This document shows, piece after piece, positions 1 through 64,000 of a stretch of DNA of 64,000 nucleotides. Location: the NCBI GenBank assembly GCA_025558095.1, contig JAIVFI010000031.1, positions 434,001 through 498,000 on the forward strand, in the 5' to 3' direction. The position numbers were made by a program, and so were the translations under genes. This stretch comes from Hyaloraphidium curvatum (lineage: Eukaryota > Monoblepharomycota > Hyaloraphidiomycetes > Hyaloraphidiales > Hyaloraphidiaceae). The notes under the pieces are model-generated. The model did not search any database. It was given only the letters and a program-made list of their open reading frames with translations, and was not told the origin of the DNA. Each line of letters begins with the position of its first letter. Position 1 is the stretch's first letter.

Positions 1-607
1 GCACGAGATCCGTCTGCGTGGTGGGTGCCTCCGTGCCGGGTTTGCGGCCAGTGCCCTCGTCGCGCGGAAACAGCGCCCGGATCCCGACGAATCCGGCCGT
101 GAACGCGATGCCCGCCAGCGCAAACCACAGCGGTCCCGGCGCCAGTCTGCCCCGCGCCGTCTTGGGCAGCTCCGACAGGAACTTCCCCGCGAACTCGGGC
201 AGCCACGTCCCCAGGGGCTCAAAGACCACGGCACCCGTCGGCGAACGCTTGACGAGCGACATCTCCGCGTTGCAGAATGCTTGGACCACCGGCCCCACGA
301 GGAACGCGTACAGAACGGTCGGAATCCCGAGCCTCCTTGCTCTGTCCGCCATGTACCCGCGCAAACCCCTCTTTGCGGCCCCGCCCTCCACGAAGAACCC
401 GCTCAGGAGGAAAAACTCCGACATGAAGAAGCTCTGGTTGACTCCCGCGATGATCGACAGCCCCGGCGACACGAAGCCCGGGGGCAGCGAGGGGTCGTGG
501 AAGGGCCAGCCGCCGGACGCGCCGTTGGCGATGGAGGAGTGGTGCCACGGGACCAGGCAGGTCAGCGCGACGCGCGCGTGGGAGACGGTGGAGAGCATTG
601 TGGGCAT
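1..607 (-). CDS. Acyltransferase 3 family membrane protein, 5' part only
   Basis: The reverse strand is open from an ATG at 607 (or an in-frame ATG at 598) to the left edge, so the C-terminal part is missing. Seen: an early paired-histidine segment (LVPWHHSS), the stretch FFMSEFFLLSGFFVEGG followed by a basic loop (ADRARRLGIPTVLYAF), and GPLWFALAGIAF. This order of hydrophobic segments and the SGFF/RRLxxP pattern is what acyltransferase 3 (OafA/NRF-6-like) proteins show. Known for the family: integral membrane enzymes moving acyl groups to sugars or lipids. The substrate cannot be told from this fragment. The start lies about 250 bp from the divergent small CaaX gene at 860. About 200 of an expected 350-450 residues are present. 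Confidence 0.72.
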   Translation of the reverse strand, partial: MPTMLSTVSHARVALTCLVPWHHSSIANGASGGWPFHDPSLPPGFVSPGLSIIAGVNQSFFMSEFFLLSGFFVEGGAAKRGLRGYMADRARRLGIPTVLYAFLVGPVVQAFCNAEMSLVKRSPTGAVVFEPLGTWLPEFAGKFLSELPKTARGRLAPGPLWFALAGIAFTAGFVGIRALFPRDEGTGRKPGTEAPTTQTDLV

Positions 608-859
608 GACGGTGGAGGAAGCGGCGACGCGTCGAAAGCCTGTCAACGGCGTGCGTGCTTCCGTCCGTCTCAGAAGGCGAGAGAGGGACGACGGCGGCCG
701 CGCCGCCGTGGTCGGCGCGGACTCAGGGTCCTGGAGCAATCCTCGCAAATCTCTAGTGCCACTGCGTGGGCGGCGCACCCTACCTGCTCAACACGTCGCG
801 AGCCGCTTCCGTCCCACCTCGGGCCCGGCGCCTACGCCTCTCCCCTTCGCACCCCCGAA

Positions 860-1207
860 ATGTCCTCCTCCAACTCGACGACCGTAGCGGCCCGCAGCAC
901 CATCCCCTCGGGACCGACCACCACCACCGCCGTCGAGGGCACCGTGGAAGCAACCTCGGGCACCTTCCGCGGGGAGAACTTCGAGCAGACCGCAGTGTTC
1001 GAGATCGACGGCGGGGCCGAGTTCTCGGAACAGCCCGCGCCGGCCCCGGCCCCGGTGCTGATCCAGCAGGCCGCACCGGCCCCGCCGGCAAAAGTGCAGG
1101 TGGCAGCTCCGCAGCCGACGATCACGAAGCCGGCGGCGCCGCCGGCGCCCAAGCCCCAACCGGCACCGGAGCCAAAGAAGGAGAAGAAGAGCTGCTCGTT
1201 GATGTAG
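860..1207 (+). CDS. Small Pro/Ala-rich protein with C-terminal CaaX prenylation box
   Basis: A 115-residue single-exon reading frame starting at ATG 860. The N-terminal part is Ser/Thr-rich, the middle contains a short acidic segment (ENFEQTAVFEIDGG), and the rest is a Pro/Ala/Gln linker ending in a lysine-rich run followed by C-S-L-M and the stop. A cysteine four residues from the end with a terminal methionine fits a farnesylation-type CaaX box, and the preceding lysines fit a polybasic membrane-targeting region, as in small GTPases. No GTPase or other known domain is present. Inference: a lipid-anchored membrane-associated adaptor or surface peptide of unknown role. The longer frame upstream of 860 is Pro/Arg-rich noise overlapping the acyltransferase gene, so I start at 860. 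Confidence 0.55.
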   Translation: MSSSNSTTVAARSTIPSGPTTTTAVEGTVEATSGTFRGENFEQTAVFEIDGGAEFSEQPAPAPAPVLIQQAAPAPPAKVQVAAPQPTITKPAAPPAPKPQPAPEPKKEKKSCSLM

Positions 1208-1546
1208 GGTTGGGGGATCGACCGACTGACACGACTGCGGTAGATTTTGCCGTCGATTTCGCTTGGAGCTTTGGAGGAGGACGGCCGGTTATGCGGCGTG
1301 GTTCGCGCAGACTTCAACGCTATCCGGACGCGCCCATCGAGATCTTAGACTCGCCTCAAATCTGCTTGTTTATGTAATCCGAATGAGCTCCGTTTACGCA
1401 CTGTAGAGTCTGATCGGCGTTCAGCATTGGAAAGGACGACTGTGATCCTTCAACGCTTCGTGACGATCGGCCGGCAGACGGCACCACAGCGAGCCGAACC
1501 CAACATCACCGGCGCGTTGCCTGCTGCGAATCCCAGGTCGTACGGC
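1208..1546. other. Intergenic region upstream of the Nudix gene
   Basis: No convincing gene. It holds the 3' flank of the CaaX gene and the likely promoter of the Nudix gene. An in-frame ATG at 1427 would add 40 residues to the Nudix protein; the added residues look like leader sequence rather than a fold, so a longer, possibly organelle-targeted form cannot be excluded. Confidence 0.4.
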
Positions 1547-2562
1547 ATGTCCGTTCCTTCCTACATTCCCGCCGCCCTGCGGCCGCAAATCCAGCGCTTC
1601 CTGGACTTTGGCGCGCGTGCCGAGTGGCCGGACCCGTTCCAAGCGGACGACGGCTTCCGCTCGGCCGTGCTCGTGCTGCTCGTCCCCGACGACCGCGGCG
1701 AGAACCTGGACGTGGTTCTGACGGTGCGGACGACCAAGCTGCGGCGGAACGCCGGGGAGGTGGCCCTTGCCGGAGGTGGGAGACGCGGCGCGTTAATCGT
1801 TGCCGATGCTGACCTACAATGAAAGGCCGGTTCGACGCGGCGGACAAGACGCTGACCGTCACTGCGCTCCGCGAGTGCGAGGAGGAGATCGGCGTGCCCG
1901 CATCGGCCGTCACGGTGCTCTGCACGCTCCCCGTGTTCATCTCCCGGACGTCGCCCAAAACCCTGGCCGACGGCGTGCCGTCCAAGTACACCAACCTGCT
2001 GATGACCCCCGTGGTCGGCGTCATGTCCCCCGCGGCATGGAATGGAATCAAGCCCAACCCGGACGAGGTCGCCGCCGTGTTCCGCGTTCCCCTGGGCTTC
2101 TTCATGGAGAGCTCGAAGGAGCACTCGGCCCTCATCTACCGCTGGCCCGAGCACAGGGACATCGTCGCCATCACGCACACTTTCCGCACCGGGACCGTGC
2201 CGGCGAAGGACATCGTTTGGGCCGAGCCGGCGCCCGAGGTCAAGAAGCTCACGCCCGTCGTCGGCGTGACCACGAACATTGTCGTCGTCGCGGCCGAGCT
2301 CGGGCTCGGCGCGCGATCGGGGATCCGGAAGGCCGTGGGCAAGGTGACCATCGACACGCTGCCGAAATCCAAGGAAAAGGACAGCTCGCTGCCGCCCATG
2401 GTGGAGAGGCTGCTGCAGGGTTTCTACGCAGGGGGGATGACTGAGGAGAGGAAGGCGGACATGATGGCGCGGCTGACGGGGCATTGGAAGCGCAAGGCGG
2501 GGGCGACGCTCGGGGAGGAGCGGGGGCTTAACGTCCCGCAGCTCCTGGAGAGCAATTTGTAG
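1547..2562 (+). CDS. Nudix hydrolase, coenzyme A diphosphatase type (PCD1/NUDT7-like)
   Basis: Two exons, 1547-1775 and 1826-2562, give 321 residues; the 50-nt intron begins GTGGGAG, has a CTGAC branch-like site and ends AAAG. Splicing restores the Nudix box: LRRNAGEVALAGG joins to GRFDAADKTLTVTALREC and then EEEIGV. The segment before the box matches the upstream motif (LR-x-H-x-GE-V-x-F-PGG) that marks CoA-type Nudix enzymes, although PGG is AGG here. Downstream, MTPVVGVM and NPDEVAAVFRVPLGFF match the usual C-terminal features. Known role: cleaving CoA or acyl-CoA into 3',5'-ADP and phosphopantetheine, often in peroxisomes or mitochondria. I see no clear C-terminal peroxisome signal (ends ESNL). 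An upstream ATG at 1427 is an alternative start. Confidence 0.85.
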
Positions 2563-2842
2563 ATCTGAAGCACGCGCGATGCTTTCGCGGCGTGATGGCG
2601 TAATATTCTTCCGACGCAAGAGCGTACAAGGCAAGGTAATCCGCTGCTTCGGTCCTGGATGTGGCGCGACGGCAAAATAATAATGATGGAACGCGGGCGG
2701 GTATCACGTCCTCGTCCCTCGGTCCCCCGGCCACTCGGGTATCCCCCAGGCCATCGAACGCAAGCCACACGGCACCCATCGGACCGCAATCGTTTCTGAG
2801 CGCCCGATCCCGCGCCTAACATGAGGTGACGCCGGGCACGCC

Positions 2843-4807
2843 ATGTCGGGCAAAACAGCGGTCCTCCGCGTCGTGGGGGTCGTCCCCGCCGGGGCGCCGG
2901 GGCTCGCGAATGCCGCGGACACATTGCAGTGGAGCCGTGCCCGGCGACGTCGTCCTCGGCGGGATTCGGATGACGAACGTACCGCTGTGGCGAAGGACGA
3001 GGACGCATCGGAGGGCGGCTATTCCTGGGACGACCTCGTCCGGCGCGCAGACGAATGGCGGGCCGAGCGCGAGGCCGCCGCGAGGGGCGGCCGGGAAGCG
3101 GACGACGACGACGCTTTTTCCGCGCCCGGGAGGATGGTGCTCGCAAACGGAGTTTCGGTGCCTGGCGGCGGTCCCACCATCCTGGAGTTCCTCTTCACGG
3201 CCATGCCGAGAGGCGCCGGGGCCGATGCCGTCGCCCAGAGGCCGCCGGACCTGCCGCGTGGACCCGCCCCGCTGCCGGGCCCGCCGGACGTGCTTCCGCG
3301 GGCAATGGCAGCCTTTTGGACGCCGCTTCATGTCCTGGTGCCCCTCATACACCGAACCGCTTTCGAAAGCGCGATTCGGAGCTCCAATGGGGTCGTCACC
3401 GGGGTCGCCGCTTCCATTTATCGGACACCTCCGCTCGCGCTCATGTACGCCATTGCTGCCAACGGGGTACGCTTAGTGCCCACCTTGGATGCCCACCAGA
3501 GGTTGGCGTACGCGGCCGCCTGCTTCGAACGGACGAGGGATTTGCTTCTGTCTCGCGGGCGCGATGACCTGGAATCTGCCCAGGCTATCTTCTTGCTCAT
3601 GGGTCTTTTGTACTTGGCAGGCGCCCCGGGCAAAACTTTGCCTCTGCTGAGGCGTTGTGTCGCGACGGCACAGGCGCTCTATCTGGGTTTGCCAACGAAG
3701 CGGCCCTCGAGCGCGGGGGAATGGCTAGCTCGGGACCATGTCCTCCGGCTTCGGATTTGCGTGGCCTGGATGGACTACGCCACCGCCTACAACACTCCGG
3801 GCGGGACGCACGCCCAGGGGTCGTACTTTTACCCCCACCGGCTCGAACTGCCGAGATCGGAGGCTTTCTACTGTCACGCTGATCCGGAGGAGGCTTTCTC
3901 CATGCTACAGCAGATGCACCCGGACCCGGAAGTGGTGGAAATCCCGGCGCACCACGGCTGGGACGCGGCCAAAGCAATATGCCACGACCTTGCGCGGGCT
4001 CCGTTCGGCGGGAACGCCTCGATTATGTGCCTGACCATGGCATTCGCCTTTGTCCGGCACATTGCGGTGGCGTCCCGCGGCACCAACAACGACACGCGCA
4101 TGGCGGCGCTTGCGATGCCGGCGCTCGTGGATGCCATGTGGTCGGCCTTTCCCGCTGACCAGCTTACCTCCCTTCGCTCGGGGGATCCGGGACCTTTTCT
4201 GGACCACTCGAACGAGTGGTTTCCTCATCCCTACCACGGATTCATGGCGATTTCGGCCCTGTTTTTCACGGAGGAGCACGCGTTCATGAGCCTGAGCGAT
4301 GGCGGCTTCTGGTCGGCGGCGGCGACCCGCGCGCTCCGTTTCGCGAGCATCCTCAAGATCCTCCTGGACCGGGATCCACACCTCGACTCCATCGCCTTCT
4401 TCGTCCTCGGGCCCATCTTTCGGGCCGGGACCGTGCTGCTGAGCGCCGTCAAGTCTTCCGGGGCTGCACTCCCCGGCGAGACCAGCAGCGAGAAGGCAGA
4501 ACGGAAGCGGCGCCTGCGCGAGCTTCGCACGGGGGCGCAGGCCGTCGCCCGCGCTCTGCACGGGCTGAACGAAATCTACGGGATGGCGGCGCGGCAGGTC
4601 GATGCGGCATTTGCGAGGATGATGGCCGAGGCGGGGTTGTCCGAGGCCAGCTCCTCTGCGATCGAGGTGCTTTCCGAGCTGGCCTCGGGCGCGGCCGAAT
4701 CCATCATCATGGATGAGGAGGTGCCGGACAAGGAGAGTGCGATGTGGTTCGCGGACATTCTGATGCGGGACGAGTCCGCAAAGTCGTCGTCGGTGGTGTC
4801 GAGATAG
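2843..4807 (+). CDS. Fungal-specific transcription factor domain protein lacking a zinc cluster (copy A)
   Basis: Single exon, 654 residues from ATG 2843. Roughly residues 150-300 show the fungal-specific transcription factor middle domain pattern: a tryptophan/proline segment with LVPLIHRTAFESAI, then SIYRTPPLALMYAIAANGV, then ACFERTRDLLLSR and ESAQAIFLLMGLLYLAGAPG, then an ATAQALYLGLP helix. In known members this domain follows an N-terminal Zn2Cys6 DNA-binding cluster; here the first 150 residues contain no cysteine at all, only an Arg-rich stretch (RARRRRPRR) and acidic runs. The C-terminus is acidic. It faces a close paralogue tail to tail, 102 bp away. Inference: a regulator that acts without its own zinc cluster, or a gene with an unrecognised 5' exon. 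No such exon is visible in the 280 bp upstream. Confidence 0.72.
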   Translation: MSGKTAVLRVVGVVPAGAPGLANAADTLQWSRARRRRPRRDSDDERTAVAKDEDASEGGYSWDDLVRRADEWRAEREAAARGGREADDDDAFSAPGRMVLANGVSVPGGGPTILEFLFTAMPRGAGADAVAQRPPDLPRGPAPLPGPPDVLPRAMAAFWTPLHVLVPLIHRTAFESAIRSSNGVVTGVAASIYRTPPLALMYAIAANGVRLVPTLDAHQRLAYAAACFERTRDLLLSRGRDDLESAQAIFLLMGLLYLAGAPGKTLPLLRRCVATAQALYLGLPTKRPSSAGEWLARDHVLRLRICVAWMDYATAYNTPGGTHAQGSYFYPHRLELPRSEAFYCHADPEEAFSMLQQMHPDPEVVEIPAHHGWDAAKAICHDLARAPFGGNASIMCLTMAFAFVRHIAVASRGTNNDTRMAALAMPALVDAMWSAFPADQLTSLRSGDPGPFLDHSNEWFPHPYHGFMAISALFFTEEHAFMSLSDGGFWSAAATRALRFASILKILLDRDPHLDSIAFFVLGPIFRAGTVLLSAVKSSGAALPGETSSEKAERKRRLRELRTGAQAVARALHGLNEIYGMAARQVDAAFARMMAEAGLSEASSSAIEVLSELASGAAESIIMDEEVPDKESAMWFADILMRDESAKSSSVVSR

Positions 4808-4909
4808 TTGCATTCGCATTCGCAGAACGAGCACTGTTCTTCCAGGCAAACGGCATCACATATAGGCTAGCGGAGCTCGATCCCTGCTGTCGCAACCCCG
4901 CCGAAGAGA

Positions 4910-6931
4910 CTACAGGAACACGGCGCTACCGACGTCCGAGAGCCTGCCCGACGAGTTGGCCGGCGACTTGCCGGCCTCCTCCCGCATGAGGACGTCGGCG
5001 AAAAACACCGCGGTGTCCTTCCCGGGCACATCCTCGTCCTCGATGGTCGAATCGGGCCCCGCGGTAAGGTCCGACGTCTCGTCGACCACCACCACCGAAC
5101 CCGACGCCTCCGAGACGCCGGCCTCGCGCATCAGCCGTGCGAACGAGGCGTCCACCGCCCTGGCTGCCATGCCGAAGTGCTCCGCGAGCCCGTTCAGCGC
5201 GCGCGCCACGGTCCTGACACCGCTTTCCAGGTCGCGCCGGCGCTGCTTGCGTTCCGCCCTCTCGCTCTTTGTTTCCCCGGGCAATGCGGGGCCCGACAGC
5301 GTCTTTGCGGCGCCGAGGAGCACGGTGCCTCCTTTGAACACCGCGGCGATCACGAAGAAGGGGATGGTGGCAAAGTTCGGGTCCCAATCGAGCAGGCCCT
5401 CCAGGATGGAGGTGAACCGGAGCACCCGTGCGGCGGCCGCGCTCTTGAAGCCGGCCTGGATCAGGGGCCCAAACGCGTGCTCTTCGACCATCAGGATGAA
5501 CTGAACCGCGACCGATGCGTGGTGGGGGTGCGCAAAGACGGAGCTGGAGTCGGCCAACAGCGGGCCGGGGTCCCCGGCGCGAAGTGGGCCGAGGTACTCG
5601 GGCGGGAAAGCATCCCAGAGCGAGTCGACGAGCGCAGGCATGGCCAGAGCGGCGAGACGGCTGTCCCCGGAAGCGCGTTCCGATGTTTTCCGGGAAGAGA
5701 TTTCCACGTGCCGGACAAACAAGTAGGCCAGGATCAGGGAAAAAATGGAGGCGTTGCCTCGGAAGGCTCTCCGCGCGATGTTACCGCAGATGGCCTTGGA
5801 TCCATCCCAGCCGTGCTGTGCAGGAATCTCCACGACCTCGGGGTCCGGATGCTTCTGCTGAAGCAAGGCGAATGCCTCCTCGGGATGAGCATGGAAGAAA
5901 TAGGCCTCCGATCTCGGTAGTTCGAGGCCGTGAGGGAAGAAATATGAGCCCATTGTTTGGGTTGCACCAGAGCTGTACGACGCTCCGTAATCGATCATGG
6001 CTGCACCCAAGCGCAGCCGCAGGACGAGCTCCCGCGCGATCCATTCTGCCGCGCTCTTGGGCCTCGTCCGTGGTAAGCCAAGATACAAGGCTTGCGCCGT
6101 GGCCACGGTCCTCCGAAGGAGGGGCAGCGTTTTCCCTGGAACCCCCGCCAGGGCGAGAAGACCGACTAGCAGGAAAAGAGCCTGGGCCGATTCGAGGTCG
6201 TCCGTCTGGCGAGACAGCAGGAGGTCCCTGCAGCGTTCGAAGCACGCGACTGCATACGCCCGCTTCTCCGCGGCATCCAGCGTGGGCACCAGCCGCACGG
6301 CGTTGGCGGCCATGGCGTACATCAGCGCCATGGGTCGAGTCCGATAGATGGAAGCGAGTTCCGGGGTGCCTCGCGAGGCGCCGGTGGTGCTTCCCGAGCC
6401 CCGCATGGCCGCCTCGAAAGCTGGACGATGAATCACTGGCACCACGACGTAATGATGAGTCCAGAATGCGGCCAGCGCCCGCGGGAGCACGTCCGGCGGG
6501 CCCGGCAGCGGCCGGGGCCCGTGGGGCAAGTCGGGCGGCCTCAGGGCGACGGCGTCGGCCCCGACGCCCCTCGGCATGGCGGTGAAGAGGAACTCCAGGA
6601 TGGTCGGGCCGCCGCCGGGCACCGAGACGCCGTTCGCGAGCGGCATCCGCGGCAGCGTGCCGTCGTCGTCGTCGCGGCCCTCCCGCGCGGCGGCCACGCG
6701 CTCGGCCCGCCACTCATCTGCGCGCCGCACGAGCGCGTCCCACGCATAGCCGCGCCCGTCACCGTCCTCGTCTGCTGGCGCGTCGGCCACGCCACCAGTC
6801 TTCGGCCGCCGCCGCGCGCGGCTCCACTGCAAAGTATCCGCGGCGCCCGCGAGCCCCGGCGGCCCGGCGGGCACGACGCCCACGACGCGGACGACGGCCG
6901 CGGCCCCGCCGCTCGTGTCCGGTACCGCCAT
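4910..6931 (-). CDS. Fungal-specific transcription factor domain protein lacking a zinc cluster (copy B)
   Basis: Single exon, 673 residues from ATG 6931 on the reverse strand. It is a full-length paralogue of the gene at 2843-4807: both start within a few residues of VRVVGVVPAG and share NGVSVPGGGPTILEFLFTAM, the GPPDVLPRA segment, the YRT-P-ALMYA helix, GKTLPLLRR and the C-terminal FADVLMR-like end. The frame stays open a further 100 codons upstream, but that extension has no counterpart in copy A and resembles random translation, so I place the start at 6931, matching the paralogue. It also lacks an N-terminal cysteine cluster. The pair is convergent, so each copy has its own promoter and they share a 102-bp 3' region. 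Confidence 0.72.
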   Translation of the reverse strand: MAVPDTSGGAAAVVRVVGVVPAGPPGLAGAADTLQWSRARRRPKTGGVADAPADEDGDGRGYAWDALVRRADEWRAERVAAAREGRDDDDGTLPRMPLANGVSVPGGGPTILEFLFTAMPRGVGADAVALRPPDLPHGPRPLPGPPDVLPRALAAFWTHHYVVVPVIHRPAFEAAMRGSGSTTGASRGTPELASIYRTRPMALMYAMAANAVRLVPTLDAAEKRAYAVACFERCRDLLLSRQTDDLESAQALFLLVGLLALAGVPGKTLPLLRRTVATAQALYLGLPRTRPKSAAEWIARELVLRLRLGAAMIDYGASYSSGATQTMGSYFFPHGLELPRSEAYFFHAHPEEAFALLQQKHPDPEVVEIPAQHGWDGSKAICGNIARRAFRGNASIFSLILAYLFVRHVEISSRKTSERASGDSRLAALAMPALVDSLWDAFPPEYLGPLRAGDPGPLLADSSSVFAHPHHASVAVQFILMVEEHAFGPLIQAGFKSAAAARVLRFTSILEGLLDWDPNFATIPFFVIAAVFKGGTVLLGAAKTLSGPALPGETKSERAERKQRRRDLESGVRTVARALNGLAEHFGMAARAVDASFARLMREAGVSEASGSVVVVDETSDLTAGPDSTIEDEDVPGKDTAVFFADVLMREEAGKSPANSSGRLSDVGSAVFL

Positions 6932-7227
6932 GCTGCAGTGGCAATCGGTCCCTTGCCGCGCGACGCCAGGGGAGTTGGGTCCAGACCGATCGGCTCCCCA
7001 ATCTCTCGCACCACTGGGAGGATGGAGGATGCGAAATGAATGTCTCCACGTCAATACCACAGTCTGCGACGCAATCATTAAACATTCCGACGGGATCGAG
7101 CTGCCTTTCGATGCAACAGACTCCCGCCTCGGCCGAAAGCGAAAGCTCCGAATATCCGATGCGGGGACCGCACACGCCGGGACCGAGGGACAGCTGGCCA
7201 TGAAGCACCTGATGCGCACATCCAAGC

Positions 7228-7860
7228 TCAAACGGGCTTCACCGCGCGTACATATGTCCGACGGGACGCGTGCTCGACGCCCGGGTACGGCTCGCGGACT
7301 TGAGCCTCCACCACGTCGAAGCCTGCGCTTGCGATCGCCCGCTCCAGCTCTCCTTCAGCGAACATGCGGAAATCCAGGCTCACAGGAACGCCCCACATCT
7401 CGCCCGGACGGATCGGCGCGTCGCCGAGGTGGGCAGCCGCGACGAGTTCCCCTCCTGGCTTCAGGCAGAGCAGGAGGGCGTCCAAGGCGCGTGCGAGCTG
7501 CTCGTCGTCGAAGTGAATGAGAGAATAGAACGCGATCGCGGCGTCGAAGCGTCCTGGCGACGCCCCGAGCCCGAGCAAGTCCACGATCTCGAACTGAAGT
7601 TCGGAATGTCGCCTCCGTGCCTCGGCAACCATGCCTTCGGACGCATCGAGCCCAACAGCACGGACACCCCGCGCCGCCAAGTACGCCGCCACGTGGCCCG
7701 GCCCGCAGCCGACGTCTGCGACGGTCCTCCCCGCCCAGCGCGCCGCGAACGCGTCGAGGAGGGCCCGGTCGAACGGCTTGCCGTCGAGCTCCGAAGACAG
7801 GTGCTCAGCGTATGCCGACGATAAGTTGCTGTAGTCTGCTGCCGTCTGCGCGGGATCCAT
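7228..7860 (-). CDS. Class I SAM-dependent methyltransferase
   Basis: Single exon, 210 residues. Motif I is clear at about residues 47-55 (VADVGCGPGHVA), followed by an acidic residue at the end of strand 2 (AVGLDASEGM), a mid-domain FDAAIAFYSLIHF and the post-motif LLLCLKPGGELV. This is the Methyltransf_11/25 fold, which methylates small molecules; no substrate can be deduced. Length and the Y-N-L-S-SAYAEHL start resemble bacterial free-standing methyltransferases, and there is no intron although most neighbours have several, so acquisition from bacteria is possible but not shown. It lies about 300 bp from copy B of the transcription factor pair, on the same strand, and is divergent from the sterol desaturase gene. 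Confidence 0.88.
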   Translation of the reverse strand: MDPAQTAADYSNLSSAYAEHLSSELDGKPFDRALLDAFAARWAGRTVADVGCGPGHVAAYLAARGVRAVGLDASEGMVAEARRRHSELQFEIVDLLGLGASPGRFDAAIAFYSLIHFDDEQLARALDALLLCLKPGGELVAAAHLGDAPIRPGEMWGVPVSLDFRMFAEGELERAIASAGFDVVEAQVREPYPGVEHASRRTYVRAVKPV

Positions 7861-8017
7861 GACTCAAAGAGCACGATCCGGGACCGATGAAGCAGTCCGC
7901 TTTCGCGCGATCGCGATCCGCCCTTTGCCACACCGACCATCTCCCACGGCTCCCGTCTTACTCCGGTTCTAGCCCGGGCAACCGACGTCGCTCGGCGACC
8001 AGCGTCCCGCGGGCAGG

Positions 8018-9419
8018 ATGACCAACTCCACGGCGATGCCGGCCGAGGCGCTCGGCACCTTCTTCCACCAGACCCTCCCCGACGGGTTCACGGCGTTCGT
8101 CACCTTTCTCGTCTCGTACCTGGGCGAGGCGACGACGTTCGTCCTGCTCTACTACCTAACCACGAAGCTGACGTCGCTCTACAACGGATTGGTGGGATTT
8201 CGGAGGTGGTGCGGCGGAGGGCGCTCGCTGACGGGAGTCCTCCTCTATCCCTTCCCCTCCTCCTCTATCCCCTTCTCCTCACACGTCCTTCTCTCCTCGC
8301 CCCGTTTCTCGTTTTTCTCGTTTCGTTCCGTGTTCATGCAACAGTACTTCGACTACGTCGCCCGCAACGGGCTGTACGAGCAGTACCGCATCCAGAACGA
8401 CCGGAAGATCCCCGACGAGCTCCAGGAGCTCGCGTGGGAGAACCGGCACGGGGTCACGGGCTACATCGGCCTCTTCACCACGGGGCTGCCGCTCATGTAC
8501 CTGGCCTACTTTGTCATGAACCGCCTCTTCGGGATTGGCGTGTTCAGGATGCCAAAGAGCTACGGGGAGGCCGCGTGGGAGTTCTTCATTGGAACGGTGG
8601 TGTGGGATGCCGTTCTGTTCTGGATCCATTATGGATTGCACTGCTTCCCTTATCTGTGAGGTTCCCGCGGTCGATGCATATGCTGAAGCTGATCTCGTGA
8701 GCCCACAGCTACCAGACGATCCACAAGAAACGTCTGTCGTGAGGTGCCCAGGCTTCTGGCAAATGCTGACTTCCCGTCCTGCAGACCATGAGTTCAAGAC
8801 CGTCTCTACTATCACGGGAGGGCACCTCACCTTCCTTGACTTCATTCTGAGTGAGTCGTGAACGGATTTGAGCGATCTTTTGGCTAAACGGCTCACCGCA
8901 AATTAGTGGACTACCTGCCGACGCGGATTGGGATCATCGCCGGGAACATGAGCTTCCCCGTCATGCTCGCATGGTACGTTCGCGACCAGGCGTCCACGAG
9001 CTGCGCTCTGACGACGCGGGCATCGATTGCAGGCTAGCATTCTATACCCATATCGCTAGCCGGGCGCACTGCGGCTACGCGCTTCCCTGGGATCCGCTGA
9101 ACTGGCTCATGCCCTATGTCGAGAACCGTGGGAGGCTACCAGGGCCCTTGTGTCAACGAGTCTGACATGTCTTCTCTCTATAGACGACTGGCACCACCGC
9201 AGGAACAACTCGAACTACCAAACGCTCTTCTTCTACTGGGACTGGATCGTCGGGGGTTTCAACGGTTTCTGGGAGTTCCGCAGGAAGCGATGGGGCGGGC
9301 CCGAGCACTGGATCGATGGGCAGGGCATCGTCGATTCGGATCGAGCGGCGTACGAGAAGATCGACGGCACGGTGCCGGTCGGAGACGATACCATGAAGCT
9401 GATCAAGAAGAAGAAGTGA
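8018..9419 (+). CDS. Sterol desaturase / fatty acid hydroxylase superfamily protein, seven exons
   Basis: Exons 8018-8191, 8345-8655, 8709-8731, 8785-8850, 8907-8973, 9033-9127 and 9184-9419 join in phase to 323 residues. Three histidine boxes typical of the di-iron FA_hydroxylase domain appear: HYGLH, HKKHH and HDWHH, with the final box followed by NNSNYQTLFFYWDWIVGG, the usual NY-x-WD pattern. Several hydrophobic helices fit an ER membrane protein. Known members include C4-methyl sterol oxidase, C5 sterol desaturase and sphingolipid or alkylglycerol hydroxylases; the order of boxes is closest to the C4-methyl sterol oxidase type, but I cannot assign the substrate. The second box is split over an intron, and exon 3 has only 23 nt. 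Intron 1 (153 nt) is unusually long and pyrimidine-rich. Confidence 0.85.
8192..8344 (+). other. Long pyrimidine-rich intron 1 of the sterol desaturase gene
   Basis: This 153-nt intron is more than twice the usual size here. Its middle is a T/C-rich tract with a repeated CCTCCTCTATCCC unit around 8237-8275, followed by TTTCTCGT-type repeats and the acceptor CAACAG. It is likely a simple-sequence expansion. Confidence 0.6.
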
Positions 9420-9500
9420 TTGTCATTGGTGTGAATCGAGATCATTGCGTCCAAACTTGCGTGATGTGCTTCGCTACAGCACGCCCGATCTGTCGTTGAC

Positions 9501-10539
9501 TCACAACCTCCCAACCGTCTCTCCGACCTTGCTCTCGCCTTCGACGGTCTGGCCCCCGATTTCCGGCGTAAGGTATTTGTGCATCCTCCGGTTCTCCTGC
9601 CACATGTCGACCTTCCAGGAAACAGTGTATCAGCGCGAGAACGGCTAGTGCGGATGCTGGCCCTACCTTCATTACCTCGTTGAAGTCCTGGAGCTCCGCA
9701 ATGAGATCCGCTTCGACCTCCTTCTCCGCCCGCAAGACGCATTGCTTGGCCCGTGCAACGGCGTTTGGCTCGAACTTGGCCATCCGCTTCGCCAGCCGAT
9801 CCACATGTGCTTCCGCCTCTTCGTCGGAGGGGAAAACCCGGTTGATGAGGCCGTATTTCTCGGCAATGTCGGCCGAGAAATCGTCCGAGGATAGCAGGAT
9901 CTCCATAGCCCGTGATCGTCCGCAGAGTCGCGGCATTCGCACAGTGCCGCCTCCTCCCGGAATGATCCCGAGGGCGACCTCCATTTGGTTAAAGATCGCG
10001 TTCGGCCCAGAGAAGCGCATGTCCATCGCCTGCGACATTTCGCAGCCGCCTCCTCCGGCGCGGCCGTTAATGAGCGCGATCGTTGGCTTTGGCATCCGAC
10101 GAAGCGTCTCGGTCATTTGCTGCCCCAGGGTCAGAGACCAGCTACCGGCAGCGAGTTCCCCGGCCCTCATAACAGGCCAGTGGTTGTCCAAGAAGTGGCT
10201 GAAGCGACCAGAGGCACGATGAGACGAAGCTCCACTCTTGCGTCGAACGGAGCACACCCACACGTCAAAGTGAGCGATGAACCATCCCGGGACTTTGGAT
10301 TTCATGACCACGACGCGAACCGCGTCATCATTCGCCAGTTTTGGGATCACTTGGCAGGAATGCCTGCGAGTCAGGCCCGGGGATGCGGAAAAGGTGGCGG
10401 ACGGCGCACCGTCAATGAGCTCCCCGGCGAGCGCAGCCGTCATCAGGTTTATCGGAGGATTGTTGATGTAGATTGTCGCCACGCCCGCATCCTTGGTGAC
10501 CTCTATTAGATCGTAGGAGCTTTTCGCTGAGAATGCCAT
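9501..10539 (-). CDS. Enoyl-CoA hydratase/isomerase family protein
   Basis: Reverse-strand exons 10410-10539, 10262-10349, 9667-10198 and 9501-9611 give 286 residues. After splicing the crotonase core is continuous: a PPINLMTAAL start, VRVVVMKSK then IAHFDVHFLD, the oxyanion-hole stretch ALINGRAGGGGCEMSQAMD, and QMEVALGIIPGGGGTVRMPR, where the glutamate and glycine-rich loop sit at the usual active-site positions. C-terminal helices include WQENRRMHKYL. Known role: hydration or isomerisation of enoyl-CoA thioesters, in beta-oxidation or related catabolism. There is no clear mitochondrial presequence or peroxisomal tripeptide (ends VGRL). The short last exon supplies the final 36 residues. It is divergently transcribed from the thioesterase gene across 144 bp. 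Confidence 0.88.
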
Positions 10540-10683
10540 GTTCGTCCTTTGCTGGGTGACAGCGGCCGCGTGGGAGGCAGATCGAAAGGGCACGATCGTC
10601 TGCCCCTCCAAACCCGCCCTGTGCGCCGCATTCCCCGCTTGACCCTGCCGGGACCGCGCCGGGCCACTGCATCGCCCACCAGA
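10540..10683. promoter_or_regulatory. Shared divergent promoter region
   Basis: The ATG codons of the enoyl-CoA hydratase (reverse) and the acyl-protein thioesterase-like gene (forward) are only 144 bp apart, so both 5' leaders and core promoters must fit here. No TATA-like element stands out; the sequence is GC-rich. Co-regulation of the two genes is an inference. Confidence 0.6.
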
Positions 10684-11770
10684 ATGGCCGAATTCTTCCC
10701 TCCGCCATCGCAGCAGCCCCCGGCGCCAATCATCGTCGAACCATCTAGTACTCCCCACACCGCCTCGGTCCTGATCCTCCACGGGTGTGTTGGCCACCTG
10801 CTCACACGGACAATGTCTTGACCAGCGCGTGCGTCCTTAAGATACGGAGATTCCGGGGATGGTTGGGAGATGCTGCCCTCCCGGACGAAAGCTGCTCTCC
10901 CGCACGCGAAGTGGATTCTGCCCAGCGCTCCCATGGACGATGTGGTGCAGATGCGGTCTTGGTTCGAGATCAGGTTGGAGTCGCATTGTCTCTAGTCGGC
11001 CATCCGCGTCTGAAGAGCTGCCTCCCCGTGCGATTCTAGCGACGAAGCTATTTCGAAGTGGCGGGAGCACGGGCAGAAGGATTCAACCATTGTGGACCCT
11101 CCCGCCGAACCCGCGGCGATGCTGTCGAACGTGACAAAGGGCGAGGATCCCCTGGCGCCGTTTATCCCAGCGATCCGATATGTGCAATCGTTGATCGACG
11201 CGGAGCTTGCTTCGGGGATTCCGAGTGACCGGATTGTCATTGTGGTGGGTGAAAAGGCCCGTTTCCTGCGGTACGGCGTCAACCTCTTTGTGTGCAGGGA
11301 TTTTCGCAAGGGGGTGCTTTGGCTCTGCTGGCGAGCTTGTTGGGGGAGCAACGTTTCGATGCTGAGGGGAACGCGATTGCTCCGGCGGCCGGCGGCAAGT
11401 ATGCCGCTGTTTTTCCCATTGGGACGTTCCTCCCTGCCGGAGACGCCTGGAAGCAGTGGAAAGCCGGAGGGTCGAAGTGGAAGCCGAGCGAAGCCAACGC
11501 AACCACTCTGCACTGCTTAATGCATGGTACCTCGGACATGCTGGTGCCGCACAGCGCCTCCGAGACCACAGCCGCGATTCTCAAGGAGATTGGGTTCCAA
11601 GGAGCCTTCTTTCTGCCTTATCGGGGCGTCCAGCACTGGTTGGTCTGTCTTGTCCGACAACTCGGCTGTGTTCTCTAACTTCCCTTCTTCGCAGGGTCTC
11701 GGACAAGCAGATCGAGGACCTCGGCAGTTTCCTTGCGCGGCTTTTGCCTCAGCTTGAGCACACGCAATAG
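10684..11770 (+). CDS. Acyl-protein thioesterase / carboxylesterase (alpha/beta hydrolase)
   Basis: Exons 10684-10784, 10842-10973, 11040-11244, 11298-11638 and 11695-11770 give 284 residues. Splicing restores the family hallmarks: VLILHGYGDSGDGWEML (oxyanion region), AKWILPSAPMDDVVQMRSWF, and the nucleophile elbow GFSQGGALALL, formed by the exon 3/4 junction. The aspartate is in HGTSDMLVP and the histidine in GVQHWVSDKQ, the latter formed by the exon 4/5 junction. This is the Abhydrolase_2 family, which removes palmitoyl groups from proteins or hydrolyses lysophospholipids and short esters. It is longer than the usual 220-230 residues because of an N-terminal Pro-rich lead and an insert after the WFEI segment. 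No signal peptide, so cytosolic. Confidence 0.88.
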
Positions 11771-11834
11771 GGAGTGGTCTGTAGTCTATCGGTGCCTTGT
11801 AATTCTCGATACCCAGCTACAAACCGCTCTTGGT

Positions 11835-14800
11835 CTACGCCTGCTGCTGCCGCAATGCCTCCTGCTCGGCCCTGAACTTTTGGTAGTTCCGCCAGCCTGG
11901 AAAGTGTCGGTCAACTCCGCGAGCGCAAACAAACGATTCGATCTGGCTCACCGAAGAAGGCCGCACCCGCTAGGAAGATGTTGCCGGTGCCGAGCACGAA
12001 GACGACGCCCATGACCTTGAGCGCCGTCGACAGGATCGGCACCAGATCCGCGGGCGTCGTGTTCATTGCTTCCTCCAACATGGCGGCGAAAATGTCCGGC
12101 GCAAACAGCCACGTGCAGAACCGGTCCCACAGCAGGGTGCCGGCGATCGTGGCCGAAAGCAGACCCACGACGCGGTAGCGGAACGCATCGTCTGGGAAGG
12201 GTACGAGCTGCAGCATCTCGTTCAGCATGGGCACCATCTCCCAGGCGGCAACGACGACGGCGGCGATGCAAATAAAGACAGAAAGGAATAGCGCGTGGTT
12301 CTCCATCATGCCCTTCATCCACGGCCGGCCCTTGTAGTTGGCAAAGAAGACGGAAATCATCTGCGACGTCTCGACCAGGAAGACGACGCTGTTGAGGAGG
12401 TTGGGCATGAAGGGGGCGGTCCAGAACGCCTGGGCAAGGCACACGTAGTCCGAGTCGCCGCAGTTCGCGTAGACATCGATCTCCTTGGCCTTGGCTTTGC
12501 GGAAGAACTCGGTGACTTCGGCCAGCTTCTCGGGTCCCATTGCGTCCGTCGCCCACTGCACGGCGAGCGTCATGCAGGCGATGTGGATGAGAGCCTGGCC
12601 GAAGATGGAGCAGATGACGCTGGGGTGGAAGAGCGAGCGGATCGGCCGCAGCGGGTGCATGCGGTCGATCGGAGAGGCGTAGGAGAAGGCCACGGCGGCC
12701 GTCATGATGAGCCAGGACGAGGCCATCATCTGCCTTTCGCTCGAGCGGGCGTTGTGCAAGGTGAGGGCCGAGAGAGTGTAGGCGGCGATCGTGCTCTCCA
12801 GCATCATGATCTGCTGCTGCATGAGCGCCGAGAGCAGGGTGCACCTGCCCTGCCTGATCAGGTCCACGACGGCCCGGATGGAAGGCACGCGGCTGGTGAA
12901 GGGCGCGGCGACGCTGGCATCGCCGGGGCGGATCATGGGTAGCGTGCTCGGATCGCCGCTGTCGGCCTCGAGCTGGGCCATGAGGGTCCCAAACATGCCG
13001 CCCTTTTCCGCGGATCCGGCGCCCTTCTTGGGATCCCAGATCTGCCCGTGCACGGCGTGGAACCGCCTGTTTTCGGCCTCCATGGCGTTGCGCATCTTGA
13101 CGGCGTTCTCTTTCATGACGGTCCAAATGGCAAGGTACTCTCCCTTTTCGGTCCGCTCCTGGATCTCCTTCTGCACCGCAGCCGTGTTCTCGTTGTTGTA
13201 CCGCGCCTGGAAATCCTTCATGTGCTTGTTTAGCGCCGCCTCAAACTCCTTGCTCTTCTTCTGCAGCTCAGCCGTGTGCTTGTTCAGGGCCTCCTCCGCG
13301 TTCTGGCCCTCCGCGCCGACCTCGTCCGAGGTGTTCGAGTCCCCGTGGCCCGCAAGCAGCGCCATGGACACGTCCGCCTGCTTCAGCGCACCCACGTCGT
13401 TACCACCGTCGCCGCACATCAGCACGTGCGCGTCCGCGTCGGCGGACTGCACGGCGCGGATCACCGCGGCCTTGCCGTGCGGGCTCATCCGGGCAAAGAC
13501 CTTGAAAGATCCCGCGTGCTGCCATAGCGGGGACTGCTTGCCTCCGGAAGACTCCGTCGCGGCCAGAAAGTCCCCCTCGGTGCAGACCAGGTCGAATCTG
13601 GCCGCCAACTCGCCCACGCGCGCCGCGTCGAACTCGGCCTCGTGCACCGCACCGTCCGCGCCCTCGCAGTCCCACCAGAACTTGCCGCCCGCGTTCCGCA
13701 GCGTGGCCGTCCTGCCGCCCGAGATGCCGACGGCCTTGGCCACGTGCACGCTCGTGAGCAGGCCGTCGCCCGTGAGCATCCCCACGGCGTGCCCCGACTC
13801 GCGCAGCGCGCGCACGACTGCCCCGGAATCCGCACGGACCTTGCACTCGAACGCCGCGAAGCCGGCAAACTGCAGCCCGGATTCGACCCACTCCCGCGGC
13901 CGCTCCGCGGGGCGGTCAGACGCCTTGGCCGACTTGTACGCCAGCGCGAGCACCCGCAGGCCCTTCCGGGCCATGCCCTCGTAGCAAGCCTGGTACCACT
14001 CGGGCGCCGCACCCTCTTCCAGAAGGCCCTTGATCGCCTCGGGCGACCCCTTGACGAGGCACACCCAGTCCTCCTTGCCGCTCCCGCGCGGGATTCCCTT
14101 GGCCACCACGCTCATCCTCTGCAGCCCCGAGGCGAAATGGTGCCTCGCGACCACCTCGACGCGCGCATACCGGCTCTCCCCCGCCTTCTTCTTGGCCTCG
14201 GCCACCCCCGCTTCGGCCTCTGCCACCTCCTGTTCGGCCTTTTTCGTCTTGGCCGCGTGCTCCGGGGTGCGCTGCGACGAGGGGACCGACTGCAGCTCCG
14301 CCAGCCGCTTCTTGACCACCCCGAGCGCGAGCTCCCGCAGACGAAACACCCCCGGCGTCGCCGCCGACGACGCGTGGTCCCAGGTCCACTCGACGCCCTT
14401 GAGCGCCGCGAGCTCGATCGGGTCGCCGGCGAGGTGCTCCCTGGCCGCCGCTTTGGCGGGCTGATCGTCCTTCTTGGCGACCTCGGAGGAGGACCCGTTG
14501 GCCTGCTCGGCGCCGTTGGCCTCCTTGGCCTTGTCGTCCTTCTTGTCCGCCACCGCCACGATGGAATGGCACGCCGCGAGCACCACCGCCGCCATCCCCT
14601 TGGCCTCCTTGACCTCCTTCATCCCCCACGTGTCCTCGGCCCGGCCCGCCCCGTCGGCGTTGACCACCCCGACGGGCACGAGGCGGTCCGTCGTCACCGT
14701 GCCGGTCTTGTCGAACACGACGTGGGACACCTTGCCGGCGAGGGGGACCTTGTGCGGCTCGGTGCAGAAGATGCCGGCGCGGAAGAGGGAGAGGAGGGCC

Positions 14801-16522
14801 GTGTGCACCGCCGTGGCCATCTTCGGACGGGCAAACGGCGTCAGCGAACACGCCCGAGCGCAGGGGACGTCATGCCACGAACCTGCATCGGCAGCCCGCG
14901 TGGCACGACCGAGGTGACGATCACGATCGCCCGCACCACCAGCTCCTGCACGTCCTTGCCCTTCTCCCTGCCCTCCCTCCACACGTACCCCGCCGCCACC
15001 AGCGCGAAAGAAAACAGCAGCAGCAGTGCCATGAACGTCTCCCTCGTGTCCGACGACACGGGGCTCTGCGAGTAGGCGATGAGCTGCAGCAGGCGTCCCT
15101 GCTCCGAGGCGAAGCCCGTGCGGAGGACGACGGCGACGAGGCCCTTGGCTTCGGGGAGGGGGGCGCCCGAGGGGAGGGGCTGCGTGGGAGGGGTGGCGGA
15201 GAGGAGGGTGGTGCCGGAGGAGAGGCAGTGCGTGCGGTGCGCCTCGGCGGGATCGAGCGGCGCAGAGGCCGAGCCGTCGGCGGGGGGCGCCAGGGGGTCC
15301 TTGAGCAGCGGGATGGATTCGCCTGCACAGAGCATTAGGCAAGCGATGGGGGGAACCGCCCCGCAGGCAACGAACCGGTGAGCATGGCCTCGTTGACGAC
15401 GCCGTTCCCCGCCACCAGCACGCAGTCGAACGCGATGTTCCCCTCCTCCACCAGCACCAGATCCCCGGGCAGTACCTCCTTCTCCCCCACCTCGATCCAC
15501 GCGCCCCTGTACACGCGCACCTTGCGCGGGGGCGGCGACAGGGTGCCCAGCATCCCCGTCGTCCGGGTGCGCTGCAGCACCGTCATGCCCTCGAACATGA
15601 CCGTCGAGCCGATGCTGATGCCGGTGTAGGCGAGCGAATAGCCGTCCAGGAACCACAGGAGGGCGGAAAAGACCTGGAAGACGGCGAGCGGGGAGAGCAT
15701 CTGCTCGAAGAGGAGCTCCCAGAAGCGCGGCGGGGGCAGGGCGACGTCGTTGACGCCGTACATGTCGCGCAGGGCGGGCACTTTGGACGGGTCGATGCCC
15801 GCGCTGTCGAGGTAGTGCGACAGGGGGAGCGAGGTGGGCAGGGGCAGCGGCAGGATGGCGTCGCGGTGCAGGAGCAGCGGCTGGCGCTGGAACGTCAGCC
15901 TTGCCAGCGGCGGGCCGGGGTCCCCGGCGTCGGCGGACGGCGGCGGCGCGTTCTCCTGGTACGCCTTGGCGTCGATCGCCCAGTCCAGCGGTACTATGGC
16001 GGGCTTGCCCCTGTTTGGCGGCGGGAACACGATGGCGTGCGTGGCGTCGCCCCTCCGCACGGCCGGCGCGGCGTCGTACAGCGCGGCGGCCTCGAACGGC
16101 GGGTACCAGCGGCAGCAGAGGTGGAACAGCGCGTGGGCGGTGATTGCGCCGAACAGGCCGAGCATGGGCAGTGGCGACGGCAGCCAGCCGGGCGGCAGCG
16201 CTTCCTCGGCGGCCTTGAAATCAAAGTCCTCGTCGGTGCTGTTCTTCGCGCGGGTGACATTGGCCTTGAACCCGCCGTCCAGATCGGACTCCGCGTCGAG
16301 ATCGGAAGCCGCGTCCAGGTCGTCCGCGCCGAAGTCGTCGAGCGCGTCGAACGCGCGCTCGTCTGCCGTCTCGCGCTTCTCGGCCAGCGCGAGCTCTGCC
16401 ACGCGGCGCGGCTCGCCGACGGTGCGCCACACGGCGGGCAGCACGAGGGCGTACAGCAGCACGGCCAGGGAGATCCACGCGAGCCGCTTGGCCGGCGCGC
16501 CGCGGAGCAGCCTGGCCGACAC
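11835..16522 (-). CDS. P5A-type P-type ATPase (Spf1/ATP13A1-like)
   Basis: Exons 15376-16522, 14883-15322, 11952-14820 and 11835-11896 give about 1505 residues. Seen: THAIVFPPPNRG near the N-terminus, the FQRQ/PTSLPLSHYL segment typical of P5A, LTGESIPLLKDP (actuator TGES, built across an intron), VVFDKTGTVTTD (phosphorylated Asp), KGSPEAI, VGMLTGDGLLTS and MCGDGGNDVGALKQADVSMALL (split here as motif and helix). The transmembrane-4 signature, usually PPELP in P5A, reads PRGLPMQ. Known role: ER-resident dislocase of misinserted transmembrane helices and manganese/sterol homeostasis factor. The protein carries Lys/Glu-rich coiled inserts. The start is unresolved: the first in-frame codon after an upstream stop is GTG 16522, so a short 5' exon with the ATG is probably missing from this model. 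Confidence 0.88.
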
Positions 16523-16733
16523 GCGGGACAGTCAGAGATCTGCAATCCCGCCGCACTCGGCAGCCCCACCTGGCCGCAGCCGGCCCGCCCGACACCCGGA
16601 TATCCATCTCGCGCGGCCTGCACCCGGTTGAACGTGGCGAGAGTTTTGCAGGCACTGGTCGAATCCCTTGGCCAAACAAGTACACCGGACATCGGCTGGC
16701 CGGCCCGATCCCCCGATCTCGGCGTCGGTAGCG

Positions 16734-18895
16734 ATGCGGACGACGACGCTCGACCTCCCGTTCGCGGCGGCGCGCTTCACGTCGACGCTCGCGCCGTCGG
16801 ACCACCCGCTGTTCGCGTCGCTGGTGCTCGCCTGCAGGAAGGGCGACCTCGAGACCGTCAAGCGGCTGATCGCCGCCGACGTGCCGGTCAACGCGCGCGA
16901 CGCGTTCGATGCGACGCCTTTGTACTACTCCGCGCTGTGCGGCCACGAGGCCGTCGTGCGCTTCCTGCTGGGCGCCGGCGCGCAGGCCGACCCGACCACG
17001 TTCGAGGGCGAGCGCTGCCTGTACGGCGCGCTGACCGACTCGATCCGCGCGCTGTTGCGGAACCACAAGTACTCGACGCGCAGGGACGAGCGGCAGGACT
17101 TCGCACTATGGCTGGCGGGGTTGCTGGCGGGCTCCAGGCTGCTGCACGACCCGGGCCACGAGTCGCCGGCGCTCGCGGACTTCCCGCCCGACTTTGCCTT
17201 CTACCTGTCGGGCGAGCGCATCCCCGCGCACCGCTTCCTGCTGGCCGCGCGCTCGCCCTTCTTCGCCGCAAACCTGGCCACCCGCTGGCGCGACGCCGAC
17301 TACGCCCGCGTGCGCTCGCGCGTCGACGCAGACGTGTTCCGCGCCTGCATCCGCTGGTTCTACACCGGCCGCGCGGACGACACCGTGCCCGAGTCGCTGT
17401 ACCCGGAATGGATCCGCGTGTGCGGCGCGCTGCACCTCGGCGAGCTGCGCGCGCAGGTCGAGGAGCTGCAGCGCGCGGCGGAGGAGCGCGAGCTGTGGGA
17501 GCGCGAGCACCCGCACCACGGGCGGCACCACCACCCGCGGACCGCGATCCGCGCCGCGCTGGGCGCGCGGAATCTGACGGGCAAGGTGGAGGACATCATG
17601 GGCGAGCTCGCGTGGCTCGTGGGCTGCCTCATTTCGAGCAGCCTGCGCGGCGGCGCGGCACCGGGACCCATCGCACCGGAGGCCAACGGGAACGTGCTCC
17701 GCGGGCCTTCGAAGGACCACTCATCTTCTTCCATCTTGGCTCTCGAACGCGCCCTGGCCGCATTCCGTGCCACTCACCCGGCAATCACGGACCCCCTCTC
17801 CCCGCCTCCGATCCCCGAACACGGCCCTTTAGTCGAACACCTCGTCGCCGCCGCCCGCCCGGACCTCCTCATCTCCGTCGGCCCGCGCACCTCCCCGACC
17901 CTCCTGCGGTGCCACTCGGGCGTCCTCCGCTCCCGCTCCCCGTACTTCTCCGCCATGCTCTCGGGCGGCTTCTCCGAACCCCGCGCCGGGCTCGTGCGCC
18001 TCGAGGAACCGGCGGACCCGCGCGTGGCGGTGACCGTCCTGCACTTCCTCTACTCGGATGCGCTCTTTGTGCCCCAGGCCCTGGACACCCCCTCGGTGCA
18101 CGACCTCCTCCCCGCCCCCGCCCTGCTCCTCCTCCCCCGCCTGACGTCGCTCGTCGCGAGCTACATCCTCCACCCCGCGCGCGAACGCGCGTGGGACAAG
18201 CGCGACGTGCTGCGGCTGCTCGAGGCGGCCGAGAGGCTCGGCGTGGGGAGGGTCGAGGCGTGGGCGACCGCGCGCGTCGCCGCGGAGCTGGAGGGGTACC
18301 TGCTCGAAGGGGAGGAGGACGCGCCGGAAGCCGAGGGCGAGGAAGAGGAGGAGACGCTGAGGGAGATGCTGGTGCGGATGATCGCCGAGTCGGCCGAGTG
18401 GGTGCGCGAGCGCGAGGAGGAGGATTCCGTGCCGGTGAGCCGCACCGTGCGCTGTCCGCGTGCCGTTCGGGCTGACGCGGCCCCGGTCCGCAGCTGCTCG
18501 ACGACCTGCGGTACCACCTCGCCCGCCGCTTCGGCGCCGACGACCCGCTCTCCTCGCTCCCCCTCTTCGGCCGCCCGCAGGAGGAATCCGACACGGACGG
18601 CGCCCTCTATGCCCGCCTAGCCGCGGAGCTCGACGCCATCCGCGAGGAGCTGGGCGTGCAGATCGTTGACGTCACCGCGTTCGAGGAGCCCGACGAGGAG
18701 CAGGAGGTGTGGGAGCCCGCGCCGGTGGGCAAGGGCACGGCGGAGTGGATCGCCGAGGAGGCGGACGAGGGCTGGATGGACGGGGTGGCAGGGGTGCTGG
18801 GGGACGAGGACGAGGAGGCGGAGAGGGAGGAGAGGAGGATGGCGAGGGAGGAGGAGCGCGGCAGGAGGAGGTGGGAGGTCAGGCAGGGGGCGTGA
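16734..18895 (+). CDS. Ankyrin and double BTB/POZ domain protein
   Basis: Exons 16734-18434 and 18494-18895 give 700 residues. Residues about 20-110 hold two ankyrin-like repeats (ACRKGDLETVKRLIAADVP and ATPLYYSALCGHEAVVRFLL). A first BTB fold follows (DFAFYLSGERIPAHRFLLAA, then FRACIRWFYTG), and a second at about residues 370-470 (LLRCHSGVLRSRSPYFSAML, then VTVLHFLYSD). The C-terminus is highly acidic with a coiled Glu/Arg tail. The arrangement matches the ABTB1/BPOZ group, which in other eukaryotes act as substrate adaptors for cullin-3 ubiquitin ligases and bind elongation factor 1A. The 59-nt intron (GTGAGC...CTGAC...CAG) removes an out-of-frame stretch and restores YHLARRFGADD. The start ATG 16734 is the first in frame. 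Confidence 0.85.
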
Positions 18896-19010
18896 TTCTC
18901 GTTTGTGCGGAAGTGCAATTACTGCTGGAAATCTTCGACCGCCATGATGACGACGGGTGCGTCCCGACGTCCTGCCCAAATGTCATGCAGCTCCAGCGGC
19001 CAGCAAATCG

Positions 19011-20554
19011 CTATGGGGTGTTCACGATTCGTATCTTCGGATTCCACTTGCGCACGTTGTCGGCCCATTTCCTGTTGATCTTCAGGGGCTCGAACGGCAG
19101 CCCGAGGATCTCGAGCCTGGGCATCTTCCTAAGCGCCAGCGCGAGGTCGTCCTTCGTGACGAGAAAATGCGTCAGCGCGAGGTCGAGCTTGCGCAGCGAT
19201 CCGAGCGCGCAGATGGCATCCAGCATTCCTTCCCCGAGGGCCCCGTTCGGAGGCAGCGTGTCGCTGGTGAAGGAGAGAGTGACGAGGCGCGGGGTCCGGG
19301 ACAGGATGGCGGGGAGCTGCTCGCCCACGTCGCAGCCCATCAGGGACAGCTCACGCAGCCCGGCTGGGCAATTTGCAAACAGAACGCCGGCGTCGAGTTC
19401 CTGAAGGCAATTGACATGAGAAGACCGCCATTCTGCCGCGACTGGTGAAACTCACATCCAAGGGACAGTGTGCGAGCTGGATGCTTTCCAGTCGCGGATT
19501 GCACGCGAGCAACCGCGAAAAGACGGCGCCGCCTTCGTCCCACGGGTGGCTAACGAGCTCCAGGCTCGTCAAGGAGGTCGACTCGACGTTCTCGAGCCAT
19601 CCGATCGTCACGTCCTGGGATCGCCACAAGCCGGTGATGCTGAGCGAGAGCTCCTGGAGGTTGGCGGTGCAGCGTTTGACAAGCGCTGGTTCCGGCTGCG
19701 CAAGCCCGTCGGTGATCGACAGCTCGAGCGCCTCGAGATGTTTGATTCGGCCCAACAGGCTCTCCAAGTCCTCCGTCGCGGCGGGAGCCGCCTTCTTGGT
19801 CAGCGAGAGCTTCCTGACTCCCGCTGGAATCGCGGAAGCAAGCATCTTTGGAAAGCGACGCTCGACGCAGTCGGTTCCGACGGTCAATGAGCTCAAGTTC
19901 CACCGTTTGAGGCCCGCCAAAAAGATCTGGTCGTCGATGTTGACCCGGCGTAAATCAAGCACGCGGAGCGGGCAACCCGCGGCCGCCTCCAGGATCGCAT
20001 CCGTCAGCGACCAATCCAGGCCAGACGCATCATAGTTGAGCACGAGCTTGGCGAGATTGGGCAGGCGACCAACAATGGCTTCGAGGCTTTGAAGCACGGT
20101 CTCCAGGTTGCTCGACTTGAGCATCTTGAAGGGAGGCATTTGGACGAAGAGCGACCGCACGCAGGACCCGTAGAAAGACGACCGCGGCGAGGTCGTCAGG
20201 GCGCCGAGAAGCGATTTTCCCTTCGTCGGATGTCCGAAAAGCTCCTCGACATAGGAATTCTCGCCCAAGTGCGACCAAATCTTCATGGCACCCGCGTGGA
20301 AAAAGGCGCGGTTCACGAGAAGCAGCGGCAACAGTGCCTTCCGCAGGCCCTTCGTGCACGTGCAATCCGGCGCGAACGCGTCGCCGTGGATAATGCCATT
20401 GTACGCCGGGCAGGTTCCAGCGACGAAGCTGGGGAAACGCGTGAGCGGGGCCAGGTCCAGAAAAGCGTCGTGGGCGGTCCCACTCGACGAAGCGGGCGAC
20501 GAGCTCTGCTGGCACGTCCGCCAAGGTCGGAGAGCTGCTGTTGTCCTCCGTCAT
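19011..20554 (-). CDS. F-box-like / leucine-rich repeat protein
   Basis: Reverse-strand exons 20484-20554, 19456-20428 and 19011-19400 give 477 residues. The N-terminus LADVPAELVARFVDFVAGT resembles an F-box start (L-x-x-LP-x-E/V-x-x-I-x-x-F). A long leucine-rich-repeat region follows, with repeated L-x-x-L-x-L units such as LAKLVLNYDA, LRVLDLRRVN, LSSLTVGTDC, VRKLSLTKKA, LEALELSITD, LQELSLSIT and LRELSLMGC. Known role of such proteins: substrate receptors of SCF ubiquitin ligases. The first intron (55 nt, GTGGGAC...CCCAG) resolves what looks at first like a frameshift after residue 24; the second joins LAHCPLDE to the last repeats. It lies 201 bp downstream of the phytanoyl-CoA dioxygenase-like gene on the same strand. 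Confidence 0.75.
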
Positions 20555-20755
20555 TTGGGCGTGCGCACGGTGGGCACTGCACCATGTTCCGGCGACTCAA
20601 TGGACTCAACGCGGGACTTGGGTCACGCCGGCCCGCCCACCCGGGCACGGTCGAGGCGCTCAACATCTCCGTTACGGCCAGCATCATGCTTCAGGAGGTA
20701 TTCTCGGCGCGCTGCTATCACGGTGACGTTCACATTCCACAGCAACGAAGAATGA

Positions 20756-22158
20756 TTACAGCTTCAATTCAATCTTCTCGCCCATCAGCCCAACATTCTT
20801 GGCGATCGGCCCGCGGGGCAGCACCGGCTCGAGCCCGGCAAACCTCTCCTTGACGGCAGGGATCGCGTCCTCCTGGTGCGGGGCTTGCCTCGTGGCCGTT
20901 TCGGTGTGCCGCACGGTGTAGTCCGCGGCGAGCACCTCCGCCGGCGAGTCCGGGCTCAGCTCTCGCACCGGCTTGTAGTTGCCTTCGACCAGCGCCTGCT
21001 TGTGCGCAAGCTGAAACTCGTTGAAGGTGCCTTCTGCGCCTCCCATTCCGCGCGGGCGGAAGCCGAGGCGGGCCAGGGATTTGGGCGACATCTTGTCGAC
21101 GACGTCCGGGGCCAGGCTCACGACGAAGAGCTCCTGTTGTCTCAGAAAATGCATCCTCGAGTCCAGGATAAGGGCGGCGCGGCGACGGTCGGTCCTGTTG
21201 ACGCCAGCACCGTGCAGCAGCCGCCCTTCAAAGATGAGCGCGGTGCCCGCAGGGCCCGTAGCGTTGACGGGCGGCGGAAGGGGCGCATCGAGCTCCGGCG
21301 AGCGGGAAACGATGCGGTGCGAGCCGGGAATTACGAGTGTGCCGCCGTTGAGCTGCGTGAACTCATCGAGGAAGATGAGCACGTTGAGGCTCATCGGGCC
21401 TGCTTCGGTCTGGAACGGCGCCGACGACTAGAGGACGACAGCAGAGTCAGAGGGATCTGCGGCTTCGAGCTAGGCGCGCCTACCTGATCCTGGTGGAGGT
21501 TCTGCGGCAGGTTGTACTTGTCCGTAATCAGGGAAAGGTAGGTCGACACGACAAAGTCGTCCCCGAGCGCCTCGCGCAGGATCTGCTCGATCGCGGGTCC
21601 GCCCTGGATCGCCTCGGGCTCCATCTCGAACACGTGCCGGAACAACTCCCCCTTGTTGAGCAACGAGTGCACCAGCTGGACCGGGGGCAGCTTCTTCCCC
21701 GGCGGCGGTGCGCCCGCCGAGAAGTGGGCAACGCCGGCCTTTCTCTCGCCGTCGGCCTGCGCGTACACGCGGTCCCGCACCGCCTCGAGCTGCTTCGGCG
21801 AAAAGACTTCGGCGACGAGGCAGTATCCCCATTGGACGAGGTCCGCCCTGAGCTTCGCGAGATCGCGTGTCGGCCGGGGCAGCTCCTTGCCCTTCCAGTA
21901 CTCGGCCGACAGCGACCCCGGGCCGGTGTTGTAGTACAACTGAGGGTCCTCGAGATCGAGGCCGGGCACGGGACCGGCTGCCCTCGCCCGGGCGTCGGAG
22001 CCAAAGACGCCGAGGCCCTCGCGGGCGCCAATGTGGAAGTCGCGCTTGGCCAGGGCCCGGTACGGCATCCCGGACCGCACGTGCGCGGCGTAGGGGAGCT
22101 GCCGGTCCGGCGTGGACGCCGCAGCGACGGCCGACGGGTCGTACTCGGGCGGGGCCAT
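20756..22158 (-). CDS. Phytanoyl-CoA dioxygenase family protein
   Basis: Exons 21484-22158 and 20756-21427 give 448 residues; the 56-nt intron interrupts the iron site directly after NLHQDQ. Seen: the H-x-D iron ligands (LHQDQ), LNVLIFLDEFTQLNGGTLVI (the double-stranded beta-helix core with the GGT turn), GRLLHGAGVNRTDRRR (third iron ligand His and the 2-oxoglutarate-binding Arg). This is the PhyH family of Fe(II)/2-oxoglutarate dioxygenases, which hydroxylate lipids or secondary metabolites. It is longer than human PHYH because of a 90-residue N-terminal region containing YYNTGPGSLSAEYW. No peroxisomal signal is evident at either end (ends IELKL). The substrate is unknown. Confidence 0.85.
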
Positions 22159-22679
22159 TGGTCAGTCTGCGGTGGCGAAGGGAGGTGGGAGACGGGATTC
22201 GCCACTTCAGATCTCCCGGTGCCCATCCGCAGTTTCATCAGCATCTGCGCCCCTAGAAGGCTATTCGGACCAGGTCATTCCTTGCTCGACTGCAATTCTT
22301 TCAATTCGAGCCGCGATGGGCCTCATGAGATGTGAGATGGGTTCTGAGGGTCGATCACCTTCGTCCAATCAGGCAGCCGCGCGGCGACCGCTTCCGACAT
22401 ACGGCCACCGTGCTAGCAACGGCTTTTGTGGCGTTGATCTTCCTGCTATTGGTTGCCTGCTGCTCGGATAGAGGTCAGTAGTGTGAAGCCACTCGGACTC
22501 CTCTCGCCGTACAGATCACCCATCGCACTTTGCATCCTGCACTGCAAGTAATGGATTCGAGGAGCAACAGATAGTCAGATGCTGATGTATCGCTTGTCCG
22601 CACGGCGATCGACCAATCATGAGGAGAGTGCGACCATCGTCCCTCGACATCTCGTCCCACCTCGCTCCGTGCGAGAGCG
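22159..22679. promoter_or_regulatory. Divergent intergenic region
   Basis: 521 bp between the divergent phytanoyl-CoA dioxygenase-like and coiled-coil genes. AT content is higher than in the flanking genes. No gene or repeat is supported; it presumably holds two promoters. Confidence 0.45.
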
Positions 22680-23531
22680 ATGGAGCCCCGACTACCTCCC
22701 CTCCCTGACCCGCCGACCGACTCGGTCCTGCGCGGACTTCGCGACTTTTCCAACCCCACGCCTTCCTTCCTCGACGGAGCACGCACGACGCAGGAGTTGT
22801 CCCCCCGCGCGAACAGCGGCTGGCGCGCGGCGCTGCGTGCCCTGAGGGGGCGGTTCGAGGCGCTGGAGGGGGAAGTGGAGGCGGCGAGGGAGAAGCTGCG
22901 CGGGGCGGAGGGGAGGAAGGTGAAGGCAGAGGAGGTTCGTGGTCCCGGCGGGTTGAGAAGCACAGCTCACCGATTTTCGCGGTCCCAGGCGTTGCAGCGG
23001 GAGCAGGAGCTGCGCCGTGCGGAGCTGGAATCGCTCAGGCAGCTCCGAGGGGCGGTGGGCCTGTTGGAGGAGCAGTGCGAGGCGACGCAAAGGGGCGTCG
23101 AGAACGAGAGGGCGGCCGAGAAGGAGTGCCTCGAAGAGGCGGGGTCGCTCAACTCGAAGCTCGAGCAGAAGCAGAGGCAGCTCGACGAACTGAATGGTCA
23201 GGCGGCGGATCTGCTTGCCAGGGCGAGAACAAACGCCGCCGAGGCCTCCCGACGACAGACGACGCTTCTCGGCCTGAGCGCGGCGCTGCAGGACCGGCAA
23301 CCACCCAATGCAGCGGAGAGCGGAATTGCGGACGAGGAACTGGCTGCGACGGAGGAGGAGCTGGAGGAGCTTACACGCAGTTTGGCGACCGCGGAGGCCG
23401 AGCTCAAGAAGGAGAGCGAAAAGGGCGACGCCCTGAGGCAGATCACGGAACGGTACCGGGACCAGCTCGGGACGGATCCCACACTCGAGGTGGCGAGAGA
23501 GCGGTTTCCGGCAATCTTGGCGCGCAGCTGA
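22680..23531 (+). CDS. Coiled-coil protein of unknown function
   Basis: Exons 22680-22934 and 22989-23531 give 265 residues. The 54-nt interval 22935-22988 keeps the frame open but has GTTCGT, GCTCAC and CCCAG at the right places, and removing it fuses two heptad-bearing halves (VKAEE to ALQREQELRR), so I treat it as an intron. From about residue 45 to 250 the sequence is almost continuous Glu/Arg/Leu coiled coil. The N-terminus is Pro-rich (LPPLPDPPTDS) and the C-terminus ends in a conserved-looking block (ITERYRDQLGTDPTLEVA). I do not recognise the family; a structural or spindle/cytoskeletal role would be a guess. A decayed copy of the last 25 codons lies at 24570-24655. Confidence 0.62.
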   Translation: MEPRLPPLPDPPTDSVLRGLRDFSNPTPSFLDGARTTQELSPRANSGWRAALRALRGRFEALEGEVEAAREKLRGAEGRKVKAEEVRGPGGLRSTAHRFSRSQALQREQELRRAELESLRQLRGAVGLLEEQCEATQRGVENERAAEKECLEEAGSLNSKLEQKQRQLDELNGQAADLLARARTNAAEASRRQTTLLGLSAALQDRQPPNAAESGIADEELAATEEELEELTRSLATAEAELKKESEKGDALRQITERYRDQLGTDPTLEVARERFPAILARS

Positions 23532-23540
23532 GGAAGGCGG
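23439..23540 (+). repeat. 3' end of the coiled-coil gene, direct-repeat copy 1
   Basis: The last codons and the first bases after the stop of the coiled-coil gene. Its partner at 24570-24655 matches in the CAGATCA..GGA.CGGTA.CGG pattern, in ACACT.GAGGT.GCGA and in GCTGAGGAAGGCGG. The two copies lie in the same orientation on either side of the YdeI-like gene. Confidence 0.6.
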
Positions 23541-23903
23541 GAATGTGCACGGGGAGTGGGAAGCTGATGTTCGGCGGTCGCCATTCTGAGGATTCCTTCT
23601 CGTTCGACTTTTGAGCTGTGTCTTGTCTTGACAGTGGAGCTTGAGATTATGTACCAGCTCTGATCTGAGCAATCAGAGACGTCGTAGGCCCCTGGAAGCC
23701 AAAACGGAGTGGAAGGAGAGTAACATCGCTAGCTTCGAGAACCCCGACATGTCCACGTCCAGTTGCTCTAAATCACCGCCGCTTCACATTGTTCGAAGGT
23801 ACGAGACGGAGTCATGGTTAACGTCCGTTGACGATCCCTGATCGTGATTCGCGGGGAATCCGGCCACCCGCCCGCGGGTAAACACACGCTCAAATCCGAT
23901 CCG
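23532..23903 (+). other. Intergenic region before the YdeI-like gene
   Basis: 372 bp with no supported gene. It holds the 3' flank of the coiled-coil gene and the promoter of the YdeI-like gene. AT content rises relative to both genes. Confidence 0.4.
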
Positions 23904-24482
23904 ATGGTGGACACCGACCGCTACCCGAAGATCGAGGTGCGCTCGCGCAACGAACTGCGCGCGTGGCTCGCCGAGCACCACGCACGGCGCGAGGGCGTGT
24001 GGCTCGTCACGCACCTCAAGCGCGCTGGGGCCCCGTACGTGTCGCGGGACGAGGTGCTCGACGAGCTGCTCGCGTTCGGCTGGATCGACGGCGTCCGGCG
24101 CAAACTCGACGAGGACCGCACGATGCAGCTCGTCACGCCGCGGCGGACGCACGCGTGGACGGCGACCTACCGCGAGCGCGCGGCGCGGCTCGAGGCGGAG
24201 GGCCGCCTCGCGGAGCCGGGACGGCGGGCGATCGCGATCGCCAAGGCGTCGGGGGGATGGGATGCGCATTCCGACGTCGATGCGCTCGAGATCCCGGCGG
24301 ACCTGGGCGGCGCGCTTGATGCGGTACCCGGGTCGCGCGCATGGTTCGAGGCGGCGGCGCCGTCGTACCGGCGCAATGTTCTGCGCTGGATCGCAAAGGC
24401 ACGGCGGCCTCCGACGAGGGCAGAGCGGATTGCGAAGGTGGCGGCGACAGCGGGGCGTCGGGAGCGGATCCGGAATCTTTGA
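23904..24482 (+). CDS. YdeI/OmpD-associated family protein
   Basis: Single exon, 192 residues from ATG 23904. The sequence follows the bacterial YdeI/OmpD-associated (bacteriocin-protection-like) family in order: IEVRSRNELRAWLAEHHA, GVWLVTHLKRAG, VLDELLAFGWIDGVRRKLDEDR, TPRRTHAWTATYRERAARLEAEGR, PADLGGALDAVPGSRAWFEA, and the tail SYRRNVLRWIAKARRPPTRAERI. The first tryptophan motif, the GWIDG block and the C-terminal AKR-x-x-TR-x-x-RI block are the diagnostic features. The biochemical function is not established; in bacteria members are linked to resistance against cationic peptides. It has no intron, has very high GC at third positions, and is bracketed by copies of the upstream gene's 3' end, which fits insertion of a gene of bacterial origin, though fungal members also exist. 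Confidence 0.87.
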   Translation: MVDTDRYPKIEVRSRNELRAWLAEHHARREGVWLVTHLKRAGAPYVSRDEVLDELLAFGWIDGVRRKLDEDRTMQLVTPRRTHAWTATYRERAARLEAEGRLAEPGRRAIAIAKASGGWDAHSDVDALEIPADLGGALDAVPGSRAWFEAAAPSYRRNVLRWIAKARRPPTRAERIAKVAATAGRRERIRNL

Positions 24483-24938
24483 GGGCGTCCACGCCTGTTG
24501 GCGGAACTGTCGAGAAACGGCCAAGCACGTCTGGAGATACGGAACCTGCTCTCGCTCACCAACGTGTGACAGATCATGGAGCGGTATCGGAAGCAGTTTG
24601 GGGCAGATCCACACTAGAGGTTGCGAAGCAGAGGTTGACGGGCTGAGGAAGGCGGCACACCGCACTGGAGCCGGGAACCAACGTTGGTATTTGGCGATGG
24701 GGGCGTGGAAGACTTTTCCCTGGACGCTGCTCTACGCTATTGATTGTGTTGTCTTGCCTTGCCTTTCTGAACAGATTTTGCTCCCACGGATCATTTGAGC
24801 TCGAAATCGTGATCTTCAATCATCTAGTAGTTCGTTCAACGAAATAGGTACATCAATCATTCCAGAAGAATCGGTCGTTCGAAATTGCTTTCGACGAAGT
24901 AGAAGTAGAAGAAGAGGGGAACGGTCCCGCCGCTCCGT
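24483..24938 (+). other. Intergenic region with a decayed gene fragment
   Basis: 456 bp between the YdeI-like gene and the tail of the acidic coiled-coil gene on the other strand. Apart from the pseudogene fragment at 24570-24655, only AT-richer sequence without coding character is seen. Confidence 0.5.
24570..24655 (+). pseudogene. Decayed copy of the coiled-coil gene's 3' end
   Basis: Translates as QIMERYRKQFGADP and then, after a one-base loss relative to the intact gene, LEVAKQRLTG and a stop, matching QITERYRDQLGTDPTLEVARERF at the end of the gene at 22680-23531. Many differences are at third codon positions, so the copy is old. No upstream part of the gene accompanies it. The one-base deletion introduces an early stop, hence pseudogene. 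Confidence 0.62.
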
Positions 24939-25814
24939 TCAACCCGACAACCACGACCAAAGCCCCTTGCCCTTGCCCTTCTTCCCCTCCTCCGCCTTGT
25001 CCGGTGCGCGGAAAGCCTCGTTGAACTCGTACTCCACGGCCGGCGGCCCTTTTTCCGCCACAGGCGCGGGCCCCCCAGGAAGCGGCACGTCTGGCGTCCG
25101 CGGGGCGTCCCCCGCCACGGAACTCGTCCGCACCGACCTCGCGCGGTCCAGCGACATGCGCACAGCCGACAAGAGCAGCGAGGTCGCGGGCATAGGGCGA
25201 ATGTCGTCGGCCAGCGGCGGGTCCCCGTCAGCCTCCGAGTCCTCCCCGTCGTCCGACCCATCTTCGCCCTCCCCGTCCGGGTCCGACCCCGGAGGACTGC
25301 CCGTCCGCCCCTCGTAGTCCTCGTTCTCCTCATCCGGGTGGTTTTCGGCCAGAAACCGCACGTCCCGGCTCCGCCGCACGAACTCCTCCGCCAGGCAGCG
25401 TTGCCCCAGCCCGCGCCGCGAGAGCAGCCCCAGCGTCCGTCGTTGAAGCGCGTCCTCGAGCGCGGCGATGCGGCGCTCCAGCGTCCTGCGTTTCGCCCGC
25501 TCCCTTTTGAGCGCCGCCTCTGCCCGGTCCGTCCGCGCCGCGGAGTCCTTCGCGCGGCTCAGCGCGGCCTCGAGGTCCGCGTGCGCAAGGCGGTGCGCAG
25601 CTTCCAGAGCCCGAAGTTCGCCGCGCAGTCTTTCGGGGTCGTCGAACGACCGGCGGCTCGTCGACCGCCGCTGCGGGGGCGGGGACGCCGGGGACGCTGG
25701 CGGCGTCGGGAGCGCCGGTGGCGGCGGCGACAGCGGCGGGGCCGGCCCGCGCCTCGCCTCCAAAGACAGCCGCGACAGCAGCACCGCTCGCGGCGGTGGC
25801 GTCGGGCTGTCCAT
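24939..25814 (-). CDS. Proline-rich, coiled-coil, acidic protein of unknown function
   Basis: Reverse-strand frame of 291 residues starting at ATG 25814 (the frame stays open further upstream but without coding character). Order: Pro-rich N-terminus (SPPPPALPTPPASPASPPP), a basic/heptad coiled coil at about residues 60-130 with regular Arg/Glu/Ala-Leu spacing (ALEAAHRLAHADLEAALSRA), a strongly acidic Asp/Glu/Ser region with DEENEDYEG, a hydrophobic-basic segment (SLLLSAVRMSLDRA) and a Lys-rich end followed by LWSWLSG. I do not recognise a family. The C-terminal KGKGKGLWSWLSG is unusual and could bind membranes. Single exon. Confidence 0.5.
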   Translation of the reverse strand: MDSPTPPPRAVLLSRLSLEARRGPAPPLSPPPPALPTPPASPASPPPQRRSTSRRSFDDPERLRGELRALEAAHRLAHADLEAALSRAKDSAARTDRAEAALKRERAKRRTLERRIAALEDALQRRTLGLLSRRGLGQRCLAEEFVRRSRDVRFLAENHPDEENEDYEGRTGSPPGSDPDGEGEDGSDDGEDSEADGDPPLADDIRPMPATSLLLSAVRMSLDRARSVRTSSVAGDAPRTPDVPLPGGPAPVAEKGPPAVEYEFNEAFRAPDKAEEGKKGKGKGLWSWLSG

Positions 25815-25962
25815 GTCAAGCGGTGGCGTCGGGAAGTCACGGAAAAAGTTTGACAGGTCTTTGACGGTTCGAAGCTCGTGATGACGGAGAAGCCAACGCA
25901 AATCCGATCGCAAGCGTCCTGGCAGCCACAAAGCACGGCGACGAATCAATTCGACAGCTAGT

Positions 25963-27311
25963 TCACAGCTTGGCACCCAGCCTGCGCGCCCTCCGCTCCA
26001 CGTCCCTGCAGAACCCCCGGATCTCCCCCACCAACGCTCCAGCGTTCTCCATCGCGGCAAAGTGGCCGCCTTCCCCCTTGGGGAACTCTTTCCACCTCAG
26101 CACCTCGGTCCCCCTTGCCTCCGCCCACCACCGCGGCGCCTTCCCCGGCTCCCCGGGAAAACCGGCCACGCCCAGCGGCACAGGGATCCGCTCGGTGAAG
26201 ACGCGCCCGCCGATGACGCCGAAGTCTTCAAAGTACATCCTGGCGCTGGTGGCGCCGGTATTGGTGAGCCAGACGAGGGTGAGGATGCGGAGGATCTTGG
26301 AGAGGGGGATCCGGGGGGGAAGGTCGGCGGTCGGAGGCGTTTCGCCCCAGGTGTGGTACAGGCCTGAACCAAAAGCCGATCAGCGCTCCGTAATACGTCG
26401 GCGGCCAATCGACCGCCACCCACAGAGGTGCCATGCCAGCAGGCCCAATGGCGAATCGGAGAGCGAAGCGCCAATCGTCTGCGGCCTTGTGCGCTGGATC
26501 TCGGAATATCCTTGGTTGCGGCGCTGGTGCTTTGCGAACGCCGCCATCTCGGCCTCCTCGGCGGGGGTGTATGTCCAGCCCGAGGGGAGGTACTCGGAAA
26601 GGCGGTGGCGGATGTAGGCCAGCGAGAGGGACGGGTCGGGCGGGAGGAAGCGCGGGGCGGTGATCTACAGGCCCCCTGGTCAGACGACGCACAAGGAAAC
26701 ATGGTGGCACCCACGTGTACGCCCATGGCCCTGTCCGGGGCCACCACCCCGATCCACCTCGACACGAAGGAGCCCCAGTCGCCCCCGTGGACGAGGAACC
26801 TCTCGTATCCCAAGATGCCCATCAGCTCCACCCAGCCCTTCGCGATCGCGTCGATGCCCGTCCCCGATTTCGGCGCGGGGTCCGAGAACAGGTAGCCGGG
26901 AAGACTGGGCACCACGACGTGGAATGCCGGCGCCGCAGAGTCCGCCGGGTCCGCGAGGGACGGGAGGATATCGATGAACTCGACAGACGTCTGCGGCCAT
27001 CCGTGGCACAGCAGCAGCGGTACCGCATCCGGGCGACGCGACCGGAGGTGAAAGAAATGCGTTCCCGGCAGTTTAGGCAGGTCCAATTTATACCCCGGCA
27101 CGCTGTTGATCTCCTCCAGCATCGCGGAAATATCGGACGCTAGCCATGCGTCGCGCGCGTTCTGCAGCACGCGGAGAGGAACGCCCATGGCCCAGGGGTC
27201 ACGCAGGCCGGATGGCTCGGGCGGAGGGAGACGCGCTGAGCGCAGACGCGAGAGGAGGTCCGAGACATCCGCGGGGGCGGGGGAGAAGGTGAATGGCGTG
27301 GGGGCCGCCAT
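25963..27311 (-). CDS. Epoxide hydrolase (microsomal type, EHN plus alpha/beta hydrolase)
   Basis: Exons 26715-27311, 26424-26664 and 25963-26363 give 412 residues. The N-terminus FTFSPAPADVSDLLSRLRSA and the following W-containing helices match the EHN domain of microsomal epoxide hydrolases. Then come the oxyanion motif LLLCHGWPQT, the nucleophile HGGDWGSFVSRW (Asp), RPQTIGASLSDSPLGLLAW, LVWLTNTGATSARMYFED and the catalytic His in GEGGHFAAMENAGAL. Known role: opening epoxides of xenobiotics or lipids through an Asp-ester intermediate. Length is usual for fungal members. No N-terminal membrane anchor is seen. The two introns (50 and 60 nt) both begin GTGGGTG. Confidence 0.9.
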
Positions 27312-27709
27312 CCGTACTACAAAGAGGAAGCAGGAAAACGACACGAGGGAGCAGAACCACGGAGAGTTTGGGGGGAAAGTGTCTCCCGGGCGGCATCGAC
27401 GATCACCCGATCGTAGAAGTCCGCACGAGCCGCTTCCACTCGCGTCGAACTCGTCGTCAAACTCGTCAACAGGTCGTCGCCCAAGTTCATCGTCGTGTTG
27501 GACGGAGCGGACTCTGAATGTTACGGATGTACGGAAAACGACGAAGCATGAAAGCTATAGACCATGCAATATGTGTACAATCAGGAGCAGGACAATCCGG
27601 CCGTCCGCCCGCTAATGCTTGGAGTCGTCCTTCATCCCTTTGTTGACGGGCTGGTCGGCAACCCTGTGCAGCGGTGGCGCATCAGTTATCCATCCTCCTT
27701 AATTAGGCC
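27312..27709. other. Intergenic region between the epoxide hydrolase and lipase genes
   Basis: 398 bp holding the promoter of the epoxide hydrolase on its right side and the 3' flank of the lipase. It includes the duplicated 3' fragment at 27577-27686. No complete gene is supported. Confidence 0.45.
27577..27686 (-). pseudogene. Fragment of the 89-residue gene's 3' end (direct-repeat copy)
   Basis: On the reverse strand this reads as TGLPTSPVNKGMKDDSKH and a stop, against KGLATSAVNKGMKDEPKH at the end of the small gene at 29942-30271; similarity continues about 45 bp past the stop (GACGGCCGGATTGT.CTGCTCCTGATTGT). It lies directly downstream of the lipase stop, in the same orientation, so it forms a direct repeat with 29907-30016 around the lipase gene. 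No start or N-terminal part is present. Confidence 0.72.
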
Positions 27710-29227
27710 TCAGAATCCAAGGAAGACTCCCAGTATGGCAACGAGCCCCGCAGCCATCCCGGCAGCTGTCTTTCCAGCCCCCGAAGGCCTCGTCGTAGTC
27801 GCCACCGGCCACGGATCGAACGGGCTCTGCTCGTCCAATGCGATCCCACCAACTGTCGGCGGAACGAACGGCTCCGGGTTGGCAGCTTGCGCCGCGGCGC
27901 ATCCGTTAACAACGCTGTCCGAAGACGGCAGGTTTTGGATGTAGTTGACCGCCCGGCCGGGGGTAACGAGATATCCGCAGATGAGGGACATGTACAGCGG
28001 CGGGAAGTGCTGCGCCTCGAGCTGGCCCAGGTACTTGGTCTGGTTGGCCACGACGGAGCCGGACATGACGGCCTTAGGGTCCACTTGGACATAGTTCTGT
28101 GTGGAATGGTTTGCGTGTAATGGTTTGCGAGGGCCGGAAATGGAGTTGAGTGCGACTGCAAAGGTGGCCGGTGCTGGTGCAGCGACACACCTTGTTCGTA
28201 AAGCAGCCGCTAAGGTACTTGACCATCCCATCGAGATAGATCGGCGCCTTGGGACCGCCGTAGGCACCCCAGAGAGTCGTGGTGTTCGCCACCTGGTCAA
28301 AGCCCATGGGCACAATGTCGAGCGAGTTGATGTAGGACAGGCCCTTGTTGGAGAAAAGCCTGTTGTACTCGGCGGTCCAGACCTCGGTACCGGCCGTCGC
28401 TGGGGCAATGGGGAAGGAGGAAACCGAGGTGCGGTTGGCGGCCCAAAAGTCGACGAGGTATCGCGCCATGGCGGTGGTCTGGGTGCCGCCAAGGGAGTGG
28501 CCGGTGACAACGACGGGCACGTCGGCATTGGCAGTGCGGTACGAGTCGAGGAAGGGAATGAGGGTAGAGGCCGAGCCCGTGGCATTGATGGTGCCGGATA
28601 GGCCGAGGAGCTGCTTCAGCCCGGAGCATGTACCTTTTGCAATCTGCGACTTGCTCGAATCCCTCTTAGTAACCTTGCAGTCCAGGACAGAGGGGGTGTA
28701 GTCGACCACCTGGCAAGCATCGAAGTCCTGGAAAATTTGCTTGAGAAGGCCGAAAGCTCCCGCAGAGATATCGGTTCCCCTAATGACTACGGAAAGGAAG
28801 ACGGGGCTGCCGGAAGACGTCTTGTACGAAACCGCATAGATGAGGTTGGCGCCCGAATAGGCGGGACCCCACTCGAGCTGGAACGCGCCAGGGAGGGTCT
28901 GATCCGCGGGCAGCGGCAACGGCAGAGCGCCTTTGGCAGACGGCAGGGGGATGGCGGGGAGAGTCGCGAGCTGTCCATGGGAGTCAGGAAAGGCGTCTGC
29001 TGCGGGATCCGAAGTCGCACCTTCTGCGGCAGCACCTTGGAGACGTCCGAAATGCCCGACTTGCTTTGGTTGACATAGGCGTAGGTTGCGAGCTGTAGCC
29101 ACACCAGCGAATAGGTGGAGTCGCCGAGGGCGCCGCGCACCGCGGCCACCGAGTCCTGCGCGGCCGACGGGGCGGCGCACAGCGCGAGGCCGAGCAGCGC
29201 GGCGAGGAGGGCGCGGCGGAGGCCCAT
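27710..29227 (-). CDS. Secreted class 3 lipase with C-terminal GPI-like tail
   Basis: Exons 29021-29227, 28191-28970 and 27710-28096 give 457 residues. A signal peptide is clear (LLAALLGLALCAAPSAAQ). The lipase class 3 core shows VVIRGTD, the nucleophile elbow VVVTGHSLGGTQTTAMARYL, and YINSLDIVPMGFDQV, where the aspartate belongs to the triad. Several N-x-S/T sites suggest glycosylation. The C-terminus has a small-residue stretch (PSGAGKTAAG) followed by a hydrophobic tail ending LGVFLGF with no cytoplasmic residues, which fits a GPI-attachment signal, so the enzyme may be cell-surface bound. Known role: hydrolysis of triacylglycerol or other esters. The gene is bracketed by direct repeats (27577-27686 and 29907-30016). 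Confidence 0.85.
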
Positions 29228-29941
29228 CGCTCGCAGGGGGGGGCAGACGAAGCAATGAGGGTTTGAGGGATCGGTGCGTCCCTTGCCGCGGCGCGGCATC
29301 CCTCATTGGTGTCGTCCCATAACAGAGCCGCCAAGCCACGTCTATGAGCCACGGGCCGGCCAGTACAAGGCCACCGAATTGCTGCAGATCGATCTATCGA
29401 CTCGAACCCCTTGTCGCGCCCATGCCAGTAAACTCGCGTGTTACTTACCCCTTTCTTGACCGCCAGATGACGCCACCCTTTCAAAAGAGCTTGCTCTGCT
29501 AGCCGATTGCGAAAGGAGAGTCCAGCGATGTATGTCGCCATCATGTAAGCGCGATGCGCGGTGCCGTGGTGCACAAGGCGGGCCACGCTTTCCAAGCTCG
29601 GTGTGCCCGTCGGCGGCCGGGACTTTGCGGCATTCAGCATCGTGCGCGACGACCAAGCGTCGTCTCTATATGGTCCGCTTGTGCACACGCTGCCTGGCCT
29701 CTCGGCACAATGAAGCTGAACATTTGCGATACCCGCGAGCCGTTGACTTCGGGTAGCATACCCCGGAGATCATCGAGGGGAGCTTCTTTGGCGCCTGCGT
29801 GTCCTTGTCGAACGACAAGAGCCGCGAAACGCAGCGTTGTGGGCGGTGCATCACTCCGACGGCGAGGCGAGATGCTAGAGCATGCAGATCAATCGCATTG
29901 ACGCAGACAATCAGGAGCAGCACAATCCGGCCGTCCGCGAG
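29228..29941. other. Intergenic region upstream of the lipase gene
   Basis: 714 bp containing the lipase promoter and the 3' flank of the small gene. Short open frames occur on both strands but none shows coding bias, a fold or a matching splice partner. 29907-29941 belongs to the direct repeat described at 27577-27686. Confidence 0.4.
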
Positions 29942-30016
29942 CTAGTGCTTGGGCTCGTCCTTCATCCCCTTGTTCACCGCGCTCGTTGCCAGCCCTTTGC
30001 ACGACGAAGCATCAGC
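29907..30016 (-). repeat. Direct repeat, intact 3' end of the small gene
   Basis: The second, in-place copy of the 3'-end repeat also found at 27577-27686. It covers the last codons of the 89-residue gene and its 3' flank. Both copies share ACAATCAGGAGCAG and ACAATCCGGCCGTCCGC nearly exactly. Confidence 0.72.
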
Positions 30017-30271
30017 GGTCCTACCCAATCCGTCAGCCGCACCAGACCCACCGCTCGCCACGGCTTCGGAAATGTCGCCGTGGAGCACGTTGCCGGCGAC
30101 GTTCAGGCTGCCGACGATCTTGCCGGCCTTGTCTCCGAGGAGCGCGTTGACGGCGGCCACGCTGGCGGCCCCCTGGGGGAATGGAGTACGAATTGGCCGT
30201 GGCTGCAGCCGCGTTCTCTGCGTCAGGCCAACCTTGGCCGCGTCCTTCGCCATGCCGTCGTCCCGGGGCAT
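29942..30271 (-). CDS. Small 89-residue protein of unknown family
   Basis: Exons 30233-30271 and 29942-30172, joined across a 60-nt interval that is open in frame but has GTTGGC, a CTGACG site and CCCCCAG; removing it joins DDGMAKDAAK to GAASVAAVNALLGDKAGKIV. The product is 89 residues, Ala/Gly/Val-rich with alternating charged residues (VGSLNVAGNVLHGDISEAV) and ends NKGMKDEPKH. No signal peptide or membrane helix. A second ATG six codons in (30253) is possible. The existence of a duplicated 3' end with mostly conservative changes argues that the frame is real. The function is unknown; composition recalls small stress or LEA-like proteins but no motif proves it. Confidence 0.48.
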   Translation of the reverse strand: MPRDDGMAKDAAKVGLTQRTRLQPRPIRTPFPQGAASVAAVNALLGDKAGKIVGSLNVAGNVLHGDISEAVASGGSGAADGLGRTADASSCKGLATSAVNKGMKDEPKH

Positions 30272-30559
30272 CGTGCAGTACTTGACGAGCGAGGGAAAGG
30301 AAGAGTTGGAAAGCGGGGCGCGGGTTGTCGACTCCTTGCGGACTGGCCGCCGACCTTGTATGTGGCGGGAAGTAGGGACGCACACCCTTGGCCGAGGGGT
30401 CCAGGATTCTTCGGCCAGTCCCTAGTCCCCGAAGACCCCGATGCCATGAACAAGAATGGACATGCCGTGCAGCATAATATATGGCGGGATTCGTGCCCGA
30501 TGACGTACACAGCCAGCCCATCGGCCGCTCAATCGTCATCGCCGCCCGTCCAGATGCCG

Positions 30560-31654
30560 TCAATCCCAACCCAGGACGCCTCGCGAGTCGTATACTGCGC
30601 ACATACCAGACGATTCGTTCTTGCCGCCGGGTCCCGGGCCGACAAGAAGCACCTCGCATGCATCTCGGCCGCGCCCCTGCGCCCGCGCGGCCTCGGCACC
30701 CCGCTGCACAGCGGCGAGTCCCGCCCGTTCGCCGCCCCCGAGCCGCAGGTACTCGCACACGTCCCAGAACCCATACGCCTGCTGGGGATCCGCGGGATGA
30801 TGCAGCTCCGCGCACGTAAACTCCGCCAGCGCCTCGGTGGGGAGCGACGCGGTCCCGTCGAAGAGGTCGCAGCGCAGCAGGAACACGTCCATGCACGGTT
30901 CGACGGCGACAATGCCGTAGCCGAATTCCTCGCCGACGGCGGCGGCGGCGGGGAGGGAGGTGCCGTACGCGGCGTTGAAGCGCAGCTCCCCGCGCCGGCC
31001 TTGTCCGGTGGAAGGGCCTGACCACGCGAGGCACGATGCGGGCGAGTAGTTCGAGTTGTACTCGACCGACACCAAACGAGGACGAAAGCCTGCGCGCAGG
31101 AGGGCGATCAGCACGAAGAGGTCCGCTCCGTCGATGTCGATCGAAAGGTAATCCAGGTCCCGGGGGACTTTGTAGAGCTCGAACAGCGGCACAATGCTAG
31201 CTGGGGTGACCATGTGCCTGCGCAGGTTGATCGACGCGTTCTCGTGGCCGCCGTCGAGAAGCAGGCCGCGCCAACCCGCCCGGTAAAGTTGGAAGGTGTT
31301 GGCGCCGACGCTGCGCTCGAAGGAGTTGGCGTCGAACCCAAACTCTACAAAGAAACGCGTCGATGTGCCGACAGCGGCAAACACCGACGCGATGATGCCG
31401 TCTTGTTGTCCTTGGGACGTGTGCTTCTCGCGGTGCACGGCGATTGGGGGCAACGAGCCCGGCACGGGGCAGCGCGGCGACTTGCGGCTCGCGTTCCGCC
31501 AATCGTACCCTGGAAACCCGCCGAAAAGCACAAAGAGGAGCGCGGCTGCGAGCCCAGCGGCCGCCAGTGCAGCAGCTGCATGTCGCGGAGAAGGACCAAT
31601 CATCGAAGGCTGTTTGGTACGCGGAGCCCCGCCCCGACTTCTGCGTGATGGCAT
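30560..31654 (-). CDS. FkbM-like methyltransferase with N-terminal membrane anchor
   Basis: Single exon, 364 residues. A single hydrophobic helix near the N-terminus (ALAAAGLAAALLFVLFGG) suggests a type II membrane or Golgi protein; an internal ATG at 31603 placed just before it is an alternative start. The core follows FkbM-type methyltransferases: SQGQQDGIIASVF, FFVEFGFDANSFE (SAM-binding region), RAGWRGLLLDGG, LDYLSIDIDGADLFVLIALL and LVSVEYNSNY. Known members O-methylate sugars or polyketides. The region after about residue 230 is less conserved and Gly/Ala-rich. The substrate is unknown. It lies head-on to nothing; its neighbour upstream is transcribed in the same direction. Confidence 0.78.
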   Translation of the reverse strand: MPSRRSRGGAPRTKQPSMIGPSPRHAAAALAAAGLAAALLFVLFGGFPGYDWRNASRKSPRCPVPGSLPPIAVHREKHTSQGQQDGIIASVFAAVGTSTRFFVEFGFDANSFERSVGANTFQLYRAGWRGLLLDGGHENASINLRRHMVTPASIVPLFELYKVPRDLDYLSIDIDGADLFVLIALLRAGFRPRLVSVEYNSNYSPASCLAWSGPSTGQGRRGELRFNAAYGTSLPAAAAVGEEFGYGIVAVEPCMDVFLLRCDLFDGTASLPTEALAEFTCAELHHPADPQQAYGFWDVCEYLRLGGGERAGLAAVQRGAEAARAQGRGRDACEVLLVGPGPGGKNESSGMCAVYDSRGVLGWD

Positions 31655-31955
31655 CCAGCGACGGCGGTGAGGCCGGCCGCCCGTCGTCCCACGTGCGGGG
31701 GGATCGGCACGACTGCCTTCGTGACTGCGAAGCGCCTTGCAGGCGACTTCCAGCTTCGCATCGCACGCTCAAGACCGCCGACACGCGGATGCTCCCGGAA
31801 ATCCATCAACTTCTGCTTCAATTCTGCAGTACATTCAGTTTCAATCAGTGGAATCCACGGTATCGCAAGCCGTCAGCAGCTGCAGTCTTGTCTCCTCCAC
31901 CCTTGTCTTCGCATCCCGCTCCTGTACCCCGTTCGTTCCGTAGTCCAGCCGCCGT
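31655..31955. other. Intergenic region, no gene seen
   Basis: 301 bp between the FkbM-like gene's start and the stop of the repeat-containing membrane protein gene. AT-richer than the genes; presumably promoter of the former. Confidence 0.4.
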
Positions 31956-33916
31956 TCACTCATCCGCCGTCTCGGTCACCGCCGCGATGTCGTCTCCTAG
32001 CCCCTCCTTGAACTCGGGCCGCTTGGTGATCTCGTACGCCAGCCCCACGACGGCTTTGCCGATCGCCAGGACGCGCGCCCGTGCGCGGTCGGACTTGCGC
32101 GCAGGGGGCAGGCCGTCCTCGCCGCCGATGACGAACTTCTTGAGCAGGAGGAGGGAGTCGTCGGATTTGGAGAGCTTGTGGTAAGGGGCGACGACGTCGC
32201 TGAGGAAGCGGGAGTACATGGCGCGGAATTCCCTGGTGGTTGAAGGCAATTAGCGGACCGATCAGGACAACGTGCTGAACGAAAGGCTCACCAGGGAGGG
32301 GTGACGGCCTCGAGCGCTCCGGGCTCGGCGATCTCCACCGTGCGGAGCAGCGTGAGCCCCGGCGCGGCGATGACCACCGCCGGATCGCACGACTCGACGA
32401 GCTCGGGGTCGAGGATGCCGGTGCTCATGGCATCGGCGAGGGCGCCGCGCAGGTTGCGGTGGAACAGGCCCAGGAAGCTCTCCGTGGAGGCGTCGGGATC
32501 GGCCCAGCCGCGGGTTGGGGGGCGTACGCCAAAGACCAGGCGGAGGAGGCGTTCCTCCCGGCCCGCGGCGAGGAGCTCGGCCGCGTTGCGATCGCGGGCG
32601 GCGGCGCGGGCCAGGCCGGCGAGGCCGTCACGGGCAATGTCGGCGTGGTCCTGCCTTGCGCGTCCGCCGAGGATGAAGTCGACTACCACGGCACCGAAGG
32701 AGACGCAGGCAATAGTGATTACATTCAGGGGGAAGGGCCAGAAGACCAGGACGTGCGCGAACCAGGCGATGCACACGGCGTACCAGGCGAAGCGGAGCTG
32801 GCGGGAGTAGTGCGTGACGACGTACTGGAAGGTGCTGACGACGAAGTTGCTGATGCGCATGATCAGGTTCGCGGCCGGGTAGAGCAAGTACGTCTGGAGG
32901 AACCGCCCGACGGCCATGACGACGGAAACCAAGAAACCCTTGGTCGGCCGGAAGATGCGGCGGACAAAGAACGACCAGGCGGCGACGGCGGCCCGGTATG
33001 GTGGCATGACGCCCCAGTTCCAGACGAAGCTTGCCGTCGCTTCCGCGGTCCGCACGATGAACCGCGCAGTGGCACTGACCGCAGCAATCGTCGGCTTGAT
33101 GATGTAGTCGCGCGCGGCGGTGGCAGCGGGCACGATCAACTCGTTCCAAATCGCCGTGGCCGTCCAGGTAAAGGCGTCCGCGGCCGGCACGATTACGTGG
33201 TTCCAGATCGCTTTTGCGGTCCAGGTGACAGCGTTGGCAGCCGGCACGACGATGTGGTCGCGCGTTCCTTTGGCGGTCCACTTCGCGGCGTTGGCGATGG
33301 CCATGACGGCCTGGCGGATCACGCGGGCGGCCGGCACGAGAACCTTGTCCTCCATGACATGTCCGCCGGCGACGAACAGGCGTCCCATGGGGCGGAGGAC
33401 CGAGTCGCTGAACGCGGTGGCACCGCGAGCGGCGCCGTCGCGCGCCGCAGTGAAGAGGCGCACGACCAGGCGGCCGGTGGGGAGCAGAACGCGGTCGCGC
33501 ACGTACGCGGCCAGCTCGCGCAGCTTCCTGGCCACGAAGCCCGCGCCGGCCTTTGCGGGGTCGACGACGTTGCGCTCGACGGCATCGGCCGCGCGGGTGA
33601 GCGCCTTGACGAGCGCCTCCGTGACGCGCACCGCGGCGCTGAGGGCCGCGCGGGCGGCGCGCCAGAGCACATCCGCGGCGGCCACGAGCGGCGTGGCCAC
33701 GATCCCGTAGATGAGGTACCCGACCTCGAGGGCCGTGAACGTCAGCGTCTTGACAACGTGCACGAAAGGCGGGCCAACGGCGCGGACCACCAAGACCACG
33801 GATCCGACGGCGAGGCGCGCTACGCCGGCTGCGGCCAGCCCAATGGGCACCGCGGCGGCCGCGACGAGCCCCGCCACCAGGCGGACGGGCAGGGCGATGA
33901 CTCTGATGATATCCAT
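31956..33916 (-). CDS. Membrane-associated protein with 19-residue repeats
   Basis: Exons 32292-33916 and 31956-32232 give 633 residues from ATG 33916. The N-terminal 100 residues are hydrophobic (VIALPVRLVAGLVAAAAVPI and following). The middle, about residues 195-260, carries three tandem 19-residue units of the form N-A-x-x-WTAKAIWNHVIVPAA, with looser versions on both sides (VLLPTGRL, VLRPMGRLF, VLVPAARV, IIKPTIAA) that repeat a hydrophobic-proline step. Further hydrophobic helices follow (FAWYAVCIAWFAHVLVFWPF, ITIACVSFGAVVVDFILGG). The C-terminal part is soluble and charged. I do not recognise a family. The repeating Trp/Pro amphipathic pattern suggests a protein that lies along or in a membrane. 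The 59-nt intron begins GTGAGC. Confidence 0.68.
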
Positions 33917-34125
33917 TGTCGAGAATGAGGCTGCTGCCGCAGGCCGTCGCGGCTTTATGTCGGGGATTGACCCGCGTCTCAACACAGCGGCGGCGGGGTA
34001 GCACCCGCAAGCCCCGAGGATTTTCCGCCTCCACGCGGCGGCCCCCTGATCCGAAAAAGGGCAATCAATCATCCTTCAGATGCAGGACAACATCAACCTG
34101 GTCACATCAAACCATATCCAGAAGA

Positions 34126-35405
34126 TCACAGCGAGCTAGCTCCTCCTCCTGCCTTCTCCCCAACGACCACAAACATCGGATCGTGCCCGCCCATCTCCCT
34201 GGCCAACGTGATCTCCTTCGCGTAGATCCGCGCCCACTGGTTCTCGGGCTGCGAGGACATGGCCGGAGGAAGGAGGGTGGTGGAGTAGTGGAAGAAGGAG
34301 CCCTTGGGGGTGGCGAGGTGAGCAGATGCCACCGCCCACTAGCGAACGAGCTACCCACGACCATCCAGACGCGGTCCGCGTCCTTGTCGGTCGAAAGCCA
34401 CGCCCGCCATGCCTTGGTCGGGAAGCACCGGTTCGAGAAGGAGACGATGAACTTGCCTCCCGGCCTGCCGCAAGATCAGCGTGCCCGGAGGTCGTCCCGC
34501 GCCGAGGGCGACCCACCGGAGACACCGCCGCACATGGGCAAAGATGTTGAGCGGCTTGACGAGGTAGTCCACGCTCACCACGCACATGGCAAAGTCGAAG
34601 GAGGAGGCCCAGTCGTTGGGCAAGGAAGGCGACTCGTTGAGGTCGCGCAGGATGTACGAGGTGAGTTGCTGGCGGCGGATCCGGTCAGTTTAAAGGGCGA
34701 GCGGCGGCCGCGTGGCACCCACGGGATTTCGTTTCAGCTCGGAGTCGTTCATCCCCACGCCCACGACCTTGCCGTACTTTCGGTCCGTGGGCAGGTGCGA
34801 GATCCACGAGGAGCAGATGTCGAGCACGTCGATCGGTTTCTCCCGGTCGCCGTTGGTGTACGCGTCGAATTCGGCGGAGTAGAAGGAGGTCAGCGCCGAG
34901 ATGGCGGCGTCGTCGATGTGGGTGACGAATCGGGGCTGCCAGCACGGGTTGGCGGTCCGCCGCGCCGGGGCTGCGGAAGGGGACCCACGCTCATGTAGAA
35001 GAAGGAATCGTCGTTCTCGTCCATCCGTGCGAAATCCGGAGGGAGGTACGGCCATTTGGGAGGGTAGCTGGCCGTCGGAATCACGTCTTCAATGACGTCC
35101 GTCGACGCGCCGCCAGCGCGGTGCTGCGGAGGCAGGTAGTGCGACCCGCCCGTGCCCGTGCCCGCAGGGGTGGGATCAAAGGCATCAGAAATGGGGTCGT
35201 CCGACATGTCCGGTCTCGGGGGTCGGGGCGGGGGGGACGCGAGGTGCGCGAGGAACTCGGCAAAGGTCCGGCGGGGCACGGAGGTCGCGGAGAAGCGCCG
35301 GGGCGCGGAAGCCACACGGAGATGACCGAGAGGAGCGGAACGACCGCGTGTCGAGAGAGAAACAGCCGTCGCGGCAGCACGCTGCAACCGAGAGACGCTG
35401 TTCAT
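34126..35405 (-). CDS. SAM-dependent methyltransferase with putative mitochondrial presequence
   Basis: Exons 34989-35405, 34723-34935, 34517-34668, 34359-34464 and 34126-34302 give 354 residues. The N-terminus is rich in Arg/Ser/Ala without acids (SRLQRAAATAVSLSTRGR), like a mitochondrial targeting sequence. After splicing the core is continuous: PRFVTHIDDAAISALTSFYS, PIDVLDICSSWISHLP (motif I variant), VVGVGMNDSELKRNP, YILRDLNESPSLP, FDFAMCVVSVDYLVKPL, RCLRPGGKFIVSFSNRCFPT (cut by an intron) and WARIYAKEIT. This pattern belongs to an uncharacterised eukaryotic methyltransferase type 11 family seen in algae and fungi. The substrate is unknown. All four introns are 52-56 nt; each donor starts GTGGGT. 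Confidence 0.8.
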
Positions 35406-35536
35406 GTACCCGACGAACGATCACAGAGGAATCCGATCGGACGAACGACTAATGGCCTGTCACTCATGCAGGCGCCTCGTAACGATTTGATTCAGAAATG
35501 CAATGAATTGCCACTCATTCTGACCATGCGAGATGC

Positions 35537-37143
35537 TTAGTCCTTCCTCCGCCTCACGATCACGTCCAACCGTCCCGTGCTCGGAGCGATGATGAACTTC
35601 TCTCTTGGCTCGACCTTCTCCTCCGGCCTAGCCATTCTGAAGTCGAAGGCGCTGACAAAGTGAGCCACGAGGACCCGCAGCTCCTGCAAGGCAAAGTTCT
35701 TTCCGATGCAGTCGCGCGATCCCTCGCTGAACGGGAAGAAGGCGTCCCGGCGGCACCACCTCGGCCCGTCGCCCTCTTCCTTGCCCTCGAAAGACCACCG
35801 CTCGGGCCGAAACTCGCTGGCTTCCTTCCAGATGGCAGGGTCGTGGTTCATGGTCCAGAACCCGAGCACGACCTCGGTTCCAGGCGGCAGGACGATCGTC
35901 TTGCCTTCGTGCTCAATGGGGAAGCCCTCGGCCCCGACCTGCCGGGTCAGACCGGCCGCGACGGGGTAGAGACGCAGGGCCTCGGAGATGACGCCGTTGA
36001 GCAGGGGCAGGTTCTTGAGCACTTCGTGCGAGAAGTTCCCGTCCTTGCAGGCCGAAGAAAGTTCGGCGCGGAGGGATTCGAGATATTGCGGGTGCGTTGC
36101 CAGCAGATAGAGTGACCACGAGACGGTGTAGGCCGTGGTATCGGCTAAAAGACGAGATTGGGAACCGTCAGGTCGACACCACGAAACCGTCCGATCTGAC
36201 ACGCACCACCAGCGATCAGCAGAGTCAGGGCCTCGCTCGTAATCTCCTCCTCGTTCAGTCGCGTCCCGCTCTCGGCGTCCTCGGCCAGCACCAAGTTCTG
36301 CAGGATGTCTTTGGGCGCGGCCTCGGGGTTCCGTGCCAGCAGCTCCTTCCTCTCCGAAATCACGGCTCCGACAAACTCCTTGACGTAGCGCACAGTATCC
36401 ATGCCCAGCCAGCCCCGCGTAATAGGGAACACGGCCCACAGGATAAAGAGGCGGAGGATCCGCGCAGACTGCTTGAGGAACGGGTGCCCAGAGGAGCGCA
36501 CCGATTCGAAGGACTGCCCGAAGGCCGTGGCGCCGATCACGTCGTTGGTCACGGCGTTGAACGACGAGCAGAGCTCCACCACGGCCTCGCCCGTGGGCGA
36601 TGACGCAATCTCCTCCTCCGTCCGCCGTAGCAGCGAGTTCCAGGCCGACACCATGTACGTTTCCAGGCCCGCGATGTACTTCAGGGAGAATGACAGCGAG
36701 TGGAGCTTTCGTCGCACCCGGTGGTACTAGTAGATGGTCAGCTTCGGCACTAGAGACCAGGCGGTTCCTCTCACATCTCTGTTCCTTGTAGAAAACACAC
36801 TTTCGGCCATCGTGGGGGGCGTGAAGAAGGCATAGTTCGGTCCCTTGGGCAAATCCGAGGTCTTGAGGACGCGTCGGACGAGCACGGGGTCCGCGAGTGA
36901 CACGACCTGCGAATGGAGGCGAACGACCCGGCCCTTGCGCCTGTGGACCTTCTCGAGGCGGAGAAAGCCGTCCATCTTGAAGACCGCGCCGATCCCATAG
37001 TATGGAATGAGCACTGTCTCGTGGACCGTCGGGAGATGGCGGAGCGGCGACACGAAGTAGGCCTTGAAACTCCGGACGAGGTAGCGCAGGAAAACGAGGG
37101 CCGCGAGGGCCAGCAGGAGCGTGGAGCCGAGGGAGAGTGCCAT
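35537..37143 (-). CDS. Cytochrome P450
   Basis: Exons 36775-37143, 36210-36726 and 35537-36144 give 497 residues. A membrane anchor (LGSTLLLALAALVFLRYLV) starts the protein. Seen: C-helix region RVRRKLHSLSFSLKYI, I-helix AADTTAYTVSW, in which the usual first Gly of AGxDTT is Ala and which is built across an intron, K-helix EALRLYP (E-x-x-R), PERW, and the heme-binding loop FPFSEGSRDCIGKNFALQ with the Cys ligand. Known role: ER-bound mono-oxygenase using NADPH-P450 reductase. The overall look is CYP4/CYP5-like fungal, but the substrate is not deducible. Introns are 48 and 65 nt. It is divergent from the first coiled-coil paralogue at 37768. Confidence 0.93.
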
Positions 37144-37767
37144 TTTGATCGGGCTGCTCCGCTCGTTTCGTCGTCTCCGCGGCAATTGCCGCTGCTGAGG
37201 AACAGGAGACGCAAACAGGCAGTTCCGGCTAAATGGAGCTGAACCGGCCACGAAGGTCCACACTCCACACGCTCACACGGCTGGGTTCAATCACTCAGTT
37301 ACCACGGCCGAAATCGAAGAGAAGAATTGATTCATTAGAAGCGTTGGAGGCGAGTGCCATTTGCTGCGAGCGCCTTTGGACGAGTATGCTTGGCCCAGTC
37401 ACGGGCACTTCTTGGGCCGGTTGCGGGGCCGATTGCCAACCTCAAGGGGGGTGGGTGATTGTCTCGAAACAGAAATGAATGGCTGGATGTACAGGCAAGA
37501 AGCTAATGAATCGTTGGCGGATGACGGGGCGGGCCTATGGAGGTCGATGGATGATAGCCTAGTCAACGAGTCGGTGGGCACATGCAACGAACGCCTCGGG
37601 AGCTTGCCGAAGCCGCGAGCTGAGCTCGGGGGCGATGCTAGATGCGGACCTAAGCTTTCCAGGAGCATGGCGTCAAGCTTCTTAGAGGTCTCGGTGGGAG
37701 CGAACTGACCGCCAGTGGCCCGAATCTGATGAATCTGCCCGCGCCCAATCAAATCAAACGCATCCCG
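37144..37767. promoter_or_regulatory. Divergent intergenic region
   Basis: 624 bp between the P450 gene (reverse) and the first coiled-coil paralogue (forward). It holds both promoters. The last about 30 bp before ATG 37768 resemble those before the second paralogue's ATG at 41116 (CAATCAAA...CATCCCGATG versus CAATCAAAGCACACTCCCGATG). Confidence 0.5.
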
Positions 37768-39108
37768 ATGCCGTACTATCCCGTAGGCATGCTGAACACT
37801 ATCCAGCCGCAGAAGAAGGCGAGCCAGAGTGCGGCGCCCCTGGCCCAGCGCGAGCCGCGGCCTGCCGCGGACGCTACTCCCCTCGGTCGGGCGGCGCCGT
37901 ACCCTTCGCACCACCGCTTGCCCGCAGCGGTCCCGCGTCCGCCAGCCCCAGCCAACACACCAAAGTCCGCCGCGCACCTCATCGTGCCCGCGCCCGCGCC
38001 CGCCGCCGGTCCCAGCGGCCTGCACAGCAGGGTCGCTCCATTCGAGACGCCGGCCTCCCCACCAAAGAACCTCCTCGCGGCTGTCCTTGCGCTTCCGGCG
38101 CCGGGACCCGAGGAGATGAACATTTTGCGCACCGCCTCGTCGCCGAACCTGGCCGGGCGCAAGCGCTTTTCGGATGAGGCCGACCCTGCCGCCAAGCGGG
38201 CGCGGAGCGAGCCCCCTGCGCCTCAGATCCCCGAGGAGGGCGAGATAACGGAGCAGTTGAGCTCGGAAAGCTCCGAGATGGACCCCAGCAGGGTCCTTGG
38301 GCACATTTCGAAGTGGCTGGAGCAGAATCAGCAGCTCACCGCCGACAACGACAAGCTGAAGCTCCAGCTCGCCGCCGCTGATGCGGAGATCAAGAAGCTC
38401 CGCGCAGTTGCAAGCGCTGAGCGGCAGTATTGCGAGGAAGTGAAGCACCTCGAACACGACTGCGCTCGGCTCCGGGGGCAAAGGAACGAGGCGAGGCAAC
38501 GGCACAAGGAGCTCCTGAAAGAGCGCAACGACCACAAGGTCGAGTGCGCAAACCGCTGCGACAAGCTCGAGGACGCCCTCGGCAAAGCCACCAAAGATGC
38601 CGACTTCTACAAAGGGCGAGTTTCGGACCTCGACATGCAGAAGGCTGCCGTGGAGGCAAAGCTTCATTCTGCAATGGTGCTCTTGGAGAACGCGAACACG
38701 GCTCGCGCCGACATTGCCAAGGAACTCGAGAGCGCCAAGGCCACCACAGCTGCTCAGCAGTCGGAGATCGACAGGTTCAAGGCGGAGAAGAAGGAGGCGG
38801 CCGATGAACTGAACCGCCTGCACCGTGCCCTCGCGGCCTTCACCTCCGAGCGCGACGCGGACCGCTCGCGCCTCGCCAATCTGCAGCAGGAGCTCGACTG
38901 CACCAGGCACGAGCATGCATGCTCGCTTCGCGACCTGCATGCTGTGCGTGGGGAGCTGGCGGACCTGGCGGTTGGCAAGGCTGCGCTCGAAGGGCACGTC
39001 CGGACCGCGGCCACTGCCGTGGAGGCCGAGGTGAACTTGCTGAAGGCCAGCATCGTGCGGATGAGGGTCCAGTTTGTCGACGAGCTGGAGTTGTTTGGCA
39101 ACCAGTAA
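37768..39108 (+). CDS. Coiled-coil protein, duplicated gene copy A
   Basis: 446 residues from ATG 37768. An in-frame ATG 13 codons upstream (37729) exists, but the paralogue at 41116 starts exactly at the equivalent of 37768 (both have M-x-YYPVGMLNT), so I choose 37768. Order: conserved N-terminal YYPVGMLNT, a Pro/Ala-rich low-complexity region of about 130 residues, a short conserved motif (ASSPNLAGRKRFSDEADPAA with a following basic KRARSEPP that looks like a nuclear localisation signal, then PEEGEI), and a long coiled coil to the end rich in Glu/Lys/Ala/Leu. No known catalytic domain. Inference: a nuclear structural or chromatin-associated protein. Not assigned to a family. Confidence 0.68.
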   Translation: MPYYPVGMLNTIQPQKKASQSAAPLAQREPRPAADATPLGRAAPYPSHHRLPAAVPRPPAPANTPKSAAHLIVPAPAPAAGPSGLHSRVAPFETPASPPKNLLAAVLALPAPGPEEMNILRTASSPNLAGRKRFSDEADPAAKRARSEPPAPQIPEEGEITEQLSSESSEMDPSRVLGHISKWLEQNQQLTADNDKLKLQLAAADAEIKKLRAVASAERQYCEEVKHLEHDCARLRGQRNEARQRHKELLKERNDHKVECANRCDKLEDALGKATKDADFYKGRVSDLDMQKAAVEAKLHSAMVLLENANTARADIAKELESAKATTAAQQSEIDRFKAEKKEAADELNRLHRALAAFTSERDADRSRLANLQQELDCTRHEHACSLRDLHAVRGELADLAVGKAALEGHVRTAATAVEAEVNLLKASIVRMRVQFVDELELFGNQ

Positions 39109-39299
39109 CCTGACATGCACCGGAAGTTGATCCAACGCTAGATGCTAGACTCCTAGAAACCTGTAGCATTACGTGCCAAATTTCCATTCCAAAGAATATG
39201 CTAAGCCTTCCTTCAGTGCGCCTTCCTTGCCACGTTCGTCGCGCCCGGCGCCAAGGTCCCGCATCCATCCCCCTTCCGACCTGCCACTTCAATGCTGCG

Positions 39300-40940
39300 C
39301 TACGCGGTCGGGCACACTGTCTCGAGCGTCGCCCGCACGCCGAGTCCCCTCGCAACCCCCCACACCGCAAAGAGCACCGTAGCAATCGTCACCAGCAGCG
39401 TCCTCAAGCCCCCGGGCGTCACGGCGACGCCCCCGACCCTGGCCCGCGCGGCGTCGCCAGCCCTCGCGAACGCGTCGAGCGCGTCCGCGTGCCTCGAGAG
39501 CGAGGCCTCCGCGGCCATGCGGCCCGGGGTGCGTGGGAGGGAGGAGGAGGATACGAGGAGGCCGCGGGCATGGAGGGCGGCCTCGGACTGCATGGAGGAG
39601 AGGATGTTGATGGAGGAGTTGGAGGTCGCGATGAGGAAGAGGCCATAGAAGCAGAGGAATGCGCCGCGGAGCGCAGAGACGAATATCCAGAAGGGCACAC
39701 ATTGGCCTGTGGACTGGGGCGCGGGAGTGCTAGTAGTAGTAGGACGGGGATACCAATGGCGCGTACTCACAGCAAGGAGCAAGGTCGGCACGACGAGGAG
39801 GCCCACCTGTGCGAGCCCATACCACACGTAGAACAGTTGAGCGTAATGAACGGTGCTCCAGCGGGGTTCGAGATTCCAGTGCAGAACGGCGTACAGGGGC
39901 TGGCTGCCTGATTTGGAGTCCGAAACGCGACTGTCATGCCCGTTGGCATCGTCCGAGAGAAGGTTCTCGCGGAAGCCCTCCAGGAGACCGTCCAGAGCAA
40001 TTCGCATGGCGCGGACGTGAAGGCGCCGCAATAGCTGGAGCACCGGGCTCGTGGGGCCCGTCATTGTAAAGCCCACGAGGATGGAACTCGAGTGAACAAG
40101 GGCCAAAAGTGCAACGATCAAGAGGGCGCAGCTCCAAGGTGTCGTCCACGAGCTTTCCGCCAACGTCACAAGAGAGGTAAAAGGCATCGCAACCCCAAAC
40201 AAGAGCATGCTGAACACAGCCTGGACCGCAGCGACGGCAAAGATCGAGCAAATCATCCTCCGCCAGAGGTCTCCGGCACATCCGACCCGAGGGCAGCTGC
40301 ACTCGGGGTCGCCCTCCACGTGGAGAAGCAGCACGGCATCCGAGACGTTCTTGGCACCGGGCTCGCGATGCTCCTCGTCGCCGTGCTGGGCCAGATCCGC
40401 GTAGCGCGCGACGACCGCCGCGGGGTAAAAGTCCACTGCGGCATCCTTGTTTTCAACAAGCGGCCTCCACATCTCCCACCAGCTCAGCTTGGAGCGAGGC
40501 GGAGGCATGGTAAAATGCGCCATCGTGAAAAGGCCGACCATGGTGAACACCGTGGCGATGGTTCCCACGGCCTTGGCGACGACGGAAAAGGTATCGTCCG
40601 GCCCAAACGCCCACAGTGGGGCGATAGACGCGGCAATGGTAATCAGGCTGGTGAACGCGAACTCGTAGACTTTGAGTTTGACGCGCACCCAGAACACGTA
40701 GTCCAGCACGCGGAACAACAGCCGCGCGGTGGCCCCGACGTGCGCGTACAGCCGCGGCCGCGTCATCGGATCGGCCTCGCGCGCCGCAGCCGCGGGATCG
40801 GCGGGACGCAGGCCCCGTGCCAGCGGGTTGCGGGGCGCGGCGGGCGACGGGAAGATGGCCAGCCACGCGAGCGGCGAGAACGCAGGCGGCGAGGGCACGG
40901 CCGGCGCCGCGGGCGAGGTTTCGGCGCGATCGACGTCCAT
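39300..40940 (-). CDS. Multi-spanning membrane protein of unknown function
   Basis: Exons 39771-40940 and 39300-39713 give 527 residues from ATG 40940. The 57-nt interval is open in frame but begins GTGAGTACG, has TACTACTAC-type branch sequence and ends CCCCAG, and its removal joins VPTLLLA to STGQCVPFWIF, so it is treated as an intron. Hydrophobic segments: FAFTSLITIAASIAPLWAF, AVGTIATVFTMVGLFTM, ICSIFAVAAVQAVFSMLLFG, ALLIVALLALVHSSSILVGF, YGLAQVGLLVVPTLLL, WIFVSALRGAFLCFYGLFLI and LLVTIATVLFAVWGV, thus about seven. A loop between the second and third has cysteines (ECSCPRVGC). No transporter signature is seen. The gene lies between the two coiled-coil paralogues, on the opposite strand. Confidence 0.65.
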   Translation of the reverse strand: MDVDRAETSPAAPAVPSPPAFSPLAWLAIFPSPAAPRNPLARGLRPADPAAAAREADPMTRPRLYAHVGATARLLFRVLDYVFWVRVKLKVYEFAFTSLITIAASIAPLWAFGPDDTFSVVAKAVGTIATVFTMVGLFTMAHFTMPPPRSKLSWWEMWRPLVENKDAAVDFYPAAVVARYADLAQHGDEEHREPGAKNVSDAVLLLHVEGDPECSCPRVGCAGDLWRRMICSIFAVAAVQAVFSMLLFGVAMPFTSLVTLAESSWTTPWSCALLIVALLALVHSSSILVGFTMTGPTSPVLQLLRRLHVRAMRIALDGLLEGFRENLLSDDANGHDSRVSDSKSGSQPLYAVLHWNLEPRWSTVHYAQLFYVWYGLAQVGLLVVPTLLLAVSTRHWYPRPTTTSTPAPQSTGQCVPFWIFVSALRGAFLCFYGLFLIATSNSSINILSSMQSEAALHARGLLVSSSSLPRTPGRMAAEASLSRHADALDAFARAGDAARARVGGVAVTPGGLRTLLVTIATVLFAVWGVARGLGVRATLETVCPTA

Positions 40941-41115
40941 GGCGTCGCGGGCGCTCACGGGACGGCTGCTGAGGCTGTTGCACGGATGGCCGCCGAGTAC
41001 CTCAGTGGCCGAGTACCGCTCAGGCTCGCGTCTCAGAGCGGGCGACTGACCGAATACAAATAGCCGCGCCCCTCCTGCTTCCATCAACCACCCCATCAAT
41101 CAAAGCACACTCCCG
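40941..41115. promoter_or_regulatory. Short divergent promoter region
   Basis: 175 bp separate the ATG of the membrane protein gene (reverse) and of coiled-coil copy B (forward), so their promoters overlap or share elements. Confidence 0.5.
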
Positions 41116-42423
41116 ATGTCGTACTACCCCGTAGGCATGCTGAACACCGTTCCGAAGATGAGTGCGGGCCGCATGGTTCCGCAGGACCCCCGGCGCGCCG
41201 CGGCCACCCCTCTGCCTCTCGCGGTCGCCGAGCCCCACCCGCCGCACTACAGGCCCGCAGCGGTCCCGCGCCGGTCCTCCAACACCAAAAAGTCCGCTGT
41301 CGAGCTCACCGTGCCGGCTTTCGCCCCGGCAACTGGCCCCAGGGGCGTTCGCGACGAGGTCGCCCGGGTTGAGAGGCCGCAACCTCCACCTCCGCCCCAC
41401 CTCGTCGAAAACGTCCTCGATTTCCCCGAGCCAAGGCCTGCAGAACGGGCTATTCTACATGCCGCATCATCTCCTGACCTGGGCTCCGCCCGCCGCAAGC
41501 GCGTCTCGGAAGAGGACGGTGCTGCCAGCAAAAGGCCGCGGAGCGAACCCCCGTCGCCCCAGCTGCCCGAGGAGGGAGAAATCGTCGGCAATCCGAGCTC
41601 GCAGAGCTTCAAGATTGGCTGCGATCCGGCCTTGAAAGACATTGCCAAGCGGCTCGAGCGGAGCGAGCATCTTGAAGCCGAGAACAAGGAGCTGAAGCTC
41701 CAGCTCGCCGAGTTCGCCGCGGCGAAGGCGGAGATCAGCAAGCTCCGGGCCCAGACGCAAAACAACGAGGAAACGGAGCGCCTCGCTCGCAGGCTCCGGG
41801 GGGAAAGGAACGAGGCGAGGGAAAGGCACCAGACCCTCCTGGAGGAGCACAACCGCTTCAGGGTCACGAACGCGAACCGGTGCGACAAGCTAGAGGGCGA
41901 CCTTGCCAAGGCTACCAAAGATGCAGGCTTCTACAAGGACCGGGCCACGGACCTCGACATGCAAAAGGCGGCCGTGCAGGCGACGCTCGAGCAAGAGTCC
42001 GAGGCTCGCGCCCGCCTTGCGCAGGACCTCAAAGCTGCAAAGACCTCCGTCGTGGCCTACCAGTCGGATATCGACAGGCTCAATGCGGAGGGCAAGCAGG
42101 CGGCCGGGCGGCTGAAGCGGCTCGACCACGCGCTCGCCGCCTCCAAGGCCGAGCGCGACATGGACCGCGCTCGCATCGCCAATCTGGAGCAGGAGCTCGA
42201 TCGCAGCGAGCGCGGTCGGGCTTGCGCGCTGGCCGACCTGGATGCCTCGCTCTCGAAGCTGGCAGACTTGGCCTCCAAGCATAAGGCCCTCGAGGCATCC
42301 ATGGCGGAAGCAATTGCGGTCGCGGATGCGGCTGCTCAGACCAGAGTCGACACGTTGAAGGCCGAGATCGCCGGCAAAGCGGGGCCGTTCCTCGAGTGGC
42401 TCAAGACTCTTGACGGGCATTAG
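41116..42423 (+). CDS. Coiled-coil protein, duplicated gene copy B
   Basis: 435 residues, single exon, from ATG 41116. Paralogue of the gene at 37768 over its whole length: MSYYPVGMLNTVPK, the Pro-rich region, ASSPDLGSARRKRVSEED, KRPRSEPPSPQLPEEGEI, then a coiled coil with identical blocks such as NANRCDKLE, KATKDAGFYK and DLDMQKAAV. The C-terminal heptads differ most. The 3' flanks of both genes also match (GACTAGACTGTAGCATT type sequence), so the duplication took in the UTRs. Like copy A it has a putative basic nuclear localisation motif and no catalytic domain. Function unknown. Confidence 0.68.
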   Translation: MSYYPVGMLNTVPKMSAGRMVPQDPRRAAATPLPLAVAEPHPPHYRPAAVPRRSSNTKKSAVELTVPAFAPATGPRGVRDEVARVERPQPPPPPHLVENVLDFPEPRPAERAILHAASSPDLGSARRKRVSEEDGAASKRPRSEPPSPQLPEEGEIVGNPSSQSFKIGCDPALKDIAKRLERSEHLEAENKELKLQLAEFAAAKAEISKLRAQTQNNEETERLARRLRGERNEARERHQTLLEEHNRFRVTNANRCDKLEGDLAKATKDAGFYKDRATDLDMQKAAVQATLEQESEARARLAQDLKAAKTSVVAYQSDIDRLNAEGKQAAGRLKRLDHALAASKAERDMDRARIANLEQELDRSERGRACALADLDASLSKLADLASKHKALEASMAEAIAVADAAAQTRVDTLKAEIAGKAGPFLEWLKTLDGH

Positions 42424-42763
42424 AGTGACGTGCACTCAACGGACGTTCACGAGAACGGTGGCAACGGTAGATGACTAGACTGTAGCATTCGTGTCAAACA
42501 CAACAATAACTAGCCAAAGCTACGTTCCGACGCTCAAGTCCGTTGCTGGTGGCTCCGCTTCGACATCAACCCCTTTTGGTCGTGATCCGCTTCTTCGCCG
42601 TCGTGCGCCGCTTCGAGCTCGTCCTTTTCTTCGTGGTGGCCCGCCTCTTGGTCGACGTGCGCCGCTTGGTTGTCGTTTTCTTGAGCGCGCTCGGCTGGCG
42701 GAGCACGGAGTCCACTTACGGATGAGGCGTCAATGGACGTGTCGGAGGACGTCCAACAAGTCA
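42424..42763. other. 3' region between coiled-coil copy B and the secreted protein gene
   Basis: 340 bp. The right half is a purine/pyrimidine-biased stretch of repeated triplets at 42560-42690 (reverse strand: AAGCGGCGCAC-type units) that is open in several frames. It may be a third exon of the secreted protein gene, see that entry, or a 3' UTR repeat. Confidence 0.4.
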
Positions 42764-43478
42764 TCACCCACGAAGCGGAACGAGGCACGTGGCGAGAATC
42801 GCCCGGCCGGCCAGGTATCGACCACAGCGGAACGTCATCGGGGGGATCGGGCACCACTGGGTTTCCTGGCGCTCGAACAGTCGCTTGGAGGTGGCGATCT
42901 GCGCGGTGAGGCCGAAGGTCAGCGCGGATGCTCCGACCCGCGGGCATCCAAAGCGGGAGCCCACGATGCTGATCCTCGAGTTTGTGACCGATGAGGGGTT
43001 GGGAGGTGGCGATTGGTCGCCGCACGACCACCCCGGCACGACGTTGTAATGCGCGCCGAACTGGCCTGCGGGGCGGGGCGGAACTGTCAGCCTTGCCGCC
43101 CCTCCTGCCCTGGGAGGCCGCCATTTGCAGCGTGTCCGACCCACTGTCCAGGACTGCCGCCGGCACGGAGCCGCCCGCGATCCACCCCACGAGCCCGTCG
43201 ACCACCGGCAGGGTGTCCCCCCTCAGGCAAAAGTTCTTCCTGGAACCGATGCCCCCCTCCAGCACGCTGCACGCGGCCGTGGCAAACGTGGCGAAAGGGT
43301 ACTCGTCCCCGCACTGGCCATCCGGGACCACGTCGGCGTCCATCTGGAAGACGGAGGTCGCGAGGGAGGGGCACGGGGTGGCGGAGAGGACCCAGAGGAC
43401 GCTGCCGCGCACGGCGGCATCGGCGCGGCCGGCAAAGAGGAGCACCGCGAGGACGCCGGCGACGACGGGTGGCCTCAT
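42764..43478 (-). CDS. Small secreted cysteine-containing protein
   Basis: Exons 43145-43478 and 42764-43065 give 211 residues from ATG 43478. A signal peptide is clear (VVAGVLAVLLFAGRADA). The mature part has about ten cysteines (SATPCPSLATS, DGQCGDEYPF, TAACSVLEGG, KNFCLRGD, GWSCGDQS, RFGCPRVG, TQWCPIPP, FRCGRYL, ATCLVPLR), consistent with a disulphide-bonded secreted protein. The 79-nt intron (GTGGGT...GCTGAC...CCGCAG) restores the frame. I do not recognise a family. Just before the stop lies another GTGGGTGATGAC donor-like site and at about 42667 a CGCCAG acceptor; splicing there would replace the last residues with a long repetitive charged tail. I cannot decide between the forms. Confidence 0.55.
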
Positions 43479-43963
43479 CGTGGGCGGGGCCGCCTGGTTG
43501 GCGCTGTGGGCTGGTTTTCGGGCTTGGCACGCGGGCGGGCCTGGTGTGTGGCGGGCGTCATCGGCACAGCACAGCGATTCGCGATAGCACACCGCGCGGC
43601 AACCGATCCAAGCCAGCTATCATGCCATCGTCTCCTTTCGGCATCGTCGATGCGCTTGGCATCGGGCAATCGGGCTTCGAAACCTTCGCATCGGGCGCAA
43701 GGTCGCCGGCGGATATCCTCAACCGAACGTCATGCAAGTACCAGATGTCGAAGCGAAGAGAGAGGTGCGAATGCAAGGAGATGCAAGGTCGAAGCTATGA
43801 GACCCGAGAACATTCAGACGCGCACATCGCGCGGCCGGCCGGTCCCGGACGAGCTGAGTTCCGACCGACGGACGCCGGAACCACCACCGCCAGACCTCCC
43901 GCCCGTCCCCGCTTCCCCTTCCATCGCCATCCGCATTACCCCGTCCTACATACCCACAATAAC
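43479..43963. other. Intergenic region between the secreted protein and kinase genes
   Basis: 485 bp upstream of the secreted protein gene and downstream of the kinase stop. No supported gene, repeat or RNA. Presumed promoter of the secreted protein gene. Confidence 0.4.
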
Positions 43964-45957
43964 CTAACCCTTATCCTCCGTCTCCCACTCCCAAAGCGGC
44001 CCCGCCCTCCCGAACGCGTCCAGCATGCTGATCTTCCCCTCCCTCGCCTCGACCCTCGGCGGCGGCGGCGTGACGTGCACCTGCACGACGGCCTCCCCCT
44101 CGTCCTCGTCAGAAACCTCGCCCTCCGCGGCCTCGCGGAGCCGCTCCTTCTCGGCCTCGTTGACGTACAGCGCCCCGGAGGCGGACCAGAACACCTGGAA
44201 CCCCGAAGGGGCGCGGTCCGCTTCGGCGGGGCCGGGACCGGCGGCCGAAGACGGATCCAGCAGGCCCCCCGCGCCCGCGCCCGCCGCCGCGCCGGGCCGG
44301 GCGGCGGAGTTGGCGTCCAGCCGCGTGCTCGCGGCGCGCAGCTCGGCCGCGTGCGCGTCGAGCTTCTGCGACAGCGCGCGCCGCATCGGCGCGAGGTTGG
44401 GCAGGTCCGACGAGTCCGCGAGGGGGACCACGTGCGAGGGCGGGGTGTGCGGGTGCGGCGCGTCGGGCTGCGGGGATTGCGGCGCGGCGGAGACGGGGGA
44501 GGCGGGGGAGGGGTCGCCGCCGGCGAAGCCAAAGAGCTCCTCGTGCTCGAAGACGGCGGCGTCGGGGACCTGCAGGATGCCGGGGCGCCCGCGGGACTCC
44601 CAGCGCGTGCGGAGGGTGCGCCCGAACTCGGCGTCCAGCGCGGTGGCGGCGGCGCCGGCCTCGGCGGAAGGCATGCGCCACGCGGGGGAGGCGCCCGAGC
44701 CCGAGGAGGAGCCGTTGGGGAAACCGGCGACGGCGAGGGCGGCCTGCTTGAGCCGCCACTCGGCGGATCCGGTGCGGCCCGAGGCGCTGGAAACGGGGGG
44801 CGGGGGCTCGTACCGCGTGGGAGGGGGGAAGACGCCGGGGGAGGCCTCGTGGTTGAACTGCTGCAGGAGCATCAAATAGCCGTGCGGCACGAGCGTCTGG
44901 ATCCACGGGTGCGCGAGGGCCTGCTCGGCCGAGGCGCGGGGGCCGGGGTCCGCGACGAGGAGGCACTGCACGAAGTCGCGGGCGAGGGGGGAGAGTGGGA
45001 CGTCGGGGGGGAAGGTGTAGTCCGCGTTGAGGATCTTGGCGTAGAGCTGCTCGTAGGATGCCGAGCCCTGGAAGGGGGTCACGCCGACGAGGAGCTGGTA
45101 GGCGATGCAGCCCAGGGACCAGGCGTCGACGGCGGTGCTGTAGGCCTGGCCGAGGACGATCTCGGGGGCGAGGTAGAAGGGCGTACCTAACAAGAGGGGA
45201 GGGCGGAACGGGTCAGAACACGCGGGTGCGGGAGCAGCAGCACGCGGCACCCACCGGTGACGGTCTGCATCGACGTCTTGGAGACAAACTGCGGCACGGC
45301 GCCCGACCCGCCCGGGGACCCCGCCTGCCCGTCCGCGGCCTCCGGCACGATGTACCCCGCGTTGAAGTCCACCAGGCACAGCGCGGCGTTCTCGCTGCCG
45401 TCCCGCAGCAGCAGGTTCGCGGGCTTGAGGTCGCGGTGCGCGATGCCGTGCCGGTGCAGGTACATGACGGCGTTGCAGATGGTGGCCATGATGGCGGCGG
45501 CGTGCTTCTCCGAGTAGTGCTCGATCTCGAGCAGCCGCGACAGCAGGTCGCCGCCCGCGCAGTACTCCATGACGATGTACCACTTTGATATCGTCTCGAA
45601 GGCGTCGATGAAGGACGGCAGGTTCTCGTGGTGGCCCACGCGGGCGATGATCGCGCACTCTGTCCGCCACTCCTTCTCCGCGGCCGCGTACTCGTCCTCC
45701 GCGTCGAGCGGAGCGGTGCCCGCGGCGGACTGCCCGGCCACGCCTGCGAAGGCGGGCGGCGCGGGGCCCGGCTTGCGGATGCTCTTGAGCGCGACCAGCA
45801 GGCCCGAGGCGTGCCGCGCCAGCTTGACGCAGGCCTTTGTGCCTGCGCCGAGCACGCGCAGCACGTGGTAGCCGCGCCGCTTCTGCGCGCCCTGCGCCAG
45901 CGCGAGCGCGCGGGCGGGCGGCGGCACGGGGCCGGCGGCGGGCGGCGCCGCGGCCAT
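43964..45957 (-). CDS. Serine/threonine protein kinase with DFN motif and long C-terminal region
   Basis: Exons 45255-45957 and 43964-45186 give 641 residues from ATG 45957. Kinase domain: glycine loop LGAGTKACVKLA, VALK with the ATP-binding Lys, WYIVMEYCAGGDLLSRLLE, catalytic loop HRDLKPANLLL, then CLVDFNAGYIVP in place of a normal DFG, and TGTPFYLAPEI (APE), the latter built across a 68-nt intron. DAWSLGCIAYQLLVG and the subdomain XI Arg (DPGPRASAEQALAHPW) are normal. Between DFN and APE is an extra Gly/Ser-rich insert. The fold is CAMK/AGC-like; target unknown. About 300 residues after the domain are low complexity with Pro/Ser/Ala, then an acidic stretch (GEVSDEDEGEAVV). The Asp of the metal-binding motif is kept, so activity is still plausible. 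Confidence 0.88.
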
Positions 45958-46778
45958 GGCGCCTCCGCGGCCCTCTGCTGCGGCCGCCCGCTGCTTAGGG
46001 GACCGTGGGGCGGGCGGCCGTGGCGGCCTCCGCAGTTGCAGTTGCTGGTGCTGCCGGTTGGGTCCCTTCCCCCGACTCGACTCGATCCCCAAAACTGGGC
46101 CAGGGACACCGTGGGGGATCCGGGCCGGGCTGGTCGGCGCAGGCAGGGTGCTCAACCAGCACCTTCGATCGCTATCGGCTCGGAAGGCGGATTGGTCAAG
46201 CTGGCAGCCGCGGACGGGCGGCCGATCTCGGGGAGGCGGGCGGGAAACGCCTCGGGAGGCCCTGGGGTCCGCCTCTGCCCCGGGAACCCCACGGAGGCGA
46301 GCCAAATGGGCACTTTACTGCCTTCCACATCCTCAAGGAGTGTTAGAGGGGGGCCGGGGCGGCGCTCGCCCACCCATCCCCCGCTGCCGGTGGTTTCCCG
46401 GGTCGGACCCCCGCTTCCCCTGTGATCGGCATCCGGATCCGGGGGGAAATAGCAAGCCGATGCATATCTGACTGCGGAGCTGGCGTCCATCCGGGGCGGC
46501 GGGAGCCCTGGCCGGGGCTGTCGTGCTGCCGGCGCCCGCCCATTTCTCACCTCGGTCCACGGGTCTCTGTCGGCTTATCCACCCTGCCGTGCGCCTCCCG
46601 ACTCGGTGGAAAGGGCGCCCGGCATCCCGGCTGGTTTGTCGGCCGCGTAGCCGCTGCAACGCCTCTTTCACGCGCAAGGCGAAGGCGTGTGGCGGAGTCA
46701 TCCGCTCCGCGGCCGGGCGGTCCGCTGATCCCGCCATCCGGTTTCGCCCGCACCGCTATCTGGCACACACCCCCGGAC
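45958..46778. promoter_or_regulatory. Divergent intergenic region
   Basis: 821 bp, very GC-rich, between the kinase (reverse) and the Mpv17-like gene (forward). Frames stay open across it because of base composition, but neither shows a fold or bias, so it is read as two promoters and 5' leaders. Confidence 0.45.
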
Positions 46779-47708
46779 ATGCCTCCGCCATTACCGCGCG
46801 CGCTGCTCGCCGCGCGCCCGCCGGCGCCGCCGCCGCCCTCCTCCCGCGGCGCGGCGATGGCGGCGTCGCTGCCCGCCCCGGCCGCCGCGCTGCTCATCTC
46901 CCCGACGCCGAAGCCGCGCCAGGCCGTCGCCGGCTTCCCGCTGCCCGCGTTCGGCGGCTCGGGCCAGGGCGGCGCGGGCGGCTCGGGGCAGCGCTCGACC
47001 CACTTCGACTTGCGCGGCTTCATGACCCGCGGCCTGCTCCGCGCCGCCCTGACCTCGGGCGTGCTCTACGGCCTCGGCGACATCCTCGGCCAGCTGGTCG
47101 TCGAGCCCTACGCCGACTCGCTGCGCGCCCGCTCCGCACCACAAGGCGCCGAACCCCCGGCGGAGCGCTCCTACTCGCTCCGCCGCACGCTCAACTTCGC
47201 CGCCTGCGGGTTCCTCTTCCACGGCCCGTACTTTTCCCGCATCTACGGCCTCCTGGACATGCGGTGGCCGCACCCCCCCGCCGGCGCCAGCGTGCTCTCG
47301 CGGCTGGGCATGGGCTTCAAGAAATCCCTGGCCACCAACATCTTCTTCGGGCCGCCGTTCCTGCTGGGTTTCCTCGCGCTGGTCTCGCGGCTGGACGGCA
47401 TGTCCTGGCCCGAGATCAGGGCCAAGATCGGCCGCCTGGGCCCCACCCTCTTCCTCGACGGCCTCAAGGCGTGGCCCGTCGCCTCGGCGCTGAACTTTGC
47501 CTTCACGCCCCCCGCGTACCGCCTGGCCGTCGTCAACGTGCTCGGGGTCGGGTGGAACTCGTGGGTGTCCGTGCGGAACGCCGCGGCGTCGATGGACGGG
47601 GAGGAGGAGATGCGCGAGGCGACGGCGCTGGGCGCCGAGATGCTCGCTGCGGGGCACATCGAGCACGCGGTGCATGCCGGCGGGCAGGAGGCGAAGGGGA
47701 AGCGGTGA
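46779..47708 (+). CDS. Mpv17/PMP22 family membrane protein
   Basis: Single exon, 309 residues from ATG 46779 (an ATG at about 46857 is an alternative). The N-terminal 80 residues are Pro/Ala-rich. The family core follows: LRAALTSGVLYGLGDILGQLVV (the GD-x-x-x-Q helix), RTLNFAACGFLFHGPYFSRIYGLLD, KKSLATNIFFGPPFLLGFLAL, LDGLKAWPVASALNFAFTPPAYRL and VVNVLGVGWNSWVS, with the usual W-P-x-x-x-x-NF and P-x-x-R. Known role: channel-like proteins of mitochondria or peroxisomes involved in redox and mtDNA maintenance. The protein is longer than the usual 180-200 residues at both ends. The N-terminal extension may target it to mitochondria. Confidence 0.88.
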   Translation: MPPPLPRALLAARPPAPPPPSSRGAAMAASLPAPAAALLISPTPKPRQAVAGFPLPAFGGSGQGGAGGSGQRSTHFDLRGFMTRGLLRAALTSGVLYGLGDILGQLVVEPYADSLRARSAPQGAEPPAERSYSLRRTLNFAACGFLFHGPYFSRIYGLLDMRWPHPPAGASVLSRLGMGFKKSLATNIFFGPPFLLGFLALVSRLDGMSWPEIRAKIGRLGPTLFLDGLKAWPVASALNFAFTPPAYRLAVVNVLGVGWNSWVSVRNAAASMDGEEEMREATALGAEMLAAGHIEHAVHAGGQEAKGKR

Positions 47709-49436
47709 CCTCGCCCCGGAACGGGCGGACGGACTTGGGGCACGGACACGGAACGGAACGGAACATGGACGGGGACAATCATAGACGGGCGGGCGGGACC
47801 CGGCCGGGATCGATACCACTTTGCCCCTCCGCGGGCCAGCTGCGACTGCAGGATGTACGGATTTGTAGTGCGTCTTTAGGGCCCCGCGGGGCGTAGAGAA
47901 CGGTGCGAACATGCCTAATCGCGGCACACTTCTCGTCGTCCGGGTCCGAGCCGGTTCCGAAGCATCCCGTGCCTCGCATTCCGGGCCGGAGCGCGTTCAC
48001 CGCCGTGCCACCGCGCGCTCGCTCGGCGGGGCGAACTCGAGCGCGGGGATGAGGAGGTCGGTGCGGCCGGCGGCGCGGTCCGCGTAGGTCGTCCGGCCGT
48101 CGTTGCTGACGGGATGCGGAGATGAAGGGGGACGATGATCGGGAGGAGCATGCGGCGAAGGAATCGCCATGTCGTCCGCAGCCACAGGGCCGGGAAGCGA
48201 GCGCGAGCCCAAGGAGCAGAGCCCGTCGTCCCCTTGCCAGCCTTCCTCCACCGCATCCCACTGCGTCTCATCCTCCTCCTCCTCCTCCTCCTCTTCCTCC
48301 CACAAACCGCAACCCGTCCCGTCATCCGCGTCCAGGTCCCACCGCCACCTCCTGACCCCCCTCCTGTCCCTCCACGCGTTTTTCGCCCTGCACATCCCAC
48401 AGCACCATCCGCCCCCTCTCCCTTCCGAAACCCCGGACCTGCTGCCGGGCACCCTCGCCCTCCTGGCGCGGTCGATCTCGGCGCGGCCGACGCCCGGGGG
48501 GAACGGCGCGGGCGCGCGCGACCGGACCGCGACGGGGGAGGAGTCGCCGGGGGTTGGAGGGGCGGGGGTGCGGCGGGCGGGGGTGGGGAGGAGGGCGCGA
48601 CCTCGGCGGCGCATGGCGGGAGGCAGAGGGTGGGATTCGGCGAGGAGATTTGTAGCGGAAGATCCGCGGGCTGCTCCACCGCACAGCGCGGGCCAACGCT
48701 CGACGGCCAGTGCGGGCGATCCATGCCCCCGCCCAGAGCGTGCAACGGCCTGCATGATGCGCGGATGGTCGTGTCGGACGGCCTTTGCAGCCCGGTCGGG
48801 CACGGCGACGACGGTCCTGCGAGCTCGGCGCTGCGATCCCCCGCGCAGCAGGATGCCGGACCCGCCCCGGCCGCATCCTCGCGATCCGCCTCCACCGCGC
48901 ATCTTCGAGCCGAGCCTACATCCATCCGGCGTGCACCGCGCGCGTACCTGCGCCGGGAGCTTTCACGTGCGATTGGGCCGTGCCGAGTCAGCGCCGGCCG
49001 ACCTGCCGACAGGTCCCCCGCCCCTTTCCCACCGCCGCCCCGCGCCGCCCCGCATCCGAACGCGGCCGCACTCCGCGATCCCCTCCGTGCGGAAACTCCC
49101 CGTGCGCTTCCGCGCGGCACCGTGCATCGCATGCGCCCGGCGGCCCGGAGCGGCGCGGGGCGGGCGGACCCTGTGTTTTCGGCGGTCCATCGGGGCCCGT
49201 CGCCGAAGGACCCTCGACGGGACGTCAGGGACCCGCTCCGCCGAAGCACTTGTTGGCTGCGCGGGAAAGAAGCAACCCCGTTCGAGTGGGCTGTCCTGCC
49301 AGGCGAACGACGCGCGGGAGCACGAAAGGACACGTCAACGCACGCGAAGGTACGCGACAGGACGGGGCACCTCGGCGCATCGCACGCGGGACCCTGACGG
49401 CTCCTCCGCAGATCAGCAAACCTCGAACAAGGAAAG
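47709..49436. other. GC-rich, low-complexity stretch without a confident gene
   Basis: 1.7 kb between the Mpv17-like and lectin-like genes. Several long frames are open on both strands because of very high GC; all are Arg/Pro/Ala-rich translations. The least bad candidate is a reverse-strand frame ending at 47997 whose last about 130 residues (poly-Glu, then SLPGPVAADDMAIPSPHAPP and LLIPALEFAPP) look partly protein-like, but I could not find a credible start or splice pattern. The segment also holds the promoter of the lectin-like gene. Confidence 0.35.
48270..48300 (+). repeat. TCC/GGA trinucleotide microsatellite
   Basis: A run of about nine TCC units with one TCT interruption; on the reverse strand it encodes Glu residues if translated. 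Confidence 0.85.
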
Positions 49437-51697
49437 ATGGGGATCAAGACAGTCGCCCTCGGCGCCGCTCTCGCGGCGCTGGCCGCCACCGCCTCGGCCC
49501 AGTCCAGTGCGTCCCCCGTGACGGTGCCGCCCCCGCGGTCCCTGACCTCCCTTCTTCCTCTCCCAACCCCCGCGGTCCCTGGCTTCCCTTTCCTCCCCTT
49601 CCTCCGCGCAGACATCACCGTGCTCCCGAACGGCAGGCCCACGGTCTACTCGATCGCCAACGTCACCCAGGCCGAGAGCCAGTGGGGCTCGCTGGGCAGC
49701 AACCAGTGGATCCAGAGGCCGGGCAACCTGTCCATCGTGGACGGCGGGGCGCAGTTGACCAACAACACGTTCGGCCAGAACGGCGCCGTGTTCTACAACA
49801 GCACCCTGCCCCGCGACGCCCTCTTCGGGGGCTACGACCAGGACATCGGGTTCCTGATCGACAGGCAGAACGGGCCCCAGGGCGGTAACGGCATCGGCTG
49901 GGTCTTCCAGGTGCGCGGTGCCGGCGATCGCGTTCCCCTCCTCCGGCTGATCCGATCGCATCCTTCCGTCGCTCTCGCCTCGGCAGCCCGGCGCCCTGCC
50001 CAACGCCACCACCCAGCCCCTGCTCTACCCCCCCGCCGGCGCCGCCCGCGTCCCCGGCGCGCTCGAGGTCCACGTCGGCACCAACGGCCAGGCCTCGGCC
50101 AACGAGCCGCAGACGGGCGAGTTCATCGCCGTCTACAAGGACCGCAACATCAACTACAACGATGTGCCGGACCGCTGCAAGCTCCAGCTGCCCGACGGGA
50201 CCCTTACCAATAGGCCAGCGGGGATCAAGACTGCGTTTGATGCTGCCAACAACGGCACGCTCCGCATCTGGTGATGACAGCAGGCCAGAAGTTCAGCTAC
50301 GATTCTCTAACTCTACGCCCCACATAAAAGGTACCGGAACGACGCCAGGCCGTACCCCGTCGCTGCGGATATCACCTGCACCAACGCCCCCATGCCCAAC
50401 GTTACCGGGGTCCCCACTACGAGCTTCTCGATCATGGGCGCCACCGGTGACGCCGCAGGCAACAGGCACCTGATCAACACGTTCAACACCTCGTGTGGGT
50501 TCCGCATCCGGCGATCCGCTCCCCGCGGGCGTCCGATCGCAGACGGCTCACCTGATCCCGCACGCCCTCCCGCCGCAGTCTGCTCGTGGCCCAACTCAGG
50601 GTACTCCGGCGCCAACGGCACCTTTTGCTTCTGCGCCGCCCCGCTGGTTCCCAACGCCGCTGGTGACGCATGCGTCGGGGCTCCTCCGCCTCCCGAACCC
50701 TCCTCGGGTCTCTCGGGCGGCGCCATCGCCGGCATCGTGATCGGCTCCGTCGCCGGCGCGGCCTTGCTCGGCGGCGGCGCGTACGCCCTGGCCAAGCGCA
50801 ACAGGTCCGAGCCCGCGGCCGAGGAGACGCCCATGGCGGTCAAGGAGGTGCCGGTCCAGGCCGCCGCCGCCGCCCCCGTCGCTGCGGCTGCCGCCCCTGC
50901 CGTAACCGTGAGTCTCGAACAAACACCCGGCCCGATCGGCCGCTGATCGGCATTGCGTTCCTTCCAGGCGACCTCTGCAGTTCCAGCCGTCATAGGAGGC
51001 GCCGCCGCCGTCGGCGGTGCTGCGTACGCTGCGACCGTGTGTACCGTACGATCGCCCGTGCGCCCCGCGGCTTCTCACCGCATCCTGCAGAAGGCCGCCC
51101 CCGTCGTCTCCCCCGCCACGGTCCTGGTCCCCGGCACCAACAGCACCGTCGTGACCCCGTACGGCACAGTCGCAGACGCCACCAGGACCGCCCCGCTCGG
51201 CGCCGTCGTGCCCGCCAACCACACCGCCGCCGTGCCCGCCAGGGTCGTCGAGGGCGTCGACAACAGGGTGAGTTATGCCGATCAGATCCTCGATCCTATT
51301 CGCTGACGTCGATCCCGCAGTTCACCGTTGCCGTTGGAGGCGCTGTGATCGTCCCCGATGGCACCACCGTGACCGTCCCCGCCGGATTCGGCATGACCTC
51401 GACCCCCGCCGGCACCACGACTGCCAACGTGACCAACATCCCGCCCACCGCCACCGGCGCCGCGCGCAACGTGAGCCCGACCAGGTGCCGATCGCATCCT
51501 TCCCGGGTTCCCTGACGCCCCGTTCCCAGGTCTCGGTCCCGGCCGGCTCGCTCAACGTGCCCACGGGCAGCACCATCACCATCCCCGGCGGGTCGTCGCT
51601 GACCGTTCCGAATGGCACCGTCGTGCTCCCGAACGGCGGCCAGGCCTACGGCGGGTGGACCACCTACGACGCCGACAAGTTCATCGCCAAGCAGTAA
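49437..51697 (+). CDS. Secretory-pathway membrane protein with lectin-like ectodomain, nine exons
   Basis: Exons 49437-49506, 49612-49910, 49987-50270, 50331-50494, 50579-50907, 50968-51036, 51091-51267, 51321-51470 and 51530-51697 join to 569 residues. Signal peptide: TVALGAALAALAATASAQ. The ectodomain (about residues 25-300) has beta-rich sequence with many N-glycosylation sites and GFLIDRQNGPQGGNGIGWVFQ then ALEVHVGTNG and GEFIAVYKD, which resembles L-type lectin/ConA-like folds. A cysteine motif follows (FCSWPNSGYSGANGTFCFC). Next a transmembrane helix (AIAGIVIGSVAGAALLGGGA) and basic stop-transfer, then an Ala/Pro linker and C-terminal repeats of a V/T-V-P-x-G-T unit (TTVTVPAGFG, VSVPAGSLNVPTGS, LTVPNGTVVLPNG). 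The lectin assignment is tentative. Confidence 0.7.
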
Positions 51698-51804
51698 GAC
51701 TGTTTTGGTCTCTAGTGTTCTTTATCGTGCTTCAAAGTAAAGCTAGCAATAGACTTCTTTTGCAAGTTGTGTGGGAGTCGAGAGTAGTAGTGACTGCTCG
51801 AGTG

Positions 51805-52707
51805 ATGACTGCAGAACCGCGGAGGAACCGGAGACGGCCCGAAACCTTCGTCGCAATGCGCTCCACCGACGCGATACAGCTCGCCGCGGTCTTCATCCTG
51901 GACTCTGCGTCCGCTTGGAGCTCCTGCGGGTTCCGGATCTCGCCCGCGGGCACGCTGCCGGCGGAAGTCAGTGCCGCCGCGGAGCGTGATTCCGCGCGGC
52001 ATTCCGCCTCGCAGGACGACGCCGGCGTGATCTGGTTCGCCGATGGCACGTGCATCGCGCTTCTCGGACGTCAGAAAAAGGATGCCCAGCGTGTGCCCTA
52101 CCCGGTCGTGTCGTATGCGCTGTTCGTCGATGGAAGGACGTCTCCCACGACGGTTTCCGCCCACTCGGCCCTCAACTTCCATCTGCTGCCTGCCGCGACG
52201 TCCGCCGGCAACGACAAGTATCTCGGGCACCCCAACGGGATAACCTGCATCGACAGGCTGTCCCTAAACACGACCTCGCACGCCGACCTCGGGGTTGCGC
52301 TCGCGGCCGAGGTCCACGGGGCCTTGGCTTCGCCTCGCAGGGTCGAAGACTATGGCAAGGGCATGCGGATGGCGTTCTGGAAGGTCGGCGTGCCTGTTAC
52401 GGGCAAGGACAATCGCGGGGAAGTGCTGCTCGAGGTCATCGAGCGCGCCGGCAAGGCCGGGTCGGGGGCCGCAGCACGGCCGAGCAAGACGACCATGTGG
52501 GGATTCATATTGCTTTCTCCGGACCTCGCCAAAACCCACGGCTTCGTGGACGGGAGCGGGAGGGCGAGGAAGTTGAAGCCCGCCGCCCAAAAGGGACGGC
52601 ACATCTTCACTTTCGAAAAACAAGCCCCGGAGAGGGAAAGCATGATCGTGGACGTTGCGGTGCTGAGCCCAGAGCCTGTCAAGGAGGACCTGAAGGCGAA
52701 AGTGTAG
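51805..52707 (+). CDS. Possible glyoxalase-fold (VOC) protein
   Basis: Single exon, 300 residues from ATG 51805; ATG 51856 is an alternative. The sequence GHPNGITCIDRLSLNTTSHADLG is like the start of glyoxalase-like domains (G-x-x-x-x-D-H/R-L-x-L, then Asp), followed by LAAEVHGALASPRRVEDYGKGMRMAFWKVG and a VEVIE-like strand (EVLLEVIERAGK), then WGFILLSPDLAKT. The metal ligand pattern is incomplete, so the fold is only suggested. The N-terminus has a hydrophobic helix (AIQLAAVFILDSASAW). Single-exon gene, 107 bp after the lectin-like gene on the same strand. Catalytic activity is not supported. Confidence 0.5.
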   Translation: MTAEPRRNRRRPETFVAMRSTDAIQLAAVFILDSASAWSSCGFRISPAGTLPAEVSAAAERDSARHSASQDDAGVIWFADGTCIALLGRQKKDAQRVPYPVVSYALFVDGRTSPTTVSAHSALNFHLLPAATSAGNDKYLGHPNGITCIDRLSLNTTSHADLGVALAAEVHGALASPRRVEDYGKGMRMAFWKVGVPVTGKDNRGEVLLEVIERAGKAGSGAAARPSKTTMWGFILLSPDLAKTHGFVDGSGRARKLKPAAQKGRHIFTFEKQAPERESMIVDVAVLSPEPVKEDLKAKV

Positions 52708-52946
52708 TCAATCGTGGTGTTTCCATCAACTTCGCGTGGTTTCGGTTCGTTACACTCGCCCCTCCTCCGCCAACTGACGCCGACACAGGCCACAATATGT
52801 CCTAGCAAAGTCTTGCTGCAAGCAAAGTATCCTGTCCGTGCTCGAGTTCGTCTCTGTCGCCGATGTCCGAGTTCGGTTCGTCGTCCCTCCCAAGCCCACC
52901 AGCTCCGCCCTCGCCGCCCTTTTTCACTTCTCCGGACCATTCCTCA

Positions 52947-53300
52947 TTACTTCTCCTTCTTCGCTTCGCTGGCGGCCTTGGCCTTCTTGGGGTCGGGCTT
53001 GATAATGTCGTAGGTCGAAACCTCAGCGTTCGACGCAAAGTAGTACATGATGCCCGCCAGCACCGTGAAAATGATGAGGATCTCCGGCAGCGGCGACAGT
53101 TTATCCAGGCCGAACCAGTTGAGGCCGATGGTCTCCTCGCCGCGGGCAAGGCGCGAGTTCCAGATGTCGTTTAGTGCGTCCACAATGACCTTGTAGGCGC
53201 TCGCGGCCTCCTCGCCGGACGCCGGCTTCTGGCCCGAGCCGACCTCGGCAATGTACTGCGCGGCCTTTTCGGCCTCTTCGTTGCCAAAAATGCCACTCAT
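52947..53300 (-). CDS. Small single-pass membrane protein
   Basis: 117 residues, single exon, from ATG 53300. A charged N-terminal domain of about 70 residues (FGNEEAEKAAQYIAEVGSG, YKVIVDALNDIWNSRLARGE) precedes one transmembrane helix (ILIIFTVLAGIMYYFAS), then a short tail ending in a lysine-rich sequence (KKAKAASEAKKEK). The C-terminal lysines could retain the protein in the ER. Upstream frame extension is without bias, so ATG 53300 is chosen. No family recognised; the conserved look and high coding bias make it a real gene. It sits 236 bp downstream of the ABCG gene on the same strand. Confidence 0.65.
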   Translation of the reverse strand: MSGIFGNEEAEKAAQYIAEVGSGQKPASGEEAASAYKVIVDALNDIWNSRLARGEETIGLNWFGLDKLSPLPEILIIFTVLAGIMYYFASNAEVSTYDIIKPDPKKAKAASEAKKEK

Positions 53301-53535
53301 TCTGGCGGCGTGCGGGGTTGGAATCGCTTTTTGTCGATTTGCGCGCTGCCGACGGCTGGGCCGGACGATCCGGCCGGGCCGCGTCAACCCATCACCGTCC
53401 GAAATGGACTGAACCGGAGCAATGCAGCTTGTATCCAGGTCTCTTATCCAATAACGACCTAAACAAACACAGCGAGAGCTGGGATTATTTACACCATGCT
53501 CGCTTCTTTCGTCGCCAACCGTCCGTCGTCCCCGC

Positions 53536-56388
53536 CTACTTTTGCCTGAAGTTGCAGAGCCAAAGGGCGAGGTAGGCGACAATCGACCAGCCGAAACCGG
53601 TGATGAAGGCGACGCCCATGTAGAAGCCGGTGGGCGTCGTGATGAAGTGGTCGATGCCGAAGCCGACGACCGAGCCGGAAGAGTTGGTGATGAACCATTG
53701 GAAGGCTGCCGGGTATCGCATCAGCGCAAGTCCAATCGGGCGCTTAAGCACGACTCACCGAGAGCGTTGACGATGTAGGCCTCGCCGTTGGCGTAGAAGC
53801 AAGTCTGCGCGGGCGGCAGGGGGTTGGCGACCAGGAAGTTGGCGAAGCCGAGCATGGCGGCGGCATCGGTGGTCTGCGTGAGCGCAGTGCTGATGGCGGC
53901 CGTGTCGGTGGGGGGGATGTTGATCGCGGCGCCAAAGGCGGCCCGGGCGGCGGCGACCTGCTCGTTCAGGTTGTCGATGACGGCCTGAGGGTTGCCGGCC
54001 GTGGTGGCAGCGGCGCTGGCGATCTGGAGGTTCTGCAACCCGCGCGCGGTGCGGTACAGCGAGTTGACCGTGGCGTTGACGTCGGCACTGGCGTTCTCCC
54101 AGATGTCGAACGAGTTCATCGCAGCCACGAGGCTGGGGTTGGCAGCGACGGCCGTGGCGGTGAGGTTCTTGGCCGCCCCGCTGATGCCGCGGTTCGAGAT
54201 GCCCGTCGTGTCGAAGGGGAACAGCTCAACCGCCGTGCAGGTGAGGTTCTGGCCGTAAAGCTCGTTGCGCATGGTGGGGACGAACCACAGACGGTCGTAC
54301 CTGACGACGACGCAAGGTCAGCTATGCGTCAACGGAATCGCAGGACGATCAAGACACGCACGAGAACCACTGCCAGAAGGCCTTGACCGAGGGGTGGCGG
54401 GTGAACAGGAAGGTGTCGGTGATGTAGTAGCCGCCGAGGAGAATGCCGTAGAAGTAGTGCAGGGTGAAGGTCGCGTTGGCGTACGGGATCGAGGCCGCGA
54501 TGTATGCGCACACAAGGTTGAGACCGGTCGACGCGAAAGCCTCGCAGATCATGTAGGCGATGTAGTAGCCGATGAACTGCGGAAGCCAGCCGGACATCGG
54601 GAACATGATGCCAGCGACGACGGCCTGCAGAGGCGTCAGTAGGTGACGCAGGCAATAGAAAGGGCCGACCCACCATGACGGCCGACAGGAAGACCCATTC
54701 GACGAAGTACATCACGATCAGGTGGCCGAGGCGGTGGTAGTAGCCGGCGGCCTCCTCGTGGTAGTACTGCTTGCGCTTCTCGACCCAGTAAGCGATGGCG
54801 GCGGAACCGTAGCCGGGAACCATGAGCTTGTACGCAAAGCCCTCAGCGCAGCGGGCATCGTAGCCACCTGCGAATCAAAGTCAGATGTGCATCGCTAGTA
54901 CTGCGCAGGAAGACACGCACCAGCGTTGCGGCCGAGCTGCCAGAATGCACCGCCGAAGAAGAGAGCCGTGCAGATACCGGCAATGAAGCGCGAAGTCGAC
55001 ATGATCGGGTTGCGGAGGTAGACCATGACCTGGCGCTTAAGGAGCTGCCAGAACTGGATGTGGACGGGGGCCTGCTGGTAGAAGCCGAGGCGGTCGGCGA
55101 AGGTGGGGACCTCGTCGGCCTTGGCGACGACGTCGTTGATGGAGCCCTGGCCCGAGTGGATGGCCTCGACCTTCTTCTGGAGAATGGTGCGCTCGGCGGA
55201 TCCCTCCCAGGCCTCGATGAGGCGGTCGGGCTGCGCGGCAAGGGCATCGGCGTAGACCTCGGCTGGAAGCGAGGGATAGGTCAGAATGGGTCGAGGCACG
55301 GGCGAACCGAACGGAAAACACACCGGGGTTGCCGGCGACGGGGATTCCGAGCGACTCGAAGTACAAGATGGCGTCGACGACGCGGCCGTAGTAGCAGAGC
55401 TTGCCCTTGGCGAGCGCGAGCAGGTAGTCGAACTGCGACAGGATGGTGTACGACGGCTGGTGGATCGTGGCGATGCAGGCGAGCTTGCGGAGGCGGGTGA
55501 CCTCGACGACGTTGGCGATGATCTCACGGCCGGTGTTGGAGTCGAGGCCGGTCGTGGGCTCGTCGAGGAAGAGCACCGAGGCGACGGGGAGCAGCTCCAT
55601 GGCGACGTTGAGGCGCTTGCGCTCGCCGGTGGACAGGCCGCGCTGGAGAGCGCCGCCGATCCTGCGGTTCTCGCAGTAGCCGAGGCGCATGACCTCAAGC
55701 ACGTCGCTGATCTGCGGGGGCCGAAATCAGGCGCGCTTGAGGTAGTCACGTTCGAGTCGTCCTCACCCGAGAATCACGCTGCTGTTGGCTCCAGTCCTTG
55801 GGCAGGCGGAGAGCGGCGCCGAAGCGCAGCATCTCCTTGCAGGTGAGCTCCGGCGTGAGCAGGTCGTCCGAAGTCACGTAGCCCGACTCCTTGACGAAGG
55901 TGCGCTTGGTGAGGAGGGCGCCGTTGAGCCGGATGTCCTGCGTCCATTTGCCGGTGGTCTTGCGGAAGGCCAGGATGTCGAGAAGGGTCGACTTGCCGGC
56001 ACCCGAGGGGCCCATAATCGCAAGAGTCTCGCCGGGCTGCGGAGGGGGAACAGGGAGACGGTCAGTGCCTTCGCTCGGGGACGTCCCGCAGGCACCGCCG
56101 GCCGGGACGCACCTTGCAGTAGCCCGAAACCATGTCGAGCAGAACCTTGGGCTTGCCCTCCGACTTCAGGACACAGCTGATGTCCTTGAACGAGAAGAAG
56201 GCCGGGTTCAACTGGTTCGGGTCCGTGACGGCCCACGACGCCAGCCTGGCGACCTTCTCGCCGGCCTTGGGCAGGGCGATGGAGGTCTGGCCGGTGGCGA
56301 TCTTCTCCTCGGCAGCCGCGGCGGCGGCGACGCCGGCGTCCATGGCCCCCTGCGTCTCGGCGGCAACGGTCGCGGCGGTGTTCTCCAT
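53536..56388 (-). CDS. ABCG (White/PDR half-size) ABC transporter, copy A
   Basis: Exons 56113-56388, 55767-56036, 55324-55711, 54921-55262, 54674-54867, 54362-54624, 53759-54300 and 53536-53705 give 814 residues. Nucleotide-binding domain: Walker A GPSGAGKSTLLD, Q-loop region SGYVTSDDLLTPELT, signature RGLSTGERKR, where the second Gly of the canonical S-G-G-E is Thr, Walker B VLFLDEPTTGLDS and H-loop ATIHQPS. The membrane domain has six helices (e.g. FIAGICTALFFGGAFWQLG, FIGYYIAYMICEAF, FYGILLGGYYITDTF) and a long, Asn-glycosylation-rich extracellular loop before the last helix. Half-transporter order NBD-TMD is the ABCG type; these export sterols, lipids or drugs as dimers. The copy B gene is head to head 919 bp away. 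Confidence 0.92.
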
Positions 56389-57307
56389 TGTTGCGGCTAA
56401 CGGTGTCCCGTCGACGATGGGCTGGAGAGGGCACCTGTTAGTCTGGAGTGCTGCGGCGTCTCCCCCGCGGCGCCGGCGACCGTGTCCCCCGCCACGCGCA
56501 AGCCGCCGCACTCCCCCGGGGGTGCGCCGGCCGCGGGGTCGGCAGGTCGCTACCGAGCGTGTCGCCGGCGCCGCCGCAGCCCAGCGACGCCCACCTCTGC
56601 TCCGCTAACCGGCTGTCGGTCGTTTCGGCCCGGTGGATGAACGGATGAAGCCGGGGACACGGTGATCGAGCGCCTGGACCGCCGTGGCGATCCCCCGCCC
56701 TACCCCCAACCCAATGTTGGGAGACAGGCCGTCACCCACGACAGACAAACGCATTTTATGCACACGCAGCACGTAAAATGCAATAAAAGTCTATTGGAAA
56801 GCCGTACGGGGGAGGATTTTCTCCAGCGGTTGCTCATTGGCGAGCACGAGGTCCGATGCGGCAGTGCGCCGGATGGATCGGAGGCCGGGCAGGGCAACCG
56901 AAGAGCAGATAACGCGCCCCGAGGCATCAGCATTGCATCGCGAGACAAAATTTTGGTCCCCGCCCACTTCTGCTAGCGATACCGATTTTGGCGCTGGCCC
57001 GCCACCTGATGCCCTCGGGGGACCGATTCCGTGGCAATCCGCGCGCCCCAACCGCCTCCGGGCCTTCCCAGCGGCCCAGGACAACTCCGCCAGCTTCAGC
57101 GGGCCTTTTCAAGACCGATCGGCGCCGCAATCGCCTGGTGCGCCTTCCCGCCGATGTATATTGCGGGGGTTCTGTCCCTCGGGGGCTGGTGTCCGGCGTG
57201 GGGCCCTCGGTGGCGGTCGATCTGGACCGACGAATCTCCCGTGCCGCGCCGCGCCGCAGCCCACCGCACGCCCATCGACGCCGTCTCCCCGCACGCCCGC
57301 GACGAGA
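56389..57307. promoter_or_regulatory. Divergent promoter region of the ABCG pair
   Basis: 919 bp between the two ABCG start codons. The left half is CG-rich; the middle (about 56740-56830) is AT-richer with short runs such as TTTTATGC and ATAAAAGT that could serve as core promoter elements. No gene supported. Joint control of both half-transporters is an inference from the arrangement. Confidence 0.55.
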
Positions 57308-60075
57308 ATGGCCTCCGCCGACACCCCCGCCGGGGTCAACGACCACGCCGGCTACACGGTGCGTCGCCGCCCGCCGCCGGGCCCGCGAAGTCCCCCACGC
57401 TGACCCCTTCGCGCAGGTTACCTGGGAGGGCGTCAACTGCAAGCTCACGTCGGGCAACCTGTTCGGTCAGAAGCGCGTGGTGCACTCGCTGATCGACAAC
57501 TCGGGCTTTGCCCGCCCCGGCGAGTCGCTCGCTATCATCGGCCCCTCGGGCGCCGGCAAGACCACGCTGCTCGGTGGGTTTCGCGGGACAGAGCATGGAG
57601 TGGGGGCAGCTATGTGGACGTCTGGAAGTCGCGCAATGCGGCGGAGACGCGGGACTGGGCGGCCAGGCTGTGGGGGATCCCGGGAGACAGGGGGATCAGA
57701 CGGCTCGACTCAACCCGAGTCGACCGCGGGCGTTGCTGGCGTTTCAACGCTGGATGATGAGGCTCCGGCGTGCTTCTCGCTGTGGCGTCGCTGTCGCGGT
57801 TTTTGCTGTTTGCTCACGGCGGTTCCCCATCCGCAGACATCCTCTCGCAGCGCAAGTCCCTCGGCCAGCTCTCCGGCGAGATCCTCGTCAACGGCCAGAA
57901 GCCCGATGCGTTCTTCAAGCGCCGCCTGGGCCAGATTACCACCATGATGGCCCACATCCCGACCATGACCGTGCGCGAGACGCTCATGTTCGCCGCCGAG
58001 TGCCGCATGCCCCGCGCCGCCACCAAGGATGAGCGCATCGCCCGCGTCGACGAGGTCATTGCCGGCCTCAAGCTCACCAACGCCCAGAACACGCCCGTCG
58101 GCGACGAGCTCATCCGCGGTGTCTCCTCCGGCGAGAAGAAGCGCACTGAGGTCGCCACCGAGATGATCGCCCGCCCCCGCATGCTCTTCCTCGACGAGCC
58201 CACTTCGTATGTCCGCTACGTCTGTCTCCTCACGAGCGAAAGCTGATCGAAGTACCGCCTGCAGGGGTCTCGACGACTTCGGCGCGCGCTTCACCATGGA
58301 GCTCGTGCTCAAGTACGTCAAGTCGGAGAACGTCTGCGTCGTTATCGTCATCCACCAGCCCTGCGAGGCCGTCTTCAAGCTCTTCGACAACTGCATGCTG
58401 CTGTCCGAGGGCCGCATCACCTACTTCGGCCCCGTCGCCGCCGCCGAGTCGTACTTCACCACCATGGGCTACCCGACTCCCAAGCTCCAGAACCCCATCG
58501 AGCACTACCTGGACGTCACCTCCGCCAACACGCAGGCCGCCGCCGAGTACTACGACAAGTCGCCCCTCGCGCAGGCCAACCTCGCCGAGATTGCCCGCCT
58601 CAAGAGCCAATCCTACTCCGCCGTGCGCTACTCGGAGCACATCGTCGAGCGCCAGTGGTGGGACCAGATCCGCCTCGTCGGCTACCGCTGTCTCGTCCGC
58701 TACTGGCGCAACCCCTCGACCTCGTGGGGCCGCCTGTTCATGTTCACGGCCCTCGCCTTGGTGTTCGGCGGTCTGTTCTACAACGTGAGTTCCTGTTGCA
58801 GCACCGAATGCCAGCGCTCACATGGCTCTTGCCCATCCAGCTGCAAAACGACGTCCAGGGTATCCGTAACCGTCTTTCCGTCACCTCGACCTTCGGTTTC
58901 CTCGCCATCTTCGTCGCCGTCGCCGCCGTGCCGCAGTTCCTCGAGGACCGCGAGCTGTACCTGCAGGAGCTCGACACCGCCTTCTACGGCACCGTCCCGT
59001 ACTGGCTGACGTACCTCATCATTGAGTGAGTTCAAAGCTGCGACTTTGCCTGTAGGCGAAGTCTGACGCGCGGTCCACCAGGGGTTGCTTCACCATGGTC
59101 ATCACCACGATCCAGATGGTCATCATCTTCTTCATGGCCGGCTTCGAGGCCCAGTACTTCGGCCCCATCTACCCCATGATGCTTGTCCAGATGTGGCTCG
59201 CCACCGCCGTGTCGCAGGCCTGGTCGTCCTGGTGCAAGACCCTCGTGCAGGCCTACACCGCCCTCTGGGCCGCCGGCCTCATCTTCTACGCCTTCTCGGG
59301 CACTCAGGCCGCCCTCGGCACCGTGTCGCCCGCCCTCCGCTGGATGGCCGACATCAACTACTGGCGCTGGTGCCTGCAGTACGTCGTGAGTATGGGCGAG
59401 CGTTTCGTGGCGATCGCGTCTGAGCCTTCTCTTCCCCCCAGATCTGGATCATCATGAAGGACTATATTATGCAGTGCCCCACCATTCCCTCGAGCGTTTT
59501 CGCCGGCCCGGTCGCCGCCGGCTTCCGCAACGCCATGAACGCCACCTTCCTCGCCACGCCCTCGAACGACGTCCAGGTCTCCACGTTCTGGGAGGGCGTC
59601 CGCATCATGAACGCCAACGCCAACGCCGCCGGCTCGTCTGCCAGCACCCCCGCGACGCAGGCCGCCATGCTCGCCAACAACAACGCCATCGCCGCCGGGC
59701 TCGCTCCCCTCACCCAGACCCCCGGCAACTTCTCGGACCCTGCGCAGTACCGCAACGCGATCGGCGCCTTCCAGATGTGGAACAACGCCTCGACCTCGGC
59801 CGTCACCATCGCCCGCTCTCCCGCCATTTTCCCGCCCGGCTACTACTGCCCGGTCGGCCAGGGCAAGGACTTCATCAGGAAGTACCGCGACCTCAGCCCC
59901 GAGAACCCCGCCACCAGTGAGTTTTCTGCCCGAATGCTTTTTCGGGGCCTCGAGGCGCTGACGCATGCACCCCCTAGCCAACGTTGCCTACGCCGTCAAC
60001 GTGTGCCTGTTTATCTTCTTCTCGCTTATGGCCTTGACCGGTCTTATGTTCTCGAGGAACTACCGCAAGCGCTAA
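57308..60075 (+). CDS. ABCG (White/PDR half-size) ABC transporter, copy B
   Basis: Exons 57308-57358, 57417-57573, 57837-58206, 58265-58784, 58841-59025, 59082-59385, 59442-59916 and 59978-60075 give 719 residues. Seen: Walker A GPSGAGKTTLLD (split by a 263-nt intron before the Asp), SGEILVNGQKPDAFFKRRLG, signature RGVSSGEKKRTEV (second Gly of the usual S-G-G-E is Ser), Walker B RMLFLDEPTSGLDD (the G-L-D-D joined across an intron) and VIVIHQPC (H-loop). The membrane domain has six helices, LALVFGGLFYN and FGFLAIFVAVAAVP among them, and a long Asn-rich loop with FPPGYYCPVGQ before the final helix (LFIFFSLMALTGLMF). C-terminus RNYRKR. Same NBD-TMD order as copy A; heterodimer formation is possible. 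Intron positions differ from copy A. Confidence 0.92.
57574..57836 (+). other. Unusually long intron in ABCG copy B
   Basis: 263 nt, against about 56 nt for the six other introns of this gene. It splits the Walker A helix before the Asp. It starts GTGGGTTTCG and ends CCGCAG. No gene or repeat seen inside. Confidence 0.7.
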
Positions 60076-60316
60076 TCTGCCAGGCGAAAATGGTGGTCGG
60101 GGGGCTGGCCTTTGGATTCGGCGGACGCCGCTATTTGTGCGTGACGTACGATGTACATTCGAAGAGAACACGCAGATGTTCGATTCGCCTCCTAGTTCCC
60201 CGCCGGTCGTCAAATCTCGGAGTGGTGTCCGTCTGATCGCTCGGCGCGCGACCGCCCGATCGCGGGGATGAGCAGCGCTCGCGCAACGCCAACTCGGTCC
60301 TCCGGCCCCCATCAAA

Positions 60317-60955
60317 ATGACGCGGCCGGAAGAATATGCGATGATTTCGCTAGCGGAGCCCTCGCCTGCCTCGTTGGACCCGCCTGCGGGGGCAGCACCG
60401 GCTCGCCCGCCGGACTATCCGGATACCGCGCCGGACAGTGCGCCGGAGGAGCTCTTGCTCGCGCCGCTGCCTCAGGAGCCCCCTCCTTATGATCCCGGAC
60501 CGTCGAAACCGGGACGATTATCGCGCGCGTGGGAGTCGGCGAGGGCCGCGCTCCTCAAAGTGCAGCTGAAGGACGTTCTGCCCCCCCTGCTTCTCATCGT
60601 GGCGGCGCTGTTCCTCTTTGCGATCCCAGACCCGAACGCGGCTCCACGAGTGAACGCGGCACCGGCGGCCAACAGCACGCAAAAGGACGTGGATCGGTTG
60701 AAGGCGGCGTGGAAGAACCTTACAGATTCATGGCAGGACCAGGAAACGAAGCAGGTCCAAGCCTGGGCTGAAGGACAAAAGGTCGATCACTTCGGAGACC
60801 CAGATCGAGGCGATAAAGATGAGGAGGAAGTGGTGGACGATCTGGGGAACGGATCCTGGGTCCGCTCGCTGGCAACGACTATTCTCGCATTTGGACTGCT
60901 CTTTGCCTGCTTCGCGGTCTATGGGGTCCTTACGGCGGGAGAAGAGGACAAATGA
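60317..60955 (+). CDS. Two-helix membrane protein with PPxY motifs
   Basis: Single exon, 212 residues from ATG 60317. The N-terminal cytosolic-type segment is Pro-rich and has a PPDY and a PPPY motif (about residues 33 and 61). Then a basic stretch (PSKPGRLSRAWESARA), a transmembrane helix (VLPPLLLIVAALFLFAI), an Asn/Asp-rich loop of about 75 residues with a coiled-coil feel, a second helix (SLATTILAFGLLFACFAVYGV) and a short acidic tail (GEEDK). PPxY is the ligand of WW domains, including those of Nedd4/Rsp5-type ubiquitin ligases, whose adaptors are often small membrane proteins like this. That role is an inference. No known family was recognised. It lies 241 bp downstream of ABCG copy B on the same strand. 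Confidence 0.6.
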   Translation: MTRPEEYAMISLAEPSPASLDPPAGAAPARPPDYPDTAPDSAPEELLLAPLPQEPPPYDPGPSKPGRLSRAWESARAALLKVQLKDVLPPLLLIVAALFLFAIPDPNAAPRVNAAPAANSTQKDVDRLKAAWKNLTDSWQDQETKQVQAWAEGQKVDHFGDPDRGDKDEEEVVDDLGNGSWVRSLATTILAFGLLFACFAVYGVLTAGEEDK

Positions 60956-61152
60956 TGCTCGTTCATGGTGCGAAATAGTGTACTCAGTTATACAATCGGC
61001 TCTCTCGCATGCCGTCTAGTTAGGGGTGTCCAAGTCCTCAGAGAGGCCAACCGGGGGAATAGTCTTTGCTCGCTTGAAAGTGGGGCCGAACCAGACTGCG
61101 GCTCTTTTGCGATTCCACTCCCGCTGCAAGGCGGAAGGGACGCGCAGGTTGT

Positions 61153-64000
61153 TCACTTCTTCTGGCCATACCTGATGGAACGCATCAGCTCTCCAGTTGC
61201 CGCCCGCATTGCGCGCAGCACCCACCAGAACGAGGCGTACATGTTGACGCGGTCGATCATGTCTCCCGCCTCACGGATGCGGATTGGCTTGACGTCGAAC
61301 CCGTACTGCTCGAAGATCGGGTTGTACCACGGCACCTTGCCCGCGGAGCGCCAGTACACCCTCCCGCCCTGGGCGACCTTGGGCGCGAGCGCAGAGATCT
61401 CCTCGTGCGCCATCTCGTCCGTGAACCAGTCGAGGTGGTCCATGACGACGACGCGGGTGAGCTCGTTGTCCTCGATCGCGGTGCGGAGTACGTTGACCAT
61501 CGAGTCGGTGTGGATCCGCACGCTGTCGAGGCGGCCTTCGGCCTGCAGGCCTTGGAAGCCGGCTTCGGTGAGGTACGTGGGGCAGGACTTCTTGGAGTAC
61601 TTGGCCATGAGGCCGGCTGAAGCAAAGGGCGCGTGCGCGAAGGAATCAGCCGCGCATTCCGAAAGTCTGCATTCAATGCCCGTGCCCACCGTAGTAGAAG
61701 TAGTTGTCGTTGCTGAGCAGCGAGGTCCGGATGATGGGGTCCAGGGTGTTGGCGATGTAGTCGTACACCGTGCCCTCGTTCAGGATCATGTCCATCTGCT
61801 TGGGCGGCACGCCGAGCGCCATCCAGTGGAACTTTTCGTTGTTGAGGATCTTGATCAGGAACTGGCTCAGGATGGTGGGCCGCACGCGCTCCTCCCAGAT
61901 CCGGATCTGCTCCTCGAGCGAGGTCGTCTCGCACATGGCGCGCACGTCCTTCTCGATGCGCTTGATCCGGCAGGCGATCTCGAAGATGCGAATGGCCAGC
62001 CCGGAGCCGCCGGTCTTGAAGAGGTTGTGGAAGGAGGAGTTGGAGTGCCAGAAGTGGAAGGCGTGCGGGGAGAGGTACGGCGAGAGCTGGGTTTCGAGGA
62101 GGTGCAGGAACTCGGGGTGGTAACCCTCGCCGAAGATCTTCCAGAAGTCGGCGTAGGGGAGGGCGGAGATGCCGGCGAGCTTGAGCTCGAGCATGTTGTT
62201 CTGGCACGGGTTCATGTCGACACAGTGCACCCTTCGAAAAGCACAGCGTGAGCGAACAATCGACGGCCCGAGATGCAAACGGCCCACCTCGCAACACCCT
62301 CAAGCACGTACTCGAGCGCGTTGCAGCCGCCCGAGGTGATGACCATCATCCTGTCGTCGGGCCTGAGCTCCATGACCCGCAGGTCCTCCCTGGGATCTTC
62401 CCAGGCGAAGGCGTAAATGTAGGTCGAGAAGGACGGGATGCACGAGGGGTCGAAGGGCATGCGCCACTTGACGCCCTGCCCGTGGACGTGGTTCGCCGAC
62501 ACGAGACCCAGGTCCAGGTGCGGCACCTCGTCCTCGCCCTCCTCGTCGTCGTCGTACAGGGTGGCGGCGAGCCGGGGCGAGTCGGCGGCGATGCTGGCCG
62601 TGTCGAAGTCGCCCGAGTTGGTGACGAGCATCTCGACGGCCCCGGATCCCTCCACGTCCACCTTCTCGGTGCCGCTGGCGGCGACCGTGGCGGCGGTGTA
62701 CTCGAGCTGGGCCAGGGTGATCTCCTCGTCGCTCATGGAGCGGGCGGGGGCGGGTCGGGTGGGGGTGCCTTCGGGGGCGTCGAGGTGGAAGTCGAGCACG
62801 CCGTCGCGGCGGGCGCCGATCCAGACGTAGTAGGGGATGCGGACGACTGGAGAGGGCGGAACAAGGTCACGATCCCAATCCCGCCAGCGTCCGAACGAGC
62901 ATCCACCCACCGGGCTTGATGAACTTGTTGATGGCGTTCAGGCTCTTGATGGTCGCGAACTTGTGCTCCAGGTACTCGCGGCGGTAAGGGTGCAGGTACA
63001 CGTTGTCCGCGTCGAACCACATCTGCCAGAACCAGCGCGAGAACCACGAGAGCTGGCGCGTGGGGTCGTGCACGGGCGCGCGCTTGGGGGAGGAGTAGAA
63101 GTCGGCGACGCCGACGATGCCGGTGGAGCTCAGGACGTCCGAGAGGCGGTCGACGACGGGGTAGATGTTCTCCATCATCGAAACTGCGCGCGACCATTGT
63201 CAATGGGTGCGATCAGGGGCTGCATGCCTGTGCGAGACACCCACGCGAGTAGCTCATGGTGACCAGCGCGACATCGACGCCCTCCGGCCCGCCGTCCTCC
63301 TTGGGGATAGCGAACTTGGCCGCGTCCATGCAGAGCACCCGGACGTTGTCCCAGCCGAGGCGGCGGAAGCGCTGCTTAGCGATCTCGCACAGGGAGGGGG
63401 TGATGTCGACCATGTAGACGACGTCAAAGTTGGAGACGGGGTAGAACTCGTTCATGATCTCGACATTCTCGCCCGTGCTGTTGGAGAGTTGTCAGTTGGA
63501 ATTGATTCGGTGGCGCGGTCCTGTGACCTACCCGCCACCGATCTCGAGCCAGACGATCTTCTTTGGTCCCGACGGGGAAATGCCGTTGCCGGTGACGGGC
63601 AGACGAGGGCTCGCCGGAGGCGTCTGGATGGCCTTGCCCACATCCCCGTTCATGGCCGGTGGCTTGGCCGCCTCGGCCGCCCGGACGACCGGCGACCTCG
63701 ATCCGCCTTGGACGACGGGCGCGTTGCGCTGCCGCATGATGAACTCGGCGAGCGACGCCGGCGACTCGCCGGCGCCCTTGACGGGGTAGTGCTGCCTCAG
63801 CTGCGCGGCGCAGAGCTTGAGCATGGTCGTACGGCCGCGGAGAAGGCGCTTGCGGGTGATGTCGTAGACGCCTGGGGTCGGAAAGGGCGGGGATCAGGTT
63901 CGGCGACGGTGACCGAAGAGTGGCCGCTACGAACCGGCCTGGCCGGCGTAGAACTCCTCGAGGCGATCTTGGTGCTCCTCGTTCCTGCTCTTCTTGCCGG
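61153..64000 (-). CDS. BTA1: Betaine lipid (DGTS) synthase BTA1-like, 5' end beyond the window
   Basis: Exons in view: 63935-64000, 63532-63871, 63245-63477, 62911-63183, 62288-62846, 61690-62231 and 61153-61616, about 824 residues plus missing N-terminus. The upstream half is a SAM methyltransferase (BtaB-like): [16 protein letters not shown] with motif [15 protein letters not shown], and [20 protein letters not shown]. The downstream half is the BtaA-like DUF3419 part: [64 protein letters not shown] and a final [17 protein letters not shown]. Known role: adding homoserine from SAM to diacylglycerol and methylating it to diacylglyceryl-trimethylhomoserine, a phosphorus-free membrane lipid used under phosphate shortage. 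Each junction was checked for phase. Ends GQKK. Confidence 0.92.

Follow-up and report, generated by a model that had tools for sequence, protein, structure and literature searches.

A convergent gene pair of Hyaloraphidium curvatum belongs to a clade of transcription-factor relatives that probably lost the Zn2Cys6 cluster once

Two convergent genes on contig JAIVFI010000031.1 of Hyaloraphidium curvatum (assembly GCA_025558095.1), here called A and B, appear to encode fungal transcription factors from which the part that normally binds DNA is missing. Is the Zn2Cys6 zinc cluster truly absent from these proteins, and if so, what might they do? The genes lie in a window of 64,000 nucleotides (positions 434,001 to 498,000 of the contig), which is the whole stretch of DNA that was analyzed, and their relatives were sought in the rest of the genome. 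The coordinates of all features are collected in Table 1. Proteins of this make-up, known as MHD-only because the middle homology domain stands by itself, are common in databases. For 16,760 such entries a DNA-binding domain was recovered in 86% of cases, annotation errors, in which an overlooked upstream exon holds this domain, were put at more than 90%, and after correction about 4% of MHD proteins remained MHD-only (PMC10141177).

Table 1. Features of the A/B locus, in positions of the 64,000-nucleotide window.
Feature	Position	Strand	Remarks
Gene A, 654-aa middle-homology-domain protein without Zn2Cys6	2843-4807	+	single exon
Gene B, 673-aa paralog of A without Zn2Cys6	4910-6931	-	single exon
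Gap separating the convergent stop codons of A and B, 102 bp	4808..4909		
Upstream space of A, 280 bp, after a Nudix gene	2563..2842	+	cysteine cluster in no frame
Upstream space of B, 296 bp, before a methyltransferase gene	6932..7227	-	without cysteine cluster
A, N-terminal W-helix motif EGGYSWDDLVRRADEW, aa 57-72	3011..3058	+	predicted helix 62-82, pLDDT about 75
B, N-terminal W-helix motif GRGYAWDALVRRADEW, aa 59-74	6710..6757	-	
A, second N-terminal motif GGPTILEFLFTAMP, aa 109-122	3167..3208	+	
B, second N-terminal motif GGPTILEFLFTAMP, aa 107-120	6572..6613	-	
A, middle homology (Fungal_trans) domain, aa about 141-600	3263..4642	+	Cep3-like all-helical fold (predicted)
A, C-terminal acidic/aromatic motif DKESAMWFADILMRD	4727..4771	+	leave-one-out p 0.11
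B, C-terminal acidic/aromatic motif GKDTAVFFADVLMRE	4979..5023	-	leave-one-out p 0.013

An earlier note on this DNA had assigned the fungal transcription factor middle domain to both genes, and the assignment stands, on profile matches that are weak and on a match of predicted fold. For the pair, the Pfam profile PF04082 (Fungal_trans) scored 17.4 and 18.3 bits (E = 0.0025 and 0.0013). Both scores lie beneath the curated cut-off of 23, so the domain call needed further support. The profile was matched by 29 of 35 family members, and an alignment of these 35 members was used to build an AlphaFold2 model of A. Across most of residues 150-600 the model exceeded a pLDDT of 90, and it was disordered before residue 60 and at about 85-138, with one N-terminal helix between the disordered parts (Table 1). 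The middle homology fold of Cep3/CBF3 is a solved structure, and in comparisons with VIA-align the Cep3/CBF3 chains matched the model with Z of 15-17, about 360 residues being aligned between positions 131 and 610; the next-best unrelated helical repeat reached a Z of 13. Foldseek alone placed Cep3 low, and VIA-align put Cep3/CBF3 clearly first. A sequence search of the PDB gave no significant match. With the family-wide profile matches and the modeled fold taken together, the middle domain assignment for A and B is considered secure.

Searching the organism's own genome with B by tblastn gave 67 matches, which resolved into 55 paralogous loci once pieces had been merged and duplicates set aside. 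Given the frequency of annotation errors among MHD-only entries, for most of which the CeGAL study recovered a DNA-binding domain (PMC10141177), a cluster lying in a missed 5' exon was treated as the main rival explanation. The zinc-bearing relatives in this genome gave it further reason, as their cluster is often split by an intron. Raw genome DNA was searched rather than the annotation. A plain PF00172 scan detected the cluster of just 5 of the 22 zinc-bearing relatives and, because of the introns, was not used alone; a half-cluster pattern was added, and the DNA preceding the middle domain at each locus was searched in three frames both for a complete cluster and for either half on its own. 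By this split-aware search 22 of the 55 loci had a cluster and 33 did not. Of 23 sister genes, 22 yielded a cluster by this procedure, whereas none of the 32 genes of the clade to which A and B belong (described below) yielded a credible one, a difference that argues against the missed exon. The few pattern matches at zinc-less loci were more than 1 kb upstream or did not form a cluster. One of them, at L023, looks like a different zinc finger. In a genome-wide PF00172 scan, none of the 32 zinc-less genes had a same-strand match within 6 kb upstream, and no other DNA-binding Pfam domain was found among the 35 family members scanned. The state found is that of a true MHD-only protein, neither the gene nor the 1 kb upstream of it containing a DNA-binding domain; as regards membership among the Zn2Cys6-MHR (CeGAL) factors, the middle domain is present and the upstream Zn2Cys6 absent.

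The immediate surroundings of A and B agree with the genome-wide search. Their upstream spaces are cysteine-poor and not conserved between the two genes, the homology of A and B starts right at or behind the ATG, and the 280-bp space upstream of A could not accommodate a zinc exon of the usual size at the usual spacing. The reading frame of B continues open to 7201. In most members of the clade, moreover, a conserved N-terminal motif follows closely on the start Met, which also speaks against a missing first exon. Based upon the short upstream spaces (280 and 296 bp) and the homology that begins at the ATG, the zinc cluster is judged to be truly missing from A and B and not an artefact of a lost exon; that it sits in an overlooked exon is very improbable. 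The absence of Zn2Cys6 from both genes, as claimed in the earlier note, is thereby borne out by the split-aware search and the upstream spaces. The same note had named a spliced 5' exon encoding the six cysteines as what would overturn the claim, and such an exon was looked for in genomic DNA and not found. It was also correct that residues 1-150 contain no cysteine, in A as well as in B.

In a maximum-likelihood tree of the middle domains, a branch supported at 100/99 separated 32 zinc-less genes from the 22 zinc-bearing genes and one independent zinc-less gene (L042). The 32 genes stayed one clade (support 98/99) when 8 further MHR genes of the same genome were included as an outgroup; the root rests on these eight, of which 5 have an in-frame cluster and some are on long branches. 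The tree would derive the clade from Zn2Cys6-MHR (CeGAL) genes of its own genome. Given that the canonical arrangement is Zn2Cys6-MHR, the tree is most simply explained by one loss: the common ancestor of the clade probably lost the cluster, and the zinc-less line then expanded. With at least 32 genes, the clade accounts for over a quarter of the ~110 middle-domain loci of the genome (about 112 before removal of assembly duplicates), a far larger share than the roughly 4% of corrected databases (PMC10141177). Paralog counts are minimum or approximate figures, since only the best candidates receive a score in the genome search. Clade and motif results come from this one genome. The genome is 31.9 Mb in size, with about 69% GC in the loci taken. 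IFT57 had no match over the cut-off in it, weak evidence for the lack of a cilium.

Both ends of the zinc-less proteins carry recurrent motifs, instances of which were first spotted by eye and then tested with matrices that left out the tested gene and its close relatives. Close to the start of most clade proteins lies an acidic stretch, and after it the sequence W-x-x-[LIV]-[VA]-x-x-A-x-x-[WLY]. This N-motif was the best site and significant (p <=0.025) in 20 of the 32 clade genes, and significant in none of 21 zinc-bearing relatives. Its hydrophobic residues at 0, +3, +4, +7, and +10 form the pattern of an amphipathic helix, its flanks have a mean net charge of about -3 on each side, and its W is 7 to 38 residues from a Met in 20 of 22 cases. 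The helix predicted by AlphaFold2 near the N-terminus of A begins at this W. A second motif, around LL-[DE]-FLV, was seen in A, B, and a minority of the other clade members. An evident basic run resembling a nuclear-import signal was present in only three N-termini of the clade. At the other end, many clade proteins have an acidic stretch and then G-x-A-x-[FY]-[FYSA]-x-D-x-[LVA]-[LVM], about 1290-1505 nt past the start of the middle domain. This C-motif was significant by the leave-one-out test in 19 of 32 clade genes, five of them outside the definition of the motif (L006, L016, L017, L018, and L024), and in 0 of the 23 genes on the zinc-bearing side. About ten clade members are without one or the other end motif. 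The two motifs look alike in a few genes, for example L009 (FSWDGLVRG) and L014 (FSWDVLVDR). It was considered that they might be one and the same, but apart from these two genes the N-matrix reached significance at no C-terminal site of this kind, so identity is not claimed.

Taken together, these results favor, with a probability of roughly 0.6, a reading in which A and B are an inverted local duplicate within a lineage of at least 32 transcription-factor relatives that lost the cluster once and whose products would be co-regulators without DNA binding of their own. In this scheme the Zn2Cys6 head would have been lost a single time, before the expansion, and its place taken by a disordered acidic N-terminus with one amphipathic helix (W-xx-L-V-xx-A); most members also end in the acidic/aromatic tail motif. 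The middle domain would serve as the regulatory or sensing body. Since the end motifs resemble docking or activation segments, they may be docking sites for a common partner, likely either a DNA-bound Zn2Cys6 factor or general co-activator machinery. Co-regulation through protein contacts would be the most likely function of the clade proteins. A more specific form of the idea is offered tentatively and is considerably less certain: more than 30 proteins may use the same partner through the W-helix and the C-motif, their variable middle domains being interchangeable sensors, so that one loss would have given rise to a separate class of regulator.

Comparable proteins are known, and they make a co-regulator role plausible. 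The clade shares the middle homology domain with the CeGAL family (Zn2Cys6-MHR, PF04082; for example Gal4 and Cep3), but the Zn2Cys6 cluster is absent and an N-terminal W-helix and C-terminal acidic aromatic motif are found instead. FarD of Aspergillus niger has no Zn2Cys6, and the induction of a gene on ferulic acid depends on it (PMC10512302). Likened by description, it resembles the clade in having the middle domain without Zn2Cys6 and in having zinc-bearing paralogs, FarA and FarB (PMC10512302); unlike the clade, it is a single gene in Eurotiales, for which neither an expansion nor these motifs have been reported (PMC10512302). Dal81p and TamA act without the function of their own zinc cluster (PMC10169451; PMC4246892). 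They offer a model of a regulator that works with partner proteins and without its own DNA binding, and no membership is claimed, as they keep a Zn2Cys6 cluster that is dispensable for some functions whereas A and B have none. The domain make-up of the clade equals that of the database MHD-only entries; those are mostly annotation errors, whereas in this genome at least 32 of about 110 middle-domain loci truly lack the DNA-binding domain. The known precedents are single genes, and an expanded, motif-bearing clade is new. "Headless" factors have so far been mostly dismissed as annotation mistakes, which makes the clade unusual. With at least 32 zinc-less genes that have motifs of their own, the question becomes directly testable, and the W of the N-motif and the C-terminal F, D, and L are concrete residues to mutate. 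The clade suggests a route by which a transcription-factor family becomes a co-regulator family.

Two other functions were weighed. The proteins could have no part in transcription and use the middle domain anew, in cytosolic sensors or scaffolds for instance, as would suit the lack of a DNA-binding domain, the small number of obvious nuclear-import signals, and an N-motif core, W-xx-L, shaped like other short docking motifs such as those of autophagy receptors. Autophagy motifs are extended, however, and the N-motif is predicted to be helical; the acidic amphipathic and aromatic end motifs resemble activation or co-regulator segments, and the characterized MHD-only protein FarD acts in gene induction (PMC10512302). 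This function is accordingly held to be unlikely, at about one chance in five. A little less likely again is that the proteins are dominant-negative partners, which pair with full Zn2Cys6-MHR factors via the middle domain and silence them. The Cep3-like fold would allow this, and one clade gene, L008, is followed on its own strand, 229 bp downstream, by a zinc-bearing MHR gene. Such linkage is not general, with zinc-bearing genes within 10 kb of only 5 of the 32 clade genes, and selection for new end motifs suggests more than the loss of a domain. Dimerization in the Zn2Cys6-MHR family is mostly via a coiled coil beside the zinc cluster, and this coiled coil is absent in the clade proteins.

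The earlier note had described A and B as two long single-exon genes lying tail to tail, similar along their length and with VRVVGVVPAG near both starts. The coordinates hold, with 102 bp between the stops; pairwise alignment by blastp gave 64% identity over 643 columns (E = 0), and [VL]xRVVGVVPAG was found shortly behind the start in both. The pair has a dS of 1.15 and a dN/dS of 0.22. A and B are under purifying selection, and the high dS together with the low dN/dS marks them as an old duplicate retained by selection at the protein level. The further suggestion that the local inverted repeat gives rise to hairpin or antisense RNA did not hold up. Convergent genes with a 102-bp gap may have overlapping 3' UTRs, but the arms are only 69% identical at the DNA level (50% at third codon positions) and share no exact run as long as 30 bases; the gap gave no evidence of function, and the other close gene pairs in the clade are in the same orientation and not inverted. 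Control by RNA is thus highly unlikely, and the divergence of the arms is what one would expect if an inverted duplication of long standing had been maintained through selection on the proteins. Least credible of all is that these genes are decaying relics of transcription factors, for although the defining domain is lost and a few clade loci have frame changes, possibly introns or lesions, the coding sequences of A and B are long, open in frame, and intact, their dN/dS is low, the motifs are conserved, and the predicted fold is confident.

A second zinc-less gene carrying the middle homology region (MHR; Fungal_trans, PF04082), L042 (C42:124000-127700 in the fungus's own genome, G000), is independent of the 32-gene zinc-less clade. 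In the middle-domain tree it is placed among zinc-bearing genes, as sister of locus L038 (support 100/99), and it lacks the clade's N-terminal W-xx-L-V-xx-A helix. In six zinc-bearing relatives (L033, L036, L038, L043, L045 and L051) an apparent intron is directly followed by the second Zn2Cys6 half, so the cluster appears to be interrupted at a comparable position in each of them. When unspliced DNA was scanned simply for the domain, only about one quarter of the zinc-bearing relatives' clusters were detected.

The zinc-less clade gene L008 (G000 C28:513474-517883) has a zinc-bearing MHR gene 229 bp downstream on the same strand, and the two are a candidate regulator/partner pair. For the A/B pair, a tie to fatty-acid or CoA metabolism, suggested by its neighbours, is only a guess.

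Loci L038 and L052 (G000 C25:4352-29353) comprise two MHR genes, each present as identical mirror copies. The arrangement implies an almost perfect palindrome, about 25 kb long, near the contig end: either an assembly artefact or a terminal inverted duplication. On G000 contig C40, three Zn2Cys6 matches with identical scores (80236, 85427 and 90618) are spaced exactly 5191 bp apart, reflecting either a zinc-cluster gene in tandem array or an assembly duplication. A genome-wide PF00172 scan also placed tandem double Zn2Cys6 clusters within open frames at five G000 sites, an unusual arrangement among fungal zinc-cluster proteins.

Positions of mirror-copy genes, A/B neighbours and double-cluster frames
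Feature	Location	Strand
First MHR gene, mirror copies	C25 4352 and 28190	- / +
Second MHR gene, mirror copies	C25 15025 and 17611	+ / -
Nudix hydrolase (A/B neighbour)	window 1819-2562	+
SAM methyltransferase (A/B neighbour)	window 7228-7860	-
Enoyl-CoA hydratase/isomerase (A/B neighbour)	window 9442-10539	-
Double Zn2Cys6 frame	C26:535805/536012	
Double Zn2Cys6 frame	C35:28125/28266	
Double Zn2Cys6 frame	C35:41043/41199	
Double Zn2Cys6 frame	C16:611926/612073	
Double Zn2Cys6 frame	C8:235744/235972
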